DNA from: Nocardiopsis metallicus
Lineage (GTDB): Bacteria; Actinomycetota; Actinomycetes; Streptosporangiales; Streptosporangiaceae
Reading direction: 5' to 3'
Assembly (NCBI RefSeq): GCF_014201115.1
Contig: NZ_JACHDO010000001.1
Location: 6,882,001-6,946,000, forward strand
Length of the DNA stretch: 64,000 nt
The position numbers were made by a program, and so were the translations under genes. Positions 1 through 64,000 of the stretch are shown in pieces. How positions within the stretch are numbered: position 1 is the stretch's first letter; every line of letters begins with the position of its first letter. The notes beneath the pieces are model-generated. The model searched no databases. It saw only the letters and a list, made by a program, of their open reading frames with translations, and was not told the origin of the DNA.

Positions 1-309
1 GCGCACGACCTCTACGCGGGCCGGTTCCAGGCGTTCGTCCGGGTGGTCCTGCCCGTCTCCCTGCCCGGGGTGTTCGCCGGCGTGCTGATGACCTTCATCC
101 CCACCAGCGCCGACTACGTCAACGCCTCGGTGCTGGGCGGCGCCCACAACACGATGATCGGCAACATCATCCAGAGCCAGTACCTGGTCAACAACAACTA
201 CCCGATCGCCGCGTCGATCACCTTCGTCCTCATGGGGTTGCTGCTGGTGGGCATCTTCAGCTACGCGCGGGCCCTGGGCACGGAACGGGTCATGGAGGTG
301 CACACCTGA
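1..309 (+). CDS. Polyamine-type ABC transporter permease, C-terminal part (PotB-like)
   Basis: The frame is open from the first base, so this is the last 102 codons of a gene that starts outside the window. It begins inside the cytoplasmic coupling loop typical of binding-protein-dependent permeases (DLYAGRFQAF...LPVSLPG, the EAA-type loop that docks on the ATPase) and continues through two hydrophobic segments. The stop codon overlaps the ATG of the next permease (TGATG at 307-311), so the two are translationally coupled and should form the usual PotB-PotC heterodimer. The spermidine/putrescine class is inferred from the PotC-like partner and the following amine oxidoreductase; the substrate is not proven. 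Confidence 0.85.
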   Translation, partial: AHDLYAGRFQAFVRVVLPVSLPGVFAGVLMTFIPTSADYVNASVLGGAHNTMIGNIIQSQYLVNNNYPIAASITFVLMGLLLVGIFSYARALGTERVMEVHT

Positions 310-1169
310 TGAGCGTTCACCTGGACACGGCGGCGCCTTCCACGCCCCCGCCCCCTCCGGCCCGCGTCGGCGGGACCGGACGTTCTCCCAGTCCCCGCCG
401 CCGGATCGACTGGGGCCGCTACTACACCTGGCTGGTCCTGGCCTGGCTGTTCACGCCCATCCTGTTCATGGTGGCGTTCAGCTTCAACGACCCGGCGGGC
501 AAGCACAACATCACCTGGCAGGGCTTCACCCTCAAGTGGTACGCGAACGCCTTCGCGCACCCCACTCTCAACGAGGCGATGTTCAACTCCGTGAGCATCG
601 CCCTGCTGACCATGGTGATCGCGGGCGCGATCGGGAGCCTGCTCGGGCTGGCGCTGGGCCGGTTCTCGTTCCGCGGCAAGCAGCTCACCAACCTGGTGAT
701 GTTCTCCGCCATCAGCGCCCCCGAGGTGGTCCTGGGCGCGGCGCTGCTGTCCACGTTCCTGATGATGAACGTGACCACCGGCTACTGGACCACGGTGGTC
801 TCGCACGTGATGTTCTGCGTCTCCTTCGTGGCCATCACCGTGCGGGCGCGGGTGATCACCCTGGACCCGGCGCTGGAGGAGGCCGCCCGGGACCTGGGCG
901 CGGGGTCGTTCACCACGTTCCGGCTGGTCACCCTGCCGATGCTGTTCCCCGCGATCATGGCGGGCGGGCTGCTGGCCTTCGCCCTGTCCATCGACGACTA
1001 CATCATCACGACCTTCGTCAGCGGCGAGGTCACCACGTTCCCGCTCTGGGTGTGGGGATCCACGCGCGTCGGTATCCCGCCACAGGTCAACGTGATGGGC
1101 ACACTGCTGTTCGGGGTCGGGCTGATCATGGCGGTGGTCAACATCGTGATGGCCCACCGCCGCAGGTGA
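309..1169 (+). CDS. Polyamine-type ABC transporter permease (PotC-like)
   Basis: Full-length inner-membrane permease of 286 residues. After a Pro-rich cytoplasmic N-terminus (about residues 1-35) there are six hydrophobic segments, starting near residue 40 (YYTWLVLAWLFTPILFMVAF). The EAA loop is clear (LEEAARDLGAGSFTTF...LPMLFPAI, about residues 183-215). This layout is that of PotC, the second permease of spermidine/putrescine importers. The ATG overlaps the stop of the upstream permease. The next gene encodes an FAD amine oxidoreductase, which supports import coupled to oxidation of an amine. The exact amine cannot be read from the sequence. Confidence 0.88.
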   Translation: MSVHLDTAAPSTPPPPPARVGGTGRSPSPRRRIDWGRYYTWLVLAWLFTPILFMVAFSFNDPAGKHNITWQGFTLKWYANAFAHPTLNEAMFNSVSIALLTMVIAGAIGSLLGLALGRFSFRGKQLTNLVMFSAISAPEVVLGAALLSTFLMMNVTTGYWTTVVSHVMFCVSFVAITVRARVITLDPALEEAARDLGAGSFTTFRLVTLPMLFPAIMAGGLLAFALSIDDYIITTFVSGEVTTFPLWVWGSTRVGIPPQVNVMGTLLFGVGLIMAVVNIVMAHRRR

Positions 1170-1222
1170 GACCACCGGCCGCCGACCGATCCATCTTCAT
1201 CGACGAGAGACGAGTGAGAGCC

Positions 1223-2647
1223 ATGGCCGACAGCACGCGCGCCGAGGCGGCACGGGCCCTGGAGGGAGCACGACCGCGGGTCTTCTGGCTGGACCCGGAT
1301 GTCCCCGGGCACGACGTTCCCGAACCCGCTCCGCCGCTGGTCGGTGACGTGCACGCCGACCTGGTCGTCGTGGGGGCGGGTTTCAGCGGGCTGTGGACGG
1401 CGCTGATCGCCAAGGAGCGCGACCCGGACCGCAACGTTGTGCTGGTGGAGGCCCGTACCACCGGCTGGGCGGCCTCGGGGCGCAACGGCGGCTTCTGCGC
1501 GGCCAGCCTCACCCACGGCTACGAGAACGGGGCCGAGCGCTGGCCCGAGGAGATCGCCGAACTCGAACGCCAGGGCATGGCCAACCTCGACGCCATCGAG
1601 GAGACCGTGCGCAAGTACGGCATCGACTGCGAGTTCGAGCGCACCGGCGAGACCCTGGTGGCCACCGAGCCCTGGCAGGCCGAGTGGTTCGAGAAGGCGG
1701 CCGCGGACGGGCGGGCCAAGGGCGAGAGGGTGCAGGCATGGAACGCCGAGGAGGTGCGCCAGCGGATCGACTCGCCCACCTACGTGGCCGGTTACCACGA
1801 GTCCGACGGCGTGGCCATGATCCACCCGGCCAAGCTGGCCTGGGGGCTGCGCGCGGTCTGCGAACGCCTCGGCGTGCGCGTCTTCGAGAACAGCCCCGTA
1901 CGCGCCATCCACTCGGTCCCCCTGGGCCTGCGCCTGGAGACCCGCGGGGGAGCGCTTCACGCCCCGAAGGTCGCCTGGGGCGGCGGCGCCTTCCCCGGTC
2001 CGCTGCGACGGCTCAAGCACTACCTGGCCCCGGTCTACGACTACGCGCTGATGACCGAGCCGCTCACCGACGAGCAGATGGCTTCGATCGGCTGGGAGGG
2101 GCGCCAGGGCGTCTCCGATTCGGCCAACTTCTTCCACTACTACCGGCTCACCGCGGACAACCGCATCCTGTGGGGCGGTTACGACATCGTGCACCACTAC
2201 GGCGGCAAGGTGCGGCCCGAGTACGACCAGCGGCCGGAGACCTTCCAGAAGCTGGCCGAGCACTTCCTGGAGACCTTCCCGCAGCTGCGCGGTATCCGCT
2301 TCGGCCACACCTGGGGCGGGGTCATCGACACGTGCAGCCGCTTCTCGGTGTTCTTCGGTGATGCCTACGGCGGTCGGCTGGCCTACGCCGCCGGGTACAC
2401 CGGCCTCGGCGTGGGAGCGACCCGCTTCGGCGCCCAGGTCATGCTGGACAAGTTGGACGGGTTGGACACCGAACGCACCCGGCTGCGGATGGTGAAGGAG
2501 AAGCCGCTGCCGTTCCCGCCGGAGCCGGTCCGGTCCCTGGGCATCGAACTCACCCTTAGGGCGACCGCCGCCGCCGACCGCAACGGCGGCCGACGCAACC
2601 TCTGGCTGCGGGGTCTGGACGCTGTGGGCATGGGTTTCGACAGCTGA
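1223..2647 (+). CDS. FAD-dependent amine oxidoreductase (DAO family, PuuB-like)
   Basis: 474 residues from ATG 1223; no other good start lies between the transporter gene and this ATG. A dinucleotide-binding motif GAGFSG sits at residues 51-56, followed by the acidic residue that binds the FAD ribose and the loop GWAASGRNGGF, which is characteristic of the glycine oxidase/gamma-glutamylputrescine oxidase type of the DAO fold. A C-terminal glycine-rich stretch (YAAGYTGLGVGATRFGAQVM) completes the FAD site. The family oxidises primary or secondary amines to aldehydes with H2O2 release. Placement 53 bp after PotBC-type permeases suggests breakdown of an imported polyamine. The substrate is inferred. 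Confidence 0.82.
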   Translation: MADSTRAEAARALEGARPRVFWLDPDVPGHDVPEPAPPLVGDVHADLVVVGAGFSGLWTALIAKERDPDRNVVLVEARTTGWAASGRNGGFCAASLTHGYENGAERWPEEIAELERQGMANLDAIEETVRKYGIDCEFERTGETLVATEPWQAEWFEKAAADGRAKGERVQAWNAEEVRQRIDSPTYVAGYHESDGVAMIHPAKLAWGLRAVCERLGVRVFENSPVRAIHSVPLGLRLETRGGALHAPKVAWGGGAFPGPLRRLKHYLAPVYDYALMTEPLTDEQMASIGWEGRQGVSDSANFFHYYRLTADNRILWGGYDIVHHYGGKVRPEYDQRPETFQKLAEHFLETFPQLRGIRFGHTWGGVIDTCSRFSVFFGDAYGGRLAYAAGYTGLGVGATRFGAQVMLDKLDGLDTERTRLRMVKEKPLPFPPEPVRSLGIELTLRATAAADRNGGRRNLWLRGLDAVGMGFDS

Positions 2648-2788
2648 ACCAGTCAGTCGGGCACACGCGACCGGAAACCATCCGTTTCCGGCAAGGATCG
2701 GTAAGCCTGTGCCAAGGGTTGTCATGTGGGGCGATGCGGACGGCGTGGCGTGCGTTCCCAGCACCCGCCTAGGGTGAGTATGGGCAAC

Positions 2789-2835
2789 GGGCCGCGGGGG
2801 AGTTTTCGCAGGTGACCTAACTCCTCCCGCGGGCC
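2789..2835 (+). other. Imperfect stem-loop downstream of the amine oxidase
   Basis: GGGCCGCGGGGGAGTT (2789-2804) pairs imperfectly with 2819-2835 (AACTCCTCCCGCGGGCC) across a 14-base loop. It is the first of three consecutive hairpins in the gap after the amine oxidase gene. It could be part of a compound terminator or a structured RNA. No U-tract follows. Confidence 0.4.
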
Positions 2836-2854
2836 GACCCTCCTTACCCGAATC

Positions 2855-2899
2855 CACCGCGTGGCCGCCCACTGGCCCAAGGTTCCAGGCCGCGCGGTG
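2855..2899. other. Second stem-loop in the same gap
   Basis: CACCGCGTGGCC (2855-2866) pairs with GGCCGCGCGGTG (2888-2899), 12 base pairs with one G-T wobble, and a 21-base loop. It is the middle one of three hairpins between 2789 and 2938. Function unknown. Confidence 0.35.
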
Positions 2900-2911
2900 T
2901 TTGCCCCGAAC

Positions 2912-2938
2912 GGCGCCCGTACTCCCGGTACGGGCGCC
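2912..2938 (+). terminator. Perfect 11-bp hairpin, probable terminator
   Basis: GGCGCCCGTAC (2912-2922) is perfectly complementary to 2928-2938 with the five-base loop TCCCG. It ends the region after the amine oxidase and is followed by CTTCGCGCTC. A related hairpin (8916-8934) followed by nearly the same bases precedes the second CRISPR leader, so this element seems to belong to the duplicated leader block. Confidence 0.55.
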
Positions 2939-2990
2939 CTTCGCGCTCACTCGCCAGGTTTCACGCTGATCCGGTAGCCCCGCGTACGCG

Positions 2991-3165
2991 CCAGGGTTGA
3001 GGGATGGTGTTCTTCGGTGCCTTCTTTTTCCTAGCGGGAGAGCAGTAGGTTGGTGTGCATGGTTGCTGGAGGGTGGGCTTTTTGAGTGATTTGTCTTCGG
3101 TGTCCAAGTGCCAACAACTTGCAGATTTTGGCCTCTTGACGCTCTAAATTCGCAGGTCACCGAGT
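2991..3165 (+). promoter_or_regulatory. Leader of CRISPR array 1
   Basis: This stretch aligns without gaps to 8950-9124 (constant offset of 5959 bases up to the first repeat of each array), with only scattered differences. The longest near-identical part runs from 3042 to about 3127 and includes the AT-rich tract GGGCTTTTTGAGTGATTTG. Position directly upstream of the first repeat, AT-richness and conservation between two arrays are the marks of a type I-E leader, which carries the crRNA promoter and the integration signals. A segment of about 30 bases just upstream (near 2961-2990) is absent from the second copy. Confidence 0.75.
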
Positions 3166-3377
3166 CTGCTCCCCGCGCACGCGGGGATGGTCCCCGTCCC
3201 GGTCGGGTGGGACGCCACCACCGACGCTGCTCCCCGCGCACGCGGGGATGGTCCCGCGTAGAAGTGGTGCATCAGGATCTCCGTTCGCTGCTCCCCGCGC
3301 ACGCGGGGATGGTCCCAGCACCGTGGCGGCGGTGCGCTCCAGGGCCGCCTGCTCCCCGCGCACGCAGGGGCAGCCCC
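3166..3377 (+). CRISPR. Type I-E CRISPR array 1: 4 repeats, 3 spacers
   Basis: 29-base repeats start at 3166, 3227, 3288 and 3349, an exact 61-base period giving 32-base spacers (3195-3226, 3256-3287, 3317-3348). The repeat has the palindromic core CCCCGCGCACGCGGGG flanked by CTGCT and ATGGTCCC, the usual actinobacterial type I-E (CASCADE) repeat. The fourth repeat is degenerate in its second half (GCAGGGGCAGCCCC), which marks it as the leader-distal end and fixes transcription left to right. No cas gene is present here, so the machinery must be encoded elsewhere. The repeat end TCCC differs from ACCC in array 2. Confidence 0.95.
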
Positions 3378-3419
3378 GGTTTTGCGAGCTGATGGAGCTT
3401 TTCGGATCGGCCCCTGCTA

Positions 3420-3560
3420 AGTTCTTTTTGACCATTTCGATGGGGTTTGAGGAAGCCGGTGTGACTCCGGCGCGGTACCGCCACTGTGAACAGCGCCCAG
3501 CAGGCGCTGTGAGCCAGATACTCGCCCCATTCGTACCTTTCGAACACGGGGCGGCATACC
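3420..3560 (+). promoter_or_regulatory. Cobalamin riboswitch
   Basis: The conserved core is readable: GGAAGCCGGTGTGACTCCGG (3451-3470), CGCGGTACCGCCACTGTGA (3471-3489), a hairpin CAGCGCC/GGCGCTG (3491-3509), and the B12 box AGCCAGATACTCGCC (3512-3526). A further stem (CCCCATTCG...CGAACACGGGG) lies just before the coding start and would supply the kissing loop. This class binds adenosyl- or methylcobalamin and lowers expression of B12 uptake and synthesis genes when the vitamin is plentiful. It lies directly upstream of the substrate-binding gene at 3583, which identifies the operon as cobalamin related rather than siderophore related. Boundaries are approximate. Confidence 0.9.
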
Positions 3561-3582
3561 CCCAGAAAGGCCCGGCGGAGCC

Positions 3583-4680
3583 GTGCATTCCTTTTCTGTC
3601 CTCTCTTCCCAACCCAGGCCGACCGGTCCGCTGATGACGGCGTCCGTCCTGGCCACCACCGCCGTCCTCCTCGCCGGCTGTACGGCCGGGGCAGGCCCCG
3701 AGACGGCCGCAGAGGACGACACCACCACCGTCGAGAACTGCGGGATCGACGTCACCGTCGAAGGGCCGCCCGAGCGGGTGTACGCCGCCTACCAGCCCGC
3801 GATCGAGATCGCCCACGCACTCGGTATCGGCGACCGCCTGGTGGAGACCGCGTTCCTCGACTCCCAGGTGCTGCCGGAGTACGTCCAGGCGCAGGAGGCG
3901 GCGGAGTACGTCGAGAGCCTGCCCAGCCGTGAGGCTCTGCTGACCGAGGAGCCGGACTTCGTCCTCTCCGGCTTCAACGGTGTCTTCGTCAGTGACGGGG
4001 CGGGCGACGCGAGCTTCGGCACCCGCGCCAGCCTCGCGGAGCTCGGGGTCCAGTCGTGGATCCTCAGTCCGCTGTGCCCCAGCGCGGACGGGCTCTCCGA
4101 CGAGGCGATCGACCCGGCGACGGTCCGGGTCGAGACCATCCACGACGACCTGCGCGACCTCGGCGCCCTCTTCGACGCCCAGGAGCGCGCCGAGGAGGTC
4201 ATCGCCGACCAGAACGCCCGAATCGAGGCCGTGGTGGAGGCCGTCGCCGACGCCGACCGGCCGACGGTCGCCTTTGTCAGCATGCGGGAGGACGGCACGC
4301 TCTCCGTCGCCGGAGGCATCGACTTCGGCACCCAGGTCATCGAGCATGCCGGGGGCGAGAACGCCTTCGGCGACCTGACCGAGACACGCAACGTCCAGAT
4401 CGACCTCGAGGAGCTGATCCGGCGCGACCCGGACGTCATCCTCACCAGCACCTGCTGCGACGCCTCCTACACCCGCGAGGACGCCGCGGACGACGTCGCC
4501 GCCATCGCCGAGCACCCGGCCCTGTCCGGGGTGACCGCCGTGGAGCAGGACCAGGTGCACCCGTTCCTGTTCGCGGACCGCAGCGCCGGAGTCCGGGCCG
4601 CCCACGCCATCGAGGTGCTCGCCTCGCTGCTCCACCCAGATCTCGTCAGCTCCGACCAGGCCGGCTCCGCCGCCGAGTGA
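3583..4680 (+). CDS. Cobalamin ABC transporter substrate-binding lipoprotein (BtuF-like)
   Basis: 365 residues from GTG 3583. The N-terminus carries a lipoprotein signal with lipobox LLAGC (Cys33), so the protein is anchored to the outer face of the membrane. The body has the helical-backbone periplasmic-binding fold of the FecB/BtuF class (RVYAAYQPAIEIAHALGIGD, and later DPDVILTSTCCD). By sequence alone it would be called an iron-siderophore binding protein; the cobalamin riboswitch 20-160 bases upstream makes B12 or a corrinoid precursor the likely ligand. An internal ATG at 3634 would lose the only basic residue before the hydrophobic core, so the GTG start is preferred. First gene of a five-gene operon. 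Confidence 0.85.
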   Translation: MHSFSVLSSQPRPTGPLMTASVLATTAVLLAGCTAGAGPETAAEDDTTTVENCGIDVTVEGPPERVYAAYQPAIEIAHALGIGDRLVETAFLDSQVLPEYVQAQEAAEYVESLPSREALLTEEPDFVLSGFNGVFVSDGAGDASFGTRASLAELGVQSWILSPLCPSADGLSDEAIDPATVRVETIHDDLRDLGALFDAQERAEEVIADQNARIEAVVEAVADADRPTVAFVSMREDGTLSVAGGIDFGTQVIEHAGGENAFGDLTETRNVQIDLEELIRRDPDVILTSTCCDASYTREDAADDVAAIAEHPALSGVTAVEQDQVHPFLFADRSAGVRAAHAIEVLASLLHPDLVSSDQAGSAAE

Positions 4681-4687
4681 GGCCGCG

Positions 4688-5773
4688 ATGACGACGGTCA
4701 CGCCCGCAGAGGAACGAACCGCGGGGGGTGCGGGCCGATCCGGCCCGACACCCTCCGCCCGCTCCGGTGTGCTCAAAGGCGGTTGGAGCCGCGGCCTCGG
4801 CCTCGTCGCTGCCACGGCGGCGCTGGTGGCCGCCGCGTTCGGCTCCGTGCTGATCGGCAACTACCCGGTCACCCTCGCCGACGTGGCCGCCGCCCTCAGC
4901 GGCAGCCCCGAGAGCGACGTGGAGCGGATCATCCTGCACATCCGCGTCCCGCGCACCGTCACCGGACTGCTCGCCGGAATCGCGCTCGGTGTCGCCGGAA
5001 CGGTCATGCAGGGTCTGACCCGCAACCCGCTGGCCGAACCAGGGCTGCTCGGCATCAACTCCGGTGCCGCCCTGGCGGTGGTGCTGGCGATGGCCGGTTT
5101 CGGGATCACCGCCACCGCCGGCTACCTGTGGTTCGCCTTCGCCGGGGCCGCCGTCGCCGCGGTCCTCGTCTACGCCCTCGGCTCGCTCGGCCTCGGCGGC
5201 GCCACCCCGGTGAAGCTGGCCCTGGCCGGTGCCGCCTTCACCGCGCTGTTCGGGGCGGTCACGTCGATGATCACCCTCCAGGACTCCTCCACGATGGACG
5301 ACTACCGGTACTGGGTGGTCGGGTCGCTCACCCGGTCCGACGGCACGGACCTGAGCGTCGTGGCGCCCTTCCTCCTCCTCGGGGTCGTCCTCGCCGTGGC
5401 GCTGACCCGGACGCTCAACGCCCTGGCGCTGGGGGACGACCTGGCACGCAGCCTCGGTACCCGTCTGTGGACCAACCGTGCCGTCGCGGCCCTGGCCGTC
5501 GTCCTGCTCGCCGGGGGCGCCACCGCCATCGCGGGCCCGATCGGGTTCGTCGGCCTGGTCGTGCCGCACGTCGCCCGGATGATCACCGGCCCGGACTACC
5601 GCTGGGTGATGGCGTGGACGGTGGTGCTCGCACCGACACTCCTGCTGATCGCCGACACGCTCGGCCGGATCCTGCTCCAACCCCAGCAGCTCCAGGTCGG
5701 GATCATCACCGCCATCGCCGGGGCGCCGTTCTTCCTCTACCTGGTCCGCAACCGAAGGGTGATCGGCGTATGA
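4688..5773 (+). CDS. FecCD-family ABC permease 1 (BtuC-like)
   Basis: 361 residues, highly hydrophobic after a 35-residue cytoplasmic tail, with about ten membrane segments. Family signatures are visible: RVPRTVTGLLAGIALGVAG, GLTRNPLAEPGLLGINSGAA, and near the end AGPIGFVGLVVPHVAR, the coupling region facing the ATPase. It starts 7 bases after the lipoprotein gene. The overlapping ATGA at 5770-5773 couples it to the second permease, so the membrane part of the importer is probably a heterodimer rather than the BtuC homodimer of enterobacteria. Confidence 0.88.
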   Translation: MTTVTPAEERTAGGAGRSGPTPSARSGVLKGGWSRGLGLVAATAALVAAAFGSVLIGNYPVTLADVAAALSGSPESDVERIILHIRVPRTVTGLLAGIALGVAGTVMQGLTRNPLAEPGLLGINSGAALAVVLAMAGFGITATAGYLWFAFAGAAVAAVLVYALGSLGLGGATPVKLALAGAAFTALFGAVTSMITLQDSSTMDDYRYWVVGSLTRSDGTDLSVVAPFLLLGVVLAVALTRTLNALALGDDLARSLGTRLWTNRAVAALAVVLLAGGATAIAGPIGFVGLVVPHVARMITGPDYRWVMAWTVVLAPTLLLIADTLGRILLQPQQLQVGIITAIAGAPFFLYLVRNRRVIGV

Positions 5774-6840
5774 CCGGCCTGCTTGGCCGCGGACCGACCC
5801 GCGACACCCTCCTGCTGTCCCCGGGCCGGGGAGCGGTGGCCTTCCGGGTCAGCCGTTCCTCGGCTCTGCTCACCGCCGCGGCCGGGACCGCCGCCCTGGC
5901 GGTGGCCACCGTCTCCCTCACCCTCGGGGTGTTCCCGATCGGGGTCGGCGACGTCCTCACCGTCCTCGGCGGCGGGGGGACCCTCATCGAACGGGACATC
6001 GTCCTGAACGACCGCCTGCCCCGGGCGCTCACCGGACTCGGTGTCGGTGCGGCTTTCGCCCTCTCCGGCGCCCTCCTGCAACGGATCGCCGCCAACCCGC
6101 TGGTGAGCCCCGACGTCATCGGGATCAACTCCGGTGCCGCCATGGGCGCGCTGGTCGTACTCCTCATCCTGGGCGGCAGCGGCCTGCAACTGGTCCTGGG
6201 CGCGCTGTTGGGGGCCCTGCTCGCGGCGGTGCTGATCCTGCTCATCGCCTACAAACGCGGACTACACGGGTTCCGGCTGGTCCTGGTGGGGATCGGTGTC
6301 GCCGCGATGCTCTCCTCGGCCACCTCCTACCTGCTCACCCGGGCCGACATCAACCGTGCGATGAGCGCCGCGGCCTGGCTGACCGGCAGCCTCGCCAACC
6401 GCGGCGGCCTGCACGTGGCGATCATCGTGACCGCCCTGGCGGTGACGGTCCCGGTCCTGATCGTCGGATCGCGGCACCTGCGGTTGCTCGAACTCGGCGA
6501 CGACCTCACCCGGACCCTCACCGGTGCGGGCCAGGGCCGCAAGGTGGTGCTGCTGCTGGTGGCGGTGGTCCTCGCCGCCCTGGCGACCGCGGCGGCCGGT
6601 CCGATCGGCTTCGTCGCGCTGGTGGCGCCGCAGATCACCCGCCGGATCCTCGCCGAGCGACAGGTCGGTCTCGCACCGTCCGCCGCCGTCGGCGCCCTGC
6701 TGGTGGTCAGCGCAGACCTGGCCGGTCGGCTGCTCTTCGCGCCGACGGAGATGCCGGTCGGTGTCCTGACCGCCGTTTTCGGAGCCCCTGTCCTGCTCTA
6801 CCTGCTGGCCCGCGCACACCGGATTGGAGCCGCCGGATGA
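5770..6840 (+). CDS. FecCD-family ABC permease 2 (BtuC-like)
   Basis: 356 residues from the ATG in the ATGA overlap with the first permease. It repeats the same signatures (LPRALTGLGVGAAFALSG, IAANPLVSPDVIGINSGAAM, AAGPIGFVALVAPQITRR) and the same set of about ten membrane segments, so it is a paralogue of its neighbour. The short soluble N-terminus ends near residue 30. Its last codons overlap the ATG of the ATPase gene (ATGA at 6837-6840), continuing the tight translational coupling of the operon. Substrate assignment follows from the upstream cobalamin riboswitch. Confidence 0.88.
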   Translation: MTGLLGRGPTRDTLLLSPGRGAVAFRVSRSSALLTAAAGTAALAVATVSLTLGVFPIGVGDVLTVLGGGGTLIERDIVLNDRLPRALTGLGVGAAFALSGALLQRIAANPLVSPDVIGINSGAAMGALVVLLILGGSGLQLVLGALLGALLAAVLILLIAYKRGLHGFRLVLVGIGVAAMLSSATSYLLTRADINRAMSAAAWLTGSLANRGGLHVAIIVTALAVTVPVLIVGSRHLRLLELGDDLTRTLTGAGQGRKVVLLLVAVVLAALATAAAGPIGFVALVAPQITRRILAERQVGLAPSAAVGALLVVSADLAGRLLFAPTEMPVGVLTAVFGAPVLLYLLARAHRIGAAG

Positions 6841-7718
6841 CCGATGCCGCCGCGTCCACCCAGAACCCCGACCCCGACCTCGAGCCCGCGCCCGGTCCCG
6901 GCCCGGAGCCGGGCCACCCGATCTCGATCGCCGCGGAGGGACTGAGCCTCGGCTACGCCTCCTCGGTGGTCGTCGACCGGGTCACCACCGAGCTCCCGGC
7001 CGGCCGGATCACCGCCATCGTCGGGCCCAACGGCTGCGGCAAGTCCACGCTGCTGCGCGGTCTGGCCCGGCTGCTGGGACCCCAGCGGGGCCGGGTGCTC
7101 CTGGACGGCGACGAGCTCGCCTCGATGTCCGCGCGTACTCTCTCCCGCCGCCTCGGCCTGCTGCCGCAGCAACCGGTCGCACCCGACGGGATCACCGTCG
7201 CGGACCTGGTCGGCCGCGGCCGCCACCCGCACCAGCGCTGGTTCCGGCAGTGGGGCGCCGCGGACGAGGAGGCGGTGGCCGCCGCGATGGCGGCGACGGG
7301 CGTCGACCAGTTCGCCGAGACCCCGATCGACCAGCTCTCCGGCGGCCAGCGCCAGCGGGTGTGGATCGCCCTGGCCCTGGCCCAGGAGCCCGAGGTCATG
7401 CTGCTCGACGAACCGACGACCTACCTCGACCTCGCGCACCAGCTCGACGTCCTCAACCTGCTTGCCGCGCTCAACCGCCGCCTCGGGCGCACCATCGTGC
7501 TGGTGCTGCACGACCTCAACATGGCCAGCCGTTTCGCCCACCACCTGGTGGCGATGCGGGACGGGACCCTGGTCACCCAGGGAACCCCCGCCGAGGTCGT
7601 CACACCGGGCACGGTCCGCGAGGTCTTCGGGGTGGCGGCCACCGTCATCACCGACCCGGTGGCCGGCACACCCCTGATCCTGCCGCACCTGTCCGCTGAC
7701 GCGGAGGAGGCCCGATGA
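6837..7718 (+). CDS. ABC transporter ATPase for cobalamin import (BtuD/FecE-like)
   Basis: 293 residues. After an unusual Pro/Glu-rich N-terminal extension (about residues 10-27) the nucleotide-binding domain is complete: Walker A GPNGCGKST (63-71), Q-loop, signature LSGGQRQR, Walker B VMLLDEPTTYLDL, and switch His in VLVLHD. This is the FecE/BtuD class that energises FecCD permeases. Both ends overlap neighbouring genes by ATGA, so synthesis is coupled to the permease and to the following ferredoxin-like protein. Confidence 0.9.
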   Translation: MTDAAASTQNPDPDLEPAPGPGPEPGHPISIAAEGLSLGYASSVVVDRVTTELPAGRITAIVGPNGCGKSTLLRGLARLLGPQRGRVLLDGDELASMSARTLSRRLGLLPQQPVAPDGITVADLVGRGRHPHQRWFRQWGAADEEAVAAAMAATGVDQFAETPIDQLSGGQRQRVWIALALAQEPEVMLLDEPTTYLDLAHQLDVLNLLAALNRRLGRTIVLVLHDLNMASRFAHHLVAMRDGTLVTQGTPAEVVTPGTVREVFGVAATVITDPVAGTPLILPHLSADAEEAR

Positions 7719-8401
7719 CCGCCCGGGTCCTGGTCGGGATGTCGATCCGTGAGGCCAACGCCGCCGATGAACTGGGGGCCGCCGCCAAGGCCGCCGACGC
7801 CCGGCTGGCGTTTCTCCAGGTCGCCGGCCCCGCCCTGTCGACGGTGCTGACCGAGCTGGCCGACGCCGGTGCCGGGCGGATCGAACTGGTCGGTGTCGCC
7901 CTGGGTCGCCTCGCCCCCGGACACTCCTGGCTGCGCCGGGTCGCCGGACACTGGTGGCGTGAACGCGGGGCCGGCGCGCCCGAGGTCGTGGTGGCCGCCC
8001 GCCTGGTCGGCCCGGACGTCGCCGTCCCCGGTGCCCTCGCCTCCGCCCTGGAGACGGTCCGCCCGATCTCCGGTACCGAGGCGCCGGTGACCTCGGCCGC
8101 GTGGGAGGAGGTCCCGGGGTACCGGCGCCACCTCCTGGTCTGCCGCGGGCCGCGGTGCAGCGCCCGCGGCGCCGAGGAGACCTGGGGCGCCCTCGCCGCG
8201 GGCCTGTCCCAGCGGGACCTGGGTGACGACGACGTCCTGATGACCGCCACCGGCTGCATGTTCCCCTGCAACCAGGCACCGGTGGTCGCGGTCCAGCCCG
8301 ACGACGTCTGGTACGGCGGCATCGGCCCCGGCCACGCCGACGAGATCATCGACAGCCACCTGGTGGCAGGCGAACCCGTGGAGGGCACCCGGATCCGGTG
8401 A
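7715..8401 (+). CDS. CbiX-like/ [2Fe-2S] ferredoxin-like protein of the cobalamin operon
   Basis: 228 residues, coupled by ATGA to the ATPase gene. The N-terminal half (about 1-125) opens with VLVGMSIREANAADELGAAA, weakly resembling the sirohydrochlorin chelatase (CbiX) half-domain that begins with a similar short strand and helix. The C-terminal half (about 130-215) has four Cys in the pattern CRGPRC ... TGCMFPC, the arrangement of thioredoxin-like [2Fe-2S] ferredoxins. No membrane segment. Position as last gene of a riboswitch-controlled B12 import operon suggests a role in corrinoid handling, such as cobalt chelation, decyanation or reduction of imported cobalamin. The function is inferred and the CbiX assignment is tentative. 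Confidence 0.7.
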   Translation: MTARVLVGMSIREANAADELGAAAKAADARLAFLQVAGPALSTVLTELADAGAGRIELVGVALGRLAPGHSWLRRVAGHWWRERGAGAPEVVVAARLVGPDVAVPGALASALETVRPISGTEAPVTSAAWEEVPGYRRHLLVCRGPRCSARGAEETWGALAAGLSQRDLGDDDVLMTATGCMFPCNQAPVVAVQPDDVWYGGIGPGHADEIIDSHLVAGEPVEGTRIR

Positions 8402-8418
8402 CCGGAACCGCCCTGTGG

Positions 8419-8445
8419 CTCACCCCTGCTGACCTGGGGGGTGAG
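8419..8445 (+). terminator. Hairpin after the cobalamin operon
   Basis: CTCACCCC (8419-8426) pairs with GGGGTGAG (8438-8445) across an 11-base loop, 18 bases after the stop of the ferredoxin-like gene. Probable terminator of the operon. Confidence 0.55.
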
Positions 8446-8531
8446 ACCGGCGCACGCGGGGAGGGGCCGTCGCACGGCGGCATGCTGTTCACGCGCCAAG
8501 GGCCCGCCTTATCAGTGAGAACGGGTTGCCA

Positions 8532-8890
8532 TCACCTTCGGGGCTGTGTGTGAGGGGTGGACCACAGGGGGGTGTCGGGATGGTGCAGCCACACGGTCTG
8601 GGTGTGGTGGAGGTCGACGGTCAGGCCGAAGTCCGACACTGCTGGTTGCTCCCTGGTCTGCCAGTTGTGCCAGGTCTGGTCGGCCTCGTCGGCCAGGTGT
8701 CGTTCTCCGGCTTGTTCGACGCGGCCGTCGGCATGCACGCGTGCCCAGGAGGGGCAGGTGGTGGAGGCGATTCACACGTGCGGTTCGGTGGCGCTGGGTT
8801 CCATCCGGAAGCCGAAGGACCAGTCGGGCATGAGCAGGGAGAGCAGTAGGGCGGCCTTTGCGTCGAGCCATTTCTGGCGGGGGGCTTCGG
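8532..8890 (-). pseudogene. Remnant of an unidentified protein gene with a premature stop
   Basis: On the minus strand one frame reads protein-like sequence on both sides of a single TGA (8772-8774): upstream KWLDAKAALLLSLLMPDWSF ending in EPHV, downstream ERHLADEADQTWHNWQ and VSDFGLTVDLHHTQTVWL, finishing at a stop at 8532. The 5' side runs into the hairpin and leader block of CRISPR array 2 (from 8916) without a convincing start. It therefore looks like the 3' part of a gene truncated at the leader junction and then broken by a nonsense mutation. I do not recognise the family. A short translated ORF from GTG 8738 cannot be excluded. Confidence 0.4.
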
Positions 8891-8915
8891 GCGCTTCTCG
8901 GGTGGACTCGGGTGC

Positions 8916-8934
8916 GGCGCCCGGCACGGGCGCC
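8916..8934 (+). terminator. Hairpin before CRISPR leader 2
   Basis: GGCGCCCG (8916-8923) and CGGGCGCC (8927-8934) form an 8-bp stem with loop GCA. It is followed by GTTCGCGCTCCCTCGCCAGG, which closely matches the bases after the 2912-2938 hairpin, so it belongs to the block shared by both CRISPR loci. It may shield the leader from outside transcription. Confidence 0.5.
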
Positions 8935-8949
8935 GTTCGCGCTCCCTCG

Positions 8950-9124
8950 CCAGGTCTGAGGAATGGTGTTCTTCGATGCCTTCTTTTCCCTGACTGGAGA
9001 GCAGTAGGTTGGTGTGGATGGTTGCTGGAGGGTGGGCTTTTTGAGTGATTTGTCTTCGGTGTCCAAGTGCCAACAACTTGCAGATTTGGGCCCCTTGGCG
9101 CTCTAAATCCGCAGGTCACCGAGT
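8950..9124 (+). promoter_or_regulatory. Leader of CRISPR array 2
   Basis: Gap-free near-duplicate of 2991-3165. The tract from 9001 to about 9086 differs from leader 1 at only one or two bases. It lies directly before the first repeat of array 2 and should hold its promoter and the adaptation signals. The conservation suggests the second locus arose by duplication and that selection or recent origin has kept the leaders alike. Confidence 0.75.
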
Positions 9125-9466
9125 CTGCTCCCCGCGCACGCGGGGATGGACCCCCATCCAACGGGGGTTGGCCCTGAGCGATGGCCTGCTCCCCGCGCAC
9201 GCGGGGATGGACCCTACCAGCACCAGGCGGTGTTCGAGTACGCCTACTGCTCCCCGCGCACGCGGGGATGGATCCTCCGCATCCGCAGACAGCCCATGCT
9301 CCTCACGCTGCTCCCCGCGCACGCGGGGATGGACCCGGTGGCCACGGCCAACCAGGCGGTGGCCCCGCCTGCTCCCCGCGCACGCGGGGATGGACCCGGC
9401 CTGCCCCACCCCCTGTGGCTGCTCCCGTTGGGGATGGCTGCTCCCCGCGCATGCGGGGATAGGCCC
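9125..9466 (+). CRISPR. Type I-E CRISPR array 2: 6 repeats plus a truncated repeat
   Basis: 29-base repeats start at 9125, 9186, 9247, 9308 and 9369 with an exact 61-base period and 32-base spacers; a sixth, degenerate repeat lies at 9438-9466 (CGCATGCGGGG core, ending ATAGGCCC). Repeats end in GGACCC, one base different from GGTCCC in array 1; the third ends GGATCC. The interval between repeats 5 and 6 is 40 bases, and its last 19 bases (9419-9437, CTGCTCCCGTTGGGGATGG) are a repeat with part of the palindrome deleted. Leader side is left, degenerate side right. No spacer was seen to match elsewhere in the window by eye. Confidence 0.95.
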
Positions 9467-9519
9467 GGCGTGATGTACGCCAGGCCCCCTTCTTGAACGC
9501 TGTGCTGTGGCTGTGGTGG

Positions 9520-10002
9520 TCAGAGCGGCGGGAGCCCGGACTGGAAGACGGCCTGGCCGAGGACTTGGGTGGTGCCCTGGGCCAAGAGCAAGGTCGTGCT
9601 GATGGCCACAGCGGGCCAGCCCCACCAAGAGCGCGGCGCCCGGTGACGACCCCGGGCAGGCGTCGCGGGGGCGTCGTTCAAGGCCGCGAAAGCCTCTTCC
9701 AGCCGCTGGGCTTCGCGCTCGGCCTGTTCGCGGCGTTGGCGGTCGACCTCGAACCAGTGCGGGGTGGGGCCATGTTTGAGCATGTGGGCCACTCGGGGGT
9801 TACCTTCCATCTGGCGGAGTAGCCGTGCCTGGCGTTCGGAGTGGGTTTCCGGTGTGCTGAAGTACGGGCCGGAGTGGCGGTGTTCCCGGGGTTCGGGTGG
9901 GGCGGCCAGGGGACGGTTGGTGCCGGGTCGGGAGAAGCGGTTGCCCCGGGGTGCGGATAGCCGCTGGCGCACCCCGGAACTCACCTGACGGGAGCCGGTC
10001 AC
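9520..10002 (-). CDS. Hypothetical protein with one C-terminal membrane segment
   Basis: 160 residues from a GTG that overlaps the stop of the upstream ATPase gene (GTGA at 9999-10002), so it is translationally coupled to it. The N-terminal half is basic and Pro-rich; residues about 60-110 form a charged, probably helical stretch (EVDRQRREQAEREAQRLEEA); one hydrophobic segment (WWGWPAVAISTTLLLAQG) lies near the C-terminus. I recognise no family. The coupling suggests it works with the anti-sigma-like ATPase, perhaps as its membrane anchor. Confidence 0.6.
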   Translation of the reverse strand: MTGSRQVSSGVRQRLSAPRGNRFSRPGTNRPLAAPPEPREHRHSGPYFSTPETHSERQARLLRQMEGNPRVAHMLKHGPTPHWFEVDRQRREQAEREAQRLEEAFAALNDAPATPARGRHRAPRSWWGWPAVAISTTLLLAQGTTQVLGQAVFQSGLPPL

Positions 10003-10511
10003 CGGTTGGCCTCGGGGAGGGTGAACTCGGCCCAGGTCACGGTGCCCAGACCCTGGCAGAAGGGGAAGTCCATCACGGACCGGGTCCCCCAGCGGTCGGC
10101 CAGGTGGCCAATGAGCAGCAGACCCCGGCCGCGCTCCACCTCGGCCCATTCCTCCACCGAGTGGTCCGGAGTCTGCGGGGCCTGGAACTCGGCGGTGTCG
10201 GTGCGCTGGCCGTCGTCAACGATCGCGACCTGAATCGTGCGGGTGGTGGGCATGTGCAGGGTGCGGATCACCCGGCCCTCGACGTCCTGGCCCGAAAGCG
10301 TGTGGTCGACCGCGTTGGCGAACATCTCGCTGGCGCACAGCACCAGGTTCTCGGCCGTCTCGTTCGGGAGTCCGGCCAGGCGGTTCAGGTCGGCGGCCAG
10401 GTCCGCGCGCACCCGGCGGGTCTGGGCCAGGTCACCCGGGTAGAGGCGCGAGGACCAGCGGCGTCCCGTGTAAGGGGGTGTGGGGGTGAGGATGTTTGAC
10501 ACAATGGCCAT
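9999..10511 (-). CDS. ATP-binding protein, anti-sigma regulatory kinase type (HATPase_c_2)
   Basis: 170 residues from ATG 10511. It is a stand-alone GHKL ATPase of the RsbW/SpoIIAB class: N-box ASEMFANAVDH, then IVDDGQ (Asp-Gly of the G1 box) and ERGRGLLLIGHLADRWG (G2 box). There is no sensor or dimerisation domain. In actinomycetes many such proteins lie beside XRE-DUF5753/DUF397 pairs, as here with the divergent pair at 11814-12844. They are thought to act as anti-sigma factors or regulatory Ser kinases. Target unknown. Confidence 0.82.
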   Translation of the reverse strand: MAIVSNILTPTPPYTGRRWSSRLYPGDLAQTRRVRADLAADLNRLAGLPNETAENLVLCASEMFANAVDHTLSGQDVEGRVIRTLHMPTTRTIQVAIVDDGQRTDTAEFQAPQTPDHSVEEWAEVERGRGLLLIGHLADRWGTRSVMDFPFCQGLGTVTWAEFTLPEANR

Positions 10512-10618
10512 GTCGGCAACTCGCTTTCGTTGAAATCCGTTGTTGGTTGTCGGCCTGCTCTGGGGGTGTTGTCGCACCCGCCAGAGCTTTTTCGTGGGCG
10601 CTGAACGGTTCGTAGGGT

Positions 10619-10750
10619 TCAGCGTGTGGCGGTGATGGTGTGCCCGCAGTAGCGGCAGGTCGCGGTGGTCGTGTTGCCGCGTTTCACGGGTGGTTGGTCC
10701 GGGATGTAGTCGTGGCCGTTGCGGTCTGAGCAGCGCGTTTGGTTATCCAT
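10619..10750 (-). CDS. Small Cys-rich protein, zinc-ribbon-like
   Basis: 43 residues from ATG 10750. It carries an early Cys (TRCSDRNGHD) and a CRYCGH knuckle near the C-terminus, a spacing that could bind one zinc ion. Small proteins of this type occur near ATPase/XRE clusters in actinomycetes, but I cannot name a family. It stands alone between a hairpin (10770-10816) and the ATPase gene. Confidence 0.5.
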   Translation of the reverse strand: MDNQTRCSDRNGHDYIPDQPPVKRGNTTTATCRYCGHTITATR

Positions 10751-10769
10751 CGCACCCGTGTCCTGGGGG

Positions 10770-10816
10770 CCGCGCGCCCGCCGAAGCTGAGGAGGAGGAC
10801 CGCAGCGGGCGCGCGG
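10770..10816 (-). terminator. Hairpin between small minus-strand genes
   Basis: CCGCGCGCCCGC (10770-10781) is perfectly complementary to 10805-10816, 12 base pairs with a 23-base loop, located just after the stop of the 177-residue gene. Probable terminator of that two-gene unit. Confidence 0.5.
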
Positions 10817-10836
10817 GGTTTTGGGTGTGCTGGTTG

Positions 10837-11370
10837 TCAGGTGAGGGGTGGGTGGGGGCCGTTGGTCTGGTCGATCCCCAGGATGCGGCAGCCGAGCAGG
10901 CGCAGGAGCTCGTGGCGGGTGGGCGCGGTGATCCGTTCGAAGGGGTCGCCCAGGCCCGTCCAGCCGATCGGGCGGCGGGCGAGGTAGACCTCGTGGGGCG
11001 GCTGGCCCTCGATGGTCAGGTTCCAGTGCTTGTAGAGGAGCGGGCACAGGATGTGTTCGGGAATGGGCAGCTCGTCTTCGGTGGGCGGGTTCGCCTGGGA
11101 GGGGCGCGGCAGGCTCGCCCCGTCACCGCCGACCGCCCTGAGCGCGCGGGGCGGGTCGGGGTGCTCGGTGATGGCCTCGTCGATCAGCAGGGTGGCCAGC
11201 TCGGAGTCCCTTTCCTCACAGGCGAGTCGCAGGGCTTGTCGGATCAGGGGGAGCCGCTTTCGGAGGGTGTGGGAGTGCCACTCGGCCAGCTGGGCTGGGG
11301 TGAGGTGCGCGGGAGGTTGGAGGGCCTCCTCAGCGACGGTGAGCAGGTCGTCGGTGTAGATGTCCGGCAT
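10837..11370 (-). CDS. Hypothetical protein, 177 residues
   Basis: Starts at ATG 11370, which overlaps the stop of the upstream small gene (TAATG). The protein is soluble and mixed in composition: a helical N-terminal part (LTPAQLAEWHSHTLRKRLPLI, then LACEERDSELATLLIDEAI) and a C-terminal part rich in Pro, Trp and Leu (PLLYKHWNLTIEGQPPHEVY). No known motif was recognised. The reading frame has the expected third-position GC, so it is probably real. Confidence 0.6.
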   Translation of the reverse strand: MPDIYTDDLLTVAEEALQPPAHLTPAQLAEWHSHTLRKRLPLIRQALRLACEERDSELATLLIDEAITEHPDPPRALRAVGGDGASLPRPSQANPPTEDELPIPEHILCPLLYKHWNLTIEGQPPHEVYLARRPIGWTGLGDPFERITAPTRHELLRLLGCRILGIDQTNGPHPPLT

Positions 11371-11627
11371 TAGGCCGCCGCCCCCAGCCGTCGCAGCCCC
11401 GCCAGGAGCCGCTGAAGGATCAGCAGGGGCGCGGTGTCCAGCGGTCGGCGAGGTGCCGGGACTCGCGGAGGGCGGGGAGCGCACAAGGGCTGCCCCAGGA
11501 TCAGGTTTCGAGGAGCAGGGGCGTAGCTGCGCACACGGCTGGCCCTGCGGGGGCGGCGGTTACGCATCGCTTCGGAAGCCAAGCAGCGCACATGCGCCAG
11601 CTCAGACAGATTCAGGTATCGCGCCAT
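11370..11627 (-). CDS. Small basic hypothetical protein
   Basis: 85 residues, very rich in Arg, Pro and Ala (MARYLNLSELAHVRCLASEA at the start). Overlaps the next gene by TAATG, which supports translation of both. Its function is unknown; strong positive charge would allow nucleic-acid binding. It lies divergent from the XRE regulator, with a comparatively AT-rich 186-bp interval between their starts. Confidence 0.5.
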   Translation of the reverse strand: MARYLNLSELAHVRCLASEAMRNRRPRRASRVRSYAPAPRNLILGQPLCAPRPPRVPAPRRPLDTAPLLILQRLLAGLRRLGAAA

Positions 11628-11813
11628 AGCGGACTCCTGGTGCTCAAGTGCCGGGTGGGAAGCCCCGCGGGGAACTGAATAGAGTCCATCATGAAACTTG
11701 GATTCTAAATGTGCAAGGCCTGGAGGCTAATTTTGGCCCTAGTGTCCGGTATCCATGTATGCGATTCCCAAAATGTCCCGTGTTGGCCTGTCAGGACTTA
11801 CGATCGGGGCATC

Positions 11814-12653
11814 ATGGCCACCAGGTACTCACCCACGATCCGACGTCGCCGACTGTCTGCCGAGCTCAAACGCATCCGTCTGGCGGCTCGCATGACAAGC
11901 GAGGAGGTCGCCACCGCCGCGGAGCTGAGCCGCTCCACGTACTCGAACATTGAGAACGGGTCCAAACAGCGGCCCAGGCTCATTGAAGTGCGGGCGATCC
12001 TCGCTGCATGTGGAATCAAGCCAGGCAAGGAGTATGAGGAGATTCTCGACCTGTGTCGCCAGGCCTTGGACCGCGGCTGGTGGTCTCGGTACAAGGACGT
12101 GCTCGCAGCCCGCTACGTGGGTTTCGAGACAGAGGCAACCTCGATCCACACCTGGGAACCCATCATGATTCCCGGGCTCCTCCAGACCCCGGCATACGCT
12201 GAGTTGATGGCCCAGTCTGTGCTGACCCGGCCGGAGGAGGTCCAGAGGGTCGTAGACGCTCGGGTCGCTCGCCAACGGATTCTGGTTGATGAACCGCCTG
12301 AATTGTGGGCGATCTTTGATGAGACTGCTTTGGGCAGGCTGGAGCACTACCCACAAGTTCGCCAGGCACAGATCGCGCACCTCCTGGAGATGGCGCAGCA
12401 GTCCACCATCACAATTCAGATGACTCGGGCAGACCGACCCAACATGGGTAGCGGGGGCCCGTTCGTGATCTTGGACTTCCCGGACCCGGTCGATCCGACG
12501 GTGGTCTATCTGGAGACCGATACTGACGGCCTTTACCTGGAGGAGCCCGATGAGGTCACCCGGTACCGATCAGTGATGAATCACCTGCGCCTGGCTGCTC
12601 TTCGGCCAGATGAGACGATGTCCTACCTGCAACAACAGACCGAGAAGAAGTAA
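11814..12653 (+). CDS. XRE-family regulator with DUF5753 domain
   Basis: 279 residues from ATG 11814. The N-terminal helix-turn-helix (about residues 14-70, LSAELKRIRLAARMTSEEVA ... LSRSTYSNIENGSK) is of the Cro/CI type. The rest is the DUF5753 domain (WWSRYKDVLAARYVGFE, IMIPGLLQTPAYAEL, DRPNMGSGGPFVILDF). In actinomycetes this type is encoded next to a small DUF397 protein, as here two bases downstream. Such pairs are numerous and influence development or antibiotic production in some species; the target here is not known. Base composition is less GC-biased than the surrounding genes, and the upstream region is AT-rich, hinting at horizontal origin. Confidence 0.9.
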   Translation: MATRYSPTIRRRRLSAELKRIRLAARMTSEEVATAAELSRSTYSNIENGSKQRPRLIEVRAILAACGIKPGKEYEEILDLCRQALDRGWWSRYKDVLAARYVGFETEATSIHTWEPIMIPGLLQTPAYAELMAQSVLTRPEEVQRVVDARVARQRILVDEPPELWAIFDETALGRLEHYPQVRQAQIAHLLEMAQQSTITIQMTRADRPNMGSGGPFVILDFPDPVDPTVVYLETDTDGLYLEEPDEVTRYRSVMNHLRLAALRPDETMSYLQQQTEKK

Positions 12654-12655
12654 CG

Positions 12656-12844
12656 ATGCACTCAGTTCCCACTGACCTGTTCTTCCGCAAGTCCTCCTAC
12701 AGCCAGCCTCAGGGCGGCAACTGTGTTGAGGTCGCCGAACTGCCCACCGGGGCCGCTGTGCGCGACACTCAGAATCGTGCTGCTGGGCACCTGGCCTTCG
12801 AATCTCAGGAGTGGGCGGCTCTGCTGTCCGCTGTGCGCCCATAG
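12656..12844 (+). CDS. DUF397 domain protein
   Basis: 62 residues, starting 2 bases after the XRE gene stop. The family signature is complete: FFRKSSYSQPQGGNCVEVAE, VRDTQNRAAGHLAF and EWAALLSAVR. DUF397 proteins are obligate neighbours of XRE-DUF5753 regulators in actinomycetes and probably modulate them. Confidence 0.92.
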   Translation: MHSVPTDLFFRKSSYSQPQGGNCVEVAELPTGAAVRDTQNRAAGHLAFESQEWAALLSAVRP

Positions 12845-12873
12845 CGATACCACAGCTAGCCCTCACAAACCAG

Positions 12874-12912
12874 AAGACCCCTGCCAGGTGCTCAAGTTCT
12901 GATGGGGGTCTT
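12874..12912 (+). terminator. Terminator of the XRE-DUF397 unit
   Basis: AAGACCCC (12874-12881) pairs with GGGGTCTT (12905-12912) and a short T-run follows. It lies 30 bases after the DUF397 stop and just before the convergent spermidine synthase gene. Confidence 0.5.
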
Positions 12913-12935
12913 TGGCGTGTCCGTCTCAGTCCGGG

Positions 12936-14525
12936 TCAGTAGCCGCGCCAGGCCTGGCGGTCCTGGTGGTAGCCGATGATCTTCGGATGCATCATCGTGG
13001 AGGCCTCCACCTCGCCCTCCCGGCGGTCGACCGGGAAGACTAGCGCCGCCCGCAACAGCGCATCGTCCAGGAAGCGCAGCTCGGGGGCGTCGTCCGCGAG
13101 GGTCAGGTCCGGGGCCCCTTCTCCTTCGCTGGTGGAGGCACCAAGGTAGAACCCCCAGTTGCCGAAGGTCGGCACGTCCACGTTGTACGGAGTCACCGAG
13201 ATCCCGGCCTCCTCCAGCGAGTGGCGCACGCTCCAGTACGCGTCCGGGGCGAAGAACGGTGAACCGGCCTGCACGACCACCCGCCCCTCGGGCTCCAGGG
13301 CCTGTTCCAACAGCGCGTAGAACTCGACGGTGTACAGCTTCGACGTACCCACGTCGGTGCCGTCCGGGAGGTCGGCGATGATCACGTCGAAGTCGTCCGG
13401 GTTGTCGCGCAGCCACTGGAACGCGTCGGTGTGGACCACCTCCACCCGCGGGTCCTGGAAGGAGTCCCCGTTGAGCTCGCGGATCACCGGATCGGTGGAG
13501 GCCAGTTCGATGACGGCCGGGTCCAGGTCCACCAGGGTCACCGATTCGACGTCGTCGTAGCGCAGCAGCTCCCGCAGGGCCAGGCCGTCGCCGCCGCCGA
13601 GCACGAGCACGTCCTCGCGGGGGCCGTCCATCGCGGGGTGGATGAGCGCCTCGTGGTAGCGGTACTCGTCGAGGGTGGAGAACTGCAGGTCCCCGTTGAG
13701 GAACATGCGCACGTCCCGGCCGTCCAGGGACCTGGTGAGCACGATCTCCTGGTACTCGCTGCGCTCGGCGTACGAGATCGGGTCCCGGTACATGGCCTGC
13801 CGGGCGTCCACCTCGAACTCCTCGGCGAAGTAGTAGGCGAGCCCCAGCACCGCCACGATGAACATCAGTCCGAGGCCCAGCCCCGCGTAGGCCAGCCGGG
13901 TCAGGTCCGAGCGGAACAGCCACAGCACCACGGCCACACCGATGACCGCGTTCAGCAGACCGACCATCAGCGCGCCCTTGGGCAGACCGAGGAGCGGCAG
14001 CAGCAGGAACGGGAAGGCCAGACCGCCGATCAGACCGCCCACGTAGTCGGCGGCGAACAGGTCCGCGACCGCCTCGGACGCCTCCTGCTTGCGGATGCGC
14101 TGGATGAGCGTCATCAGCAGCGGGATCTCGATACCGATGAGCGTGCCGATGACGAACGCCAGCAGCACCAGCGTGGGCTGGTAGGCGGCGGCCGACAGCC
14201 AGGCGAACGACCCGTACAGCAGCAGCACCGACAGACCGCCGACCAGCGACAGCAGGCCCTCCACCACCGCGAAGGACAGTGCGGGCCGGGCCTGGTACCG
14301 CTTGGACAGCAGCGAACCCACACCCATGGCGAACACCATCACGGACAGGACCACGGAGGCCTGCGTGATGGTGTCGCCGAGCAGGTAGCTGCCGATCGCG
14401 ACCAGCGCGAGTTCGTACACCAGGCCGCAGGCGGCGCAGATGAACACCGCCAGCAGAACGAAGAACCGGGCCGCGCGCGGCGGAACCGGGAGTCGGGGCC
14501 GCGCGTGGGCCGTGGTCTCGCTCAA
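12936..14525 (-). CDS. speE: Membrane-anchored spermidine synthase-like aminopropyltransferase
   Basis: 529 residues from TTG 14525; no ATG/GTG alternative lies upstream in frame. The first half holds about seven membrane segments (ARFFVLLAVFICAACGLVYE and on to about residue 230). The second half is the polyamine synthase domain: YAERSEYQEIVLTR (substrate entry), VLVLGGGDGLALRELLRY (decarboxylated SAM site), VTLVDLDPAVIELA, and DVIIADLPD, where spermidine synthases have a catalytic Asp. This membrane-fused form is common in actinomycetes. It ends an operon with DUF350, a lipoprotein, DUF2617 and DUF4178 genes. The exact amine acceptor cannot be read. Confidence 0.85.
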   Translation of the reverse strand: MSETTAHARPRLPVPPRAARFFVLLAVFICAACGLVYELALVAIGSYLLGDTITQASVVLSVMVFAMGVGSLLSKRYQARPALSFAVVEGLLSLVGGLSVLLLYGSFAWLSAAAYQPTLVLLAFVIGTLIGIEIPLLMTLIQRIRKQEASEAVADLFAADYVGGLIGGLAFPFLLLPLLGLPKGALMVGLLNAVIGVAVVLWLFRSDLTRLAYAGLGLGLMFIVAVLGLAYYFAEEFEVDARQAMYRDPISYAERSEYQEIVLTRSLDGRDVRMFLNGDLQFSTLDEYRYHEALIHPAMDGPREDVLVLGGGDGLALRELLRYDDVESVTLVDLDPAVIELASTDPVIRELNGDSFQDPRVEVVHTDAFQWLRDNPDDFDVIIADLPDGTDVGTSKLYTVEFYALLEQALEPEGRVVVQAGSPFFAPDAYWSVRHSLEEAGISVTPYNVDVPTFGNWGFYLGASTSEGEGAPDLTLADDAPELRFLDDALLRAALVFPVDRREGEVEASTMMHPKIIGYHQDRQAWRGY

Positions 14526-14607
14526 GGTACTGCTTTCTCAAGGAAGGAAGGGCTGGCCCCGGCTCCGCCCCGGTGGGAGGACAACGCCCCGGTGAGGAGC
14601 GCGCCCG

Positions 14608-15036
14608 CTAGGAGATGGCGGCGGCCACGACCAGGGCGATGGAGACGTGTGCGGTCGCGCTGACCCACGTCGCCGGGTGCCATTCGTTGTTGCTGATCAT
14701 GTGGCTGATCTTGCCCGGGGTCATCAGGTCGATCAGCAGGAAGGACAGGCCCATCACGACCAGACCGATGAGGCCGAAGATCGACGCGGACAGCAGTCCG
14801 GGGCCCAGACCCAGCTCCGAGTAGCTGGACAGGATCGCGGAGACGACCACGATCGCCGCCCCCAGGGTGTTGGCCGACACCAGCAGGATCGCGTTCGGGT
14901 TGCGCTCCTCCCAGATCAGCTTGTGCAGCTTGCCGGGGGTGAGCAGGTCGGTGATCAGGTAGCCGAGCAGCATGATGACCGTGCCGACCACGCCGTAACC
15001 CAGGGCGTAGAGGGAGCTGGTGAGGATCTCGTTCAT
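14608..15036 (-). CDS. DUF350 family membrane protein
   Basis: 142 residues from ATG 15036, with four membrane segments in two related halves. Each half ends in a copy of a signature: LITDLLTPGKL near residue 40 and LLIDLMTPGKI near residue 110, the hallmark of the DUF350 family (YjfL in E. coli). The 82-bp interval separates it from the spermidine synthase-like gene. Family members are repeatedly linked to polyamine or glutathionylspermidine enzymes; a membrane stress or transport role has been suggested, but the biochemical role is unknown. Confidence 0.88.
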   Translation of the reverse strand: MNEILTSSLYALGYGVVGTVIMLLGYLITDLLTPGKLHKLIWEERNPNAILLVSANTLGAAIVVVSAILSSYSELGLGPGLLSASIFGLIGLVVMGLSFLLIDLMTPGKISHMISNNEWHPATWVSATAHVSIALVVAAAIS

Positions 15037-15112
15037 GGCCTTGTCCGTAGTGAGGGTACTTCGGGAATCGGGGGGTGAACTGCGCGAACAGTTCAACCCC
15101 CGACTCGGCAGA

Positions 15113-15484
15113 CTACTTGCCGAAGCCCGATCCCCCGCCACGGCTGTCGCTCCCGCTGCCGCCGCTGTTGGAGTTGTTGCCTCCGCCACCGCCGCCGAAT
15201 CCGCCGAAGAAGAAGAACCCGCCGCCACCGCCACCGCTGCGCCCGTTCTCGCAGTCGTCGTCCGGAGTCGGGCTCGGCGTGCTGCCGGACGCCGAGGTGG
15301 TTCCGGTGGAGTTCGACGTGCCGGACGTGGACGTGCTGGACGTCGCGCTGTCACGGGGCTCGCAGTCGGCGCTGTTGCCGCCGCTGGAACAGGCGGACAG
15401 CAGGATCAGCAGTGCGGTGGCCCCGCCGATCGCGGCCATCTTGTGTCGTGGAGCGTTCGCTCTTCGGGTCTCGGTCGTGGCCAT
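15113..15484 (-). CDS. Gly/Ser-rich lipoprotein
   Basis: 123 residues with an N-terminal basic stretch, a hydrophobic core and the lipobox LLSAC (Cys about 32), so it should be a membrane-anchored lipoprotein. The mature part is low complexity: Ser/Thr-rich, then an acidic DDDCENG, then a stretch of Gly with FFFF in the middle. It lies between the DUF350 and DUF2617 genes in the same operon. In other actinomycetes this position often holds a DUF4247 protein; I cannot assign this one to it. Two further Cys in the mature part could form a disulfide. Confidence 0.7.
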   Translation of the reverse strand: MATTETRRANAPRHKMAAIGGATALLILLSACSSGGNSADCEPRDSATSSTSTSGTSNSTGTTSASGSTPSPTPDDDCENGRSGGGGGGFFFFGGFGGGGGGNNSNSGGSGSDSRGGGSGFGK

Positions 15485-15496
15485 GTCGGCCTCCTC

Positions 15497-16009
15497 TTAG
15501 AGGGTCAGGGTCGTGGTCGTCGTCACCAGTTCGTCGCTCTGCGGGTAGGCGTGCCAGGTACGCCAGCGCAGTGACGACCCGCTGCCAGAGGTCAGGTGCA
15601 GCGCGGTGATCGCGAGTGGGTCACCGGGGAAGGCGACGAGCAGCCCGCCGGGGGAGTCGGAGGTCTGGTCGTGGACCTCCGCCACCCGACGGGTGAGTTC
15701 GGCGCGAGGCAGCGACTCGACGGTCGAGTCGAAGCGGTAGTCGCCCACCCCAGGCAGAGGGTGCTCGGCGTTGCCGGGTAGCCGACCGGGAACCCCCGGC
15801 AGACAGGCGACCGTCTCCACCAGCTCCCCTGCGTCGGACGCGGGCCGCAGGACGACCTGGTGGGAGGCGCCGAGCACTCGGAGTTCGACCTCCAGGCCCG
15901 ACACCGTGACGGTACGGACGGCGAGGGGTTCGACCAACGGGTGGTTCAGGGTCCAGACCAGGTCGTCGGCCTTGGTGTCGACGAAGGGGGCGCTGATGCT
16001 CGCGCGCAT
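15497..16009 (-). CDS. DUF2617 family protein
   Basis: 170 residues from ATG 16009, 7 bases after the DUF4178 gene stop. A soluble protein with VDTKADDLVWTLNHPLVEPL at the start, LRVLGASHQVVL, and a C-terminal WRTWHAYP motif. This matches DUF2617, which is found almost only in actinobacteria and next to DUF4178 and DUF350 genes. No catalytic motif is evident. It is probably a partner in the same membrane-associated system. Confidence 0.8.
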   Translation of the reverse strand: MRASISAPFVDTKADDLVWTLNHPLVEPLAVRTVTVSGLEVELRVLGASHQVVLRPASDAGELVETVACLPGVPGRLPGNAEHPLPGVGDYRFDSTVESLPRAELTRRVAEVHDQTSDSPGGLLVAFPGDPLAITALHLTSGSGSSLRWRTWHAYPQSDELVTTTTTLTL

Positions 16010-16016
16010 GTGGGCA

Positions 16017-16616
16017 TCAGCTCCCGGGGAAGATCGTGAAGGTTCCGGCGTGGATCTTCTCGCCGGTGCTGACTTCCCAGCTGCCGTGGTCGAAGCGCTC
16101 GAAAGCCAGCAGCTTGCCGTCCTCTGACTCGTAGTCGGCGTAGTCCATGCCGCCCTCGGCCTTGAGGCCGGTGGTGCCCTCGGAACGGTAGGAGCCGGAG
16201 CCCTTCTCCTCGAGCTTGTAGGTGACGCCCTCAAGCTCGATGGTCTTGCCCTGGGGCACCATGGTCAGGTCCGGGCGGCCGGTCCACAGGGCCAGCTCGA
16301 CGTCGGGGTCCTCCTCGACGGAGAGCCAGCGCTTGCCGCCCTCGACCTCGAGGAAGTGCTCGGACCAGACGTAGCCGCCCTCGGACAGGCGCAGGGTGCC
16401 GCGGATCCAGGTCCGCTCGTTTCCCCAGTCGATCATGTCGCCCGCCTTGAGGTTGCGCGGGTCACCGGCGGTGTCCGTGGTGGACGAGGCGGCGAAGGGG
16501 TCCTGGGGCGGCGGGGGCGGGGTGTCCTGCTTCTGGGCGCTCGAGCGCTGCTTGTAGATCAGGTATCCGATCACGATCGCGGCGATGAGTATCAGTAGCA
16601 GCAGGAGTTCGATCAC
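16017..16616 (-). CDS. DUF4178 protein with N-terminal membrane anchor
   Basis: 199 residues: a single membrane helix at about 2-22 (IELLLLLILIAAIVIGYLIY), a Pro-rich linker, then the DUF4178 domain (NLKAGDMIDWGNERTWIRGT, WSEHFLEVEGGKRWLSVEED, ELEGVTYKLEEKGSG). First gene of the operon leading to the spermidine synthase. The domain faces the cytoplasm if the helix is a signal anchor with the usual orientation. Function unknown. Confidence 0.85.
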   Translation of the reverse strand: MIELLLLLILIAAIVIGYLIYKQRSSAQKQDTPPPPPQDPFAASSTTDTAGDPRNLKAGDMIDWGNERTWIRGTLRLSEGGYVWSEHFLEVEGGKRWLSVEEDPDVELALWTGRPDLTMVPQGKTIELEGVTYKLEEKGSGSYRSEGTTGLKAEGGMDYADYESEDGKLLAFERFDHGSWEVSTGEKIHAGTFTIFPGS

Positions 16617-16717
16617 CAGTGTTCCTCGTTTCGCGGTGAAGCACGTCTTTTGTTCCCGGGGCCGGGCAATCCTACTGCTCGGTCTGACGCCGGCGCGGGC
16701 GTTGTGGTTCCGGATTC

Positions 16718-16731
16718 GTCCGGATCCGGAC
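16718..16731. promoter_or_regulatory. 14-bp palindrome, candidate operator
   Basis: GTCCGGATCCGGAC is its own reverse complement. It lies about 100 bases upstream of the DUF4178 start, in the range of a promoter operator. The regulator is unknown. Confidence 0.35.
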
Positions 16732-16883
16732 AGGGGAAAAGGTGGCGGTGAGGGAACTTCTCGCGGGGGCAGGGTGGTGAAGGACCAGCATAAATCCGGA
16801 TCTTTCGGACCGGTGTCCTGCTCCCCAGCCTAGGTGGTTTTCCGGACCCTGTGTGGGGTGGCCGAGTACGCGCCCGAAAACGG

Positions 16884-16914
16884 ACGGAGCCCGTGCGCGC
16901 GGCACGGGCTCCGT
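16884..16914. terminator. Strong perfect hairpin after the rhodanese gene
   Basis: ACGGAGCCCGTGC (16884-16896) pairs perfectly with 16902-16914; loop GCGCG. A 13-bp GC-rich stem positioned 112 bases after the minus-strand rhodanese stop. Likely terminator of that gene. Confidence 0.65.
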
Positions 16915-17025
16915 GGGGTTCGGGGTAGCTGTTGCGGCTGCTGTGGCGCTTGTGTTCCCGGCCCTTGCCGCTCCAGGCCGTGGTGTTCCTCGCGGCGCTA
17001 GGGATGTGTCTGTGCGGGGCCGGGG

Positions 17026-17880
17026 TCAGGCCAGCGGGTCGCCGGTCTCCAGCGGGAGGGAGTCGTCCCCGCCCCACCGGCTCCACGAGCCCGGGTACAG
17101 GCGGGTGTTGGCGAACCCGGCGTGCTCCAGGGCCAGGAGGTCGTGGCAGGCGGTCACCCCGGAACCGCAGTAGGCGGTGACCGTGCGAGCCGAGTCCGCG
17201 CCCAGGGCGGCGAAGCGCTCGCGCAGTACCTCCGGGGCGGCGAGCAGGCCGTCCGGGGCCAGGTTGGCGGGCCACTCGGCGCTGCGCGCGCCGGGGATGT
17301 GCCCGGCGCGCGCGTCGACCGGCGCGGGCTGTTCGCCGGTGAAGCGGCCGTACACCCGGGCGTCCAGGAGGAGGCGGTCCGGGGCGGCGAGCTCCCGCTG
17401 CAGCTCCTCGGTGCTGACCAGCCGGTCGGCGGGCCAGGGGAGCGCGGTCCTGTGCACCGGTTCGGCGGTGACCTCGCCCTTCTCCAGGTCGCCGGTCCAG
17501 GCCGGGAGGCCGCCGTCGAGGAGGGCGGCGGAGGTGCCCAGGACCCGCAGCATCCACACCAGGCGGGCGGCGACCGAGCCGCCCGCGTCGTCGTAGACCA
17601 CCACGAGGGAGTGGTCGCCGATACCGAGGCGGCCCAGGGTGCGGGCGAAGTCGGCGGCGGCGGGCAGCGGGTGGCGGCCGCCTTCGGCACTGGCGGGCGC
17701 GGCGAGGTCGGCGTCCACGTCGGCGTGCACGGCCCCGGGGATGTGGCCGTTCAGGTAGGCCTCGTGGCCGGAGCGGCCGTCGAGGTACCAACGGGAGTCG
17801 ACGAGCACGACCTCGTCGCGGTGCTCACGGAGCCAGGCGGCCGAAACGGCCACCGGCAGGGACAGCGTCTGATCGGACAT
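17026..17880 (-). CDS. Sulfurtransferase (two-domain rhodanese)
   Basis: 284 residues, the standard length for tandem-domain thiosulfate or 3-mercaptopyruvate sulfurtransferases. The inactive N-terminal domain (about 15-135) has LVDSRWYLDG and GHIPGAVHAD; the C-terminal domain (about 155-275) has LLDARVYGRF, GHIPGARS and the active-site loop YCGSGVTA with Cys238. The CGSGVT loop resembles the mercaptopyruvate type (CGxGVT), so thiosulfate versus mercaptopyruvate preference is open. Cytoplasmic. Apparently monocistronic. Confidence 0.9.
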   Translation of the reverse strand: MSDQTLSLPVAVSAAWLREHRDEVVLVDSRWYLDGRSGHEAYLNGHIPGAVHADVDADLAAPASAEGGRHPLPAAADFARTLGRLGIGDHSLVVVYDDAGGSVAARLVWMLRVLGTSAALLDGGLPAWTGDLEKGEVTAEPVHRTALPWPADRLVSTEELQRELAAPDRLLLDARVYGRFTGEQPAPVDARAGHIPGARSAEWPANLAPDGLLAAPEVLRERFAALGADSARTVTAYCGSGVTACHDLLALEHAGFANTRLYPGSWSRWGGDDSLPLETGDPLA

Positions 17881-17969
17881 GGCGCCAGCCTAGTGAACGC
17901 GGGTTCCGGAGGGTTGCCGTACCCCGACGCTCAGTGGTGGAGCCCCGTGTTCAGGACCGTGGAGGAAAC

Positions 17970-18425
17970 TCAGCGGCGCAGGCCTGTGCGGTCGGGTGCA
18001 CGGCCTTGGTCCTGGCCGTAATCGGGGGAGTGGCGGTAGGCCGAGGGGTGGAAGGCGGCCACGGCCAGGCCGGTCAGCAACGGGACCGAGAGCCACAGTT
18101 GGTACCAGAACACCGAGCCCAGGTCGGACCAGGGCATGGTGGCCACGGCGGCGGCAGCCACCACACCGATTCCGAACGTCATCGCGCCCCGGGGCACGTA
18201 CAGGGATGAGGCGGGCAGGCCGTTCAGGAACAGCCGGGCCGCGAGGAGGGCGGCGCCCACCAGCCACAGGGAGAGGAAGATCTGGTGCCGTGCGGGGTCG
18301 GGGACGACGGAATCCCAGGCGGAGAGGGTCAGACTCACGCCGATGACGAGCATCACGGCCCCGCCCACCACTGAGGGGGTGACGGTGGGCCGACTGAGGG
18401 CTGGGGTTCGGGTTGGTGCCTCCAT
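17970..18425 (-). CDS. Hypothetical membrane protein with four helices
   Basis: 151 residues from ATG 18425, chosen because GGGG lies 7 bases upstream; a GTG two codons earlier is possible. Four hydrophobic segments (about 20-38, 47-68, 81-98, 105-124). The C-terminal tail is polar (YRHSPDYGQDQGR). No family recognised. The IS3-family element lies 163 bases upstream of the start. Confidence 0.6.
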   Translation of the reverse strand: MEAPTRTPALSRPTVTPSVVGGAVMLVIGVSLTLSAWDSVVPDPARHQIFLSLWLVGAALLAARLFLNGLPASSLYVPRGAMTFGIGVVAAAAVATMPWSDLGSVFWYQLWLSVPLLTGLAVAAFHPSAYRHSPDYGQDQGRAPDRTGLRR

Positions 18426-18656
18426 AGACACACCCCATGCCCGGAAGATGCTGATCTATGTCTTCCTGGGTCAGATCGTGTCCTACCGCTGCTGATTTTG
18501 CAGTCAAACATCAGCATCCCGAACATTTCTGCCCGGAAGGTCCGTGCTGGTGTCACCACAACCTCGGTTGGGTGCCCCGACGACGGTTGATCTTGCTTCG
18601 GTTCGGTGGACAGGTGTCCGCTTTCGGATACTTTGTCATTGAACGAGGAGATTGAA

Positions 18657-18944
18657 GTGCCCAAGACCCGCCCTGCGTACCCGCCGGAGTACCGCGATCA
18701 GATCATCGCGCTGGCCCGCTCCGGCCGTAGCCCCGAGGACCTGGCAGCTGAGTTCGAACCCTCGGCCCAGACGATCCGCACCTGGATCAATCAGGCCAAG
18801 ATCGACTCCGGCCAGGCAGAGGGCACCACCAGCGATGACAAGGCCGAACTGGCCCGCCTTCGCCGAGAGAACGCCCAGCTGCGCGAAGAGCGCGAGATCC
18901 TGCGCAAGGCCACGGCTTTCTTCGTCCGGGAGACCAGTCGGTGA
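18657..18944 (+). CDS. IS3-family transposase OrfA
   Basis: 95 residues from GTG 18657 with GAGGAG six bases upstream. Helix-turn-helix of the transposase_8 type (YPPEYRDQIIALARSGRSPE ... TIRTWINQ) binds the terminal repeats, followed by a leucine-zipper-like helix (ELARLRRENAQLREEREILR) for multimerisation. The stop at 18942-18944 overlaps the start region of orfB, which is in the -1 frame, so an OrfAB fusion by programmed frameshifting is expected from the family. Confidence 0.9.
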   Translation: MPKTRPAYPPEYRDQIIALARSGRSPEDLAAEFEPSAQTIRTWINQAKIDSGQAEGTTSDDKAELARLRRENAQLREEREILRKATAFFVRETSR

Positions 18945-19855
18945 TGTTCCGGCTGATCGACGAAGAAAAGACACGCCACTCCGTCTCCCTGATGTCCCGG
19001 CTGCTCGGCGTATCGCGGCAGGGCTACTACAAACACCACCACCGAATCCAGGACGGCCCCACGGCCAAGGAACGCTCCGACGCTGACCTGTCCGAGCGCA
19101 TCCAGGGCCACCACGAGCGCTCCCGCGGCACCTACGGCTCCCCCAGGCTCCAGGCCGACCTGGCCGAGCTCGACGGCATCCGCGCTGGACGCAACCGCAT
19201 CACCCGGCTGATGCGCCGCCAGGGCCTGGTCGGGGTCCACCGCCGCACCGGCCGCAAAAGCCTGACCTCCCAGGACCGGATGGCCACAGCCCCACCGGAT
19301 CTGGTCGGTCGTGACTTCACCGCCCATGCCCCCAACACCAAGTGGAGCGCGGACATCACCTACGTGCCCACCGACCAGGGGTGGGTGTACCTGGCGGTGG
19401 TGATGGACCTGTTCTCGCGCCGCATCGTGGGCTGGGCGATGGCCCCTCACATGCGCGCCGATCTGGTCTGCGACGCGCTGGCCATGGCGGTGACCGCCCG
19501 CCGTCCCGGTCCGGGGCTGATCCATCACTCGGACAAGGGATCGCAATACACCAGTCTGGCCTTTGGTCGCCGCTGCGAAGAGGCAGGGATCGCTCCCTCG
19601 ACGGGGCGGACGGGGTCGTGTTACGACAACGCCGTCACCGAGAGCTTCTTCGCGTCGTTGGAGACCGAGTTGATCGACCGCACCCGTTTCGCCACCAGGG
19701 CGGATGCGGAGCGGGAGGTGTTCTCCTATATCGAGGGGTTCTACAACCCCTGGCGGCGGCATTCGGCCAATGGTCAGCTCAGCCCGGCTGAGTATGAACG
19801 TCGCCACACCGAAGTTGCTCAAGACAGGCTTGCGGCGCTGTCTCAGGCCGCGTAA
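18941..19855 (+). CDS. IS3-family transposase OrfB (DDE integrase catalytic part)
   Basis: 304 residues. An HTH_21 region (YGSPRLQADLAELDG, LMRRQGLVGVHRR) precedes the rve integrase core with all acidic residues: Asp in KWSADITYV, Asp in HHSDKGSQYTS, Glu in NAVTESFFASLETE, and the usual C-terminal FYNPWRRHSANG. The frame is intact, so the element may still be active. Starts at GTG 18941 or ATG 18944, but in vivo most product probably arises as the OrfAB fusion. Confidence 0.93.
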   Translation: MMFRLIDEEKTRHSVSLMSRLLGVSRQGYYKHHHRIQDGPTAKERSDADLSERIQGHHERSRGTYGSPRLQADLAELDGIRAGRNRITRLMRRQGLVGVHRRTGRKSLTSQDRMATAPPDLVGRDFTAHAPNTKWSADITYVPTDQGWVYLAVVMDLFSRRIVGWAMAPHMRADLVCDALAMAVTARRPGPGLIHHSDKGSQYTSLAFGRRCEEAGIAPSTGRTGSCYDNAVTESFFASLETELIDRTRFATRADAEREVFSYIEGFYNPWRRHSANGQLSPAEYERRHTEVAQDRLAALSQAA

Positions 19856-19864
19856 AACCCCAGC

Positions 19865-20935
19865 TCACAGGTGTCTACCGAACTGAAGCAACATCATCCC
19901 GTACTCCCGGGCCAGGCTGGTGGTGAGCTGGTGGATGGCGTCCTCGCGTAGGTTCGCCACCCGATGGTGCACCCGGTTGCGCTCAGTATTGGCCTTGACC
20001 CACCGCCTGGACGGAGCCTGTCCGGTGCGTCGGTCAGGGCCCCGGCGGCGGGAGACCCGCCGGGAGGCCTGGCGCAGGTGCTTCAGCTCACCGTTCAGAT
20101 GACGGGGGTTGGCAACGTGCCGCACCCCGCCCTCGGAATCAGCCACCACCGCCAGGGATTTGATGCCCAGATCCACCCCGGCCACCGTCTGTGGGCGGGA
20201 CGGGGTGCGGGTGGTGCGTGCGATCTCGACCTGGAAGGAGACCTGGCACCGCCCCCGCCGATGGGAGACGGTGGCTGACAGGATTCGGGCTGTGCCGTTG
20301 GCCAGACGGCGGTGGAGCTTGCGGGTGTTCTCATGGGTGCGGATGCGCCCTACCACGGGCAGGACCACGTGGCGGCGGTCCTCCTCCAACCGGATGGCCC
20401 CGGTGGTGAACCGGCAGGCCAGTAGGGAGCGGTGCTTGGACTTACGGCGTGGTTGACCCATCCGAGGGCCCTGGCGTTCGCCCCGTTTGGACTGGGTGTA
20501 GGCGTCGAACGCCGCGGCCGCATGGGCCAGGCCGGTGTTGTAGGCCTCCTTGGAGTTGTCGGTCCACCACCCGGCGAACCTGGGGTCGGTGTGCTTGGTC
20601 GCGTTGAACGCCTTACACAGCGAGGGCAATGACCAGGACCGCCAGGGGGTGAGGGCGTCCTCGGCGATGCCGTAGGAAGTCTCAGCCTTGCGCTGCTCCC
20701 AAGAGGCGGGCACGTGGGAGATGGCCCAGTCATAGGCCGCCCGGGCGGCCCCGCAGTGCGACCTGAGCCGCTGTTCGGTTCGGGCTCCGGGGTCCAGAGC
20801 GAACACGAACGCTTGGACCACGTGCCCGGGGCGGGGCTCGAACCCCCGCTTGACCCGCTTCTTCTGCTTCTCCTCACGCTCAGGCCCGGTCTGCGGCCCG
20901 GTGTGTGGTTCGATGGCCGTGTTCACAGGGTTCAC
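19865..20935 (-). pseudogene. TnpB (IS200/IS605-type RNA-guided nuclease) truncated by the IS3 element
   Basis: The frame reads 356 codons, but its last 11 (LLQFGRHL side) come from the IS3 right end (up to 19896). The retained part has the N-terminal WED/REC-like region and the RuvC-I motif VAGVDLGIKSLAVVADS with its catalytic Asp. The alignment stops at LAREYG, directly before the place where TnpB proteins have the second catalytic Glu (ExLN), the CxxC...CxxC zinc finger and the RuvC-III Asp. All of these are missing, as is the 3' end that would encode the guide omega-RNA. The protein cannot be a working nuclease. No tnpA gene accompanies it. The missing part was not found left of the IS3 element. 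Confidence 0.85.
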
Positions 20936-21160
20936 CCCCTCCCCAGCGCTGATCGTTCAGGTGTTCGATGTGAAACGCTGGCGGGCCAGGTCGGGGCGTG
21001 TACGCCGAATGCGACAACTCGCCGATCTTTTTCCCGGGGAGGAAGGCCCACGCCCCAGACCCTGGTCTCGGCGGGCTCGTACGGCAGTGATCTGTGATGG
21101 CAGAAGTAGATGTTTACCCATGGATCACGGAACAGCTCGCACCCCCTCGTCACCGAGTGG

Positions 21161-21655
21161 CTACGGGGTGGTTCCCTGGGAGGCCTGTGACTCGCGGTCC
21201 ATCCGGTGGACGTGCAGGATCCACCACAGGCCCAGGACCGGCAGCACCAAGGGGATGAACATGTAGCCGCTGCCGAAGTTGGACCAGACGGTGTCGTCCG
21301 GGAACGCTCCGGAGGCGAACACGCTCAGCGCGCCCACCACGAGCACCCCGGCCATCTCCACGGAGACCGAGACCAGCGCCACCACCCGCGAGGTGCGTCC
21401 GGCACGGGCGAGGCCGACCGCGGCGACCAGGTAGATGATCCCGGCGAGCACGGAGAGCCCGTACGCCAGCGGGGCCTCGTCGAATCGGGTCACCAGCTGG
21501 TAGCTGCCGCGCGCGGTCGCGGCGAGCGCGAACACCGCGTAGACGGCGACCAGCAGGCGGCCCGGTCCGGTGCGCAGGGTGCGGTCGCCTGTGGGGTCGG
21601 CGGTGGACGAGTCCGCGGGGCCGGACGCCGGTGTGGACGCGGGTGTGTCAGACAA
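21161..21655 (-). CDS. Hypothetical membrane protein, 164 residues
   Basis: Starts at TTG 21655, overlapping the end of the upstream membrane gene by 8 bases, so the pair is coupled. After a Thr/Ser/Pro-rich N-terminus of about 30 residues, four hydrophobic segments follow (LLVAVYAVFALAATARGSYQ; LSVLAGIIYLVAAVGLA; VVALVSVSVEMAGVLVVGAL; MFIPLVLPVLGLWWILHV). No known domain recognised. Conservation as a pair is plausible but cannot be tested here. Confidence 0.65.
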   Translation of the reverse strand: MSDTPASTPASGPADSSTADPTGDRTLRTGPGRLLVAVYAVFALAATARGSYQLVTRFDEAPLAYGLSVLAGIIYLVAAVGLARAGRTSRVVALVSVSVEMAGVLVVGALSVFASGAFPDDTVWSNFGSGYMFIPLVLPVLGLWWILHVHRMDRESQASQGTTP

Positions 21656-22010
21656 CGGGACTCCACATCTGCTCGATGCGGACCAGCAGGACCGGGAGGA
21701 TGAGACAGGCGAAGGCGATCACGGCCGGGCCCCACTTGCTGCGCTCCATGAACCCCCACACGGCGCAGGCGGGCGGCAGCAGCGCGATGGTCGCGAGGTA
21801 GGAGACGAACATGACCGTCTCGTCGGGGCGTTCGCCGCCGACCATCGCCACGGTGATCGCACCGACCTGCCCGAGCACCAGCAGCCACAGGACACCCATG
21901 CCGATCAGGTGCGGGACGAGCATCGGCTGGTCACGGAAGGTGGAGATGAGGCACCACACGGCCATCGCCAACGACACCATCTGAATGGTCATGGTCAGCC
22001 AGTCGACCAC
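21648..22010 (-). CDS. Hypothetical membrane protein, 120 residues
   Basis: Starts at GTG 22010. About four hydrophobic segments (MVSLAMAVWCLISTF; LIGMGVLWLLVLGQVGAITVAM; MFVSYLATIALLPPACAVWGF; GPAVIAFACLILPVLLV). First gene of a two-gene unit with the 164-residue membrane protein. A partial dyad (22063-22080) and a strong palindrome (22126-22171) lie upstream. Function unknown. Confidence 0.65.
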   Translation of the reverse strand: MVDWLTMTIQMVSLAMAVWCLISTFRDQPMLVPHLIGMGVLWLLVLGQVGAITVAMVGGERPDETVMFVSYLATIALLPPACAVWGFMERSKWGPAVIAFACLILPVLLVRIEQMWSPVV

Positions 22011-22062
22011 GCCGCCTCCACTCGGTACTCCGCATGTCCGCCCATGTCAGCGGACCGCACAA

Positions 22063-22080
22063 ACTACGACAGACTGTAGT
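22063..22080. promoter_or_regulatory. Dyad ACTAC-N8-GTAGT, candidate operator
   Basis: ACTACGACAGACTGTAGT has 5-bp complementary ends around an 8-bp centre, 53 bases upstream of the membrane gene pair. The outline recalls BlaI/CopY-type operators (TAC-A...T-GTA), but no such regulator is encoded in the window. Weak assignment. Confidence 0.3.
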
Positions 22081-22125
22081 CCTTCACGGGCACTGCCGCG
22101 TACCGGGGCGCATGGACACCGGGCA

Positions 22126-22171
22126 CCGGGGCAGTCGGGGCCGGGTCCGGACCCGGCCCCGACTGCCCCGG
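22126..22171. terminator. 46-bp perfect palindrome, terminator of the amidase gene
   Basis: 23 bases (22126-22148, beginning CCGGGGCAGTCGGGG) are followed immediately by their exact reverse complement (22149-22171). It is 40 bases after the stop of the minus-strand amidase gene. A second hairpin GGCCCTGG/CCAGGGCC (22171-22190) abuts it on the side nearer the gene. As RNA this is an extremely stable hairpin; as DNA it could extrude a cruciform. Confidence 0.7.
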
Positions 22172-22211
22172 GCCCTGGCGGACCAGGGCCGGGTCATGTC
22201 GGAGAGGGGGT

Positions 22212-24008
22212 TCAGCGCGGCCAGTAGAAGACGTCCGCGGTCGCCGACGTCACGTGCGCCTCCACCTCGCCGAACTGCGCCACCCGGATCCGCACCCGGC
22301 GACCGGCGGCCAGGTTGCCCTTCCACGAGTACGTGAAGTGGGCCCCGCCGCCCGCGTGCACGGGGCTGTCGAGCGGCCGGTTCCGGGCGATCCGCCAACC
22401 GCCGTCCCCGTTCGGCTCGTACTCGGTGGCCCGGATCTGCACCTCGGCGCCGGGCGTGACCCCCTCCAGGACCACCCCGACCGAGATGTCGTAGTACGCG
22501 CCGTCGGTCTCGTCGACCCCCACCAGCGAGTAGAGCTCCCCGGCCTCGCCGTCGTGCCGCCGGTCGAAGGCCAGGCTCACCCACGTACGGGGATCGAGGG
22601 CCTGGGCCCTGTCCTTCTCGAACCTGCGGTGTCGGGGCATGTCGTCTCCTTCGGTGCCGCCGGGCGGTTGGGCGAACGTGCCGTCCCGGACGAGCTGGTA
22701 GGCCCGCTCGCCCGGACAGGACGTGGCGATGAAGTCGCGGTGACCCAGGACGGTCCCGGCGATGGAGGTGTCCGGTTCCATGAGCCACTTGCGCAGCACG
22801 CGGACCGCGTTGATCTGTTCGGGTGTGATGGCGTCCGCTGGCCCGGTCGCCAGGGTGCAGGAGTAGTGCGAGGAGTTTCCGCCCGGTTGGGCGGCCTGGG
22901 CGCGGTACAGCCCGCGCCCCTCGATCACGTAGCCGTGCGCGCAGGCCATGAAGGAGTTCCCGGTGAAGTACACCGTCCCCCGCCGCCGGGCCAGCCAGGT
23001 CCCGTTCGGGGTGGTGGGGCACCAGATGTGCCCGCCGTAGGTCTCCTCGCGCCGGTTCAGCCCGCCGGGGCCGATCGGAAGCAGCTGGTGCCGGTCGAAG
23101 GCCACGGACCAGCCGCCGCCCCGGTCCGTGCCCGGGTCCGCGCGCAGGTGGACGGGCTTTCCCGCCAGTACGGCGGCGAACTGGAGGGCTTCGGCCGAGC
23201 CGCGGCTCAGCCCTTCGCGTGCTCCGTCCGCCGCGAACTCCCCGAGGAGCAGCCGGAGCTGCGGCGCGGTGAGGGAACGCAGGAAGGCATGGCTAGGCAC
23301 CCCGCCCGGGGCGTGTTCGCGCAGCCGGGGTCCCATGGCCGCACGGGCGGACCAGGTGCGGGCCACCTCCGTGACCATCGCGTCCGGCCACTTGGGCTCG
23401 TTCGGCAGGTGGTCGCAGGGTGCGGCGACACGGATCCGGTCCCGGTCGGTGAGCGACGCGGTGGTCGCCCAGTGCTCCCCGGAAACCCAGTGCTCCCCGG
23501 GAACCCGGCGTTCTCCGCGAACCCGGTGTTCTCCGGTGCTGAGCCCCGTGTGCGTGCTGCGGCCCGTGCGCTCCACGGGCCAGCGGTGGTTCGCGGTGGT
23601 CAGCGAGGAATGGGAGCGGCCCGCCATGCGGATCAGGGTGCGTTCGGTGGCAGGGAAGACGTTGACCGCCTGCACCGGCTGCCACCGGGACGTTCCGGAG
23701 CCGTGGTCGAGGGTGAGGACGGTGTCGCCCGCGCGGAGCTCGCGGAAGGAGCGCCAGCCGTCCTCGGTGAGGACTTCCGTCTCCTCGTCCGCGCAGTACC
23801 CGATGTCCGCCCAGCCACGGGAGGGGCCGGTGTGGAAGTTGCGGGTGTTGCGCCAGTAGGTGAGGCAGGCGGAGTGGTCCTTGCCGGCGAGGCCCTGGTT
23901 CACGCTGTCGTAGTGGATCACGAGACCGGAGCGGGGGTTGGCTCGGGAGGCTGGGGAGGTGCCCCAGCCCAGGTCGGACCTGGACACGTACTTGCTCGGT
24001 CGAGGCAT
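22212..24008 (-). CDS. Peptidoglycan amidase (PGRP/amidase_2) containing an in-frame intein
   Basis: 598 codons from ATG 24008. The precursor is an N-acetylmuramoyl-L-alanine amidase split by an intein. N-extein (1-71) has LVIHYDS with the first zinc His and ends GWADIGY; C-extein (352-598) resumes SFMACAHGYVIEGRGL, then GHRDFIATSCPG with the second His and the Cys ligand. Joined, they read GWADIGY-SFMACAHGYVIEG, a normal PGRP active-site segment. Residues 72-351 form the intein (see separate entry). The C-terminal 130 residues of the host protein (from about WVSLAFDRRH to DVFYWPR) look like a beta-rich wall-binding or capping domain. The spliced enzyme would have 318 residues and resembles phage-type endolysins. 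No signal peptide. The unit ends in a 46-bp palindrome and is divergent from the NAD(P)HX repair gene (299-bp gap, no other gene seen). Confidence 0.85.
   Translation of the reverse strand: MPRPSKYVSRSDLGWGTSPASRANPRSGLVIHYDSVNQGLAGKDHSACLTYWRNTRNFHTGPSRGWADIGYCADEETEVLTEDGWRSFRELRAGDTVLTLDHGSGTSRWQPVQAVNVFPATERTLIRMAGRSHSSLTTANHRWPVERTGRSTHTGLSTGEHRVRGERRVPGEHWVSGEHWATTASLTDRDRIRVAAPCDHLPNEPKWPDAMVTEVARTWSARAAMGPRLREHAPGGVPSHAFLRSLTAPQLRLLLGEFAADGAREGLSRGSAEALQFAAVLAGKPVHLRADPGTDRGGGWSVAFDRHQLLPIGPGGLNRREETYGGHIWCPTTPNGTWLARRRGTVYFTGNSFMACAHGYVIEGRGLYRAQAAQPGGNSSHYSCTLATGPADAITPEQINAVRVLRKWLMEPDTSIAGTVLGHRDFIATSCPGERAYQLVRDGTFAQPPGGTEGDDMPRHRRFEKDRAQALDPRTWVSLAFDRRHDGEAGELYSLVGVDETDGAYYDISVGVVLEGVTPGAEVQIRATEYEPNGDGGWRIARNRPLDSPVHAGGGAHFTYSWKGNLAAGRRVRIRVAQFGEVEAHVTSATADVFYWPR
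22956..23795 (-). mobile_element. Intein of 280 residues inside the amidase
   Basis: Minus-strand codons 72-351 of the amidase. Block A: Cys1 in CADEETEVLTEDGWRSFREL, then GDTVLTLD. Block B: TANH (T67, H70), the TxxH motif. Block F/G: NGTWLARRRGTVYFTGN ending in Asn280, followed by Ser+1 of the C-extein. The residue before the terminal Asn is Gly rather than His, as in some inteins. The central 130 residues hold LRLLLGEFAADG and ALQFAAVLAGKP, faintly like a LAGLIDADG homing endonuclease, probably degenerate. Residues near 88-108 are built from 6-residue repeats (GEHxVxGE). Cys1, TxxH, Asn and Ser+1 predict that splicing works. Confidence 0.85.
23470..23538. repeat. 18-bp tandem repeat within the intein
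   Basis: Units CAGTGCTCCCCGGAAACC (23470-23487), CAGTGCTCCCCGGGAACC (23488-23505), a diverged copy at 23506-23523 and a partial one from 23524. Because the period is a multiple of three it adds the 6-residue unit GEHWVS/GEHRVR without breaking the frame. Confidence 0.75.
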
Positions 24009-24308
24009 ACACCCATTGTCTCCAGCGGAGACTGCTCTACGTGGTGATCCCATGACAACGTGCTATATGTGCCGAAAGTGAGTTCTGGGGCGGAGAGGAC
24101 CTCCTGGTCTGTTTGCTCCGGCTGGAGGCCTCGGTGGAGAGGCGATCCGGGTGTCCGGGGCAGGGATGCTCTCTCGCCGCTGCCTCTGTTGGCTGCGTTC
24201 GCGGAAAAAGTCATCGAGTCCTCACCTTCGCGCGCGTGGCGGTGTGGGCGCGCGCCGAGCCGAGTGCGCCACGATGGGAGGTCCGACCCCGCCCCTCGGA
24301 GGTGACCG

Positions 24309-25808
24309 GTGCGCTCCGCCCACGTCGTCAGTGTCGTCCGCGAGGCCGAACAGGCCCTCATGGACCGACTCCCCGAAGGCGCGCTCATGCGCCGCGCCGC
24401 CACCGGCCTGGCCGTCCACTGCGCCCGCATGCTGCCCCGTGTGTACGGCTCCCGCGTCACCCTGATGGTCGGCGGCGGCGACAACGGCGGCGACGCGCTC
24501 TACGCCGGAGCGCGCCTGGCCGCGCGCGGTGCCTTCGTGCGTGCGGTGCTCGCCGGGAAACGCGTCCACCCGGGCGGGCTGGCGGCGCTGCGGTCCGCGG
24601 GCGGCCGGGTGATCAAGGGGGATGAAGGGGCTGAGGGAGCCGAAGGGGTGGAGTCGGCGCTCTTCGACACCGACCTCATCGTCGACGGCCTGCTCGGCAT
24701 CGGCGGACGCGGCGGGCTCCGTGAACCCTTCGCCGCGCTCGCCGCCCTCGCCTCGAACTCACCCGCCCCGGTGGTCGCGGTCGACCTCCCCAGCGGGGTG
24801 GACGCCGACACCGGCGAGGTCGCCGGGCACGCGGTCCGCGCGGACGCCACGGTCACCTTCGGCACCTACAAACCCGGGCTGTTCGTCGACCCGGGGGCCG
24901 AGCGGGCCGGGCGGTTGCACTTCGTGGACATCGGACTGGGCCCGGAGCTGCCCGGCGCCGACCTCCTCTGTCCACAGGCTGTGGACATCGCGCGGCTCCT
25001 GCCCGCCCCCGGGGCCGAGTCCGACAAGTACCGCCGGGGCCTGCTCGCCGTGCGCGCCGGGTCCGACCAGTACCGGGGCGCCGCCGTCCTGTGCGTGGGC
25101 GGCGCGCTCCGGACGGGAGTCGGGATGGTCCGCTACGGGGGCGGGGAAGGAGTCCTCGCGCAGGTGCTCGCGCGCTGGCCGGAGACGGTCGGGCTGCACC
25201 TGGACCCGCTGGACGGCACGGACCCGGGGCCGGGCCGGGTCTCGGCGGTGGTGGTCGGATCGGGTCGCGGCACGCAGCCCGCCAACGCGGACGAGCTGCG
25301 CGCGCTGCTGGAGAGCGACCGCCCGATGCTGCTCGACGCCGACGCGCTCACCCTGGTGGCGGGCAGCGACCCCCTCGCCGGACTGGTGCGCCGACGGGAG
25401 GCGCACACGCTGCTCACCCCGCACGCGGGGGAGCTGTCCCGGCTGCTCCCGGATACCGACCGCGCCGAAATCGAGGCGCACCGGCTCGAACACGCCGTCC
25501 GCGCGGCGAAGCTGTACCGGTCGACGGTGCTGCTCAAGGGCTCGACGACGGTGATCGCGCACCCCGGGGCCCCGACGGTGGTCAACCCGACCGGAACGCC
25601 ACTGCTGGCCACCGCGGGTTCGGGCGACGTGCTGTCCGGGGCGGCCGGGGCGCTGCTGGCGGCCGGTCTGCCCGCCCAGGACGCCGCGATGTGCGCCGCC
25701 TACCTGCACGGCCGGGCGGCCGAGCTGGCCCGGGACGGCGCGCCGATCAGCGCCTCTGACCTGCTGGAGGGCCTGCCGCTGGCGATCGCCGAGCTCGGGA
25801 CGCGGTGA
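24309..25808 (+). CDS. nnr: Bifunctional NAD(P)H-hydrate epimerase / ADP-dependent dehydratase
   Basis: 499 residues from GTG 24309 with GGAGG five bases upstream. The N-terminal YjeF_N epimerase domain (about 1-210) has MVGGGDNGGDAL and VDLPSGVDADTG; it interconverts R- and S-NAD(P)HX. The C-terminal YjeF_C/CARKD domain (about 225-495) has PMLLDADALTL, LLTPHAGELSRLL and the nucleotide-binding NPTGTPLLATAGSGDVLSG; it dehydrates S-NAD(P)HX using ADP. Together they repair damaged nicotinamide cofactors in the cytosol. Full length for the fused bacterial form. Confidence 0.92.
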   Translation: MRSAHVVSVVREAEQALMDRLPEGALMRRAATGLAVHCARMLPRVYGSRVTLMVGGGDNGGDALYAGARLAARGAFVRAVLAGKRVHPGGLAALRSAGGRVIKGDEGAEGAEGVESALFDTDLIVDGLLGIGGRGGLREPFAALAALASNSPAPVVAVDLPSGVDADTGEVAGHAVRADATVTFGTYKPGLFVDPGAERAGRLHFVDIGLGPELPGADLLCPQAVDIARLLPAPGAESDKYRRGLLAVRAGSDQYRGAAVLCVGGALRTGVGMVRYGGGEGVLAQVLARWPETVGLHLDPLDGTDPGPGRVSAVVVGSGRGTQPANADELRALLESDRPMLLDADALTLVAGSDPLAGLVRRREAHTLLTPHAGELSRLLPDTDRAEIEAHRLEHAVRAAKLYRSTVLLKGSTTVIAHPGAPTVVNPTGTPLLATAGSGDVLSGAAGALLAAGLPAQDAAMCAAYLHGRAAELARDGAPISASDLLEGLPLAIAELGTR

Positions 25809-25913
25809 GCGGGGTTGCGCTCGGCAACCGGATCGTGACGTGTTAACGGTCGCGATTCAGGTATTAAACGGACATTTGTTTCCGCTGATCGCCGCTACCG
25901 AGTAAGGACGACG

Positions 25914-27302
25914 ATGTCCACTGACGTGACCGAGAGACCCCCCAGCCCTCCAGGCTTGTGGCGCCGCTACCTGGACTTCCCGCTGATCTGGAAGATGGCG
26001 ATCGCCCTCGCCGCCGGTGCCGCCGCCGGTCTGGCGATCTCGGCGGCCGGCGGCCCGGCGTGGACCCTGCCGGTCCTGAGCACCCTGGGCGAGATCTTCC
26101 TGCGACTGCTCCAGATGCTGGTGTTCCCGCTGATCATCACGACCCTGATCGCGGGCGTGGTGTCGATCTCCCCGCAACGCCTGGGCCGGATCGGGCTGAA
26201 GGTGTTCGCCTTCTACCTCGTGACCTCGGCGCTGGCCATCACGATCGGCCTGAGCGTGGCTCTGGCGATCTCCCCCGGGAGCGGGCTGAACATGCCCGAG
26301 GACGACGCCGCCGAGGCGGCCGAGGTTCCTGCGCTTTCCGAGACCCTGCTCAACATCGTCCCCGCCAACCCCTTCCAGGCGCTGGTCGAGGGCAACGTCC
26401 TCGGGATCATGTTCGCCGCCATCGCCTTCGGTCTGGCGCTGACCTTCATGGTCAACAGCGGCGAACACCGCGTGCGTGAGATGGGGATCTTCCTCCGACG
26501 CGGTGTGGACGGCGCCGTGGAGCTGGTCTTCAAGGTGGTCAAGGGGGTCCTGGAGTACGCCCCGATCGGTGTGTTCGCGCTCATCGCGGTGGTCCTGGCG
26601 GAGACCGGCGTCGAGGCCGTCGGGCCGCTGCTCCAGCTCACCGGGGCGGTGTACGGCTCCATCGTCGCCATGATCCTCGTGTACGCGGTCCTGCTGCTGC
26701 TCTTCCGCGCCGGTGTCGCCCGGTTCTTCGCGGCCGCGAAGGAGCCGATGCTCACGGCCTTCGTCACCCGCTCCAGCAGCGGCACCCTGCCGGTCTCCAC
26801 CCGGGCGGCGGAGAAGATGGGCGTCAAGGAGGGCGTGTACGGCTTCACCCTCCCGCTGGGCGCGACCGTCAACATGGACGGCACCGCCATCTACGTCGGC
26901 GCCGCCACCGTGTTCGTCGCCAACGTCGCCGGTGTCGAGCTGACGCTCGCGCAGATCGCCACGGTGGTGCTCACCGGCGTGCTGGCCTCGATCGGCACGG
27001 CGGGGGTCCCGGGGGCGGGGCTCGTCATGCTGACCATGGCGGTGACCTCGGTGGGCCTGCCGATGGCGCCGGTCGCCCTGGTGGCCGGTATCGACGCGAT
27101 CCTCGACATGGCCAGGACCATGTGCAACATCACCGGCGACCTGACCGGTACCCGGATCATCGCCGGAACCGAGGAGGGCATGTTCAGCGAACCGGACGGC
27201 TCGGACCCGGGGACTCCGGCGGATGCGGGTCCCGAACCCGACGACGGCACCGACGAACCCGGGGCCGAGGAGTCGCCGTCAGGAGCCCGGCACGTGACCT
27301 GA
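25914..27302 (+). CDS. Dicarboxylate/amino acid:cation symporter (DAACS, GltP/DctA type)
   Basis: 462 residues, with eight membrane helices plus two re-entrant loops as in the family. Signature stretches: SSSGTLPVSTRAAEKMG (hairpin 1 serine-rich motif), GATVNMDGTAIYVG (helix 7), GTAGVPGAGLVMLTMAV (hairpin 2) and MCNITGDLTGTRII (helix 8, substrate and Na+/H+ contacts). It carries an acidic Pro-rich C-terminal tail of about 40 residues. Substrate (glutamate, aspartate or C4-dicarboxylates) cannot be separated by eye. A 105-bp AT-richer gap upstream probably holds its own promoter. Confidence 0.92.
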   Translation: MSTDVTERPPSPPGLWRRYLDFPLIWKMAIALAAGAAAGLAISAAGGPAWTLPVLSTLGEIFLRLLQMLVFPLIITTLIAGVVSISPQRLGRIGLKVFAFYLVTSALAITIGLSVALAISPGSGLNMPEDDAAEAAEVPALSETLLNIVPANPFQALVEGNVLGIMFAAIAFGLALTFMVNSGEHRVREMGIFLRRGVDGAVELVFKVVKGVLEYAPIGVFALIAVVLAETGVEAVGPLLQLTGAVYGSIVAMILVYAVLLLLFRAGVARFFAAAKEPMLTAFVTRSSSGTLPVSTRAAEKMGVKEGVYGFTLPLGATVNMDGTAIYVGAATVFVANVAGVELTLAQIATVVLTGVLASIGTAGVPGAGLVMLTMAVTSVGLPMAPVALVAGIDAILDMARTMCNITGDLTGTRIIAGTEEGMFSEPDGSDPGTPADAGPEPDDGTDEPGAEESPSGARHVT

Positions 27303-27382
27303 CCCTCCTAGGGTGAATGCCTGGACACCGGACCACCCCCGCCCCCGGTCAGAAGGCATCCCCCATGCTCCTGAAGAATCAC

Positions 27383-27415
27383 GGCGCGCCGTCACCCACC
27401 GGGTGGCGGCGCGCC
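27383..27415 (+). terminator. Terminator of the symporter gene
   Basis: A 15-bp stem with one G-T wobble: GGCGCGCCG-T-CACCC (27383-27397) against 27401-27415, loop ACC, 80 bases after the symporter stop. Confidence 0.65.
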
Positions 27416-27527
27416 TCGTGCGCCCCGAACCACCCGGCCCCGGAGTTCTCGGGCGGAACCACCGGGCCGCCCCGTCAGCTCCTTGAGCACCCGTCAGGCC
27501 TCTGTCCCTGTTCCCCGGAGTCCCGTG

Positions 27528-27635
27528 GTGCGGCCCCTCGTCCTGGTCATCGCCCTGGTCCTGACCCTGCTGGCCGTACTCGTCGGCTTCACAGTTCTGT
27601 TCCTGGTCGGCGCGCTGCCGTGGTCCGGTCGCTAG
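27528..27635 (+). CDS. Small single-helix membrane protein
   Basis: 35 codons from GTG 27528 (or 36 from GTG 27525), with GGAG 4-7 bases upstream. The product is almost one membrane helix: MRPLVLVIALVLTLLAVLVG, then FTVLFLVGALPWSGR. Its TAG stop is part of the CTAG target of the adjacent IS701-like element, so the insertion left the frame intact. Translation is plausible but unproven; function unknown. Confidence 0.45.
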   Translation: MRPLVLVIALVLTLLAVLVGFTVLFLVGALPWSGR

Positions 27636-27643
27636 CTTGGCGT

Positions 27644-29077
27644 TTAACCTGCTTGCTTGGCTCCGGGGTGCCCCGTAGTGCCCGTTTTGTTCTTCTTGGG
27701 AACCCCGTATCGGGGAGCTGGACGCTTGTTCTGGCTCCCCACCGGACGCCCCGGACCAGGCCCGCAGGATTTCGGTGCACCCACACACACCGGCAGGTCA
27801 GCGCGAATGTACCGAAACCCCCGACGCACCCGCGCCGGACTCATCCGGTCCGCTTCCACCAGCCGATGCCAGGGCAATCTGACCTGACGCGCCAACAACC
27901 GGGCCAGACGTAGCTGGGTATAGGCCACCACGACCAGCCAGGACCACCGGTCCGCCGATCGCGGGTCCCGTAGCCGGGGTGCGTTCCACCCCAACGACTG
28001 TTTGAGGAAGCGGAAGGTGTGCTCGATGTCGAACCGGCGCAAATAAGCCCACCACATCTGACTGACCTGCTCTGAGCGCATGCCGGTGGCTGAGGACCAC
28101 AACCACAACGGTTTGGGATCGCGCCGCGAGGGCAAAGCCTGCACCTGCAACAACACCAGGGTGCCCTCGATCACCGGTAGCTCACCGGGGTGCTCGGCCC
28201 AGGCTGAGCGGTGGGTCAGCCGGGGATGCATCCGATCCCAGGAGCGCGCGGTGGCACTGCCGTAGCGGCGGGTGGCAGCGGTGGTCACCGTCTCCGGCTC
28301 GGGCCAGGTATCGGGGGCGGCCATCCGTAGGGCAGCCCCGTGTTTGGGCGGGCGCCCGTTGGCTGAGATCGGTCGGTGCTCGGCTGGGCCGTAGAGCACC
28401 CGGTTGGAGGGCAACCGGCCCACCACCTGAACGGGCAGATCAGCGAGCAGATAGGCCAGACGAGGACTGTCATAGCCCGCGTCAACCACCACCACAATGT
28501 CGGGATCGCCCTGCTGGTGGTGTTCAGCCCTGATCAATCGGGCGATCAGCTGGCGGACTTGGTGGGCGGTGACGGTGGTGGGGTCCTCGTCACTGTGCAG
28601 GCGGCGCAGGTCCAGGGGCGCGGTCCAGGAGGTGGAGCCCTCTTCCAGTGCGACGATCATGGAGTAGGGCCAGCCCGGGACCATCTCGGCCTGGCCGGTG
28701 CCGCGCCCGTAGGTGTGGCACCAGGCCCGGTCAGGGCTGGTCCAGGCGTCCGGGCGCAGCCAGGGGGAGACATCGCAGGCCAACACGATGCGCCCGTGGA
28801 AGCGGGGCAGGGGCAGCGAGGCCAGGATCGATCGCAGTTGGGTGGTGTCGATGCTTCCGTGGGCCAGGGCGGCGTAGGCCGAGCCGTGGCCGCGGTGGTG
28901 TTCGGGCTCCAGGGAGAGTTGTGCCAGGTGGCGCACGGGGGTCGGGGTGCTGACCAGGGCTTCGCAGACCTCGAAGAGGGCGTCAGCACGTGTGGTCAGG
29001 CAGGCGTGGAACTGGGAGCGGAATCGGGCCAATGTCGACAGTGGCTCGACAGGGGTGTGCTGGTGCAGCAGACTCAT
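27644..29077 (-). CDS. IS701-like DDE transposase
   Basis: 477 residues from ATG 29077; an upstream in-frame start at 29122 is possible. Acidic residues of the DDE core are visible in IVLACDVSPWLRPDA, IVVVVDAGYDSPRLAYLL and RFDIEHTFRFLKQSLGW (the Glu of the YREK/EHxFR region). A basic C-terminal tail follows. The gene stops inside the left inverted repeat, which is usual for compact IS elements. Confidence 0.9.
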   Translation of the reverse strand: MSLLHQHTPVEPLSTLARFRSQFHACLTTRADALFEVCEALVSTPTPVRHLAQLSLEPEHHRGHGSAYAALAHGSIDTTQLRSILASLPLPRFHGRIVLACDVSPWLRPDAWTSPDRAWCHTYGRGTGQAEMVPGWPYSMIVALEEGSTSWTAPLDLRRLHSDEDPTTVTAHQVRQLIARLIRAEHHQQGDPDIVVVVDAGYDSPRLAYLLADLPVQVVGRLPSNRVLYGPAEHRPISANGRPPKHGAALRMAAPDTWPEPETVTTAATRRYGSATARSWDRMHPRLTHRSAWAEHPGELPVIEGTLVLLQVQALPSRRDPKPLWLWSSATGMRSEQVSQMWWAYLRRFDIEHTFRFLKQSLGWNAPRLRDPRSADRWSWLVVVAYTQLRLARLLARQVRLPWHRLVEADRMSPARVRRGFRYIRADLPVCVGAPKSCGPGPGRPVGSQNKRPAPRYGVPKKNKTGTTGHPGAKQAG

Positions 29078-29163
29078 GGTGACGGCCTTCGTTGTGATCA
29101 GGTGTGTTCGTGGTTGAAGCACATGATCACGCGAAGGCCGTTGTGCTGTCCGGGAAACAACGA

Positions 29164-29197
29164 AGCCCGTGACCGGGACGGTATCCGGTCACGGGCT
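29164..29197. terminator. Hairpin at the 5' end of the IS701-like element
   Basis: AGCCCGTGACCGG (29164-29176) pairs perfectly with 29185-29197; 8-base loop. It lies between the right inverted repeat and the transposase start, where such hairpins block outside transcription or translation of the transposase. Confidence 0.6.
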
Positions 29198-29277
29198 CGA
29201 GGTTAAACGCCAAGCTAGGCCAGCCCCCTCTCCGGCCTGCCCGTCCGAGGAACTGTCGACCGGGACGGCAGTTCCGG

Positions 29278-29778
29278 TCAGCGGAGATCGCGGGCGGCTG
29301 CCAGTCCCATCTGGACGATCTCGGTGATGAAGTAGTCGCCCGGGTCGCGGGCGTCGCGCAGCAGGTGCAGACGGGAGTCGTCCACCCACATGAACTCGGT
29401 GTGCTTTCCGATTTCCAAGGCCGGGGCGGCCAGGTCGCCGTCCACCCGGACCAGGTAGTCCACCTCGCGGCGGGTCCTGCCGTCGCCCGGGTCCCAGTCC
29501 AGCCGGTACAGCTCGGCGACCACGGCGCACAGGGTCCAGCCGGTCTCCTCCGTGATCTCGCGGGCCAGCGCCTGGAGCATGCTCTCGCCCTCCTCGACGT
29601 GCCCGCCGACGATGTCCCAGCAGTGCGGGAACACCTTGCGGGTGCCCGATCGGCGCTGGGCGAACGCGTTGCCCCGCTCGTCGACGATCACGGCCCCGGC
29701 GACCCAGAGACGGCCGTCGGAGGTGTCGGGGAACTCGATTCCCTCGGCGACCTCGACGTTTCCGGTCTCCACGTTCAC
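29278..29778 (-). CDS. Nudix hydrolase
   Basis: 166 residues from GTG 29778, which has GGAGGAG six bases upstream; GTG 29793 and TTG 29808 are alternatives. The Nudix box is complete: GHVEEGESMLQALAREITEE followed by TGW, matching GX5EX7REUXEEXGU. This fold hydrolyses nucleoside diphosphates linked to another group; the VFPHCWDIVGG lead-in resembles enzymes acting on NTPs or sugar nucleotides, but no specific substrate can be named. Confidence 0.88.
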   Translation of the reverse strand: MNVETGNVEVAEGIEFPDTSDGRLWVAGAVIVDERGNAFAQRRSGTRKVFPHCWDIVGGHVEEGESMLQALAREITEETGWTLCAVVAELYRLDWDPGDGRTRREVDYLVRVDGDLAAPALEIGKHTEFMWVDDSRLHLLRDARDPGDYFITEIVQMGLAAARDLR

Positions 29779-29876
29779 GGTGTTCTCCTCCACGGTCTTC
29801 CTCCACAAGGGGTTGCGTCAGGCACGGCGTCGGGCAGGGCTTCGAGTGATCCCGGCCACGCGCTCGGGGTGCGGGC

Positions 29877-30536
29877 TCAGGGCGTCTCGGGGGCTTCCCT
29901 GGCGGTGTTCCCGCGGCGGGGCAGGCGCAGGGTGAGCAGTTTGGCGCGGGGGGCGAGGGCGCTGGCGAGGTCGAAGACGCCCTCGGTGCGGCTGTGGTCC
30001 TCGTCCAGCACCGAGAACAGGTTGACCCCCAGGTAGAACGCGATCGCCGCGTAGGCGACCTCACGGGCTGGCAGCAGTCTGGCCAGCGGCGACCCTCCGA
30101 GCACACGGTCCCATTCCCCGGCGATGAAGTCGATCCACGGCTGTGAGCGCTGGTTGATCTCCGCGCGCAACTCGGGTTTGGTGACCGCGGCCGCGACCAG
30201 CTCGGAGAACTCGGCGATGTAACCGCGTTCCAGGTCGGTCCGGTAGATGCGGGTGGCCACCTCCACGAGCTCCTCCAGGGTTCGGGCCTGCCCCGCGAGT
30301 TCCCGGTACATCTCCATGCGCTCGGCGCTGGAGCGGTCCAGGGCCGCGAGCAGCAGCTGGTCGACCCCGCCGAAGTGGTAGAAGACCAGCGCCGAGTTGG
30401 CCTCCGCCCGGGTGGCGATCGCCCGGGCCGAGGCTCCGGCGTACCCCTCCTCGCGCAGAACCTCGGTCGCCGCGGTGAGTAGGCGTTCCTTGGTCTCGGC
30501 GCTGTTCCTGCGGCCCGCGCCGCCGCTCCTGGCCAT
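29877..30536 (-). CDS. TetR-family transcriptional regulator
   Basis: 219 residues. The N-terminal DNA-binding domain (about 14-62) is typical: ETKERLLTAATEVLREEGYA, ASARAIATRAEANSALVFYHFGG. The remainder is the helical ligand-binding part. It is divergent from the membrane operon at 30652, and the 115-bp gap contains a perfect dyad (30569-30586), so it most likely represses both that operon and itself. Confidence 0.9.
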   Translation of the reverse strand: MARSGGAGRRNSAETKERLLTAATEVLREEGYAGASARAIATRAEANSALVFYHFGGVDQLLLAALDRSSAERMEMYRELAGQARTLEELVEVATRIYRTDLERGYIAEFSELVAAAVTKPELRAEINQRSQPWIDFIAGEWDRVLGGSPLARLLPAREVAYAAIAFYLGVNLFSVLDEDHSRTEGVFDLASALAPRAKLLTLRLPRRGNTAREAPETP

Positions 30537-30568
30537 GGTCCTCCCTCGGGTCGTCCTTCATCATAGGG

Positions 30569-30586
30569 TTTAATCGAGTGATTAAA
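30569..30586. promoter_or_regulatory. Operator-like dyad TTTAATC-N4-GATTAAA
   Basis: A perfect 7-bp inverted repeat with spacer GAGT, 33 bases upstream of the TetR gene start and about 65 bases upstream of the divergent operon. A further half site TTTAATC lies at 30595-30601. AT-rich in a very GC-rich context. Likely binding site of the adjacent TetR protein. Confidence 0.65.
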
Positions 30587-30651
30587 TCGTATGCTTTAAT
30601 CATCGCATCAAAGATGTTCGCGGGATCATGCGACAGCAAGGAGCCCCCACC

Positions 30652-31914
30652 GTGACGCAGCCACCCGAACCCACCGAGCCGCCCGGGTCCCGGGAACCCA
30701 CCGAGCCGAACGAATCCCCCGAGCCGGGCAGGCCGTCCGAAGCCGACCGCCGCGCCGACCACGAGACCGCTGAGCGCTACGCCCCCGGGTACGCCGCCCA
30801 CGAGGAGTCCGCTCTCCCCAGCCCCTCCAGGGCCCGGTGGATCCTGGCCGGGGTGGTGCTCGCCGCTTTCGCCGCTCTGCTCGCCGTCCGGGTGACCCGG
30901 TTCGGCGGCCTGGACCAGACCGCCCTGTTCTACGTGGGGCTGCCCGCGCTGCTGGCCCTGCTCGTCGTGCTCTGCTGCCGGGCGCGCAGCGCGGTGGGCG
31001 TCGCCATCGCCGTCACCACGGTGGCCCTGTTGCTGGCCGGGCCGGTGCTGGGCGAGGGGATGGTCTGCCTGATCATCTCCGCCCCGCTCATCTACGGGAT
31101 GGTCTCCCTGGTCACCTGGGTCGGTGTCGCGATCGTGCGGGGCGGACGGGGTTCCCCGAACGCGCTGGTCGCGGTGCCGATCCTGTTCGCGCTCGCCCTG
31201 GAGGGCGTCGGCGGCTTCTCGCTGCTGCCGCGTGCGGACACCGGAGCGGGTTCGAGGCTGGTCAGCGCTGCCCCCGCCGACGTCGCGGACGCCCTGGCCG
31301 CAGCCCCCGAGTACGCCTCCCCGACCGCCCTCTTCCTGCGCGCCGTCCCCTTCCCCGAGCCGGTCGAGGCGGTCGGTGAGGGCCTGGCGGTCGGCGACAC
31401 CCGCGTCATCCACTTCACCCCGCGCCGGACCCTGGCCCCCGGCGCCGAGTCCACGTCGCGCCGGATGGAGCTGGAGATCGTGGAGAGTCACGTGCACCCC
31501 GGCGGCGGCCGGGTGGTCTTCGACGTCATCGAGGACACCGCCTTCGCCAACTGGATGGAGATGGAACGGGCGGTGGCCACCTGGGAGGCGGAGATCGTCG
31601 AAGGGGAGGTCGAGAAGACCCGCCTGACCTGGGAGATCGAATACCAGCGCACCTACGACCCCTCCTGGTACTTCGGCCCGGTGCAGTCCTACGCCACCGG
31701 CCTGGCCGCCGGTTACCTCGCGGACACCTTCGCCGCTCTCGCGCAGGCCCCGTCGCAGGACCCCGAACCCGCCGACGTCACCAAGCCAGAGACCTCTCCG
31801 GTCGACTCCGACGAGGTCCTCGTCTCCGGCAGCCCCGACATCCCTCGTGAACCCCGGGCGGACACCTCCTACGGCAAGCCCGGAGCGGCACCCGGTGAGG
31901 GGGCCCGGCCGTGA
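30652..31914 (+). CDS. Hypothetical membrane protein with extracytoplasmic domain
   Basis: 420 residues from GTG 30652, with AAGGAG eight bases upstream; ATG 30628 is an alternative. A Pro/Glu-rich cytoplasmic N-terminus (about 55 residues) is followed by five hydrophobic segments (about 62-180, from ILAGVVLAAFAALLAV to VPILFALALEGVGGFSLL). The C-terminal half is soluble, with a START/SRPBCC-like feel (AVPFPEPVEAVGEGLAVGDT, ... WEIEYQRTYDPSWYFGPVQS), but this assignment is only an impression. Ends in a Pro-rich tail. Translationally coupled to the next gene (GTGA). Confidence 0.65.
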   Translation: MTQPPEPTEPPGSREPTEPNESPEPGRPSEADRRADHETAERYAPGYAAHEESALPSPSRARWILAGVVLAAFAALLAVRVTRFGGLDQTALFYVGLPALLALLVVLCCRARSAVGVAIAVTTVALLLAGPVLGEGMVCLIISAPLIYGMVSLVTWVGVAIVRGGRGSPNALVAVPILFALALEGVGGFSLLPRADTGAGSRLVSAAPADVADALAAAPEYASPTALFLRAVPFPEPVEAVGEGLAVGDTRVIHFTPRRTLAPGAESTSRRMELEIVESHVHPGGGRVVFDVIEDTAFANWMEMERAVATWEAEIVEGEVEKTRLTWEIEYQRTYDPSWYFGPVQSYATGLAAGYLADTFAALAQAPSQDPEPADVTKPETSPVDSDEVLVSGSPDIPREPRADTSYGKPGAAPGEGARP

Positions 31915-33278
31915 TCCCGGAAATCCCGGCTCTCCTCGTCCGCGGGACCGGTCTGCTCCTGCCCATGCTGGGGATCGTGGCGCTGTGCCTGTGGCGGGCG
32001 CCCAGGCAGCGGGAGGTCGCGGCGGTGGTCGTGGCCTCCGGCTGGGCGCTGCTCACCCTGATCCCGCTGAACCTGGTCGCGTTGCGGGCGGGCTGGTGGT
32101 CCTTCCACGCCGAGGGCGCCGTCTGGCTGGGGATGCCGGTGGACCTGATGCTCGCCTGGGTGCTGCTGTGGGGCGCCCTGCCCGCGCTGATGCTCCGTCT
32201 GCTGCCGGTTCCGCTGGTCACCGGGCTGCTGGTGTGGCTGGACGTGATCCTCATGCCGCTGGGCGAACCGGTGGTGGTGCTGGGGGAGCTGTGGCTGGTC
32301 GGTGAGATGCTGGGCGCCGCGTTCTGCCTGATCCCCGCACTGATGCTGGCCTTCTGGACCCGGCGCCGCCAGCTGGTGCACGCCCGGATGTGGGCGCAGG
32401 CCCTGCTGGCCTTCGGGCTGATGGTCGCCCTGCCGGTGTACGTGCTGGCCACCGCGCCGACCCCGCGGTTTCCGGCGGCGCCAGAAGCTCTGTCGGCGGC
32501 GCTGCCGTTCGAGCTGTCCGGATCGGGACTGTGGAGCGGCTGGTCCGCCTCGCCCGAGGCCCTCACCATCGGCCTCCAGCTCCTCGCCCTGGCCTGCCTG
32601 CCCGGACTGGCGGCGGCGCGCGAGTTCGCGGCGGTCGGCCACGGCACCCCGCTGCCCTACGACCCGCCCACCCGCCTGGTCACCAGCGGCCCCTACGCCT
32701 ACGTGCGCAATCCGATGCAGCTCACGATGGTGCTGGTCTACCTGGTGCTCGGCGCCCTGTACCCGCCGCTGCTGCTGGGCGCGCTGGTGGCCCTCGCCTA
32801 CGGGGCCGGGTTCGCCTCCTGGTACGAGGGCGGGCAGCTGCGCTCGGAGTTCGGCAGGGACTGGGACGCCTACCGCTCCGGGGTGCGCGCCTGGCTGCCC
32901 CGCTGGCGGCCCTGGTCCGGACGGGCCCGGGGCACCCTGTACGTGGCGATGGACTGCGGCATGTGCCGGGGGCTGGGGAGTTGGGTGGCGGCGCGTGGTC
33001 CCACGGCGCTCACCTTCAGCCCGGCCGCCGAGCATCCCGAGGTGCTCTACCGGCTCACCTACGAGAACGCGGAAGGGGTCCGCTGGAGCGGGGTGGCGGC
33101 TCTGGCCAGGGCCATGGACCACCTCCACCTGGGCTGGGCGGTGACCGGTTGGGCGCTGTCGCTGCCGGTGCTGCGCCACTTCGTCCAGCTGTGCGGGGAC
33201 GCCTTCGGAGCCGGTCCCCGGCCGTCCAGAAAGGCGCACGAAACTGATGCGCTAGCCGTTTCGTCCGCCAATATCTGA
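31911..33278 (+). CDS. Fusion of ICMT-like membrane methyltransferase and DUF393 thiol domain
   Basis: 455 residues. About eight hydrophobic segments in the first 310 residues end in the isoprenylcysteine carboxyl methyltransferase/PEMT signature: RLVTSGPYAYVRNPMQL, then FASWYEGGQLRSEFGRDWDAY and WLPRW, the SAM-binding catalytic region. From about residue 340 there is a separate domain opening VAMDCGMCRG (DxxCxxC) with LTYENAEGVRWSGVAALARA, which fits DUF393 (DCC1-like thiol-disulfide oxidoreductase). The start overlaps the stop of the preceding membrane gene. Control by the TetR protein is likely. The joint substrate is unknown. Confidence 0.75.
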   Translation: MIPEIPALLVRGTGLLLPMLGIVALCLWRAPRQREVAAVVVASGWALLTLIPLNLVALRAGWWSFHAEGAVWLGMPVDLMLAWVLLWGALPALMLRLLPVPLVTGLLVWLDVILMPLGEPVVVLGELWLVGEMLGAAFCLIPALMLAFWTRRRQLVHARMWAQALLAFGLMVALPVYVLATAPTPRFPAAPEALSAALPFELSGSGLWSGWSASPEALTIGLQLLALACLPGLAAAREFAAVGHGTPLPYDPPTRLVTSGPYAYVRNPMQLTMVLVYLVLGALYPPLLLGALVALAYGAGFASWYEGGQLRSEFGRDWDAYRSGVRAWLPRWRPWSGRARGTLYVAMDCGMCRGLGSWVAARGPTALTFSPAAEHPEVLYRLTYENAEGVRWSGVAALARAMDHLHLGWAVTGWALSLPVLRHFVQLCGDAFGAGPRPSRKAHETDALAVSSANI

Positions 33279-33456
33279 CAGAAAATCATAAAAGCCACAA
33301 AAGCCCCAGACTCACATGTTCTGCTGGACTCCTTCGCCGTTATGCTCGTGCGGGGCCGCCCCGCGTGCCGGACGACTCCGGCGCACCGGCCCCGCGTACC
33401 CCAGGGCCCGTGTACCCGAGGTGCCCGAGCCCCCAGCCCCCGGCACGAGGAAGTCC

Positions 33457-35607
33457 ATGGAAGAACAGGCGATGCTCGCACGCGACCTCGTGCTGCGCGT
33501 CTGTGCCGGCGCCACCGAGCTCGACCCCCAGTGGATCCAGGCCAGGGGCAAGGTCACCACCCCCTTCGTGGTGCCGCGCGACCGCAACCTGATCCGGGGC
33601 ATCGTCGAGGCCGGGCGGGCCATGGGCGTCGATCGGCTCCTGGTCTGCCGCACCCGGGCCGAGTTCTCCTACGACCCGGTCACCGAGGTCCCCCTCGACA
33701 CCGACACGCTCATCGACCTCATCCGCGGCTGGGGGGCCGAGCCGACCGACTTCCTCGTCTGCGTCGAGGACTTCTCCGCCGCGGTGCTGGTCACGGCGGA
33801 CGAACTCACCGTCGCCGCGGGCCCGGTCGACTTCATCCGGGAGATCGTCGGCCCCGACATCCCCGGCACCCGCGCGCGGTTCGCCGAGCGGGCCCTGGAC
33901 ACCAACCGCCCCGACCTGGTGCGGGCAGCCCAGCACTACAACTGCGTCGAACCCGGCGCCCGGCACGCCCGCGTCCCCCGCGGACCCGGCCCCGACCTGG
34001 CCGAACGCCTCACCCGCAGAGCCGAACGCGCCCGCGAGCGCTCGCCCGGCCCGGTCCGGTTCCTACGCGGCCTACGCGGCCTGTGGGGTTGGCTCATGAT
34101 CGCCGTCCTGCTCCTGGTGCCCCTGGCGGTACCGGTACTCGGCACGGCCCTGCCCACCCTGCTCCTCACCTACCTGCTGCTGTTCCAGCTGGCCCTGCTG
34201 GCGCGCTCCCGGACCGTCTCGTTCGCGACCCTGCTCCGCGTGACCGCCCTCGGAGCCCTCCTGCTCTGGCCGATCGCCCTGCTGTCCGCACTGGTCAGCG
34301 GGGTGCTCGGGCTGGAGATCGGGCACGTGGTGAGCCAGACCTACATCGCGGTCACCGTCGAGGAGATCGGCAAGCTCCTCCCGCTGCTGCTCTTGCTGCT
34401 CCTGGCCCGGCGCCGGGTGCGCCGCCTGTCCGCCGTCGACTTCCTGCTCCTCGCCGCCGCTTCGGGCGCCGGGTTCCAGCTGGCCGAGGACCTGCTCAAC
34501 GGCATCGCCGCCCCCCTCGTGGACCCGGTCACCGGGCTGGTGAGCGGGGCCCCCGAGGGGTTCTCCGGACACGCGGTGGCCACCGGCCTGATCGGTGCCA
34601 CCCTCGGCCTGGCCGTCGTCGGCCGCCGCTACGGGGGTTGGCTGTGGCTGCTGCCGGTCCTGGCCAGCGGGCTGGTGTTCCTGGACCACATCCACGTCAA
34701 CGCCCAGGCCGCCGGGGCCCGCCTGGACCCGGTCTCCGCCTTCGTGCACGGCATGTTCGGCGGCGGCGCGCTCATCCCGTGGCTGCTGCTGGCCGCCCTG
34801 TTGTTCGCGGTCGCCATGGACTACCGGGTGATCGGGACGGCCGCCGAGACCACGCCCCCGCTGCCCGGCCGGACCCCGCTGCCGGGGCTGCGCCGCTGGG
34901 CGCACGGCAGGTCGGTGGCCATGCGGGTGCGCATCCCCGCGGACATCGCTCCGACGTTCCGCCGGATCGCTCTGTCCTGGGTGAACCTGCCGGTCACCCT
35001 CGCCACCACGCTCACCACCATCGTGCACGAGCTGGCCACCGCCACCATGGCGGCCAAACAGGGCCCGGGAGCGCTGTGCGACGCCCTTCGGTTCCTGCGC
35101 CGGCGCCGCGCCAACGCCATGGGAGAGGCCCGCTCCCGGGGCCGGAGCTGGCGCCGCTACCCCTCCCAGGAGGAGCTCGCCGACGACGCCCACGAGCTGG
35201 CCCGCCGCATCGGCCTGGCCGGTACCAGCGGCATCGTGGTGACCGCCGCCGCACTGCTCACCCTGGGCGGTACGGCCGCTGTTCTTGGTTTCCTCTCGGC
35301 CCCGGCCGCCGAGGGAACCCCGGCCTACGCGGCCCGGGCGCTCGAGCAGTTCTACGCCTGGACCGCCGCGGCCGACACCGCCGCCCTGGTGTGGACCGCG
35401 CTCGCGGGCCTGGCCGTTCTCAGCCTGCTCACCCTGGGCAACGGGGTCCCGCACGCCCACCCGAGAACGGGCGACTTCCTCCGTGCGCCCACCGCCCACA
35501 CCGGCGCCGTCCTGGGCATGCTCGCCCCGGGCCAGGTGGGCTACGCGCTCCTGAGCCTGTTCGGCCTGATCCTCCCTCGAAGGGTCAACCGCCTCATCCG
35601 CCGCTGA
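33457..35607 (+). CDS. PrsW-family intramembrane protease-like protein
   Basis: 716 residues from ATG 33457 (GAGGA six bases upstream); the frame is open further upstream without a better start. Residues 1-150 form a soluble domain of unknown type. A membrane core (about 205-460) carries the PrsW motifs: VEEIGKLLPLLLL (EExxK), GAGFQLAEDLLNG (FxxxE), GFSGHAVATG and VFLDHIHVNAQ. These Glu and His residues are the proposed catalytic set of this glutamic-type membrane protease family, which in Bacillus starts the release of an ECF sigma factor. A long C-terminal part with three more membrane segments follows. Whether an anti-sigma target exists here is unknown. Confidence 0.78.
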   Translation: MEEQAMLARDLVLRVCAGATELDPQWIQARGKVTTPFVVPRDRNLIRGIVEAGRAMGVDRLLVCRTRAEFSYDPVTEVPLDTDTLIDLIRGWGAEPTDFLVCVEDFSAAVLVTADELTVAAGPVDFIREIVGPDIPGTRARFAERALDTNRPDLVRAAQHYNCVEPGARHARVPRGPGPDLAERLTRRAERARERSPGPVRFLRGLRGLWGWLMIAVLLLVPLAVPVLGTALPTLLLTYLLLFQLALLARSRTVSFATLLRVTALGALLLWPIALLSALVSGVLGLEIGHVVSQTYIAVTVEEIGKLLPLLLLLLLARRRVRRLSAVDFLLLAAASGAGFQLAEDLLNGIAAPLVDPVTGLVSGAPEGFSGHAVATGLIGATLGLAVVGRRYGGWLWLLPVLASGLVFLDHIHVNAQAAGARLDPVSAFVHGMFGGGALIPWLLLAALLFAVAMDYRVIGTAAETTPPLPGRTPLPGLRRWAHGRSVAMRVRIPADIAPTFRRIALSWVNLPVTLATTLTTIVHELATATMAAKQGPGALCDALRFLRRRRANAMGEARSRGRSWRRYPSQEELADDAHELARRIGLAGTSGIVVTAAALLTLGGTAAVLGFLSAPAAEGTPAYAARALEQFYAWTAAADTAALVWTALAGLAVLSLLTLGNGVPHAHPRTGDFLRAPTAHTGAVLGMLAPGQVGYALLSLFGLILPRRVNRLIRR

Positions 35608-35629
35608 TCCGGTCCCCAGGACCCTGGTC

Positions 35630-35890
35630 TCAAGGCCGGTAAGCGTCGCGGCGGTGACGAATGGAATGGATCTCTATCAGGTCCTTGCCCGGGTGAATCC
35701 GGTAGATGATCCGGTAGGTGCCCCGCCTCGCGGTATGAAGCCCAGCGAATGGTTCCTCCAGCGGTTTGCCCACACGCCAGGGGTTATCGCTGAGTGGGCC
35801 CACGATGAACTCATAGGCGGCCGAGGCGACCGTCTCCGGAAGTTCTTCGGTCAGAGCCCGCCTGGCAGCGCTCTTGTAGACGACCCTCAC
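35630..35890 (-). CDS. RelE/ParE-type toxin
   Basis: 86 residues. The RelE fold is evident: RVVYKSAARRALTEELPE, then PLEEPFAGLHTARRGTYRII and IEIHSIRHRRDAY, with basic residues placed as in ribosome-dependent mRNA interferases. Its GTG start overlaps the stop of the antitoxin gene (GTGA at 35887-35890), the usual order antitoxin-toxin. Confidence 0.9.
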   Translation of the reverse strand: MRVVYKSAARRALTEELPETVASAAYEFIVGPLSDNPWRVGKPLEEPFAGLHTARRGTYRIIYRIHPGKDLIEIHSIRHRRDAYRP

Positions 35891-36180
35891 GCGGCTGAGT
35901 CCCGGTTCAACCGCTCCCGCATGAGTTCGGCCATCTCCTCCTCGGTGGTGAACTCCTCGGAATCAGCGGACTCGACCAGGTCAGCGCGGGCCTCGGGGTC
36001 GGACAAGATACTCAGAGTCTCCATGAGTGACTCGTACTGGGCCACGGACATCATGACGACAGCAGGGCGACCGTTCTTGGTGAAGGTGTAGTCGGCGTGC
36101 TCGCGCTGAGCTCGATCAGCGAGTTCGGCGATCTTGGCCTTGGCTTCGGTGATCGGAATGGTTTCCATAGTGGCCATCAT
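35887..36180 (-). CDS. Phd/YefM-type antitoxin
   Basis: 97 residues from the first ATG (36180), though ATG codons at 36177 and 36168 would also serve. The N-terminal DNA-binding part reads METIPITEAKAKIAELADRA and YTFTKNGRPAVVMMSVAQYE, the Phd/YefM signature. The acidic C-terminal tail (ESADSEEFTTEEEMAELM) should wrap the toxin. The pair is expected to repress its own promoter. Confidence 0.9.
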   Translation of the reverse strand: MMATMETIPITEAKAKIAELADRAQREHADYTFTKNGRPAVVMMSVAQYESLMETLSILSDPEARADLVESADSEEFTTEEEMAELMRERLNRDSAA

Positions 36181-36229
36181 AGCGACCGGTCAGAATTGCG
36201 TCCATGATTCAGTTGGAGTGGGGTTCGGA

Positions 36230-38599
36230 TCAGCCCTCGACGGGCTCCACACCCACCGGCGGCTCGAAGGCGCGGACCGGGGGCAGCGCGCCCGCGTACG
36301 GTTCCACCCTCACCCGGACCAGCTGGCCGGTGCAGCCCTGCGACAGGGACGAGGTGCCCGCGTCCTCGGTGAGGGCGTTCGGGTTGCCGTGCGCGCAGGT
36401 GACGTCGGCGCTCGACGGGTCGTACCAGGCGCCGGTCGACAGCTGGACCACGCCGGGACGGAGCGCGTCGCTCAGCACCAGACCGGCCAGGCACGAGCCC
36501 CTAGGGCTGGACACGCGGACCACGTCGCCCTCGCGCACCCCGGCGATTTCGGCGTCCCGTGGGTGCATGCGCAGCGGGTCGCGGCCGTTGATCTTCCGGG
36601 AGACGCTGTAGCCGCCCATGTCCTGCTGGCTGTGCAGCCGGGTGTTGGGCTGGTTGGCGACCAGCACCAGCGGCCACGCGTCGCCCTCCCCGGCGCTGCG
36701 GTGCCGACCGGAGCCGGGGGCCGGACCGGTCACCGCCGGGCCCGGAAGCCACACCGGGTGGCCGGGGCAGTCCTCGTAGCCGAACGACGCGATGGTCTCC
36801 GAGTACAGCTCGATCCGCCCGCTCGGCGTGCGCAGCGCGTTCGCCTCCGGGTCCTCACGGAACTCGCCCAGATGGGTCTCGTCCTCGACCCGGGCCGGCA
36901 TGTCGATCCGGCCCCGCTCCCAGAAATCGTCGAAACCGGGGACCTCCAGGTCGCGGCGGGCCAGCAGCGCCCGCCAGCGCTCGTAGGCCACCCGCATCCA
37001 CTCGCGGCTGGTCCGCCCCTCGGTGAACTCCTCGCGCACACCCAGCCGCTCGGCCAGGTCAGCGTAGGTGTCGTACTCGTCGCGGGCCAGGCCGTGCGGC
37101 GCGACGGCCCGGGGCATGGCGCGCAGTGCCAGATCGCCGTGGCTGGCGGCGAAGTCGTCGCGCTCCAGCACGGTGGTCGCGGGGATCACGATGTCGGCGT
37201 GCCGCGCCGTGGCCGTCCAGTGCGTCTCGTGCACCACCACGGTGTCCGGCCGGCCGAAGGCCCTGGTCAACCGGCTCAGGTCCTGGTGGTGGTGGAAGGG
37301 GTTGCCGCCCGCCCAGTACACCAGCCTGATGTCCGGGTAGGTGCGGTGCTCGCCGTTGAAGTCGTAGGACTCACCGGGGTGCAGCAGCAGGTCGGAGACC
37401 TTGGCCACCGGGATGGACTCGCGTACCGCGTTGTTGCCCTGCGGCATGCGCGGCAGCCCCAGCGGGGTCGCGCCACCGCCGTAGTTGCCCATGGACCCGT
37501 ACCCCGACGCGAACCCCGCCCCGGGCAGCCCCACCTGCCCCAGGCAGCAGGCCAGCGCGAACCCCGCCCACAGCGGCTGCTCGCCGTACTTGGCGCGCTG
37601 CACCGACCAGCCGACGTTGATCAGCGTGCGCCGGTCCGCCATCCGCCGGGCCAGCGCCCGCAGATCGGCGGCGGGTACCCCGCTCACCCGCTCGGCCCAC
37701 TCGGGGGAACGCTCGACGCCGCCCGGGTTCCCGCGCTCGTCCCGGCCGCCCAGCACGTAGGCGCGCAGCCGGTCGGCTCCCACGGTGTAGCGGTCCAGGA
37801 AGGCGGTGTCGGCCAGGCCCTCGCTGAACAGCACGTGCATCAGGCCCAGCATCACGGCGGTGTCGGTCCCCGGCCGCAGCGAGACCCAGGTCGACTTGAG
37901 GTCCTCGCCGGTGTCGTCGCGCAGCGGCGACACCGACACGAACTCCGTGCCGGCGTCCGAGGCCGCGCGCATCGCCGGACCCGCGGTCTGGGCGGTCCGA
38001 CCGCCCGAGGAGGTCCACGTGTTGGACACCCGCAGCCCGCCGAAGCTCACCAGGAGCTCGGTGTGCTCGCGGATGCGCTTCCATGACGGCACCCGGCTGA
38101 ACAGGCGGTTCGCGGCGGGCGTACCGATCAAGTGCGGGAACAGCACTTCCAGCGCGCCGTGGCTGTAGGTGTTCACGGACCGCGTGTACCCGCCGAGGGT
38201 GTTCAGGAAGCGGTGCAGCTGGCTCTGCGCGTGGTGGATGCGGCCAGCGCTGCCCCAGCCGTAGGAACCGCCGTAGATCGCGGAATTCCCGTGCTCGGTG
38301 CGCACCCGCTCCAGCTCGCGGGCGAGCAGGTCCAGCACCGTGGACCACTCCACCTCCACGTAGGCGTCCTCGGGGTCGCCGCGGCGCGGGTCGGGGCCGG
38401 GGCCGTGCTCCAACCACCGGCGGCGCACCGCCGGACGGGCCACCCGGGTGCGGTGGTGCTGGGCCACGGGCGTGTTGCCGATGACCGGTGCCGCCGCCGG
38501 GTCGTCGGGGTTGGCGCGCACCCCTACCACCCGGTCGTCGCGGACCTCGACCTGGTAGCTGCCCCAGTGGGCGCTGGTCGGGCGAAGGGTGGCGGCCAT
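36230..38599 (-). CDS. Molybdopterin oxidoreductase, S-/N-oxide reductase type (BisC-like)
   Basis: 789 residues from ATG 38599 with GGGAG six bases upstream. No N-terminal [4Fe-4S] Cys motif, which is the mark of the DMSO/TMAO/biotin sulfoxide reductase subgroup. Molybdopterin contacts: YGGSYGWGSAGRIHHAQ, containing the Ser (GGSYGW) that ligates Mo in this group; YWAGGNPFHHHQD; and the C-terminal dinucleotide-binding domain with LVANQPNTRLHSQQD. No Tat signal is visible, so it is probably cytoplasmic, like BisC, which reduces biotin or methionine sulfoxide. Substrate is inferred. Confidence 0.85.
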   Translation of the reverse strand: MAATLRPTSAHWGSYQVEVRDDRVVGVRANPDDPAAAPVIGNTPVAQHHRTRVARPAVRRRWLEHGPGPDPRRGDPEDAYVEVEWSTVLDLLARELERVRTEHGNSAIYGGSYGWGSAGRIHHAQSQLHRFLNTLGGYTRSVNTYSHGALEVLFPHLIGTPAANRLFSRVPSWKRIREHTELLVSFGGLRVSNTWTSSGGRTAQTAGPAMRAASDAGTEFVSVSPLRDDTGEDLKSTWVSLRPGTDTAVMLGLMHVLFSEGLADTAFLDRYTVGADRLRAYVLGGRDERGNPGGVERSPEWAERVSGVPAADLRALARRMADRRTLINVGWSVQRAKYGEQPLWAGFALACCLGQVGLPGAGFASGYGSMGNYGGGATPLGLPRMPQGNNAVRESIPVAKVSDLLLHPGESYDFNGEHRTYPDIRLVYWAGGNPFHHHQDLSRLTRAFGRPDTVVVHETHWTATARHADIVIPATTVLERDDFAASHGDLALRAMPRAVAPHGLARDEYDTYADLAERLGVREEFTEGRTSREWMRVAYERWRALLARRDLEVPGFDDFWERGRIDMPARVEDETHLGEFREDPEANALRTPSGRIELYSETIASFGYEDCPGHPVWLPGPAVTGPAPGSGRHRSAGEGDAWPLVLVANQPNTRLHSQQDMGGYSVSRKINGRDPLRMHPRDAEIAGVREGDVVRVSSPRGSCLAGLVLSDALRPGVVQLSTGAWYDPSSADVTCAHGNPNALTEDAGTSSLSQGCTGQLVRVRVEPYAGALPPVRAFEPPVGVEPVEG

Positions 38600-38759
38600 G
38601 TGCACTCCCGTGTGGTTCTGCCGGGCTCCTGGAGAGCCGTGTGGTTCTGGATGGTGCCTTCCCGGGCCCGCACCACACTCTATGCACCGCACGATGCGAT
38701 GATGAGGCCGGTGGGCCGGGTGCGGCCCGTGTCACGGACGGCGAGGGAGCAGGCAGAGG

Positions 38760-39707
38760 ATGGGCGAGCTCAGGTCACGGCGGTCGGTACTCGCTGTACC
38801 GGGGTCCAACCCCCGGTTCGTGGAGAAGGCCCGGGGGCTGGACACCGACGCGTTCTTCCTGGACCTGGAGGACGCGGTCGCGCCCCTGGAGAAGGAGTCC
38901 GCCCGCGAGACCGTGGTGAAGGCGCTCAACGACGGCGGCTGGGAGGGCCGGGTCCGCTCGGTTCGGGTCAACGACATCTCCACCGGCTGGGCCTACCGCG
39001 ACGTCATCACCGTGGTCGAGGGTGCCGGAGCCCACCTGGACACCCTGGTCCTGCCCAAGGTCACCGCCGCCCGGGACGTCCACTGGCTGGACACCCTGCT
39101 CACCCAGATCGAACGCGCCGCGGGCCTGCCCGTCGGCCGGATCGGCATCGAGGCGCAGATCGAGGACGCCAAGGGCCTGGTGAACGTCGACGAGATCGCC
39201 GCCGCCTCGCCCCGCCTGGAGACCCTGGTCTACGGGCCCGCCGACTTCATGGCCTCGATCAACATGAAGAGCCTGGTCGTGGGCGAGCAACCGCCCGGCT
39301 ACGACGTCGGCGACGCCTACCACCACGTCCTCATGCGCATCCTCGTGGCGGCCCGCGCGCACGGCGTCCAGGCCATCGACGGCCCCTACCTGCAGATCCG
39401 CGACGTCGACGCCTTCCGGCGGGCGGCCGGACGCACCGCCGCACTCGGTTTCGACGGCAAGTGGGTCCTGCACCCGCTCCAGGTGGAGGCGGCCAACGAG
39501 GCCTTCGCGCCCTCCCAGGAGGACTACGACCACGCCGAGCTGATCCTGGACGCCTACGCGCACGCCACCACCGTGGACCGGCGTGGCGCCGTGATGCTCG
39601 GCGAGGAGATGCTCGACGAGGCCTCCCGGAAGATGGCGCTGGTCGTGGCGGGCAAGGGCCGGGCCGCCGGGCTGTCCCGCACCCGCGCCTTCGACCCCGA
39701 AGCCTGA
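38760..39707 (+). CDS. HpcH/HpaI-family CoA-ester lyase (malyl-CoA/citramalyl-CoA lyase-like)
   Basis: 315 residues from ATG 38760. Motifs of the CitE/malyl-CoA lyase group: SVLAVPGSNPRFVEKA, FFLDLEDAVAPLEKE, VLPKVTAARDV, IEAQIEDAKGLVNVDEIA (Glu for Mg2+) and VYGPADFMASINM (Asp for Mg2+), then GKWVLHPLQV for CoA binding. Enzymes of this group cleave malyl-, methylmalyl- or citramalyl-CoA to acetyl-/propionyl-CoA and an oxoacid. The DFMASINM stretch resembles the malyl-CoA lyase/thioesterase branch of actinomycetes. Stand-alone gene. Confidence 0.85.
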   Translation: MGELRSRRSVLAVPGSNPRFVEKARGLDTDAFFLDLEDAVAPLEKESARETVVKALNDGGWEGRVRSVRVNDISTGWAYRDVITVVEGAGAHLDTLVLPKVTAARDVHWLDTLLTQIERAAGLPVGRIGIEAQIEDAKGLVNVDEIAAASPRLETLVYGPADFMASINMKSLVVGEQPPGYDVGDAYHHVLMRILVAARAHGVQAIDGPYLQIRDVDAFRRAAGRTAALGFDGKWVLHPLQVEAANEAFAPSQEDYDHAELILDAYAHATTVDRRGAVMLGEEMLDEASRKMALVVAGKGRAAGLSRTRAFDPEA

Positions 39708-39849
39708 CCCGGGGCGCGGGCCGAGGGGCGATCCGGGGCGTGATCCGAGCCCTCACCCGGGAAGCGGGTCGGGGCCGTCCACCCGCGGTCGCACGGCGTT
39801 CCGCCCCGCCTCTTACCGACCTCTCACCAAGGTGGGAGAGCATGGACCC

Positions 39850-40548
39850 ATGGAAAGCACCGCCACCGTCCTGGTCGCCGACGACGACCGGGCCATCAGG
39901 GAGTCCCTGGAACGCGCCCTCCAACTGGAGGGGTACACGGTGCGGACGGCGGCGGACGGCGTCCAGGCGCTGGCCGCCGTCCACGCCGACCCCGTGGACC
40001 TGCTCGTCCTCGACGTCATGATGCCCGGGGTCGACGGCCTCGGTGTGGCCCGTGTCCTGCGTGCCGAGCACGACAGGACCCCCATCCTGATGCTCACCGC
40101 CCGTGTGGAGACCCCGGACCGGGTGGCGGGCTTGGATGCCGGGGCGGACGACTACCTGGCCAAGCCCTTCGAGCTCGACGAACTCCTCGCCCGGCTGCGT
40201 GCCCTGCTGCGCCGCGCCGCCCCCGTGCCCGAGGAAACCGGTGAGGAGGGCCCGCTCCGGGCGGGCGAACTCCGCCTGGACGCCCGCGCCCGCCGGGTCT
40301 GGCGGGGCGAACGCGAGATCGAGCTGTCCAAGACCGAGTTCGACCTGCTCGAACTCCTCATGCGCAACGCCGGGATCGTCCTGGACCACGCCACCATCTA
40401 CGACCGCATCTGGGGCTACGACTTCGGCCCCGAGTCCAAGAACCTCGCGGTCTACATCAGCTACCTGCGCCGCAAACTGGAGGACGGCGGCCCGCCGCTG
40501 ATCCAGACGGTCCGGGGCGTCGGGTACACACTGCGCCCCCAGGGGTGA
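39850..40548 (+). CDS. OmpR-family response regulator (MprA-like)
   Basis: 232 residues from ATG 39850. Receiver domain (1-120) with the acidic pair DDD at the start, phosphoacceptor Asp55 in LVLDVMMPGVDG, Thr in MLTARVE and Lys in LAKPFE. C-terminal winged helix (about 135-230) with LSKTEFDLLELLMRNAGIVL, IYDRIWGYDFG and LRRKLE...VRGVGYTLR. The stop overlaps the start of the sensor kinase gene, so they form a cognate pair. Confidence 0.93.
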   Translation: MESTATVLVADDDRAIRESLERALQLEGYTVRTAADGVQALAAVHADPVDLLVLDVMMPGVDGLGVARVLRAEHDRTPILMLTARVETPDRVAGLDAGADDYLAKPFELDELLARLRALLRRAAPVPEETGEEGPLRAGELRLDARARRVWRGEREIELSKTEFDLLELLMRNAGIVLDHATIYDRIWGYDFGPESKNLAVYISYLRRKLEDGGPPLIQTVRGVGYTLRPQG

Positions 40549-42146
40549 TCCGCATGTCCAATCCCGGCCAAGCTCCCTCCGGTCAGGCCCAGAGCGAACC
40601 GGTGCGCCCCCACCAGCGCAAACCGATGTTCCTCAACCCGGGCCACTGGCGGCTCGGTACCCGGTTCGCCGTGCTGTTCGCCCTGGTCGCGGCGGTCACG
40701 ATCGCCCTCGTCGGCACCCTGGCCTACAGCACCGCGGCCGCGCTCATCAGGGCGGACGCCAAGAGCGAGTTCGACGCGGCCGTGCTGAACCTGTCCCGGG
40801 AGCTCGCGCTGTCCTCAGAGAACAACCAGGGAACCCCGGACAGCAACACCTTCACCTTCCTGGCCCCGGGCAGCTTCGACGCCCAGATCCTGGCCCCGGA
40901 CGGCACCTGGGCCCGGCTGCTCGCCAGCAGCCACGAACTGTCCAGCTTCCACCCCACCACCGCTGACCTGGAGGTGGCGCGGGCCGATGAGGCCGGGGTC
41001 ATGGATTCCCGCGAGACCGAGATCCACGGCAAGGAGTACCGCGTGGGCACGGTCTCCCTGGGGGAGGGGCAGGGCGCGGTCCAGCTCCTGCAACGGCTCT
41101 CGCCGGTGGAACAGATGATCGGACGGCTGGCCACCCAGATCCTGTGGGTGGGCCTGTTCGTCGCCCTGTGCGCGGCCTCGATCGGCTGGCTGGTCGGCCA
41201 CCGCATCACCGACCGCCTGGTCCGGCTGACCGACGCGGCGGAGTACGTCAGCTCCACGGGACGCCTGGACCCGGTCACCCCGAACCGGCCGGGCAACGGC
41301 GGCGGCAGCGGTGACGCGACCGGTCACGGCCATCGGAACAGGAACGGACCGAGCAACGAGACCGGGCAGGGGAGCGGATACGGTGCCCCGGAGGACCCCG
41401 GCCACGACGAGGTGGGTCGGTTGAGCAGCGCGTTCAACGCCATGCTGGCCCGCCTGGCCCGCTCCAAGGACGAACAGCGCCGCCTGGTGCAGGACGCCGC
41501 GCACGAACTGCGCACCCCGCTCACGAGCCTGCGTACCAACGTCCAGGTGCTGGGCCGGGTGGACCGGCTCACTCCGGAGGCGCGCCAACGGCTCATCGAC
41601 GACCTCCAGGGGGAGACCCGCGAGCTCACCGACCTCGTCAACGAACTGGTCGGCCTGGCCACCGGCAACCACGAGGACGAGACACCGAGCGCGGTCGCCC
41701 TCGCCGACGTCGCCGAACGCGTCGCTGCCCGCAGCCGCCGCCGCACTGGCCGGGAGATCCTGGTGGACGCAGACGACAGCCTGGTCTGGGGCCGCCCGGG
41801 AGCCCTGGAACGGGCCCTGGCCAACCCCGTGGAGAACTCCGCGAAGTTCGACCCCGGGGGGAGCGCGCCGATCCTGATCCGCATCCGCAACGGGACGGTG
41901 GAGGTCCTGGACCGGGGCCCGGGCGTGGACCCGACCGAGATCGGGCACCTCTTCGAACGCTTCTTCCGAGCCACCGTCGCCCGCGGCCTGCCCGGGTCGG
42001 GCCTGGGCCTGGCCATGGTCAAGGAGATCGCCCACGCTCATGGCGGACGGGTCTTCGCCCGCGACAGGGAGGGCGGCGGCACGGTCATCGGCTTCCACCT
42101 GCCGCTTTACCAGCCACCTCAGGGCAGCCCAGGGCAGGGTGCGTAG
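40545..42146 (+). CDS. Two-component sensor histidine kinase (MprB-like)
   Basis: 533 residues from GTG 40545 (or ATG 40554). One membrane helix at about 43-66, an extracytoplasmic sensor of about 130 residues, a second helix near 200-222, then HAMP. The HAMP is followed by an inserted Gly/Asn/His-rich low-complexity stretch (about 247-282). HisKA has His320 in LVQDAAHELRTPLTSLRTN. ATPase boxes: NPVENSAKFDPG (N), DRGPGVDP (G1) and GSGLGLAMVKEIAHAHGG (G2). In the N-box the usual Asp is Glu. Similar to actinobacterial MprB kinases of the envelope stress type. Confidence 0.92.
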   Translation: MIRMSNPGQAPSGQAQSEPVRPHQRKPMFLNPGHWRLGTRFAVLFALVAAVTIALVGTLAYSTAAALIRADAKSEFDAAVLNLSRELALSSENNQGTPDSNTFTFLAPGSFDAQILAPDGTWARLLASSHELSSFHPTTADLEVARADEAGVMDSRETEIHGKEYRVGTVSLGEGQGAVQLLQRLSPVEQMIGRLATQILWVGLFVALCAASIGWLVGHRITDRLVRLTDAAEYVSSTGRLDPVTPNRPGNGGGSGDATGHGHRNRNGPSNETGQGSGYGAPEDPGHDEVGRLSSAFNAMLARLARSKDEQRRLVQDAAHELRTPLTSLRTNVQVLGRVDRLTPEARQRLIDDLQGETRELTDLVNELVGLATGNHEDETPSAVALADVAERVAARSRRRTGREILVDADDSLVWGRPGALERALANPVENSAKFDPGGSAPILIRIRNGTVEVLDRGPGVDPTEIGHLFERFFRATVARGLPGSGLGLAMVKEIAHAHGGRVFARDREGGGTVIGFHLPLYQPPQGSPGQGA

Positions 42147-42218
42147 GGCCGGGGCCGGTGATCAGGGCTGTAGGGGGGAGCCCGGGGGCAGGGCCCGTGA
42201 GCGGGTACGCGGACCCCT

Positions 42219-43622
42219 TCACCCCCGCCCCGTCCCCACCTGCGCCCCTGATGTCCGGGCGCCGACGGACACGTCGCGGTAGATCTGCTCGAACCGCTTC
42301 AGGGAGTCCTCCAGGCGGTGCCCGGAGGCCATCGACCGGCTGTGCGCGCCCATCCGTGCCCGGACCGCCTCCTCCGACACCACCGAAGCCACCCGTGCCG
42401 CGAGCGCGGCGGGGTCTCCCGGCGGGTACAGGTACCCGTTACGGCCCTCCTCCACCAGGTGCGGCAGAGCCATGGCGTCGGCGGCCACCACCGGCAGCCC
42501 GCTGGCCATCGCCTCCAGGGTGGCGATGCTCTGGAGTTCGGCGATACCGGCGATGGTGAACACGTCCGCGCACCGGTAGACGTCCGGCAGGTCCTCGTGC
42601 GCGACGAAGCCGAGGAACACCACCCGGTCGGCCACCCCCTCCGCGCGGGCGAGCTCTGCCAACCGTCCCCGGTGCGCGCCGTGTCCCGCCAGCAGCAGCT
42701 GGATGCCGGGGGCACCCGAGGAGCTGACGGAACCTGAGGAACCAGACGAGCCGTGGGAGAGCGCGACCGCCCGGATCAGTTCGTCGGTGCGCTTCTCTTC
42801 GTCCAGACGGCCCACGAACAGCATCGTCCTGCGGTCGGGGATACCCAGCCGGGCACGGATTCGACGCCGTTCCTCGGCCTGGCCGCTTCCTGTCTCCGAG
42901 CCGCTTCCCCTACCCGGACCGCCCTCGCTCACCGGTCGGAAGCGCACCAGGTCGATGCCGCAGGAGACCGGTTCCACCGGCCGGGCGAACCCCTGCTCCA
43001 CCAGAAGTCCGGCCGCGGCGGGGGTCGGTGTGGTCACGTGTTCGACCCGTGAAAGCACCCGGCCCAGGTCCCACCAGGCCAGACCGGCCATGTGTGGGCG
43101 CAGCGGTTCGGGGATCCGCATGTGGTCGAAGAGGTTCTCGGGCATGAAGTGGTTGGTGGCCACCACCGGGACGCCGTGGGTGTGCGCGGCGTTGGCGAGC
43201 ATCCGGCCGACCAGGAAGTGGTTCTGGATGTGTACGGCGTCCGGGCGCAGTCGGTCCAGGAGGCGGTTCAGATGCCCCCGGACCCCCGGCGGCAGGGCCA
43301 GACTCACGCTCTCGTGGGCGAGCGAGGGCATGGAGCGCAGCCGGTGCTCCACCACCCCGTCCCGCTCGACCACGTGCGGACGCCCGCTCGCGGAGGGGCA
43401 CAGGACGTGCACGTCGGCGCCGCGTTCGGCCAGGCCCCGGGCGAGCCGCGCGGTGAAGTAGGCGGCGCCGTTCACGTCGGGAGGGTAGGTGTCGGTACCG
43501 ATGAGTACTCGGGTGCGGCGTCTCCCGCCGCCCCTCCCCGGGGGTTCGTCCGTCCCCCGAGACCCGTTCTTCCCCGAGGCCCGGGGGACGGCGGGGGACG
43601 CAGGTGCGAAGGACGTGGACAT
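42219..43622 (-). CDS. GT4-family glycosyltransferase
   Basis: 467 residues. GT-B fold: the N-terminal Rossmann domain has IGTDTYPPDVNGAAYFTARL and VHIQNHFLVGRML; the C-terminal domain has MLFVGRLDEEKRTDELI, VVFLGFVAHEDLPDVY and the retaining EX7E region IAELQSIATLEAMASGLPVV. Close in layout to actinobacterial mannosyl- or glucosyl-transferases acting on diacylglycerol or phosphatidylinositol. A Ser/Gly-rich insertion (about 240-255 and 300-315) is low complexity. Nucleotide sugar and acceptor are unknown. Confidence 0.85.
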   Translation of the reverse strand: MSTSFAPASPAVPRASGKNGSRGTDEPPGRGGGRRRTRVLIGTDTYPPDVNGAAYFTARLARGLAERGADVHVLCPSASGRPHVVERDGVVEHRLRSMPSLAHESVSLALPPGVRGHLNRLLDRLRPDAVHIQNHFLVGRMLANAAHTHGVPVVATNHFMPENLFDHMRIPEPLRPHMAGLAWWDLGRVLSRVEHVTTPTPAAAGLLVEQGFARPVEPVSCGIDLVRFRPVSEGGPGRGSGSETGSGQAEERRRIRARLGIPDRRTMLFVGRLDEEKRTDELIRAVALSHGSSGSSGSVSSSGAPGIQLLLAGHGAHRGRLAELARAEGVADRVVFLGFVAHEDLPDVYRCADVFTIAGIAELQSIATLEAMASGLPVVAADAMALPHLVEEGRNGYLYPPGDPAALAARVASVVSEEAVRARMGAHSRSMASGHRLEDSLKRFEQIYRDVSVGARTSGAQVGTGRG

Positions 43623-43803
43623 ACCGGTTCTCCTGGGGGCATGAGCGGCTCGGCCTTGCCGGTGGGCCGGTGCGGCGCGGTGTACCCTGAGTCTGGGCTA
43701 GGGGTATGGACCGTCGCCGACCTTCCGGTGACACCGAGGCGACCGGATGCGTAGCACACGGCGCAGGAAAGAATACTCTTCGTGTTCAATCCTGTGTGTC
43801 AAG

Positions 43804-44082
43804 TCACATTGCTGCTGGTCTTGCTGGTCTCACCGTGGACACTCCGCGCCAGGCCCCGCGCCCGGACTTCCGGTACTGGATCCACCACTCCACCACGAGC
43901 AGGTTCACCACCCGGCTCAGCCAGCCGCTCATCGCTGCCACCACCAGAGCCGGGGCTTGCTCGTCCCCGCCGAAGAGCGTGTCCATCCGTGGCACGAACA
44001 GCAGCGAGACCACACCCACGAACGGCACCCCGGCGAACACGTACAGGCGGCCGCCCCGGCCGCTCGCCCGGGCGCCGCTCAC
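43804..44082 (-). CDS. Possible small membrane protein
   Basis: 92 codons from GTG 44082 with strong third-position GC and two hydrophobic segments (LYVFAGVPFVGVVSLLFV; LVVAAMSGWLSRVVNLLVV), so the frame looks coding. The weak point is the start: it lies five bases from the terminator hairpin 44087-44122 with no ribosome site, so the true start may be internal (ATG in PRMDTLFGG). Function unknown. Confidence 0.4.
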   Translation of the reverse strand: MSGARASGRGGRLYVFAGVPFVGVVSLLFVPRMDTLFGGDEQAPALVVAAMSGWLSRVVNLLVVEWWIQYRKSGRGAWRGVSTVRPARPAAM

Positions 44083-44086
44083 ACGG

Positions 44087-44122
44087 ACGGGGCGGACCGG
44101 CCCACTGGCCGGCCCGCCCCGT
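44087..44122. terminator. Terminator of the HtrA-like gene
   Basis: ACGGGGCGGACCGGCC (44087-44102) pairs with 44107-44122, 16 bp with one A-C mismatch and loop CACT. It lies 36 bases after the protease stop on the minus strand. Confidence 0.6.
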
Positions 44123-44157
44123 CCTCGTATCGGAGAAAGTGGCGGAAGACGCCCCCG

Positions 44158-45993
44158 TCAGTCCTCCTCGATCTCCGAGGTCTCCTCCTCGGCCGCGGCG
44201 GCGCCTTGCTCGCCGAGGGTCACCGTCACCTCCTGCTCCGAGCCGCTGCCGCCGCGCAGGACGCCCAGGGTGACGTCGTCACCGGGCTGGCGGGCGCGGA
44301 TCTGCGCGATCAGCTGGTCGGGCGAGGTCACGTTCTCGCCGTCCACGGACACCACTACGTCACCGGGCTCCAGACCGGCCTCGTCGGCGGCTCCGTCCTC
44401 GGTGAGCTCCATGATCTCGGCCCCGCCGGTCCGGCTGGGCGCGATGGTGGCCTGAATGGCCGGGTAGCTCGCGCTGCCGTGCTCGATCAGCTGTTCGGCG
44501 ATCGGCTGGGCCTGGTTGATCGGAATGGCGAACCCCAGACCCACCGAACCGCTCTCCTGGGAGAGCCCGGCGATCGCGGTGTTGATGCCGATCACCTCAC
44601 CGGCCATGTTCACCAGGGGGCCGCCGGAGTTGCCGGGGTTGATCGCCGCGTCGGTCTGGATCGCGTTGATCACCGTTGAGGTCTGGCTGCTGCCGCTCTC
44701 GGTGGCCCCGGTGTTCACGGGGCGGTTGAGCGCGCTCACCACACCCGAGGTCACGGTGCCGGACAGGCCGAGCGGCGAACCGATCGCCACCACGTCACCG
44801 CCCACACCGACCTGGTCGGAGTCGCCGAGCGTCGCCGGGGCGAGGTCCGTGCGGCCGTTGGCCTGGATCACGGCGATGTCGGAGACCGGGTCGGCGCCGA
44901 GCACCTCCGCCTCCGCCGAGCTGCCGTCGTTGAACTGCACGAGCAGGGGCCCGCCCCCGGCGGCGTCCACCACATGGGCGTTCGTGAGGATCTGGCCGTC
45001 GGACGAGATCACCACACCGCTGCCGCCGCCCGCGCTGGTCTGGATGGAGACCACACTGGGCAGGACCTGCTCGGCGACGTCACCGACAGCGCCCTCGGTC
45101 GCCGACGACCCCTGCTCGCCGGTGAGCGAACTGATCGGTGAGCTCGGCCCGCCGGGCATCAGGTATGCGGTGCCCAGAGCGGCCGCCGGGCCCACGATCA
45201 GGCTGGTGACCAGGGCGGTCACCGCGGCGACACCCACGATTCGGCCCGTGCCGCGCTTCTTGCGGGGCTCCTGGAGCTGGTCGGCGTGGATCCCCTGGCC
45301 GAACTGGTTGTAGTGCGCGGGCCCGAACGGGCCGCCCGGCGCTGGACCGCCGAAACCGCCGGGCCCCTGCGGAGCACCGGGTCCGGACGGAGCGCCCTGA
45401 CCCCCGAACCCACCGGAGGCGAACGCCGCCGTGTGCGGCCCCTGAGGCTGCCCCCGGTACGGCTGCGGTCCCTGAGGCGCCCCGAAGGCGCCGGGCCGGC
45501 CGGGTTGTGTGCCACCCGGGCCCGGATGTCCCGGCTGCCCCGGACGCCCGAGGGAGCTCTGCTGTCCCGGCTGTACCGACTGGCCCTGCTGTCCCGGGTG
45601 CCCCTCGGGGCCGGGAAAGACGTAGGAGGCGCGGTCGGTGTCGTTGGGGCCGGTCGCCCAGCCGGGCTCGGGGCCCTCGGGCGGCGAGAAACGCGGCGCG
45701 TCCGAAGGCCGCTCCCCGGCCGTCTCGGCGGGTTCGGCGGGCGCGGGGCGCTCGTTGACGCCCGCCGCCTCGACGGCGTCGGACACCGGATCCCCGTGCG
45801 CTACCTGCTCACCCCCGTCGGCCTGTTCGGTACGGGTCTGCTCGGACTGGGGCTGTGCTGCGGCACCGGACCCGGTGCGACCGTGCTCGGCGTCGCCGCG
45901 CTCGGCTTCAGCACCGGTCTCCGGACCGTCACTCGGGTCGTTCGGGTGCAACTCATCCTCCGGCTGGCGGGACGATGTACTGACATGCTTCAT
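44158..45993 (-). CDS. HtrA/DegP-like serine protease with PDZ domain
   Basis: 611 residues. A long cytoplasmic N-terminal region (about 1-245) is acidic, then Gly/Pro/Gln-rich. One membrane helix follows (GVAAVTALVTSLIVGPAAAL). The extracytoplasmic trypsin-like domain has the full triad: His in LTNAHVVDAA, Asp in DPVSDIAVIQ and Ser in NPGNSGGPLV, with GSPLGLSGTVTSGVVSA. A C-terminal PDZ domain (about 500-590, GAADEAGLEPGDVVVSVDGE) should recognise misfolded substrates. This is the common actinobacterial membrane-anchored HtrA for envelope quality control. Confidence 0.92.
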   Translation of the reverse strand: MKHVSTSSRQPEDELHPNDPSDGPETGAEAERGDAEHGRTGSGAAAQPQSEQTRTEQADGGEQVAHGDPVSDAVEAAGVNERPAPAEPAETAGERPSDAPRFSPPEGPEPGWATGPNDTDRASYVFPGPEGHPGQQGQSVQPGQQSSLGRPGQPGHPGPGGTQPGRPGAFGAPQGPQPYRGQPQGPHTAAFASGGFGGQGAPSGPGAPQGPGGFGGPAPGGPFGPAHYNQFGQGIHADQLQEPRKKRGTGRIVGVAAVTALVTSLIVGPAAALGTAYLMPGGPSSPISSLTGEQGSSATEGAVGDVAEQVLPSVVSIQTSAGGGSGVVISSDGQILTNAHVVDAAGGGPLLVQFNDGSSAEAEVLGADPVSDIAVIQANGRTDLAPATLGDSDQVGVGGDVVAIGSPLGLSGTVTSGVVSALNRPVNTGATESGSSQTSTVINAIQTDAAINPGNSGGPLVNMAGEVIGINTAIAGLSQESGSVGLGFAIPINQAQPIAEQLIEHGSASYPAIQATIAPSRTGGAEIMELTEDGAADEAGLEPGDVVVSVDGENVTSPDQLIAQIRARQPGDDVTLGVLRGGSGSEQEVTVTLGEQGAAAAEEETSEIEED

Positions 45994-46203
45994 CTTGGGG
46001 CGCGTTGGTTAGAACAGGGTGAGAGCCCGGTACAGCGTGGTTTCGAGTTCGCTCCGGCGCTGGTCGGCTGTCTCCCCCACCGCCGAAACGTGTCTGACCG
46101 GTGGGCGTTCCCCTGCGTCTTCGGTGTTTTATGCACCACAATGTCCGGAACGATACCGTGCCCGCGCCCCCAGAACGCGCCTACGACAGGGAAGGCCCCA
46201 CCC

Positions 46204-46809
46204 GTGATCAAGCTCGTTCTCGCCGACGACGAACACCTCGTGCGCGGAGCGATCGCCGCGCTCCTCGGCCTGGAGGAGGACATAGAGGTCGTCGCCGAGG
46301 TCGGCCGCGGCGACCAGGTGGTGGACACCGTCCTGGAACACGGCGCCGCCGTCGCCGTCCTGGACATCGAGATGCCGGGTGCCACCGGCCTGGAGGCCGC
46401 CGCGGAGCTCAGGAAACAAGCTCCCGACTGCGGGGTCGTCATCCTCACCAGCTTCGGCCGCCCGGGCTACCTGCGCCGCGCCCTGGCCTCGGGCGCCCGC
46501 GGCTTCCTCGCCAAGGACGCCCCGGTGGAGCAGCTCGCCGGAGCCATCCGCAAGGTCCACGAGGGCGGCCGCTACATCGACACCGAACTCGCCGCCGCAG
46601 CGATGGTCGGCGGGGAGAGCCCCCTCACCGACCGCGAGGCCGAGGTCCTGCGCGCCGCCGCCGACGGGGCCACGGTCGCCCGCATCGCCAAGAGCCTCCA
46701 CCTCAGCGAGGGCACGGTCCGCAACTACCTGTCCAACGCCATCGGCAAGACCGGCGCCGACAACCGCATGTCCGCCATCCGCACCGCCCAGGACATGGGC
46801 TGGCTCTGA
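46204..46809 (+). CDS. NarL/LuxR-type response regulator
   Basis: 201 residues from GTG 46204 (GGGAAGG upstream). Receiver with Asp54 in AVAVLDIEMPGATGLEA, Thr in VVILTSFG and Lys in GFLAKDAP. The C-terminal LuxR helix-turn-helix reads LTDREAEVLRAAADGATVAR, IAKSLHLSEGTVRNYLSNAI. Related to DesR-type regulators. No histidine kinase gene is adjacent: upstream lies the divergent HtrA gene and downstream an unrelated secreted protein, so it is an orphan in this window. Confidence 0.92.
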   Translation: MIKLVLADDEHLVRGAIAALLGLEEDIEVVAEVGRGDQVVDTVLEHGAAVAVLDIEMPGATGLEAAAELRKQAPDCGVVILTSFGRPGYLRRALASGARGFLAKDAPVEQLAGAIRKVHEGGRYIDTELAAAAMVGGESPLTDREAEVLRAAADGATVARIAKSLHLSEGTVRNYLSNAIGKTGADNRMSAIRTAQDMGWL

Positions 46810-46903
46810 GGGTTTCCTGCGGAGACAAGGACTGATGCCGTTGATATTTCTCTTTGCTTATGAATACTCACTCAGAGTAACAATCTCTAGGTGAGAGGTT
46901 TCC

Positions 46904-47542
46904 ATGCGTCACCTTCGAAGCGTTACCTGTGTGATGGCGGCGGCTGCCGTCGCTCTTCCGCTGGCGGCCGCGAGCGCCCAGGCCGACGACTGGTCCGGCT
47001 ACCACGGCGTCGAGAAGTACACTGCCGACCTCGCGCCGGTCACGGTGAACAACTCCCAGGCCTCCGGCACCGCGGAGGTCTGGCTGGTCGACAACGACGC
47101 GCGGATCAAGATCCACGTCGACGACATCCTCGCCGACCACCCGCACGCCCAGCACATCCACATCGGTGGTCGGGGCGAGTGCCCCACGGACTACGACGCC
47201 GGTATCCACAACGGACAGCGGGCGCTGAGCACACTGGACGGACTCGACGCCTACGGCGGAGTCGAGACCTCGATCACCACCGAAGGGGACACCAGCGCGG
47301 CCAGTGCGCTGGCCATCGATCGCTTCCCCACCGCTCCCGGGGGCGTCATCTCCTATGACCGCACCTTCGAGTTGAGCGACGCCGCCGTCGAAGCGATCCG
47401 ATCCGACAACGCTGTCGTCGTGATCCACGGCATCGACTACGACGGCAGCGGTACCTACGGTGACGTCCTGGGGCCCAGCGACCTGGACCCGGAACTGCCC
47501 ATGGAGGCGACCAACCCGGCCGCTTGCGGGCCGCTGCGCTGA
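46904..47542 (+). CDS. Secreted protein, CHRD-like
   Basis: 212 residues with a Sec signal peptide (cleavage near ASAQA-DDW, residue 27). The mature part resembles CHRD-type beta domains: KYTADLAPVTVNNSQASGTA, VHVDDILADHPHAQHIHIGG and NAVVVIHGIDYDG; the His-rich AQHIHIGG could bind metal. Two Cys (GECPT, AACGP) may pair. Upstream is an AT-rich promoter region (TTGATATTTCTC and on to GAATACTCACTC). Monocistronic. Function unknown. Confidence 0.75.
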   Translation: MRHLRSVTCVMAAAAVALPLAAASAQADDWSGYHGVEKYTADLAPVTVNNSQASGTAEVWLVDNDARIKIHVDDILADHPHAQHIHIGGRGECPTDYDAGIHNGQRALSTLDGLDAYGGVETSITTEGDTSAASALAIDRFPTAPGGVISYDRTFELSDAAVEAIRSDNAVVVIHGIDYDGSGTYGDVLGPSDLDPELPMEATNPAACGPLR

Positions 47543-47560
47543 AGCGCCAGAAGAGGAACA

Positions 47561-47591
47561 GCAGGGGCTCCCGTGACACGGGAGCCCCTGC
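47561..47591. terminator. Bidirectional terminator
   Basis: GCAGGGGCTCCCGT (47561-47574) and its exact complement 47578-47591 with loop GAC, located between the convergent secreted-protein and phosphatase genes. Serves both directions. Confidence 0.75.
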
Positions 47592-47602
47592 TCGGTGTGT
47601 TC

Positions 47603-49807
47603 CTACAGGAAGCGCAGGACCAGCATCGCCGTGTCGTCCGCGTTGCCGCCCGGGGCGTACTCCTCCAGTTCGCGGTCGATGCGGCTGATCACGGCCTGGG
47701 CGGTCAGCCCCGCGGCGTGGGAGAAGATCTTCTCCAACCCCTCGTCACCGAGCATGTCCGAGCCGCTGCGGCGTTCGGTGACGCCGTCGGTGACCGCGAG
47801 GACCACCTCGCCCGGGCGGATGTCCACGCTCTCGGTGCTGAAACCCACGTCCTCGAAGGCGCCCAGCAGCGGTTGCGACGTGCCGAAGGCCGACACCTCG
47901 CCCTTCTGGTTCAGACGCAGCGGCAGCGGGTGGCCAGCGGAGACCATGCGGACCCGCATGCCGCCCAGGTCGTCGCTGGCCGGGGTCATCTCGCCGTAGA
48001 GCATGGTCAGGAACCGGGTCGAGGTGTTCTCGTCCAGGATCGCCAGGTTCAGCCGCTGCATGATGTGCGCCGGGGTGAAGCCCTCGCGGGCCAGGGCGCG
48101 CAGGGTGTGCCGGGCCAGGCCGGTGACCGCGGCGGCCTCCGGGCCGGTGCCGCAGACGTCGCCGATCGCGAAGCACCAGCGCCCGTTGGCGGAGAAGACG
48201 TCGTAGAAGTCGCCGCCCACCTCGCTGCGCTCGTCCGAGGGCCGGTAGTAGACCGCGTGGTCCACGCCCGGGATCACCGGTTCCTTGTCCTTGGGCGGAA
48301 GCAGGCTGCGCTGGAGCGCCGTGCTCATCGCCGTGTGCCGCTCGTGCAGGCGCGCGTTCTCCATCGCCGAGGCCACCCGGCGGCTGAGGTCGTCGGCGAC
48401 GTCGGCCTCCTCGCGGGTGAAGTCGTCCGACTCGTTCTTGCCGATGGTCATCCGGCCCAGCGCGCGGCCGTGCGCGATCAGCGGGATGCTGATCGCCGGA
48501 CCGCGGGCGATCATCCCGGTGATCTGCTCGTCCAGACCCTCCTGAACCAGGTCCTTGGACGCCCACAGCGGCCCGGGCTCGCGCTGTTCGCGCGGGGGCA
48601 GCGTGGTCAGCAGGGACCTCAGGAGGTCGTTGAGGTTCTCGTCGCCGTGCACCACGTGCGTGAGCTTGGAGACGCCGAGCTCGTTGGTGGTGTGGATCGC
48701 GCACCAGCGCCCCAGCCGCGAAGTGATGAGCTGCGCGGCCAGCGCGCCGGTCATCCGCTCGTCCAGGGTGCCCGCGAGCAGGTCGCTGGCCTCGGCCAGG
48801 AAGCTCAGCGAGGCGCGGCGGCTCAGTTCGACCTCGGCCAGTCGGGCCCGCTCCACCGGCAGCGCGATCAGGTCCGCGCCCTCCTGGAGCCGCTTGGCCG
48901 CGGCCGGGCCGAAGTGGCGGGCCCGGGTGGAGGCCACGCCGAGCAGTCCGGTCACCCGGCCGTCCACGATCAGCGGCGCCGTCACCAGCGAGCGCATCCC
49001 GGCCCTGGCCAGGGCGCCCCGGGTGGCGCGGGCGATCATGAGGTCGTCGTTGATCACCGGGCCCGGCTCGGGCGCGGCCGACGGGAAGATCTCCTCGGTG
49101 CGCACCCGCAGCGGGCGCCAGTGCGCGCCGCCGGTCAGCCCGATCGCCGAGCGCACCTCCCACATGGTCTCGTCGGATGTGGCCAGCGCGATGTAGGCGG
49201 CGTCCCCGCTCAGCGCGGTGGTCGCGTACTCCACGGTGCGCTCCAGCAGCTGGGGCAGGGAGAGCCGCGAACCCAGGGCCGCGTCCAGGGCCGACCACGC
49301 GGGAGGCCGTACGGGACGCGAGGGGCCCCGGCGGATCGGAGGTGACTCCAGGGACGGGTGTTCTTCTGCCCTGTCATCGATCCGGAACCAGACGGCCTTG
49401 TCGCCCGGCCCGTAGCTCACACCCCAGCTGGAGGCGATCGCGGAGGCCAGGGCCAGGCCCAGGCCGCCGCTGCGCTCGTCCCCGGTGGAGGGGGAGGTGT
49501 CCACGGTCAGCGGTCCGGCCTGCGGCACGGCGCGCTCGGGCGCGGAGTCGGTGACCATCACCTCGGTCGAGCCGTCCGAGCGGCGCACGGTCACCTCGAG
49601 GGCCGAGTCCGCGTGGATGACCGCGTTGGTGACCAGTTCGCTGACCAGCAGGATGATGTCGTCGAAGGGATCGGGCACACCCCAGGTCAGGAGGGTGTCG
49701 TGCACGAATTCTCGGGCGGCCGCCGCGGTCTCGGGAGCAGGGGGGAACTCTCGTCGAGCGACCTTCAACGCGTCTTGTGCTGCCAAGCCGTCGGTGTCCT
49801 TCGTCAC
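47603..49807 (-). CDS. SpoIIE/RsbU-type PP2C phosphatase with ATPase and GAF domains
   Basis: 734 residues from GTG 49807; the frame stays open to 49894. Order: a GHKL anti-sigma-like ATPase domain (about 15-145, LVSELVTNAVIHADSA, GLGLALASAIASSWG), two GAF-type sensor regions (about 165-320 and 335-490), and a C-terminal PP2C_SpoIIE domain (about 515-730) with EVGGDFYDVF, CFAIGDVCGTGPEAAAVTGL, VLAVTDGVTERR and GNADDTAMLVLR for metal binding. Such proteins both phosphorylate and dephosphorylate STAS antagonists in partner-switching control of sigma factors. The STAS gene at 57864 is a candidate partner. Confidence 0.9.
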   Translation of the reverse strand: MTKDTDGLAAQDALKVARREFPPAPETAAAAREFVHDTLLTWGVPDPFDDIILLVSELVTNAVIHADSALEVTVRRSDGSTEVMVTDSAPERAVPQAGPLTVDTSPSTGDERSGGLGLALASAIASSWGVSYGPGDKAVWFRIDDRAEEHPSLESPPIRRGPSRPVRPPAWSALDAALGSRLSLPQLLERTVEYATTALSGDAAYIALATSDETMWEVRSAIGLTGGAHWRPLRVRTEEIFPSAAPEPGPVINDDLMIARATRGALARAGMRSLVTAPLIVDGRVTGLLGVASTRARHFGPAAAKRLQEGADLIALPVERARLAEVELSRRASLSFLAEASDLLAGTLDERMTGALAAQLITSRLGRWCAIHTTNELGVSKLTHVVHGDENLNDLLRSLLTTLPPREQREPGPLWASKDLVQEGLDEQITGMIARGPAISIPLIAHGRALGRMTIGKNESDDFTREEADVADDLSRRVASAMENARLHERHTAMSTALQRSLLPPKDKEPVIPGVDHAVYYRPSDERSEVGGDFYDVFSANGRWCFAIGDVCGTGPEAAAVTGLARHTLRALAREGFTPAHIMQRLNLAILDENTSTRFLTMLYGEMTPASDDLGGMRVRMVSAGHPLPLRLNQKGEVSAFGTSQPLLGAFEDVGFSTESVDIRPGEVVLAVTDGVTERRSGSDMLGDEGLEKIFSHAAGLTAQAVISRIDRELEEYAPGGNADDTAMLVLRFL

Positions 49808-50272
49808 TGGGCGCGGGTGTGGGAGTGGTGGCCACTGCCACGATACGCGTGCCGCCTGGCCGGGGAACCCTGATCCGCTCCGAAGCGGTTCCACGGGTCC
49901 ACCACGAGCCCCTCACCCGGACGGTGTTCGTACCCGGCTCATCCCCGGCTCATCCCCGGCTCACAGCCGGGTCCGGCCGGCACGCTTCCGGCTCGCCGGT
50001 CGCGGGCACAAGGGGAACATGGCGAAGCCTCCTGTGCGCGATGGCTCGGCCAGTTAGTGTAAGACGACACATCCGCTTCTTTCGGGTGGTACCTCGCGAC
50101 GGTAGCGTGACGGGGGATCACCAAGGGTGCGCGTGAGACACGTGTACCTCCGTGTCCCGTGCGTGAGGTTCGTACGGGGCCGGTCCACCGTGGGCCGGGC
50201 GGGTCTGGCCGCGCGGGTTCGGTGGCCGCGAAGACGTGAGCCGAGAAGACGTGCGGGATTGAGGAGGGGTTC
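49808..50272. other. Divergent intergenic region
   Basis: 465 bases between the phosphatase and the HAMP-repeat kinase, presumably holding both promoters. It contains three tandem 11-bp units CCCGGCTCATC (49933-49965). No convincing gene seen. Confidence 0.5.
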
Positions 50273-53200
50273 ATGCCCGAGGCGGTCACGGAACTGGCCG
50301 ACGATCAGCTCGACGAGATCCTGAGTGCCCTGTACCGGATGCGCGACGGCGACTTCAGCGTCCGCCTCAGGTCGCGCGGCAGCGGCAAACTCCGCGAGAT
50401 CACCTCGGTGTTCAACGAGGTGGTCGACCACAGCGAGCAGCTCAGTAACGAACTCCAGCGGGTCGGCGACGTCGTGCGCGACGAGGGCCGGCTCAACGAG
50501 CGGGTCAACGTGCATCCGGCACGGGGAGCCTGGGGCAACAGCGCCCGGGCCCTCAACGTCCTCCTGGACGAGGTCGCCGAACCCGTCACCGACGTCGCCC
50601 GGGTCCTGGACTCGGTCGCCGAGGGCGAACTCAACCGCCGCGCCTCCACCGAGGGCCGCCGCGGCGAGCTCAAGGGCGACCTGTTGCGCCTGGCCAACAC
50701 GGTGAACCGGATGGCCGACCAGATGAGCGGCTTCACCGAGGAGGTCACCCGGGTGGCCCGCGAGGTGGGTACCGAGGGCAAGCTGGGCGGCAGCGCCAAC
50801 CTCGAGGACGTCTCCGGAGCCTGGCGCGAGGTCACCGAGTCCGTGAACCAGATGGCCTCCCGCCTCACCCTCCAGGTCCGCGACATCTCCACGGTCACGA
50901 CCGCCGTCGCCAAGGGCGACCTGAGCAAGAAGATCACCATCGACGTCCAGGGCGAGATGCTCGAGCTCAAGGACACGTTCAACACGATGGTGGACCAGCT
51001 GTCCACGTTCGCCGACGAGGTCACCCGGGTGGCCCGCGAGGTGGGTACCGAGGGCAAGCTGGGCGGTCGAGCCAACGTCCGCGGGGTCCAGGGCATCTGG
51101 AAGGACCTCACGGACAACGTGAACTCCATGGCGGACAACCTCACCAACCAGGTCCGCGACATCTCCAAGGTGACCACGGCGGTGGCCCGGGGCGACCTGA
51201 CCCGCAAGGTCGAGGTGGACGTCCAGGGCGAGATGCTGGACCTGAAGAACACCGTGAACACCATGGTCGACCAGCTCGACTCCCTGGCCGACGAGGTCAC
51301 CCGGGTGGCCCGTGAGGTGGGTACCGAGGGCAAGCTGGGCGGTCGAGCCAACGTCAAGGGCGTGTCGGGCATCTGGAAGGACCTGACCGACAACGTCAAC
51401 TCGATGGCCAACAGCCTCACCTACCAGGTCCGCAACATCTCGCAGGTGACGACGGCGGTCGCCAAGGGTGACCTGAGCAAGAAGATCACCGTCGACGCCC
51501 AGGGCGAGATGCTCGACATGAAGGACACCATCAACAAGATGGTGGACCAGCTCTCGACGTTCGCCGACGAGGTCACCCGGGTGGCCCGCGAGGTGGGCAC
51601 CGAGGGCAAGCTGGCCGGTCAGGCCCACGTGCGCGACGTGTCCGGGGTCTGGAAGGACCTCACCGACAACGTGAACTCCATGGCCAACAACCTCACCTAC
51701 CAGGTGCGGCAGATCTCCATGGTCACGCGGGCGGTCGCCGCCGGTGACCTGACCAAGAAGGTCACCGTCAACGCCAAGGGCGAGATGCTGGAGCTGAAGG
51801 AGACCATCAACGTGATGGTCGACCAGCTGTCCGCGTTCGCCGACGAAGTGACGCGGGTGGCCCGCGAGGTGGGTACCGAGGGCAAGCTGGGCGGTCGCGC
51901 CAGCGTCAAGGGCGTCTCCGGTATCTGGAACGACCTCACCGAGAACGTGAACTCGATGTCGCACAACCTCACCACCCAGGTGCGCAACATCTCCGAGGTC
52001 ACGACCGCGGTCGCCGCCGGTGACCTCACCAAGAAGATCGACGTCAACGCCCAGGGCGAGATCCTCGAGGTGAAGACGACGGTGAACACGATGGTCGACC
52101 AGCTGTCGGCCTTCGCCACCGAGGTCACCCGGGTGGCGCACGAGGTGGGCAGCCAGGGGCAGCTGGGCGGTCAGGCCAAGGTCCAGGGCGTCACCGGCAC
52201 CTGGAAGCAGCTCACCGACAGCGTGAACGGCCTGGCCGGGAACCTCACCACCCAGGTGCGCGCGATCGCCGAGGTCGCCAACGCCGTCGCCAAGGGCGAC
52301 CTGACCCGCAGCATCCAGGTCGACACCCGCGGCGAGATGGAACAGCTCAGGGACAACATCAACCTGATGGTGTCCAACCTGCGCGAGACCACCACGGACC
52401 AGGCCGACGCCGACTGGCTCAAGTCCAACCTCGCCCGCATCTCCGGTCACATCCAGGGCCACCGCGACCTCAAGGAGCTAGCCCGGCTGATCATGACCGA
52501 GGTCACGCCGCTGATCAAGGCCCAGCACGGCGCCTGCTACCTGCCCGAGGACCAGAACAACGAGGGCGTCTTCCGCCTCTACGCGGGATTCGGCTTCGAC
52601 CCGCCCGAGGACCGCCTGCGCATCCGCAAGGGCGTGGGCCTGGCCGGTGAGGCCCTGTCCCAGCAGGTCGAACAGCAGATCTCCAACGTCCCGCCCGGGT
52701 ACGTGACGATCCAGTCGGGCCTGGGCGGCGCCCAGCCGAGCCACCTGTACATCCTCCCGATCGTGACGGAGGGGCGCTCGCTCGGCGTGGTCGAGTTCGC
52801 CTCCTACGAGGAGTTCCGGGAGATCCACAAGAACTTCCTCCGCCAGCTGGTCGCCCTGCTCGGCACCACCATCAACACCATCCTGGCCAACAACCGCACC
52901 GAGCACCTGCTGGAGCAGTCCCAGCAGCTCACCAGCCAGCTGCGCGAGCGCTCCAACGAGCTCCAGCGCCAGCAGGAGGAACTGCGCGGCAAGAACGCCG
53001 AGCTGCGCCAGAAGGCCACCCAGCTGGCCAACCAGAACCGCGCCATCGAACTCCAGAACCAGCAGATCCAGCGTTCCCGCAACGCCCTGGAGGAGCGCGC
53101 GCACCAGCTCCAGGTCTCGTCCAAGTACAAGTCCGAGTTCCTGGCGAACATGTCGCACGAGCTGCGAACCCCGCTGAACAGCCTGCTGATCCTGGCCCGC

Positions 53201-54700
53201 CTGCTCGCCGACAACGCCGAGCAGAACCTGTCCGCCAAGCAGGTGGAGTTCGCCCAGACCATCCACAAGGCCGGCAGCGACCTGCTGCTGCTCATCGACG
53301 AGATCCTCGACCTGTCCAAGGTGGAGGCGGGCCGCGCCGAGGTGCAGCCCAGCGAGGTCTCCATCGCGCAGCTGGTCGACTACGTGGAGGCCACCTTCCG
53401 CCCGGTCACCGGCGAGCAGGGACTGGCGTTCGCGGTGGACGTCTCCCCGGACATCCCCGGCACCCTGTGGACCGACGAGCAGCGCCTGCAGCAGATTCTG
53501 CGCAACCTGCTCTCCAACGCGGTCAAGTTCACCCCGCAGGGCGAGGTGCGGCTGCTGATCGAGCCGGCCTGGGCGCTGGAGGACACCGACCTCGACATGT
53601 TCGTGGAGAACGAGGAGGTCATCGCGTTCACCGTCGCCGACACCGGCATCGGGATCGCGGAGGACAAGCTCCAGGTGATCTTCGAGGCCTTCCACCAGGG
53701 TGACGGCGGCACCTCCCGGCGCTTCGGCGGCACCGGGCTGGGCCTGTCCATCAGCCGGAACTTCGCCCGCCTGCTCGGCGGTGAGATCCGGGTGCAGAGC
53801 GTGGCCAACCAGGGCTCGACCTTCACCCTGCTGCTCCCGGTGCGCCTGCCCGACGAGGCGGGGGAGTCCACCGACGAGATCCCGGCCATGGAGCCGGTCC
53901 CCGCGCTCGAACCGAGCCGGATCGACCACGGGAGCCTCCCGGACCTGGGCGGAGACGACCTCGACATCGCCGACGAGGACTTCGACGCGGTCGTGGCCGC
54001 CCTGACCGACGCGGGCGAGGACCCCGAACCGCTGCCGATGGTGCAGGTGCTCAAGACACCCGAACCCGCCGAGGCCGAGAGCTCCGAGCAGGAGATCGCC
54101 CAGGAGGCGGCCGAGGCCCGGACCGACCCGGAGCGGCGAGCCGTCCTGGCCGGACAGCGGGTGCTGATCGTCGACGACGACGTGCGCAACGTGTTCGCGC
54201 TGACCAGTGCCCTCGAAGCCCAGGGCCTGGAGGTCCTCTACGCCGACAACGGCCACACGGGGATCGAGAAGCTGGAGGCCAACGAGGACATCTCCCTCGT
54301 CCTGATGGACGTGATGATGCCCGAGCTGGACGGCAACCAGACGACCCAGCGGATCCGCGAGATGCCACAGTTCGAGGACCTGCCGATCATCTCCCTGACG
54401 GCCAAGGCCATGCAGGGCGACCGGGAGCGCAGCCTCGCCGCGGGCGCCACCGACTACGTGACCAAGCCGGTGGACCTGGACCACCTCCTGGACGTGATGC
54501 GCAGGTGGCTCACGGCGGGGCCGGAGGAGACCCGGGCCGGTGCCGCGGGCGACGATCTCAGGGCCGCCGACACGGCCGGATCCCCGGACGGGCACAATGG
54601 CGCCACGGGTCACAACAACCACAGTGACACCAGGGATAACAGCGAAGCGAACGGGGACACTGGCAGCACCGGTAGCACCCCGACCGAAGACTCGGAGTAG
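50273..54700 (+). CDS. Poly-HAMP hybrid histidine kinase with receiver domain
   Basis: 1475 residues, no membrane segment, so cytoplasmic. Residues about 15-155 are a diverged HAMP-like start, followed by six 92-residue HAMP units (from residue 157 to about 708), each opening [17 protein letters not shown]. Then a GAF domain (about 735-890), a long coiled coil rich in Gln/Arg (about 905-950), HisKA with His962 in [15 protein letters not shown], an ATPase domain ([38 protein letters not shown]) and a receiver with Asp1346 in [13 protein letters not shown]. The layout recalls fungal group III osmosensing kinases (Nik1). The next gene encodes its likely downstream regulator. Confidence 0.93.
50741..52396 (+). 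repeat. Six tandem 276-bp repeats encoding HAMP units
   Basis: The segment GAGGTCACCCGGGTGGCCCG recurs at 50741, 51017, 51293, 51569, 51845 (diverged) and 52121, each exactly 276 bp apart (92 codons). Units are highly similar at DNA level, so unequal crossing-over could change their number. Confidence 0.92.
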
Positions 54701-54706
54701 CCAGCA

Positions 54707-55348
54707 GTGACTCAGAAGGCCAACATCCTCCTCGTCGACGACCGCGACGAGAACCTCATCGCGTTGGAGGCGGCCCTCACCTCCCTCGACCAGAACCTGG
54801 TCCGGGCCAACTCCGGTGAGGAGGCGCTGAAGCACCTTCTGGGCACCGACTTCGCGGTCATCCTGCTCGACGTGATCATGCCCGGCATGGACGGCTACGA
54901 GACCGCCGCGCACATCAAGCAGCGCGAGAAGACCAAGGACGTGCCGATCATCTTCCTGACCGCCCAGGAAGTCGATCGGCACCAGGTCTTCCGCGGCTAC
55001 TCCTCGCGCGCGGTGGACTTCCTGATCAAGCCGTTCGACCCGTGGGTACTGCGCTCCAAGGTCGAGGTGTTCGTGGAGCTGCACCAGCTCAAGGCGCAGA
55101 TGCGCGAACAGGCCAGGTCCCTCCAGCGAGTGCTCAACCAGGAGACCGGCGAACCCGGCAAGGTCCTGGCCGAACAGCTCTCCCAGCGCTCCCGCCAGGT
55201 CCAGACCGACCTCACCGCGCTGCGCGAGCACGTCGTGGACAAGTACCAGGAGATCGACCAGCCCCTGGTGGACGCCGTCCGCCGGGTGGACCGCTCGGCC
55301 TCCCGCCTGTCCACCCTCGTCGACACCCTCCACGGCCCCGACGAGTAA
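54707..55348 (+). CDS. Response regulator with C-terminal coiled coil
   Basis: 213 residues from GTG 54707, 6 bases after the hybrid kinase. Receiver domain (1-125) with DD pair, Asp55 in VILLDVIMPGMDG, Thr in IFLTAQEV and Lys in FLIKPFDP. No DNA-binding domain; the last 80 residues are a helical region (LKAQMREQARSLQRVLNQE ... LTALREHVVDKYQEID). It probably relays or modulates the kinase signal through protein contacts. Confidence 0.88.
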   Translation: MTQKANILLVDDRDENLIALEAALTSLDQNLVRANSGEEALKHLLGTDFAVILLDVIMPGMDGYETAAHIKQREKTKDVPIIFLTAQEVDRHQVFRGYSSRAVDFLIKPFDPWVLRSKVEVFVELHQLKAQMREQARSLQRVLNQETGEPGKVLAEQLSQRSRQVQTDLTALREHVVDKYQEIDQPLVDAVRRVDRSASRLSTLVDTLHGPDE

Positions 55349-55410
55349 GCCGGGCCGAGTAGGGCGATCAGACAGCCGGTCCGCCCCCTCCCCGTGACCC
55401 CTCCCCGTGA

Positions 55411-55466
55411 TGATCTTGCTACCAGGAGCGAGATCGGCGCCGAACTTGCTTCTGGTAGCAAGATCA
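55411..55466. terminator. Long dyad between convergent genes
   Basis: TGATCTTGCTACCAG (55411-55425) is repeated exactly in inverse orientation at 55452-55466. The centre TCGGCGCCGA is itself palindromic, and the flanking AGCGAG/CTTGCT pair with one wobble, so the whole 56 bases can fold into one hairpin, or into two smaller ones (GATCTTGCT...AGCGAGATC and its mirror). Placed between the response regulator and the convergent PAS-GAF gene; probable terminator or extragenic palindromic repeat. Confidence 0.55.
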
Positions 55467-55584
55467 CTGAGGTGGGATCAGCGCGGTGCAGCGGCAGTGG
55501 CCGGGCTCCCCGCGGGCCCAGGCCGGGAATTCGGCCGCGGCGGGGGCATCGCGGGGAGGGCCAGGGGTTCCCGCACGTGCCCTC

Positions 55585-56751
55585 CTACTGAGAGCGGGGC
55601 GGGAGGGCCAGGCCGATGTGTTCGCCGATCTCCTCGATGAGGCCGAGGTCGGCCAGGCGGAAGCTGCCGCGGTTGCTGCGGCGGATCAGGGTGAGCGCGC
55701 CCCGTACGCCGCGACTTCCCCTGAGCGGGACCGACAGCAGTGAGCCAGCGCCGAGGACGGACAGCAGCGGGGCGCCCGTGTCCGTGTGGCCCAGGACCGT
55801 CTCGTCCTCGATCAGCGGGAACAGCAGCGACTGGCCTCGGCCCAGGACCTCGCCGGGGATGTCGGAGTCGCCCGGGGTGAGCGCGGCGACCTCCTCTCGC
55901 TGGCCCTCGGGGGCGTCGGCCGGGCCGACCACGGCGGCGCGGCGGGCCGCCCTGGGGCCCTCGGGCAGGTCACAGACGTCGATGACCACCCAGTCCGCGT
56001 ACGAGTCGGCCAGCAGATCCGCCGCGTCGCTCAGGGCGAGGTCCTCGGTGGGCGTGGTGCCGCGCAGCAGGAGCCGGGTCATCCGGGTGAGCACGTCCAG
56101 CCTTCGGGCGGCCAGCACCACCACCTGGTCCTCCACCTCGGACTCCAGCGGCGCGGGGCCCTCCTCCTCGGCGCCGTTCATCGGCGGGGACATCGCCACC
56201 AGCACCAACGGCTGTGCCTCGGTGGGCAGTTCCAGGCGGGTGAGGGTCAGGTGCACGTCCTCCGCCCAGCCGCGCTGGGCCAGCCTGGACTCCAGGTGGG
56301 CCGGGCCGTCCCCGCGCAGCACGGCGGCCAGCCACGACTGCATGGCCGCCCGTTTGCGCAGGTCCACGAAGTGGGTGAAGGGCTTTCCGGTGAGGTAGCC
56401 CGGAGCGCTGCCCAGCTGGTTGGCCCCGGCGTTGTTGATCCGGCGGACGTAACCGTCGTGGTCCAGCAGCACCACCGGCACGCTGAGTTCGTTGAACACG
56501 GCGCGCAACAGGACCCGGTCCCCGTCCTCGGCGGGTTTGCGCGGCCCCGGCGCTTCGCTGTGCGAACGGGCCAGTTCGGCCCCGGCCGTGCCGAGCAGCC
56601 GCTCCGCGTACTCCAGCTCGGCCAGCGATGCCTCGGCGGTGCCCTGGGCGTCGTCCGGGTACATGGCGTGCGTATTGCGCAAAGCGGCGATCCGATCACT
56701 CAGAGCAGCGATCTCGCGTTGCAGATCGGCGAGGTTCTCCGACACGCTCAC
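55585..56751 (-). CDS. PAS-GAF sensor protein without output domain
   Basis: 388 residues. An N-terminal coiled coil (about 3-65), a PAS domain (about 80-200, AVFNELSVPVVLLDHDGYVR, then GYLTGKPFTHFVD), a linker, and a GAF domain (about 220-385, VVLAARRLDVLTRMTRLLLR ... LLSVPLRGSRGVRGALTLIRR). No kinase, phosphatase or DNA-binding part follows. Resembles the sensor half of SpoIIE-type phosphatases. The divergent GAF-ANTAR gene lies 168 bases away. Confidence 0.75.
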   Translation of the reverse strand: MSVSENLADLQREIAALSDRIAALRNTHAMYPDDAQGTAEASLAELEYAERLLGTAGAELARSHSEAPGPRKPAEDGDRVLLRAVFNELSVPVVLLDHDGYVRRINNAGANQLGSAPGYLTGKPFTHFVDLRKRAAMQSWLAAVLRGDGPAHLESRLAQRGWAEDVHLTLTRLELPTEAQPLVLVAMSPPMNGAEEEGPAPLESEVEDQVVVLAARRLDVLTRMTRLLLRGTTPTEDLALSDAADLLADSYADWVVIDVCDLPEGPRAARRAAVVGPADAPEGQREEVAALTPGDSDIPGEVLGRGQSLLFPLIEDETVLGHTDTGAPLLSVLGAGSLLSVPLRGSRGVRGALTLIRRSNRGSFRLADLGLIEEIGEHIGLALPPRSQ

Positions 56752-56919
56752 GGTCTCCCGGTCGTCTTCGAGGGCTTCTTGCCAGTACCCGTCGCGGCCG
56801 TGCCTGACACCGTTGGCTCCGATGTCCGTCGGCCGAAACCGGCGACTGTCCGGTCGAGGGTCCCCCGAAGGTTACCGTTGGTCCCGGAACCCGGGAGTTT
56901 TCGGCAGGAGGTTCGGGCT

Positions 56920-57693
56920 GTGTGGATCGAACACCTCGCCCGTGACATCGGCGCGTTGGGGCAGGCGGAGAACACCACGCTCGAACGCGCCCTGGATCAG
57001 ATGAGCAGGGCCGCCGCCCTCGGCGTCCCCGGCTGCTCGGCCGCCCTGGTGGTGGTCTGGCGCGAGGTGGTGGGCTCCGACGGCACCATCCGCCACGTGG
57101 TCACCGACTACGGGGCGTCCCACGCAGATCTCTCCGAGGCACTGGAACACCAGTACACGACCGACGAGGGCCCCACCGTGGAGGCGGTCCGGGAGATGCG
57201 CCAGGTCCGGGTCGCCGACGTACTGCGCGAACACCGCTGGCCCCGCTACACGAGCATGGCGGTCCAGTGCGGAGACCGCTCCTCGGTCACCCAGCCCAGC
57301 AAGCTCTCCGGTGACGCCGACGGCGACGAGGACCGGATCCTCACCTTCGGGGTGCACTCCGGCCGGGCCGACGCCTTCGACGAGGAGGTGGTCACCCAGC
57401 TCACCGCGCTGCTCGCCGAACACGCCGCCATGGCCCTGACCACCGCCGGACGCCAGGCCGACGCCGCCCGCGAGTCCGCCCACATGCGCCGCGCGATGTC
57501 CGCGCGTACCCTGATCGACCAGGCCAAGGGCATCATCATGCACGCCCGGGGCTGCGACGCCGACACCGCCTTCGCGGCCCTGCGGGAGGTCGCCCAGCGC
57601 AACCGCAAGAAGGTCGTGGACGTCGCCCGGGACCTGGTGGAGGAGAACACCGGACCGCAGCGGTCGCGCCGCCCGGGGCCGAACGGGCGCTGA
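56920..57693 (+). CDS. GAF-ANTAR antitermination regulator
   Basis: 257 residues from GTG 56920 with GGAGG eight bases upstream. GAF domain (about 20-180, CSAALVVVWREVVGSDG, VRVADVLREHRWPRYTSMAV) and a C-terminal ANTAR domain (about 190-245): MRRAMSARTLIDQAKGIIMH, ARGCDADTAFAALREVAQ. ANTAR domains bind paired hairpins in RNA leaders to prevent termination. The RNA target is unknown. Confidence 0.9.
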   Translation: MWIEHLARDIGALGQAENTTLERALDQMSRAAALGVPGCSAALVVVWREVVGSDGTIRHVVTDYGASHADLSEALEHQYTTDEGPTVEAVREMRQVRVADVLREHRWPRYTSMAVQCGDRSSVTQPSKLSGDADGDEDRILTFGVHSGRADAFDEEVVTQLTALLAEHAAMALTTAGRQADAARESAHMRRAMSARTLIDQAKGIIMHARGCDADTAFAALREVAQRNRKKVVDVARDLVEENTGPQRSRRPGPNGR

Positions 57694-57863
57694 AGCCCCG
57701 GTTTCACAGACCTGACCGGCGTCGGGATGAGTCCCGAGCGTGACCGTAAGCCGTCATGATGATGCAGGGAGCACGAACTGGGACGTCGAGGTGCGGTGGC
57801 GGTCGGCCCGCCGGGGCGCGCCGAACTCCGATCGGCGCACGTGAACGACAAGGAGAACCGAGC

Positions 57864-58211
57864 GTGACGTCAGACATCTCGATCCGTCGCGAGGATGGCG
57901 TCGTCGTCGTGGCCCCCGTGGGGGAGATGGACGCGGTCACCTCGCCCGCGCTCGCGGACGCCCTGGACGATGTCCTGGCGGCGCCCCTGCCCAAGGGGGT
58001 GGTGGTCGACCTCGCCAAGGTGGGCTTCTGCGACTCCCGCTGCATCGGCGTGCTGGTCTCCGCCTTCCGGCAGGCTCGCGACCTCGGGCTGGGCCTCATC
58101 GTCGCCGAACCCCAGCAGCAGGTGAACCGCCTGTTCGTCATCGCCGGGATCGACCAGGTTATCCCGATCGACGCCAGCACCGATCACGCCGTGGGAGCGC
58201 TCAAGGGCTGA
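57864..58211 (+). CDS. STAS-domain anti-sigma factor antagonist
   Basis: 115 residues from GTG 57864 with AAGGAG eight bases upstream. Single STAS domain: VVVVAPVGEMDAVTSPALAD, VVVDLAKVGFCDSRCIGVLV, LIVAEPQQQVNRLFVIAG. The phosphorylatable position is in FCDSRCIGVL; the Ser after Asp matches the SpoIIAA site. Partner-switching antagonist for an anti-sigma kinase, plausibly one of the ATPase-domain proteins encoded nearby. Confidence 0.9.
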   Translation: MTSDISIRREDGVVVVAPVGEMDAVTSPALADALDDVLAAPLPKGVVVDLAKVGFCDSRCIGVLVSAFRQARDLGLGLIVAEPQQQVNRLFVIAGIDQVIPIDASTDHAVGALKG

Positions 58212-58218
58212 GCCTGCC

Positions 58219-59268
58219 CTACGGGCTCTGCCGGCTCCCTTCGCCCTGCCGCTGTCGCTGCCCGGCCGGTCGCGGTTGTTCGGCGCGCCCCCGCTCCTCC
58301 AGTCGCGCCTGCTCGTCGAACCGTGCCTGCTGGCCAAACCGTGCCTGTTGGTCAAAGAAGTGCAGCCGCACCAGCGAACCCTGGTCGCTGCCGCTGATCT
58401 CCAGGAAGTCACAGCTCTGCCGGGTGATCCACAGCCCGTACCCGCGCGGGCGGAGCGTGTCGGCCGGGCGGTAGCCGACGAGCGGGTCGGTGAGGCCGCC
58501 CTGTTCGTCGAAGACGTCGCACACCCATCGGTCCTCGCCCCGCCACACGTGCACGCTGCCCTTGCCCGCGCCGTGTTCGAGCACGTTGGCGGCGAGCTCG
58601 TTCACCGCCACGACCACGCTGTCCACCCGGTCCCGGGGCAGCCCGACGGCCTCGCCCAGGGACGTGAGGTCCCCGCGCAGGCGGGGGAGCGACTGGCAGA
58701 TCTCCAGGCGGTGCACCGGCCCGCGCACGGGGATCGGCTCCGGAGCCAGGGGGCGGCGCCCGAAGGCCTGGGTGCCCAGGTAGGCCGGGTTCGGTCGGGG
58801 CCCCTCCTCGTCCACCAGCACCGGGTGGGTGGCTCGGACCGCGGCGCGCGCACCCGGCCCCAGGGCGCGCTGGTCGTGTACGCACAGCAGCCGCATGCTC
58901 ATCGGGGCCAGCGCGGTGCTCAGCACCGACTCCAGCCGGTGCCACTCGCGCAGTTCCATCGTGGAGCCGTCGCTGAGTTCGGCGAGCGGGGGCTCGGCGA
59001 CCACGCAGACCGGATCGGGGCCGTGGGCCAGGGCCAGCCGGTGCAGAGCGGCCAGAGTGCGCCCGGGGGCGTCGTAGAGGCTCTCCCTGGCGATGACGTC
59101 CACCCGGTCGCGCTCGTGCGGGGTGAGCCCGTCCAGGAGCGCGGCCGGGTCGGTGACCGAGAGCACCACGTGCGCGTCCTCGCGTACGGCGGACCGCAGC
59201 CGCTCCCGGGCCACCTCGTGGAACCGTCTCTCACGGCGAAAGAGCAGTCCCTGGTGTTCGAACGTCAT
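58219..59268 (-). CDS. MEDS-domain anti-sigma-like ATPase
   Basis: 349 residues from ATG 59268. N-terminal MEDS domain (about 5-170; FEHQGLLFRRERRFHEVARE, DVIARESLYDAPGRTLAALH, EWHRLESVLSTALAPMSMRL), a sensor module often fused to anti-sigma ATPases, then a GHKL ATPase (about 200-310) with VVVAVNELAANVLEHGAG and RPRGYGLWITRQSCDFLEI. The C-terminus has a repeated QARF(G/D)xQ pattern of low complexity. Convergent with the STAS gene, 7 bases apart, suggesting the two interact. Confidence 0.88.
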   Translation of the reverse strand: MTFEHQGLLFRRERRFHEVARERLRSAVREDAHVVLSVTDPAALLDGLTPHERDRVDVIARESLYDAPGRTLAALHRLALAHGPDPVCVVAEPPLAELSDGSTMELREWHRLESVLSTALAPMSMRLLCVHDQRALGPGARAAVRATHPVLVDEEGPRPNPAYLGTQAFGRRPLAPEPIPVRGPVHRLEICQSLPRLRGDLTSLGEAVGLPRDRVDSVVVAVNELAANVLEHGAGKGSVHVWRGEDRWVCDVFDEQGGLTDPLVGYRPADTLRPRGYGLWITRQSCDFLEISGSDQGSLVRLHFFDQQARFGQQARFDEQARLEERGRAEQPRPAGQRQRQGEGSRQSP

Positions 59269-59284
59269 CAGTGTGTGGGGCCGT

Positions 59285-60559
59285 TCAGTTGACCGAACCG
59301 GACAGGAGGAGCTCCGCCTCGTCCTCTTCGACATCCTCGCGCACGGCCTGCTGCGGCCGGGAGCGCTCGTAGGCGATCTCGGTTTCGACGGCGATGCGCT
59401 GCCAGGTGAACCGGGAGCGGGCCCGGTCCACCGCGGCGATGCCGTAGGCGGTGCTCATGGTGGGCGTGTTCAGTACGGCGCGCACGGAGCGGGCGACCTC
59501 GTCGGGCCGGCCGAAGCGCATGAGCACGCCGCTGGTGCGGTGCAGTACCGCGCCGGGGACCGCCCCGGTGGCGGTGGCCACCACGGGCAGGCCGCAGGCC
59601 ATGGCCTCCAGCACGGAGCCGCCGTAGGGGTCGTAGGAGGCGGCCGAGACGTACACATCGGCCGAGCGCAGCAGACGGGGGAGCTCCTTGCGCTCCACCG
59701 GTCCGGTCAGGTGCACGCGGTCGTCCACCCCGGCCTCCTTGGCGAGCAGCTCGATCCGCCGGGCGTTCTCGTCCAGCGCCACGTCCTGGTCCTCGGCGGT
59801 GGACACCAGCAGCAGTTCGGCCTCGGGGACGCGGGTCATCGCCTCCACCAGACGCTCGGCGCCTCCGGCCTCGGTCAGGGAGGTGACCGAGATCAGCCGG
59901 GGCCGCTCCTCGCGGCGGCAGTGCCACGGCTCGGCCGAGGCGCTGCCCTCGACGCTGAAGTGGTCGGGGTCCACCCCGAACGGGACGACGCTCACGTGGT
60001 GGCGGGGCACGCCCAGGCGCGCCAGCTCGCCCTGCTGGTCGGTGGAGTTGACCAGGACGTGGTCGGCGCGGGAGGCGAGGATCGTCTCCATGCGGGCGCG
60101 GTCGGGCCGGTGGGCGAGGCCGGAGCGCTGCTCGCTGGCGTTGAGGGAGTGGAAGGTCTGGACGATCGGCGTCCCGCTCTGGTCCTTCTCGCTGTGCGCC
60201 TGGGCGTGCAGCGCGGCCAGGCCGCTGGTCCAGCCGATGGCGTGCAGGACGTCCGGGCCGTCCTCGTCGAGGACCGCGGCGAGCGCGGTGCCGAAGGCCC
60301 CGGTGTGCTCGGCCTGCTCGTTGTCGTCGAGCGGTCGGGCGGGCCCGGCGTCCAGGTAGGCCACGGAGACGCCGCGGGCCATGCGCGTGCGGCCGTCGGG
60401 CTGCTCGGGGTCGCTGCGGCGCGCGTAGACGGTCACCTTGTGACCGCGCTTGGCGAGCTGACGGGACAGCGCGCACACGTGCAGGCTCGCGGGGCAGGCC
60501 GGTTCGCCCCGGTGGGCGGGAAGGGGATTGGCGTGTTCGGCGACCATGGCGATCTTCAC
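59285..60559 (-). CDS. GT4-family glycosyltransferase
   Basis: 424 residues from GTG 60559 with AAGGAG nine bases upstream. GT-B fold: KIAMVAEHANPLPAHRGEPA, GHKVTVYARR, DVLHAIGWTSG in the first domain; SVVPFGVDPDHF, RLISVTSLTEAGGAERLVEA and the EX7E motif DPYGGSVLEAMACGLPVVAT in the second. This last motif defines retaining GT4 enzymes such as sucrose-phosphate or mycothiol-type glycosyltransferases. Acceptor unknown. Ends 16 bases before the MEDS-ATPase gene on the same strand. Confidence 0.85.
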   Translation of the reverse strand: MKIAMVAEHANPLPAHRGEPACPASLHVCALSRQLAKRGHKVTVYARRSDPEQPDGRTRMARGVSVAYLDAGPARPLDDNEQAEHTGAFGTALAAVLDEDGPDVLHAIGWTSGLAALHAQAHSEKDQSGTPIVQTFHSLNASEQRSGLAHRPDRARMETILASRADHVLVNSTDQQGELARLGVPRHHVSVVPFGVDPDHFSVEGSASAEPWHCRREERPRLISVTSLTEAGGAERLVEAMTRVPEAELLLVSTAEDQDVALDENARRIELLAKEAGVDDRVHLTGPVERKELPRLLRSADVYVSAASYDPYGGSVLEAMACGLPVVATATGAVPGAVLHRTSGVLMRFGRPDEVARSVRAVLNTPTMSTAYGIAAVDRARSRFTWQRIAVETEIAYERSRPQQAVREDVEEDEAELLLSGSVN

Positions 60560-61448
60560 TGGGCTGAACTCCTTGGACACCGCCTTGGTGTCCGTCGTGG
60601 ATGGGCCCGGGGGGACTCCGGAGCGGGGAGTCGGAATCCTCCCGGGAGCGACTGTGCGTTGTGATCCGTCTCCGGCGCCCGGGAGAGGCACCGGACCGCC
60701 CGGGCGGGGGGCGGCGGTCCGGGCCCCGGCGGACGGGCCCGGAAGCGAGTCAGGGGGATTCAGGGGGATGAGATCTGGGGAGCGGGTCCGCGCACCGGTG
60801 GAGGGGGATGCAGGGCAGCACTGGGCGCCGCACGCACGCGAGGTGTACGGACGGTGGATACCGGAGAGGGGAGGAGCTGGGAACGACGCACGACAAGACC
60901 ACACCAAACGACCGTCGAAGGAAGGGTTCGAGCCACCGGGAGCACCTGGAAACGGGTCACTGAGGACCCAGGCGCCGCGCGGGGCGGGTCGTGTGTGTCT
61001 GCGTCTTAGACACCCAACGCCCCCATTCTGCCAGACCGTGAGCGAGGCGACAACGTGGGTCCGATCGCCTCCGGGGTCCCACCGCACATCCGAAACCCCT
61101 CCGGCGTAACGGGTACCGGGTCCCGCACAGGCCCTCTGGGCTGCGGGTTGACCGAACCTGTCGGTTGGCTCTGTCGGCCGGGTCCCAGCAGCGCTACTGT
61201 CGGACCGGAACCGGACGACGGCACAACACACGTCCCAGGCTGAACCGTCGCAACACTTTTGGCGGCGAAAACCGGTGCGGGAACTGCATATCCGGGTGTT
61301 TTCCGCCATGATGTACGCGGATTTTGACCGACTCCGGCGGTGGCTCGGTACGGTTACAGAATCCAGACGTTGTACGGGACTCGACCAAGGCCCGGCGCCA
61401 GACGCCGGCCAACCGGCCATGCGGCCGATGAAACGGGAGGAAGGGCGT
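60560..61448. other. Long intergenic region
   Basis: 889 bases between divergent glycosyltransferase and PP2C genes without a convincing protein or tRNA gene. A 10-bp stem CCGGACCGCC/GGCGGTCCGG lies at 60691-60722. The frames open here are Arg/Pro/Gly-rich shadows. The length is unusual for this gene-dense window; long 5' leaders or a small RNA are possible. Confidence 0.45.
60691..60722. other. Hairpin in the 889-bp gap
   Basis: CCGGACCGCC (60691-60700) and GGCGGTCCGG (60713-60722) form a perfect 10-bp stem with a 12-base GC loop, about 130-160 bases upstream of the glycosyltransferase start. Attenuator or terminator of an unseen transcript; unknown. Confidence 0.35.
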
Positions 61449-62210
61449 ATGGGTGTCGCTGGTGGGGAAGTCATTGTCACGGCCCTCACGCACCGGGGCG
61501 CTATCCGCCCCGCCAACGAGGACTCCGTGGTCATGGGTGCTCTCACCGTCGCCAGCGCGAACATGACCTCCCCGGTCCGCTGCGTGCTGCCGGTGAGTGA
61601 ACCGGTCATCCTCGCGGTCGCGGACGGAATCGGCGGCCAGGCCGCGGGAGAGATCGCCTCCGAGCACGCGGTGCACCGGATGGCCGAGATGGGGCCGCGC
61701 CTCAACGGCCCGGAGGAGATCGCCCAGCTCCTCACCAACATCGACGAGGAGATCAAGGACCACGCGCTCCAACACACCGAGTTCTCCGGCATGGGGACCA
61801 CGGTCGCGGGGGTCCTGCTCAACAGTGACGGCAACTTCTGGTTCAACGTGGGTGACTCCCGCACCTACCGCCTGGAGGGCCGCTACCTGCGCCAGCTCTC
61901 CGAGGACGACTCGCCGGCGCTGCCTCCCTCCGAGGACGGCCGCCCCGTCACCACCAACTTCATCACCCAGTCCCTGGGCGGCAGCTCGGGCGGGTCGATG
62001 CACCCCCACGTGGGACGGGACGAGGCCGCCGACCCCAGCGCCTGGCTCATGTGCAGCGACGGCCTGTCGGACCTGGTGCTGCCCGAGGAGATGGAGCGCA
62101 TGATCGCCGAGGCGGGCAGCGACGAGGCGGCCGTGCACGCCCTGTGGCAGGCCGCGATGGAGGCGGGCGGCAAGGACAACATCAGCATCCTGCTGGCCCG
62201 CCGAAGGTAG
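61449..62210 (+). CDS. PP2C-family Ser/Thr protein phosphatase
   Basis: 253 residues from ATG 61449 (GGGAGGAAGG upstream). All metal-site motifs are present: RGAIRPANEDS, VADGIGGQAAGE, GMGTTVAGVLL, LMCSDGLSDLV and GGKDNISILLARR. A soluble stand-alone catalytic domain like PstP without its membrane part. It would reverse Ser/Thr phosphorylation; no kinase gene is adjacent in the window. Confidence 0.92.
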   Translation: MGVAGGEVIVTALTHRGAIRPANEDSVVMGALTVASANMTSPVRCVLPVSEPVILAVADGIGGQAAGEIASEHAVHRMAEMGPRLNGPEEIAQLLTNIDEEIKDHALQHTEFSGMGTTVAGVLLNSDGNFWFNVGDSRTYRLEGRYLRQLSEDDSPALPPSEDGRPVTTNFITQSLGGSSGGSMHPHVGRDEAADPSAWLMCSDGLSDLVLPEEMERMIAEAGSDEAAVHALWQAAMEAGGKDNISILLARRR

Positions 62211-62236
62211 CGGGCGCCAAGTACACACGGACACGC

Positions 62237-62270
62237 GAGGGGCCCGCACGCGTCGGCGTGCGGGCCCCTC
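62237..62270. terminator. Strong terminator between PP2C and CopC genes
   Basis: GAGGGGCCCGCACGC (62237-62251) with its exact complement at 62256-62270, loop GTCG; 27 bases after the phosphatase stop and between convergent genes. Confidence 0.75.
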
Positions 62271-62312
62271 AGCCCTTGTGCGCCCCTCAGCTGCCGCTGG
62301 GGGCCGTACTGG

Positions 62313-62963
62313 CTACTTCTGGGCCGAGTCGCCGTCCGAACCCTCGTCCGAGCCCGCTCCGGGGCGGTTGCGCAGGCGCACCGCGACGAGCACGATCGCG
62401 CCGAGGCCGGCGGCCGCCGCGACGATACCGGCCAGCACCATCACCGGGGAGGTGCCGGACTCCTCGGCCGCTGTGCTCTCCGCGGTCGCGGGGGAGGCGT
62501 CGACGGTCTCCGCGTCCTCGGCGGGGGCCTCCTCCCCGGCCCCGGCCGGGTCCTCCTCGGGCTCCTCCGGGGCGGCGGCCGCGACGGCCTCCTCGCTGAC
62601 CGAGAAGGTCAGGGTGTCCTGGATCGGGTGGCCGTCGGAGGACACCACGCGGTAGGCGATGCTGTACTCGCCCGCCTCGCTGAGCGGGGCCAGGTCCACG
62701 GACACGTCGGTGCCGTCGAACTCCAGGTCTCCCTCCTGCTTCTCGGCGCCGTCGGGGCCGGTCACCACGATGGCGCTGCCGCTGCCGCCCGCCAGCGGGG
62801 AGTTGTTGAAGGTCAGCACGACCTCCTCGGGGACGGTGTCGAGGGCGGCGCCGTCCTCCGGGTCGGAGCCGATGAGCACGTCATGGGCGAAGGCGGGGGC
62901 GGGGGCCAGCAGCAGCGCCGCGGCGAAGGGGGCGAACAGGGCTGCGGTACGGATGGATCTCAT
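62313..62963 (-). CDS. CopC-domain copper-binding protein, membrane anchored
   Basis: 216 residues. Signal peptide (1-26) cleaved before HDVLIGSDPEDGA, so that His27 becomes the N-terminal copper ligand, as in CopC proteins; a second His is in SSDGHPIQDTLTF. CopC beta domain about 27-122. An acidic Ala/Glu/Pro-rich spacer and one C-terminal membrane helix (VMVLAGIVAAAAGLGAIVLV) follow. It should sit on the outer face of the membrane and bind copper for uptake or tolerance. A CopD-like domain is not fused. Confidence 0.88.
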   Translation of the reverse strand: MRSIRTAALFAPFAAALLLAPAPAFAHDVLIGSDPEDGAALDTVPEEVVLTFNNSPLAGGSGSAIVVTGPDGAEKQEGDLEFDGTDVSVDLAPLSEAGEYSIAYRVVSSDGHPIQDTLTFSVSEEAVAAAAPEEPEEDPAGAGEEAPAEDAETVDASPATAESTAAEESGTSPVMVLAGIVAAAAGLGAIVLVAVRLRNRPGAGSDEGSDGDSAQK

Positions 62964-63090
62964 GGTCTTCTCTCAGGCCGTTGCGGGTGCGGTTCGCGCC
63001 CGGAGGGCACGGGTCGGGGCCCGTGCTGCTCCGGGCGTTTCGTGAGGAACCGCCTCAGGCAGCCCCGTGACCGGGCGGTCCGGGGCGCGG

Positions 63091-63675
63091 TCAGGAACAG
63101 AGGCGGAACGCGGACGAACCGGGAGGTCCGCGGGGGCCGTGCGCCGACGGCGCGGGGCGAGGGGGCGCGCCGGGCCGGGGCGCGCTGCGAGTCCGCCCGG
63201 GCGTACCGAACGAGAGGTCGGGGACCCGGAGCAGGCGTGGCAGGGCACGGGAGAGGGCGGTGGCCAGGGACCAGAGCGCGGACTCTCCGTGGGCCAGCAG
63301 CGCGGCGGCGAGCAGGGCCGCCCACAGGTGTGCGAACAGCATCCCCGGGGCGAAGCCGAGGGCGTGGGAGAGTAGCCCGTGCCCGCTGTGGTCGGTTCCG
63401 TGGTCGAGTGCGACCAGGCCGGGTCCGGCCGCCTGGAGGATCAGGTGCAGGGCGACCTGTGCGAGGGCCATCACGGCGAAGATGTCGCCGAAGCCCCGCA
63501 TGATCCGGGTGAACCGCCACAGGAGTCCGAAGAGGAACGCCGTGGCCAGGAGGAAGCCCCCGGCCCCGGCGGGCGTCTGGGCCCAGAGGTTGTGTCCGAC
63601 CCAGGCAAGGCCCGTGGACGCACCGGCGAGGAGAGCCGTGCGCGTGAGGCGGAGTGTGCCGTGAGCGGGTCGCAC
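63091..63675 (-). CDS. Hypothetical membrane protein, 194 residues
   Basis: Starts at GTG 63675, placed only a few bases after a TAGGTT-like -10 element (about 63683-63688), so translation may be leaderless. About four hydrophobic segments (LTRTALLAGASTGLAWVGH; GGFLLATAFLFGLLWRF; IFAVMALAQVALHLILQAAG; GMLFAHLWAALLAAALLAHG) with several His on or near them (LDHGTDHSGHG). The His and the neighbouring CopC gene hint at a copper role. C-terminal tail is Arg/Pro-rich. Confidence 0.65.
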   Translation of the reverse strand: MRPAHGTLRLTRTALLAGASTGLAWVGHNLWAQTPAGAGGFLLATAFLFGLLWRFTRIMRGFGDIFAVMALAQVALHLILQAAGPGLVALDHGTDHSGHGLLSHALGFAPGMLFAHLWAALLAAALLAHGESALWSLATALSRALPRLLRVPDLSFGTPGRTRSAPRPGAPPRPAPSAHGPRGPPGSSAFRLCS

Positions 63676-63841
63676 GATAGTGAACCTAGGCTGTGCCCCC
63701 AGGGGCCGCAAGACCTCCGGACGTGAGAACGGGCTCGTTCGTCTCGGGGCCCGGGTCCGGATCGTCCGGGGACACAGGTGAGCCGCCGGGCGCGGGGTCG
63801 GCGGCTCGCGACCTCCCGCGCCCGGCGGCTCCGCCTTGCGC

Positions 63842-64000
63842 CTATCCCGCCGGTACCAGCTCGCGGCGCATGTAGCGACGCTGCTCGGGGGTGGTCCCAC
63901 CCCAGACTCCATGAGCCTCACCAGCGCGCAGGGCCCACCGCAGACATTCCGGGCGAACAGTACAGCTGCGGCAGACGTCCAGGGCCTGCTCCGTGTCGGT
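63842..64000 (-). CDS. WhiB-family iron-sulfur regulator, C-terminal part
   Basis: The last 52 codons of a gene that starts beyond the window. It shows CRSCTVRPECLRWAL, the CxxC...C part of the [4Fe-4S] binding site, then GEAHGVWGGTTPEQRRYMRR, the G[VI]WGG turn and basic helix that define WhiB-like proteins. They act as redox- or NO-sensing transcription regulators in actinobacteria, usually through the principal sigma factor. Which Wbl it is cannot be told from this piece. Confidence 0.9.
   Translation of the reverse strand, partial: TDTEQALDVCRSCTVRPECLRWALRAGEAHGVWGGTTPEQRRYMRRELVPAG

Follow-up and report, generated by a model that had tools for sequence, protein, structure and literature searches.

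Inteins usually occupy proteins of replication, recombination and packaging. A reading frame of Nocardiopsis metallicus in which 280 residues interrupt the active-site motif of a peptidoglycan amidase raises the question of what this insert is, how the enzyme would be restored and how the insert came to lie in a chromosomal gene. The window referred to below is the whole 64,000-nucleotide stretch that was analysed (contig NZ_JACHDO010000001.1, positions 6,882,001 to 6,946,000 of the forward strand). With high confidence, we consider the insert to be a splicing-competent intein of a phage-associated lineage, located directly after the presumed catalytic Tyr of an endolysin-like amidase that is now a fixed chromosomal gene.

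Anatomy of the precursor

The precursor gene (22212..24008; this gene and all its parts lie on the minus strand) encodes 598 residues from an ATG at 24008 (MPRPSKYV...); its reading frame opens at 24053, and MPRPSKYV or a close form of it is the start common to most relatives. The N-extein (residues 1-71; 23796..24008) contains His32 and ends in GWADIGY (Tyr71), and is followed by the 280-residue intein (frame residues 72-351; 22956..23795), whose limits are set by empty-site relatives, motif alignment and fold. The insert begins with CADEETEVLTEDGW, has an inner TANHRW and ends with WCPTTPNGTWLARRRGTVYFTGN, followed by Ser. In intein numbering, its key elements are Cys1 (23793..23795), His70, Arg71 and Trp72 of block B (23580..23588), Cys259 of block F (23019..23021) and Thr278, penultimate Gly279 and Asn280 of block G (22956..22964); Ser+1 (22953..22955) is the first residue of the C-extein, whose amidase part (22674..22955) includes GHRD (His423) and TSCPG (Cys431). 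Residues 454-598 (22215..22649) make up a C-terminal domain of unassigned type, without Pfam match, which within the genus is also found in separate frames (for example G000:C1:3089426-3089863) that sometimes adjoin the amidase.

The original prediction had correctly placed the 598-residue frame, the insert at 72-351 and its Cys1, TxxH block (the TANH that includes His70), TGN end and following Ser, as well as a spliced product of about 318 residues (598-280). Its identification of an intein, of the host and of the joined exteins also stood, while its proposal of a splicing gate found no support, and it overlooked four features described below: a class 3 WCT triad that accompanies Cys1, a Gly in the penultimate position, an endonuclease remnant and the family-wide distribution of the allele.

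The insert follows the presumed catalytic tyrosine of an amidase

The frame matches peptidoglycan amidases in residues 1-71 and again from residue 352 onward, and these parts, aligned with uninterrupted homologues, join to a normal amidase; together, the N- and C-exteins are predicted to form one PGRP fold. In addition to this PGRP/Amidase_2 fold, the joined exteins have the zinc-site-type His, His and Cys and the Tyr, whose roles in the amidase we take for granted; His32, His423 and Cys431 are invariant in all 57 aligned precursors. When an empty orthologue is aligned across the site, Tyr71 falls on the Tyr of the DIGYS motif of PGRP-LB, which we take to be catalytic, and the fold list for the joined exteins includes structures of a PGRP-LB Y78F mutant. 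Because the insertion lies directly after Tyr71, the unspliced enzyme is probably inactive. PGRP-LB and endolysins such as LysCS resemble the joined exteins in fold and in residues of catalytic type but lack the insert, as does the endolysin amidase of Thermobifida phage P1312, which is in one piece and, over 93% of the empty orthologue, shares 69.5% identity with it. The position directly after Tyr71, the empty homologues and the fold bear out the placement of an intein within the active-site motif; the same contiguous empty homologues rule out that the insert is a conserved amidase domain.

Evidence for an intein by profile is weak, whereas the predicted fold argues for it strongly. Pfam, NCBIfam and PDB sequence searches with the insert gave weak intein matches or none, and the expected intein or Hint profile match was obtained in part: Hint_2 (E 5.6e-4, under the curated cut-off) and PT-HINT were the best sequence-profile matches, with Intein_splicing unlisted even at E 10. 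A wider profile performed better, reaching a RecA mini-intein at 1.4e-5 and AceL NrdHF at 3.5e-4; it was built from A2, an alignment of 90 of 101 candidate inteins from which the remainder, near-copies or rows dropped for convenience, had been removed by hand. The predicted model of the insert has a HINT fold and matches endonuclease-bearing inteins. The insert is moreover in frame, flanked by protein segments that run on without interruption in homologues, and has blocks A, B, F and G with their catalytic residues and a nucleophilic +1 residue, Gly replacing the penultimate His. It is thus very probably an intein and an active one, splicing being what we infer from these features.

A class 3 signature beside a class 1 nucleophile

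By published positions, as named in excerpts of PMC5222942 and PMC5050341, the insert has His B:10 (residue 70), Trp B:12 (72), Cys F:4 (259), Thr G:5 (278), Asn G:7 (280) and Ser+1. Trp B:12, Cys F:4 and Thr G:5 are given in the former as features of class 3, which makes Cys259 a candidate for the class 3 branch point; its 21-residue distance from Asn280 is the same as in Msm and Mle DnaB. C1, T67, H70, W72, C259, T278, G279 and N280 are invariant in an alignment of 28 inteins from the genus, but these rows had been preselected by a pattern requiring Cys at the start and TGN at the end, and unfiltered counts therefore matter more; rows of alignments A1 and A2 and of a 63-intein set were likewise chosen by patterns needing both. 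In profile hits with amidase context, where Cys1 was not required, the end was located by TGN and near-copies and same-genome repeats were counted, a Cys at position 1 and a Cys 21 residues ahead of Asn are found in 113 of 113. Alignment A3 has 57 of 64 candidate precursors, L008, L025, L028, L050, L087, L103 and L112 having been set aside by hand, either as near-copies or for convenience; none of its 57 rows lacks Cys1, His, Trp, Cys, Thr, Gly or Asn, and +1 is occupied by Ser (43) or Thr (14). By alignment column, the Trp is found in 57/57 rows of A3 and 87/90 of A2. Duplicate loci of one genome had been removed by hand before the wider alignments.

Viral loci extend these counts. Eighty were fetched by HRW or TGN patterns, which include neither Cys, and among the 73 that gave a full-length frame Cys1 is present in 71, the block F Cys in 68, the Trp in 72 and the Thr in 69. 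Eight rows are odd: three are boundary misreads (L130, L231, L251), two have one-residue length changes (L135, L259), one has an unread start (L209) and two have Ser for Thr (L256, L257); the two exceptions for Cys1 are L135, where the Cys is shifted by one residue, and L209. Cys1 and the block F Cys therefore look near-fixed in the sampled lineage.

The window intein shares the WCT triad and the Ser/Thr at +1 with class 3, which has no nucleophile at position 1 according to an excerpt of PMC5050341, and shares with class 1 a nucleophile (Cys, Ser or Thr) at that position; since Cys1 is present throughout, we do not count it as a strict member of class 3. Judged by its motifs, it combines a class 3 signature with a class 1 nucleophile and thereby two candidate splicing cysteines. 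The 1701 class 3 inteins of a published set were, as described in an excerpt of PMC7891396, selected by absence of Cys at position 1, so inteins of this type lie outside that set, and by the same rule the presence of Cys1 leaves a class 1 route open. Known WCT inteins, such as those of Msm, Mle and Mch DnaB, phages Bethlehem and Catera, and AceL NrdHF, differ from the window intein in that the latter has Cys1, a Gly where most have a penultimate His, and a wall amidase as host.

A class 1 mechanism, in which Cys1 forms the first thioester and the Trp, block F Cys and Thr are structural look-alikes, is the most serious alternative, although we consider it the less likely course. The constancy of Cys1 in 113/113 amidase-context hits and 71/73 viral inteins speaks for it, as an unused residue should vary, and in a phage intein that an excerpt of PMC5050341 treats as class 1, splicing is complete with a penultimate Gly and slower when this is changed to His. 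Set against this are the full WCT triad at class 3 spacing and the Ser or Thr, rather than Cys, at +1, which are class 3 features in the excerpt of PMC5222942.

We therefore prefer a route in which the precursor would be translated whole and the intein would fold and excise itself, joining GWADIGY to SFMACAHGYVIEG in a 318-residue active amidase. The reaction would most likely begin, as in class 3, with attack of Cys259 on the bond at Tyr71, after which Ser+1 would take over the acyl group and Asn280 would cyclise next to a Gly rather than the usual penultimate His; Cys1, which is kept, would either assist the reaction or be able to initiate it.

The same locus occurs with and without the intein

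An amidase match is present in all 40 genomes of the genus group, which comprises that of N. metallicus and also includes Streptomonospora nanhaiensis and Glycomyces fuscus; the intein is present in 28 of them and absent from 12. At the loci read in detail, the exteins within the genus are either contiguous (1-71, then 350 onward) or have 258 to 373 residues inserted at the exact site. At L008 (1501-3427, N. alkaliphila) the N-extein lies in another frame than the rest, reflecting a frameshift or a sequencing error. The window gene is flanked by a conserved NAD(P)H-hydrate dehydratase/epimerase gene (24309..25808, plus strand) and, on the opposite side, by a small conserved gene without Pfam match (21648..22010, minus strand). 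Counted by genome and over loci with flanks long enough to judge, both neighbours are present in 16 intein-bearing genomes and in 7 with an unbroken amidase (for example WADIGYSWMACPH in L017/L048); having the same flanks with and without the intein, it is a settled chromosomal gene and not part of a prophage. Elsewhere in the window, a frame for a TnpB-type RNA-guided nuclease (19865-20935, minus strand, 356 residues) covers positions 2-295 of the 431-position IS607 TnpB model, so that about the last third is missing.

Across the family, 63 of the 298 genomes have matches with E below 1e-40, a further 9 having weak ones; in a class sample of 394 genomes, own genus and family included, 48 matched, of which the 11 from outside the family did so only in parts of the exteins. 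A Kitasatospora locus from another collection (L100) carries the amidase intein. The same allele thus occupies one exact amidase site in Nocardiopsis, Streptomonospora, Thermobifida, Nonomuraea, Herbidospora and others, while Herbidospora solisilvae has a related intein in a C-5 cytosine methylase rather than an amidase (L106 5680-8847). A plasmid search returned 8 matching records, none of which spanned 80% of the precursor.

Probable movement of the intein and decay of its putative endonuclease

Inteins of the 371-residue class contain LVELVAWFWTEGHI and LELFIEASLLADGHN, which are LAGLIDADG-like by eye; the LAGLIDADG_3 model is matched by 9 of 90 relatives, and neither by the window copy nor by L047, a second intein-bearing amidase of the same genome (6990-9113; C1:4695136-4696767) with a 371-residue, endonuclease-sized intein at the same site. 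Recent copying between these two amidase inteins is ruled out, as their splicing domains are only 66% alike. A further intein of this genome, of 313 residues in DnaG (L001; C1:304698-308492), resembles by eye that of the window in its Cys1, TPEHRW, block F Cys and TGN, but differs in its primase host, Cys+1 and LAGLIDADG_3 match; a profile comparison of the DnaG and amidase inteins aligns the second LAGLIDADG-like stretch with a probability of 94%. The first such stretch is absent from the window copy, which retains a remnant of the region (approximately 23090..23400, minus strand); the longer copies thus look LAGLIDADG-like and the window copy shrunken. Two short 18-bp tandem repeats of 2.2 copies each (23468..23535, minus strand) look like a local expansion; the window intein is 12 residues longer than that of the sister gene L003.

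In 12 gene pairs, hand-chosen from the 351 possible among 27 genes, dN/dS of the intein middle region (0.24-1.01) exceeds that of the extein (0-0.36) in 12 of 12, whereas the N-terminal splicing block (0.10-0.56) lies below the middle region in only 9; values for the last 40 residues are noisy (0.14-1.15 on 37-40 codons).

On an extein tree of 83 rows and 173 columns, 14 changes of intein state are needed, compared to an average of 18 for shuffled labels (14 or fewer in 5 of 500 shuffles); of the 79 inner branches, 18 are strongly supported, and these force only 5 of the 14 changes. Intein presence is somewhat clustered on this tree, and given this clustering and the few strongly supported branches, part of the spread may be vertical descent. 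The exteins of L009 and L018 nonetheless group together (93% identical, 15% four-fold differences), whereas their inteins fall in different starred clades (75% identical, 28% four-fold differences). Between Thermobifida fusca (L068) and two Herbidospora, exteins are 36-38% and splicing domains 73% identical, and between the viral metagenome contig L112 and the same two Herbidospora the values are 37-40% and 74-75%; the reverse is seen within the genus, where L003 and L013, the extreme of 1035 pairs, have exteins 85% and splicing domains 58% identical. Lineage-specific constraint could contribute, but both identity contrasts would be explained most simply by intein transfer. A patchy distribution, partly incongruent with the tree, together with a relaxed middle region is the pattern of a selfish element. 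We suggest that homing, by means of a LAGLIDADG-like endonuclease, was how the element spread, and that the window copy, having lost much of that domain, would persist because only splicing restores the enzyme.

Such a pattern does not favour the proposal that splicing gates a potentially lytic enzyme and that the intein is retained as amidase control, which we regard as improbable. Insertion next to the presumed catalytic Tyr would suit a gate, as would constraint on the amidase with the intein in place. Environmentally responsive splicing has also been described for DnaB inteins (excerpt of PMC6195587), and two clostridial endolysins have a built-in autoproteolytic trigger of a different kind (excerpt of PMC4110038). 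The same gene is, however, empty at the same locus in seven genomes of the genus, where a gate is therefore unneeded, and the intein is patchily distributed, variable in length and relaxed in its middle. Still less probable is a degenerate, inactive intein that would make the window amidase a dead gene: the endonuclease region is reduced, and with a second intein-bearing amidase and further amidase matches in the genome one could be lost, but the splicing and amidase catalytic residues are intact and extein dN/dS is 0.19 against the sister genome L003. A non-splicing Hint-like or autoprocessing domain, which would cleave without ligation and set free two pieces of the amidase, is very improbable despite the Hint_2 and PT-HINT matches, given a complete block G with Asn and Ser/Thr+1 in 57/57, the single PGRP fold predicted for the two exteins and the existence of contiguous empty homologues.

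Relatives in phages and lysis modules

At E 0.1 or better, the intein is matched by 120 of 50,697 phage records; the best listed matches are to portal and terminase proteins of Gordonia phages and to one hypothetical protein of a mycobacteriophage, followed by methylases and DNA polymerases. The portal intein of Gordonia phage Woes (KU998240, gene 8, 'contains intein') is 39.5% identical over 94% of the window intein, although its host is a phage portal and that of the window intein a wall amidase. In L112 (1575-3994), a holin-family frame and the intein-bearing amidase share four bases, and helix-turn-helix frames lie downstream; in the prophage-like Kitasatospora locus L100 (3059-7680), virion structural family and holin family frames lie ahead of the intein-bearing amidase. 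Both loci thus have the holin neighbour that marks a phage endolysin in its lysis module, unlike the window copy, at whose locus nothing matches the L112 holin and hydrophobic frames are absent immediately upstream; with the shared chromosomal neighbours, this rules out a prophage gene. An L112-holin-like frame also accompanies an empty amidase (L046).

Significance

The window intein is a known kind of element, of which the host and the mix of motifs are unusual. That a wall hydrolase is an unusual host, as first proposed, agrees with an excerpt of PMC3314691, in which 224 mycobacteriophage endolysins are surveyed and none is reported with an intein; excerpts of the open-licence literature searched likewise report no intein in an endolysin or amidase, and the name Tfu2914 was not found in that literature. 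The amidase intein of T. fusca (L068) is accompanied, among the intein matches seen, by one RecA-like frame (named by eye) with two inteins, the Pfam model used being one that misses the amidase intein and could miss others. Tfu2914 (T. fusca; InBase, Tori and Perler 2011) is reportedly a WCT intein whose N-terminal residue is a nucleophile; Tori and Perler are reported to have tested, in 2011, inteins that combine WCT with a nucleophile at residue 1, an outcome on which we do not rely. By elimination, L068 is possibly the Tfu2914 allele, in which case the allele is already known to specialists.

In summary, with Cys1 and the block F Cys paired in one intein, single mutants could test directly how class 3 splicing originated, and the empty, full-length and shrunken alleles found side by side are a ready system for homing, decay and loss. 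The presence of intein-bearing amidases in two phage-like lysis modules, finally, raises the question of how splicing speed relates to the timing of lysis.
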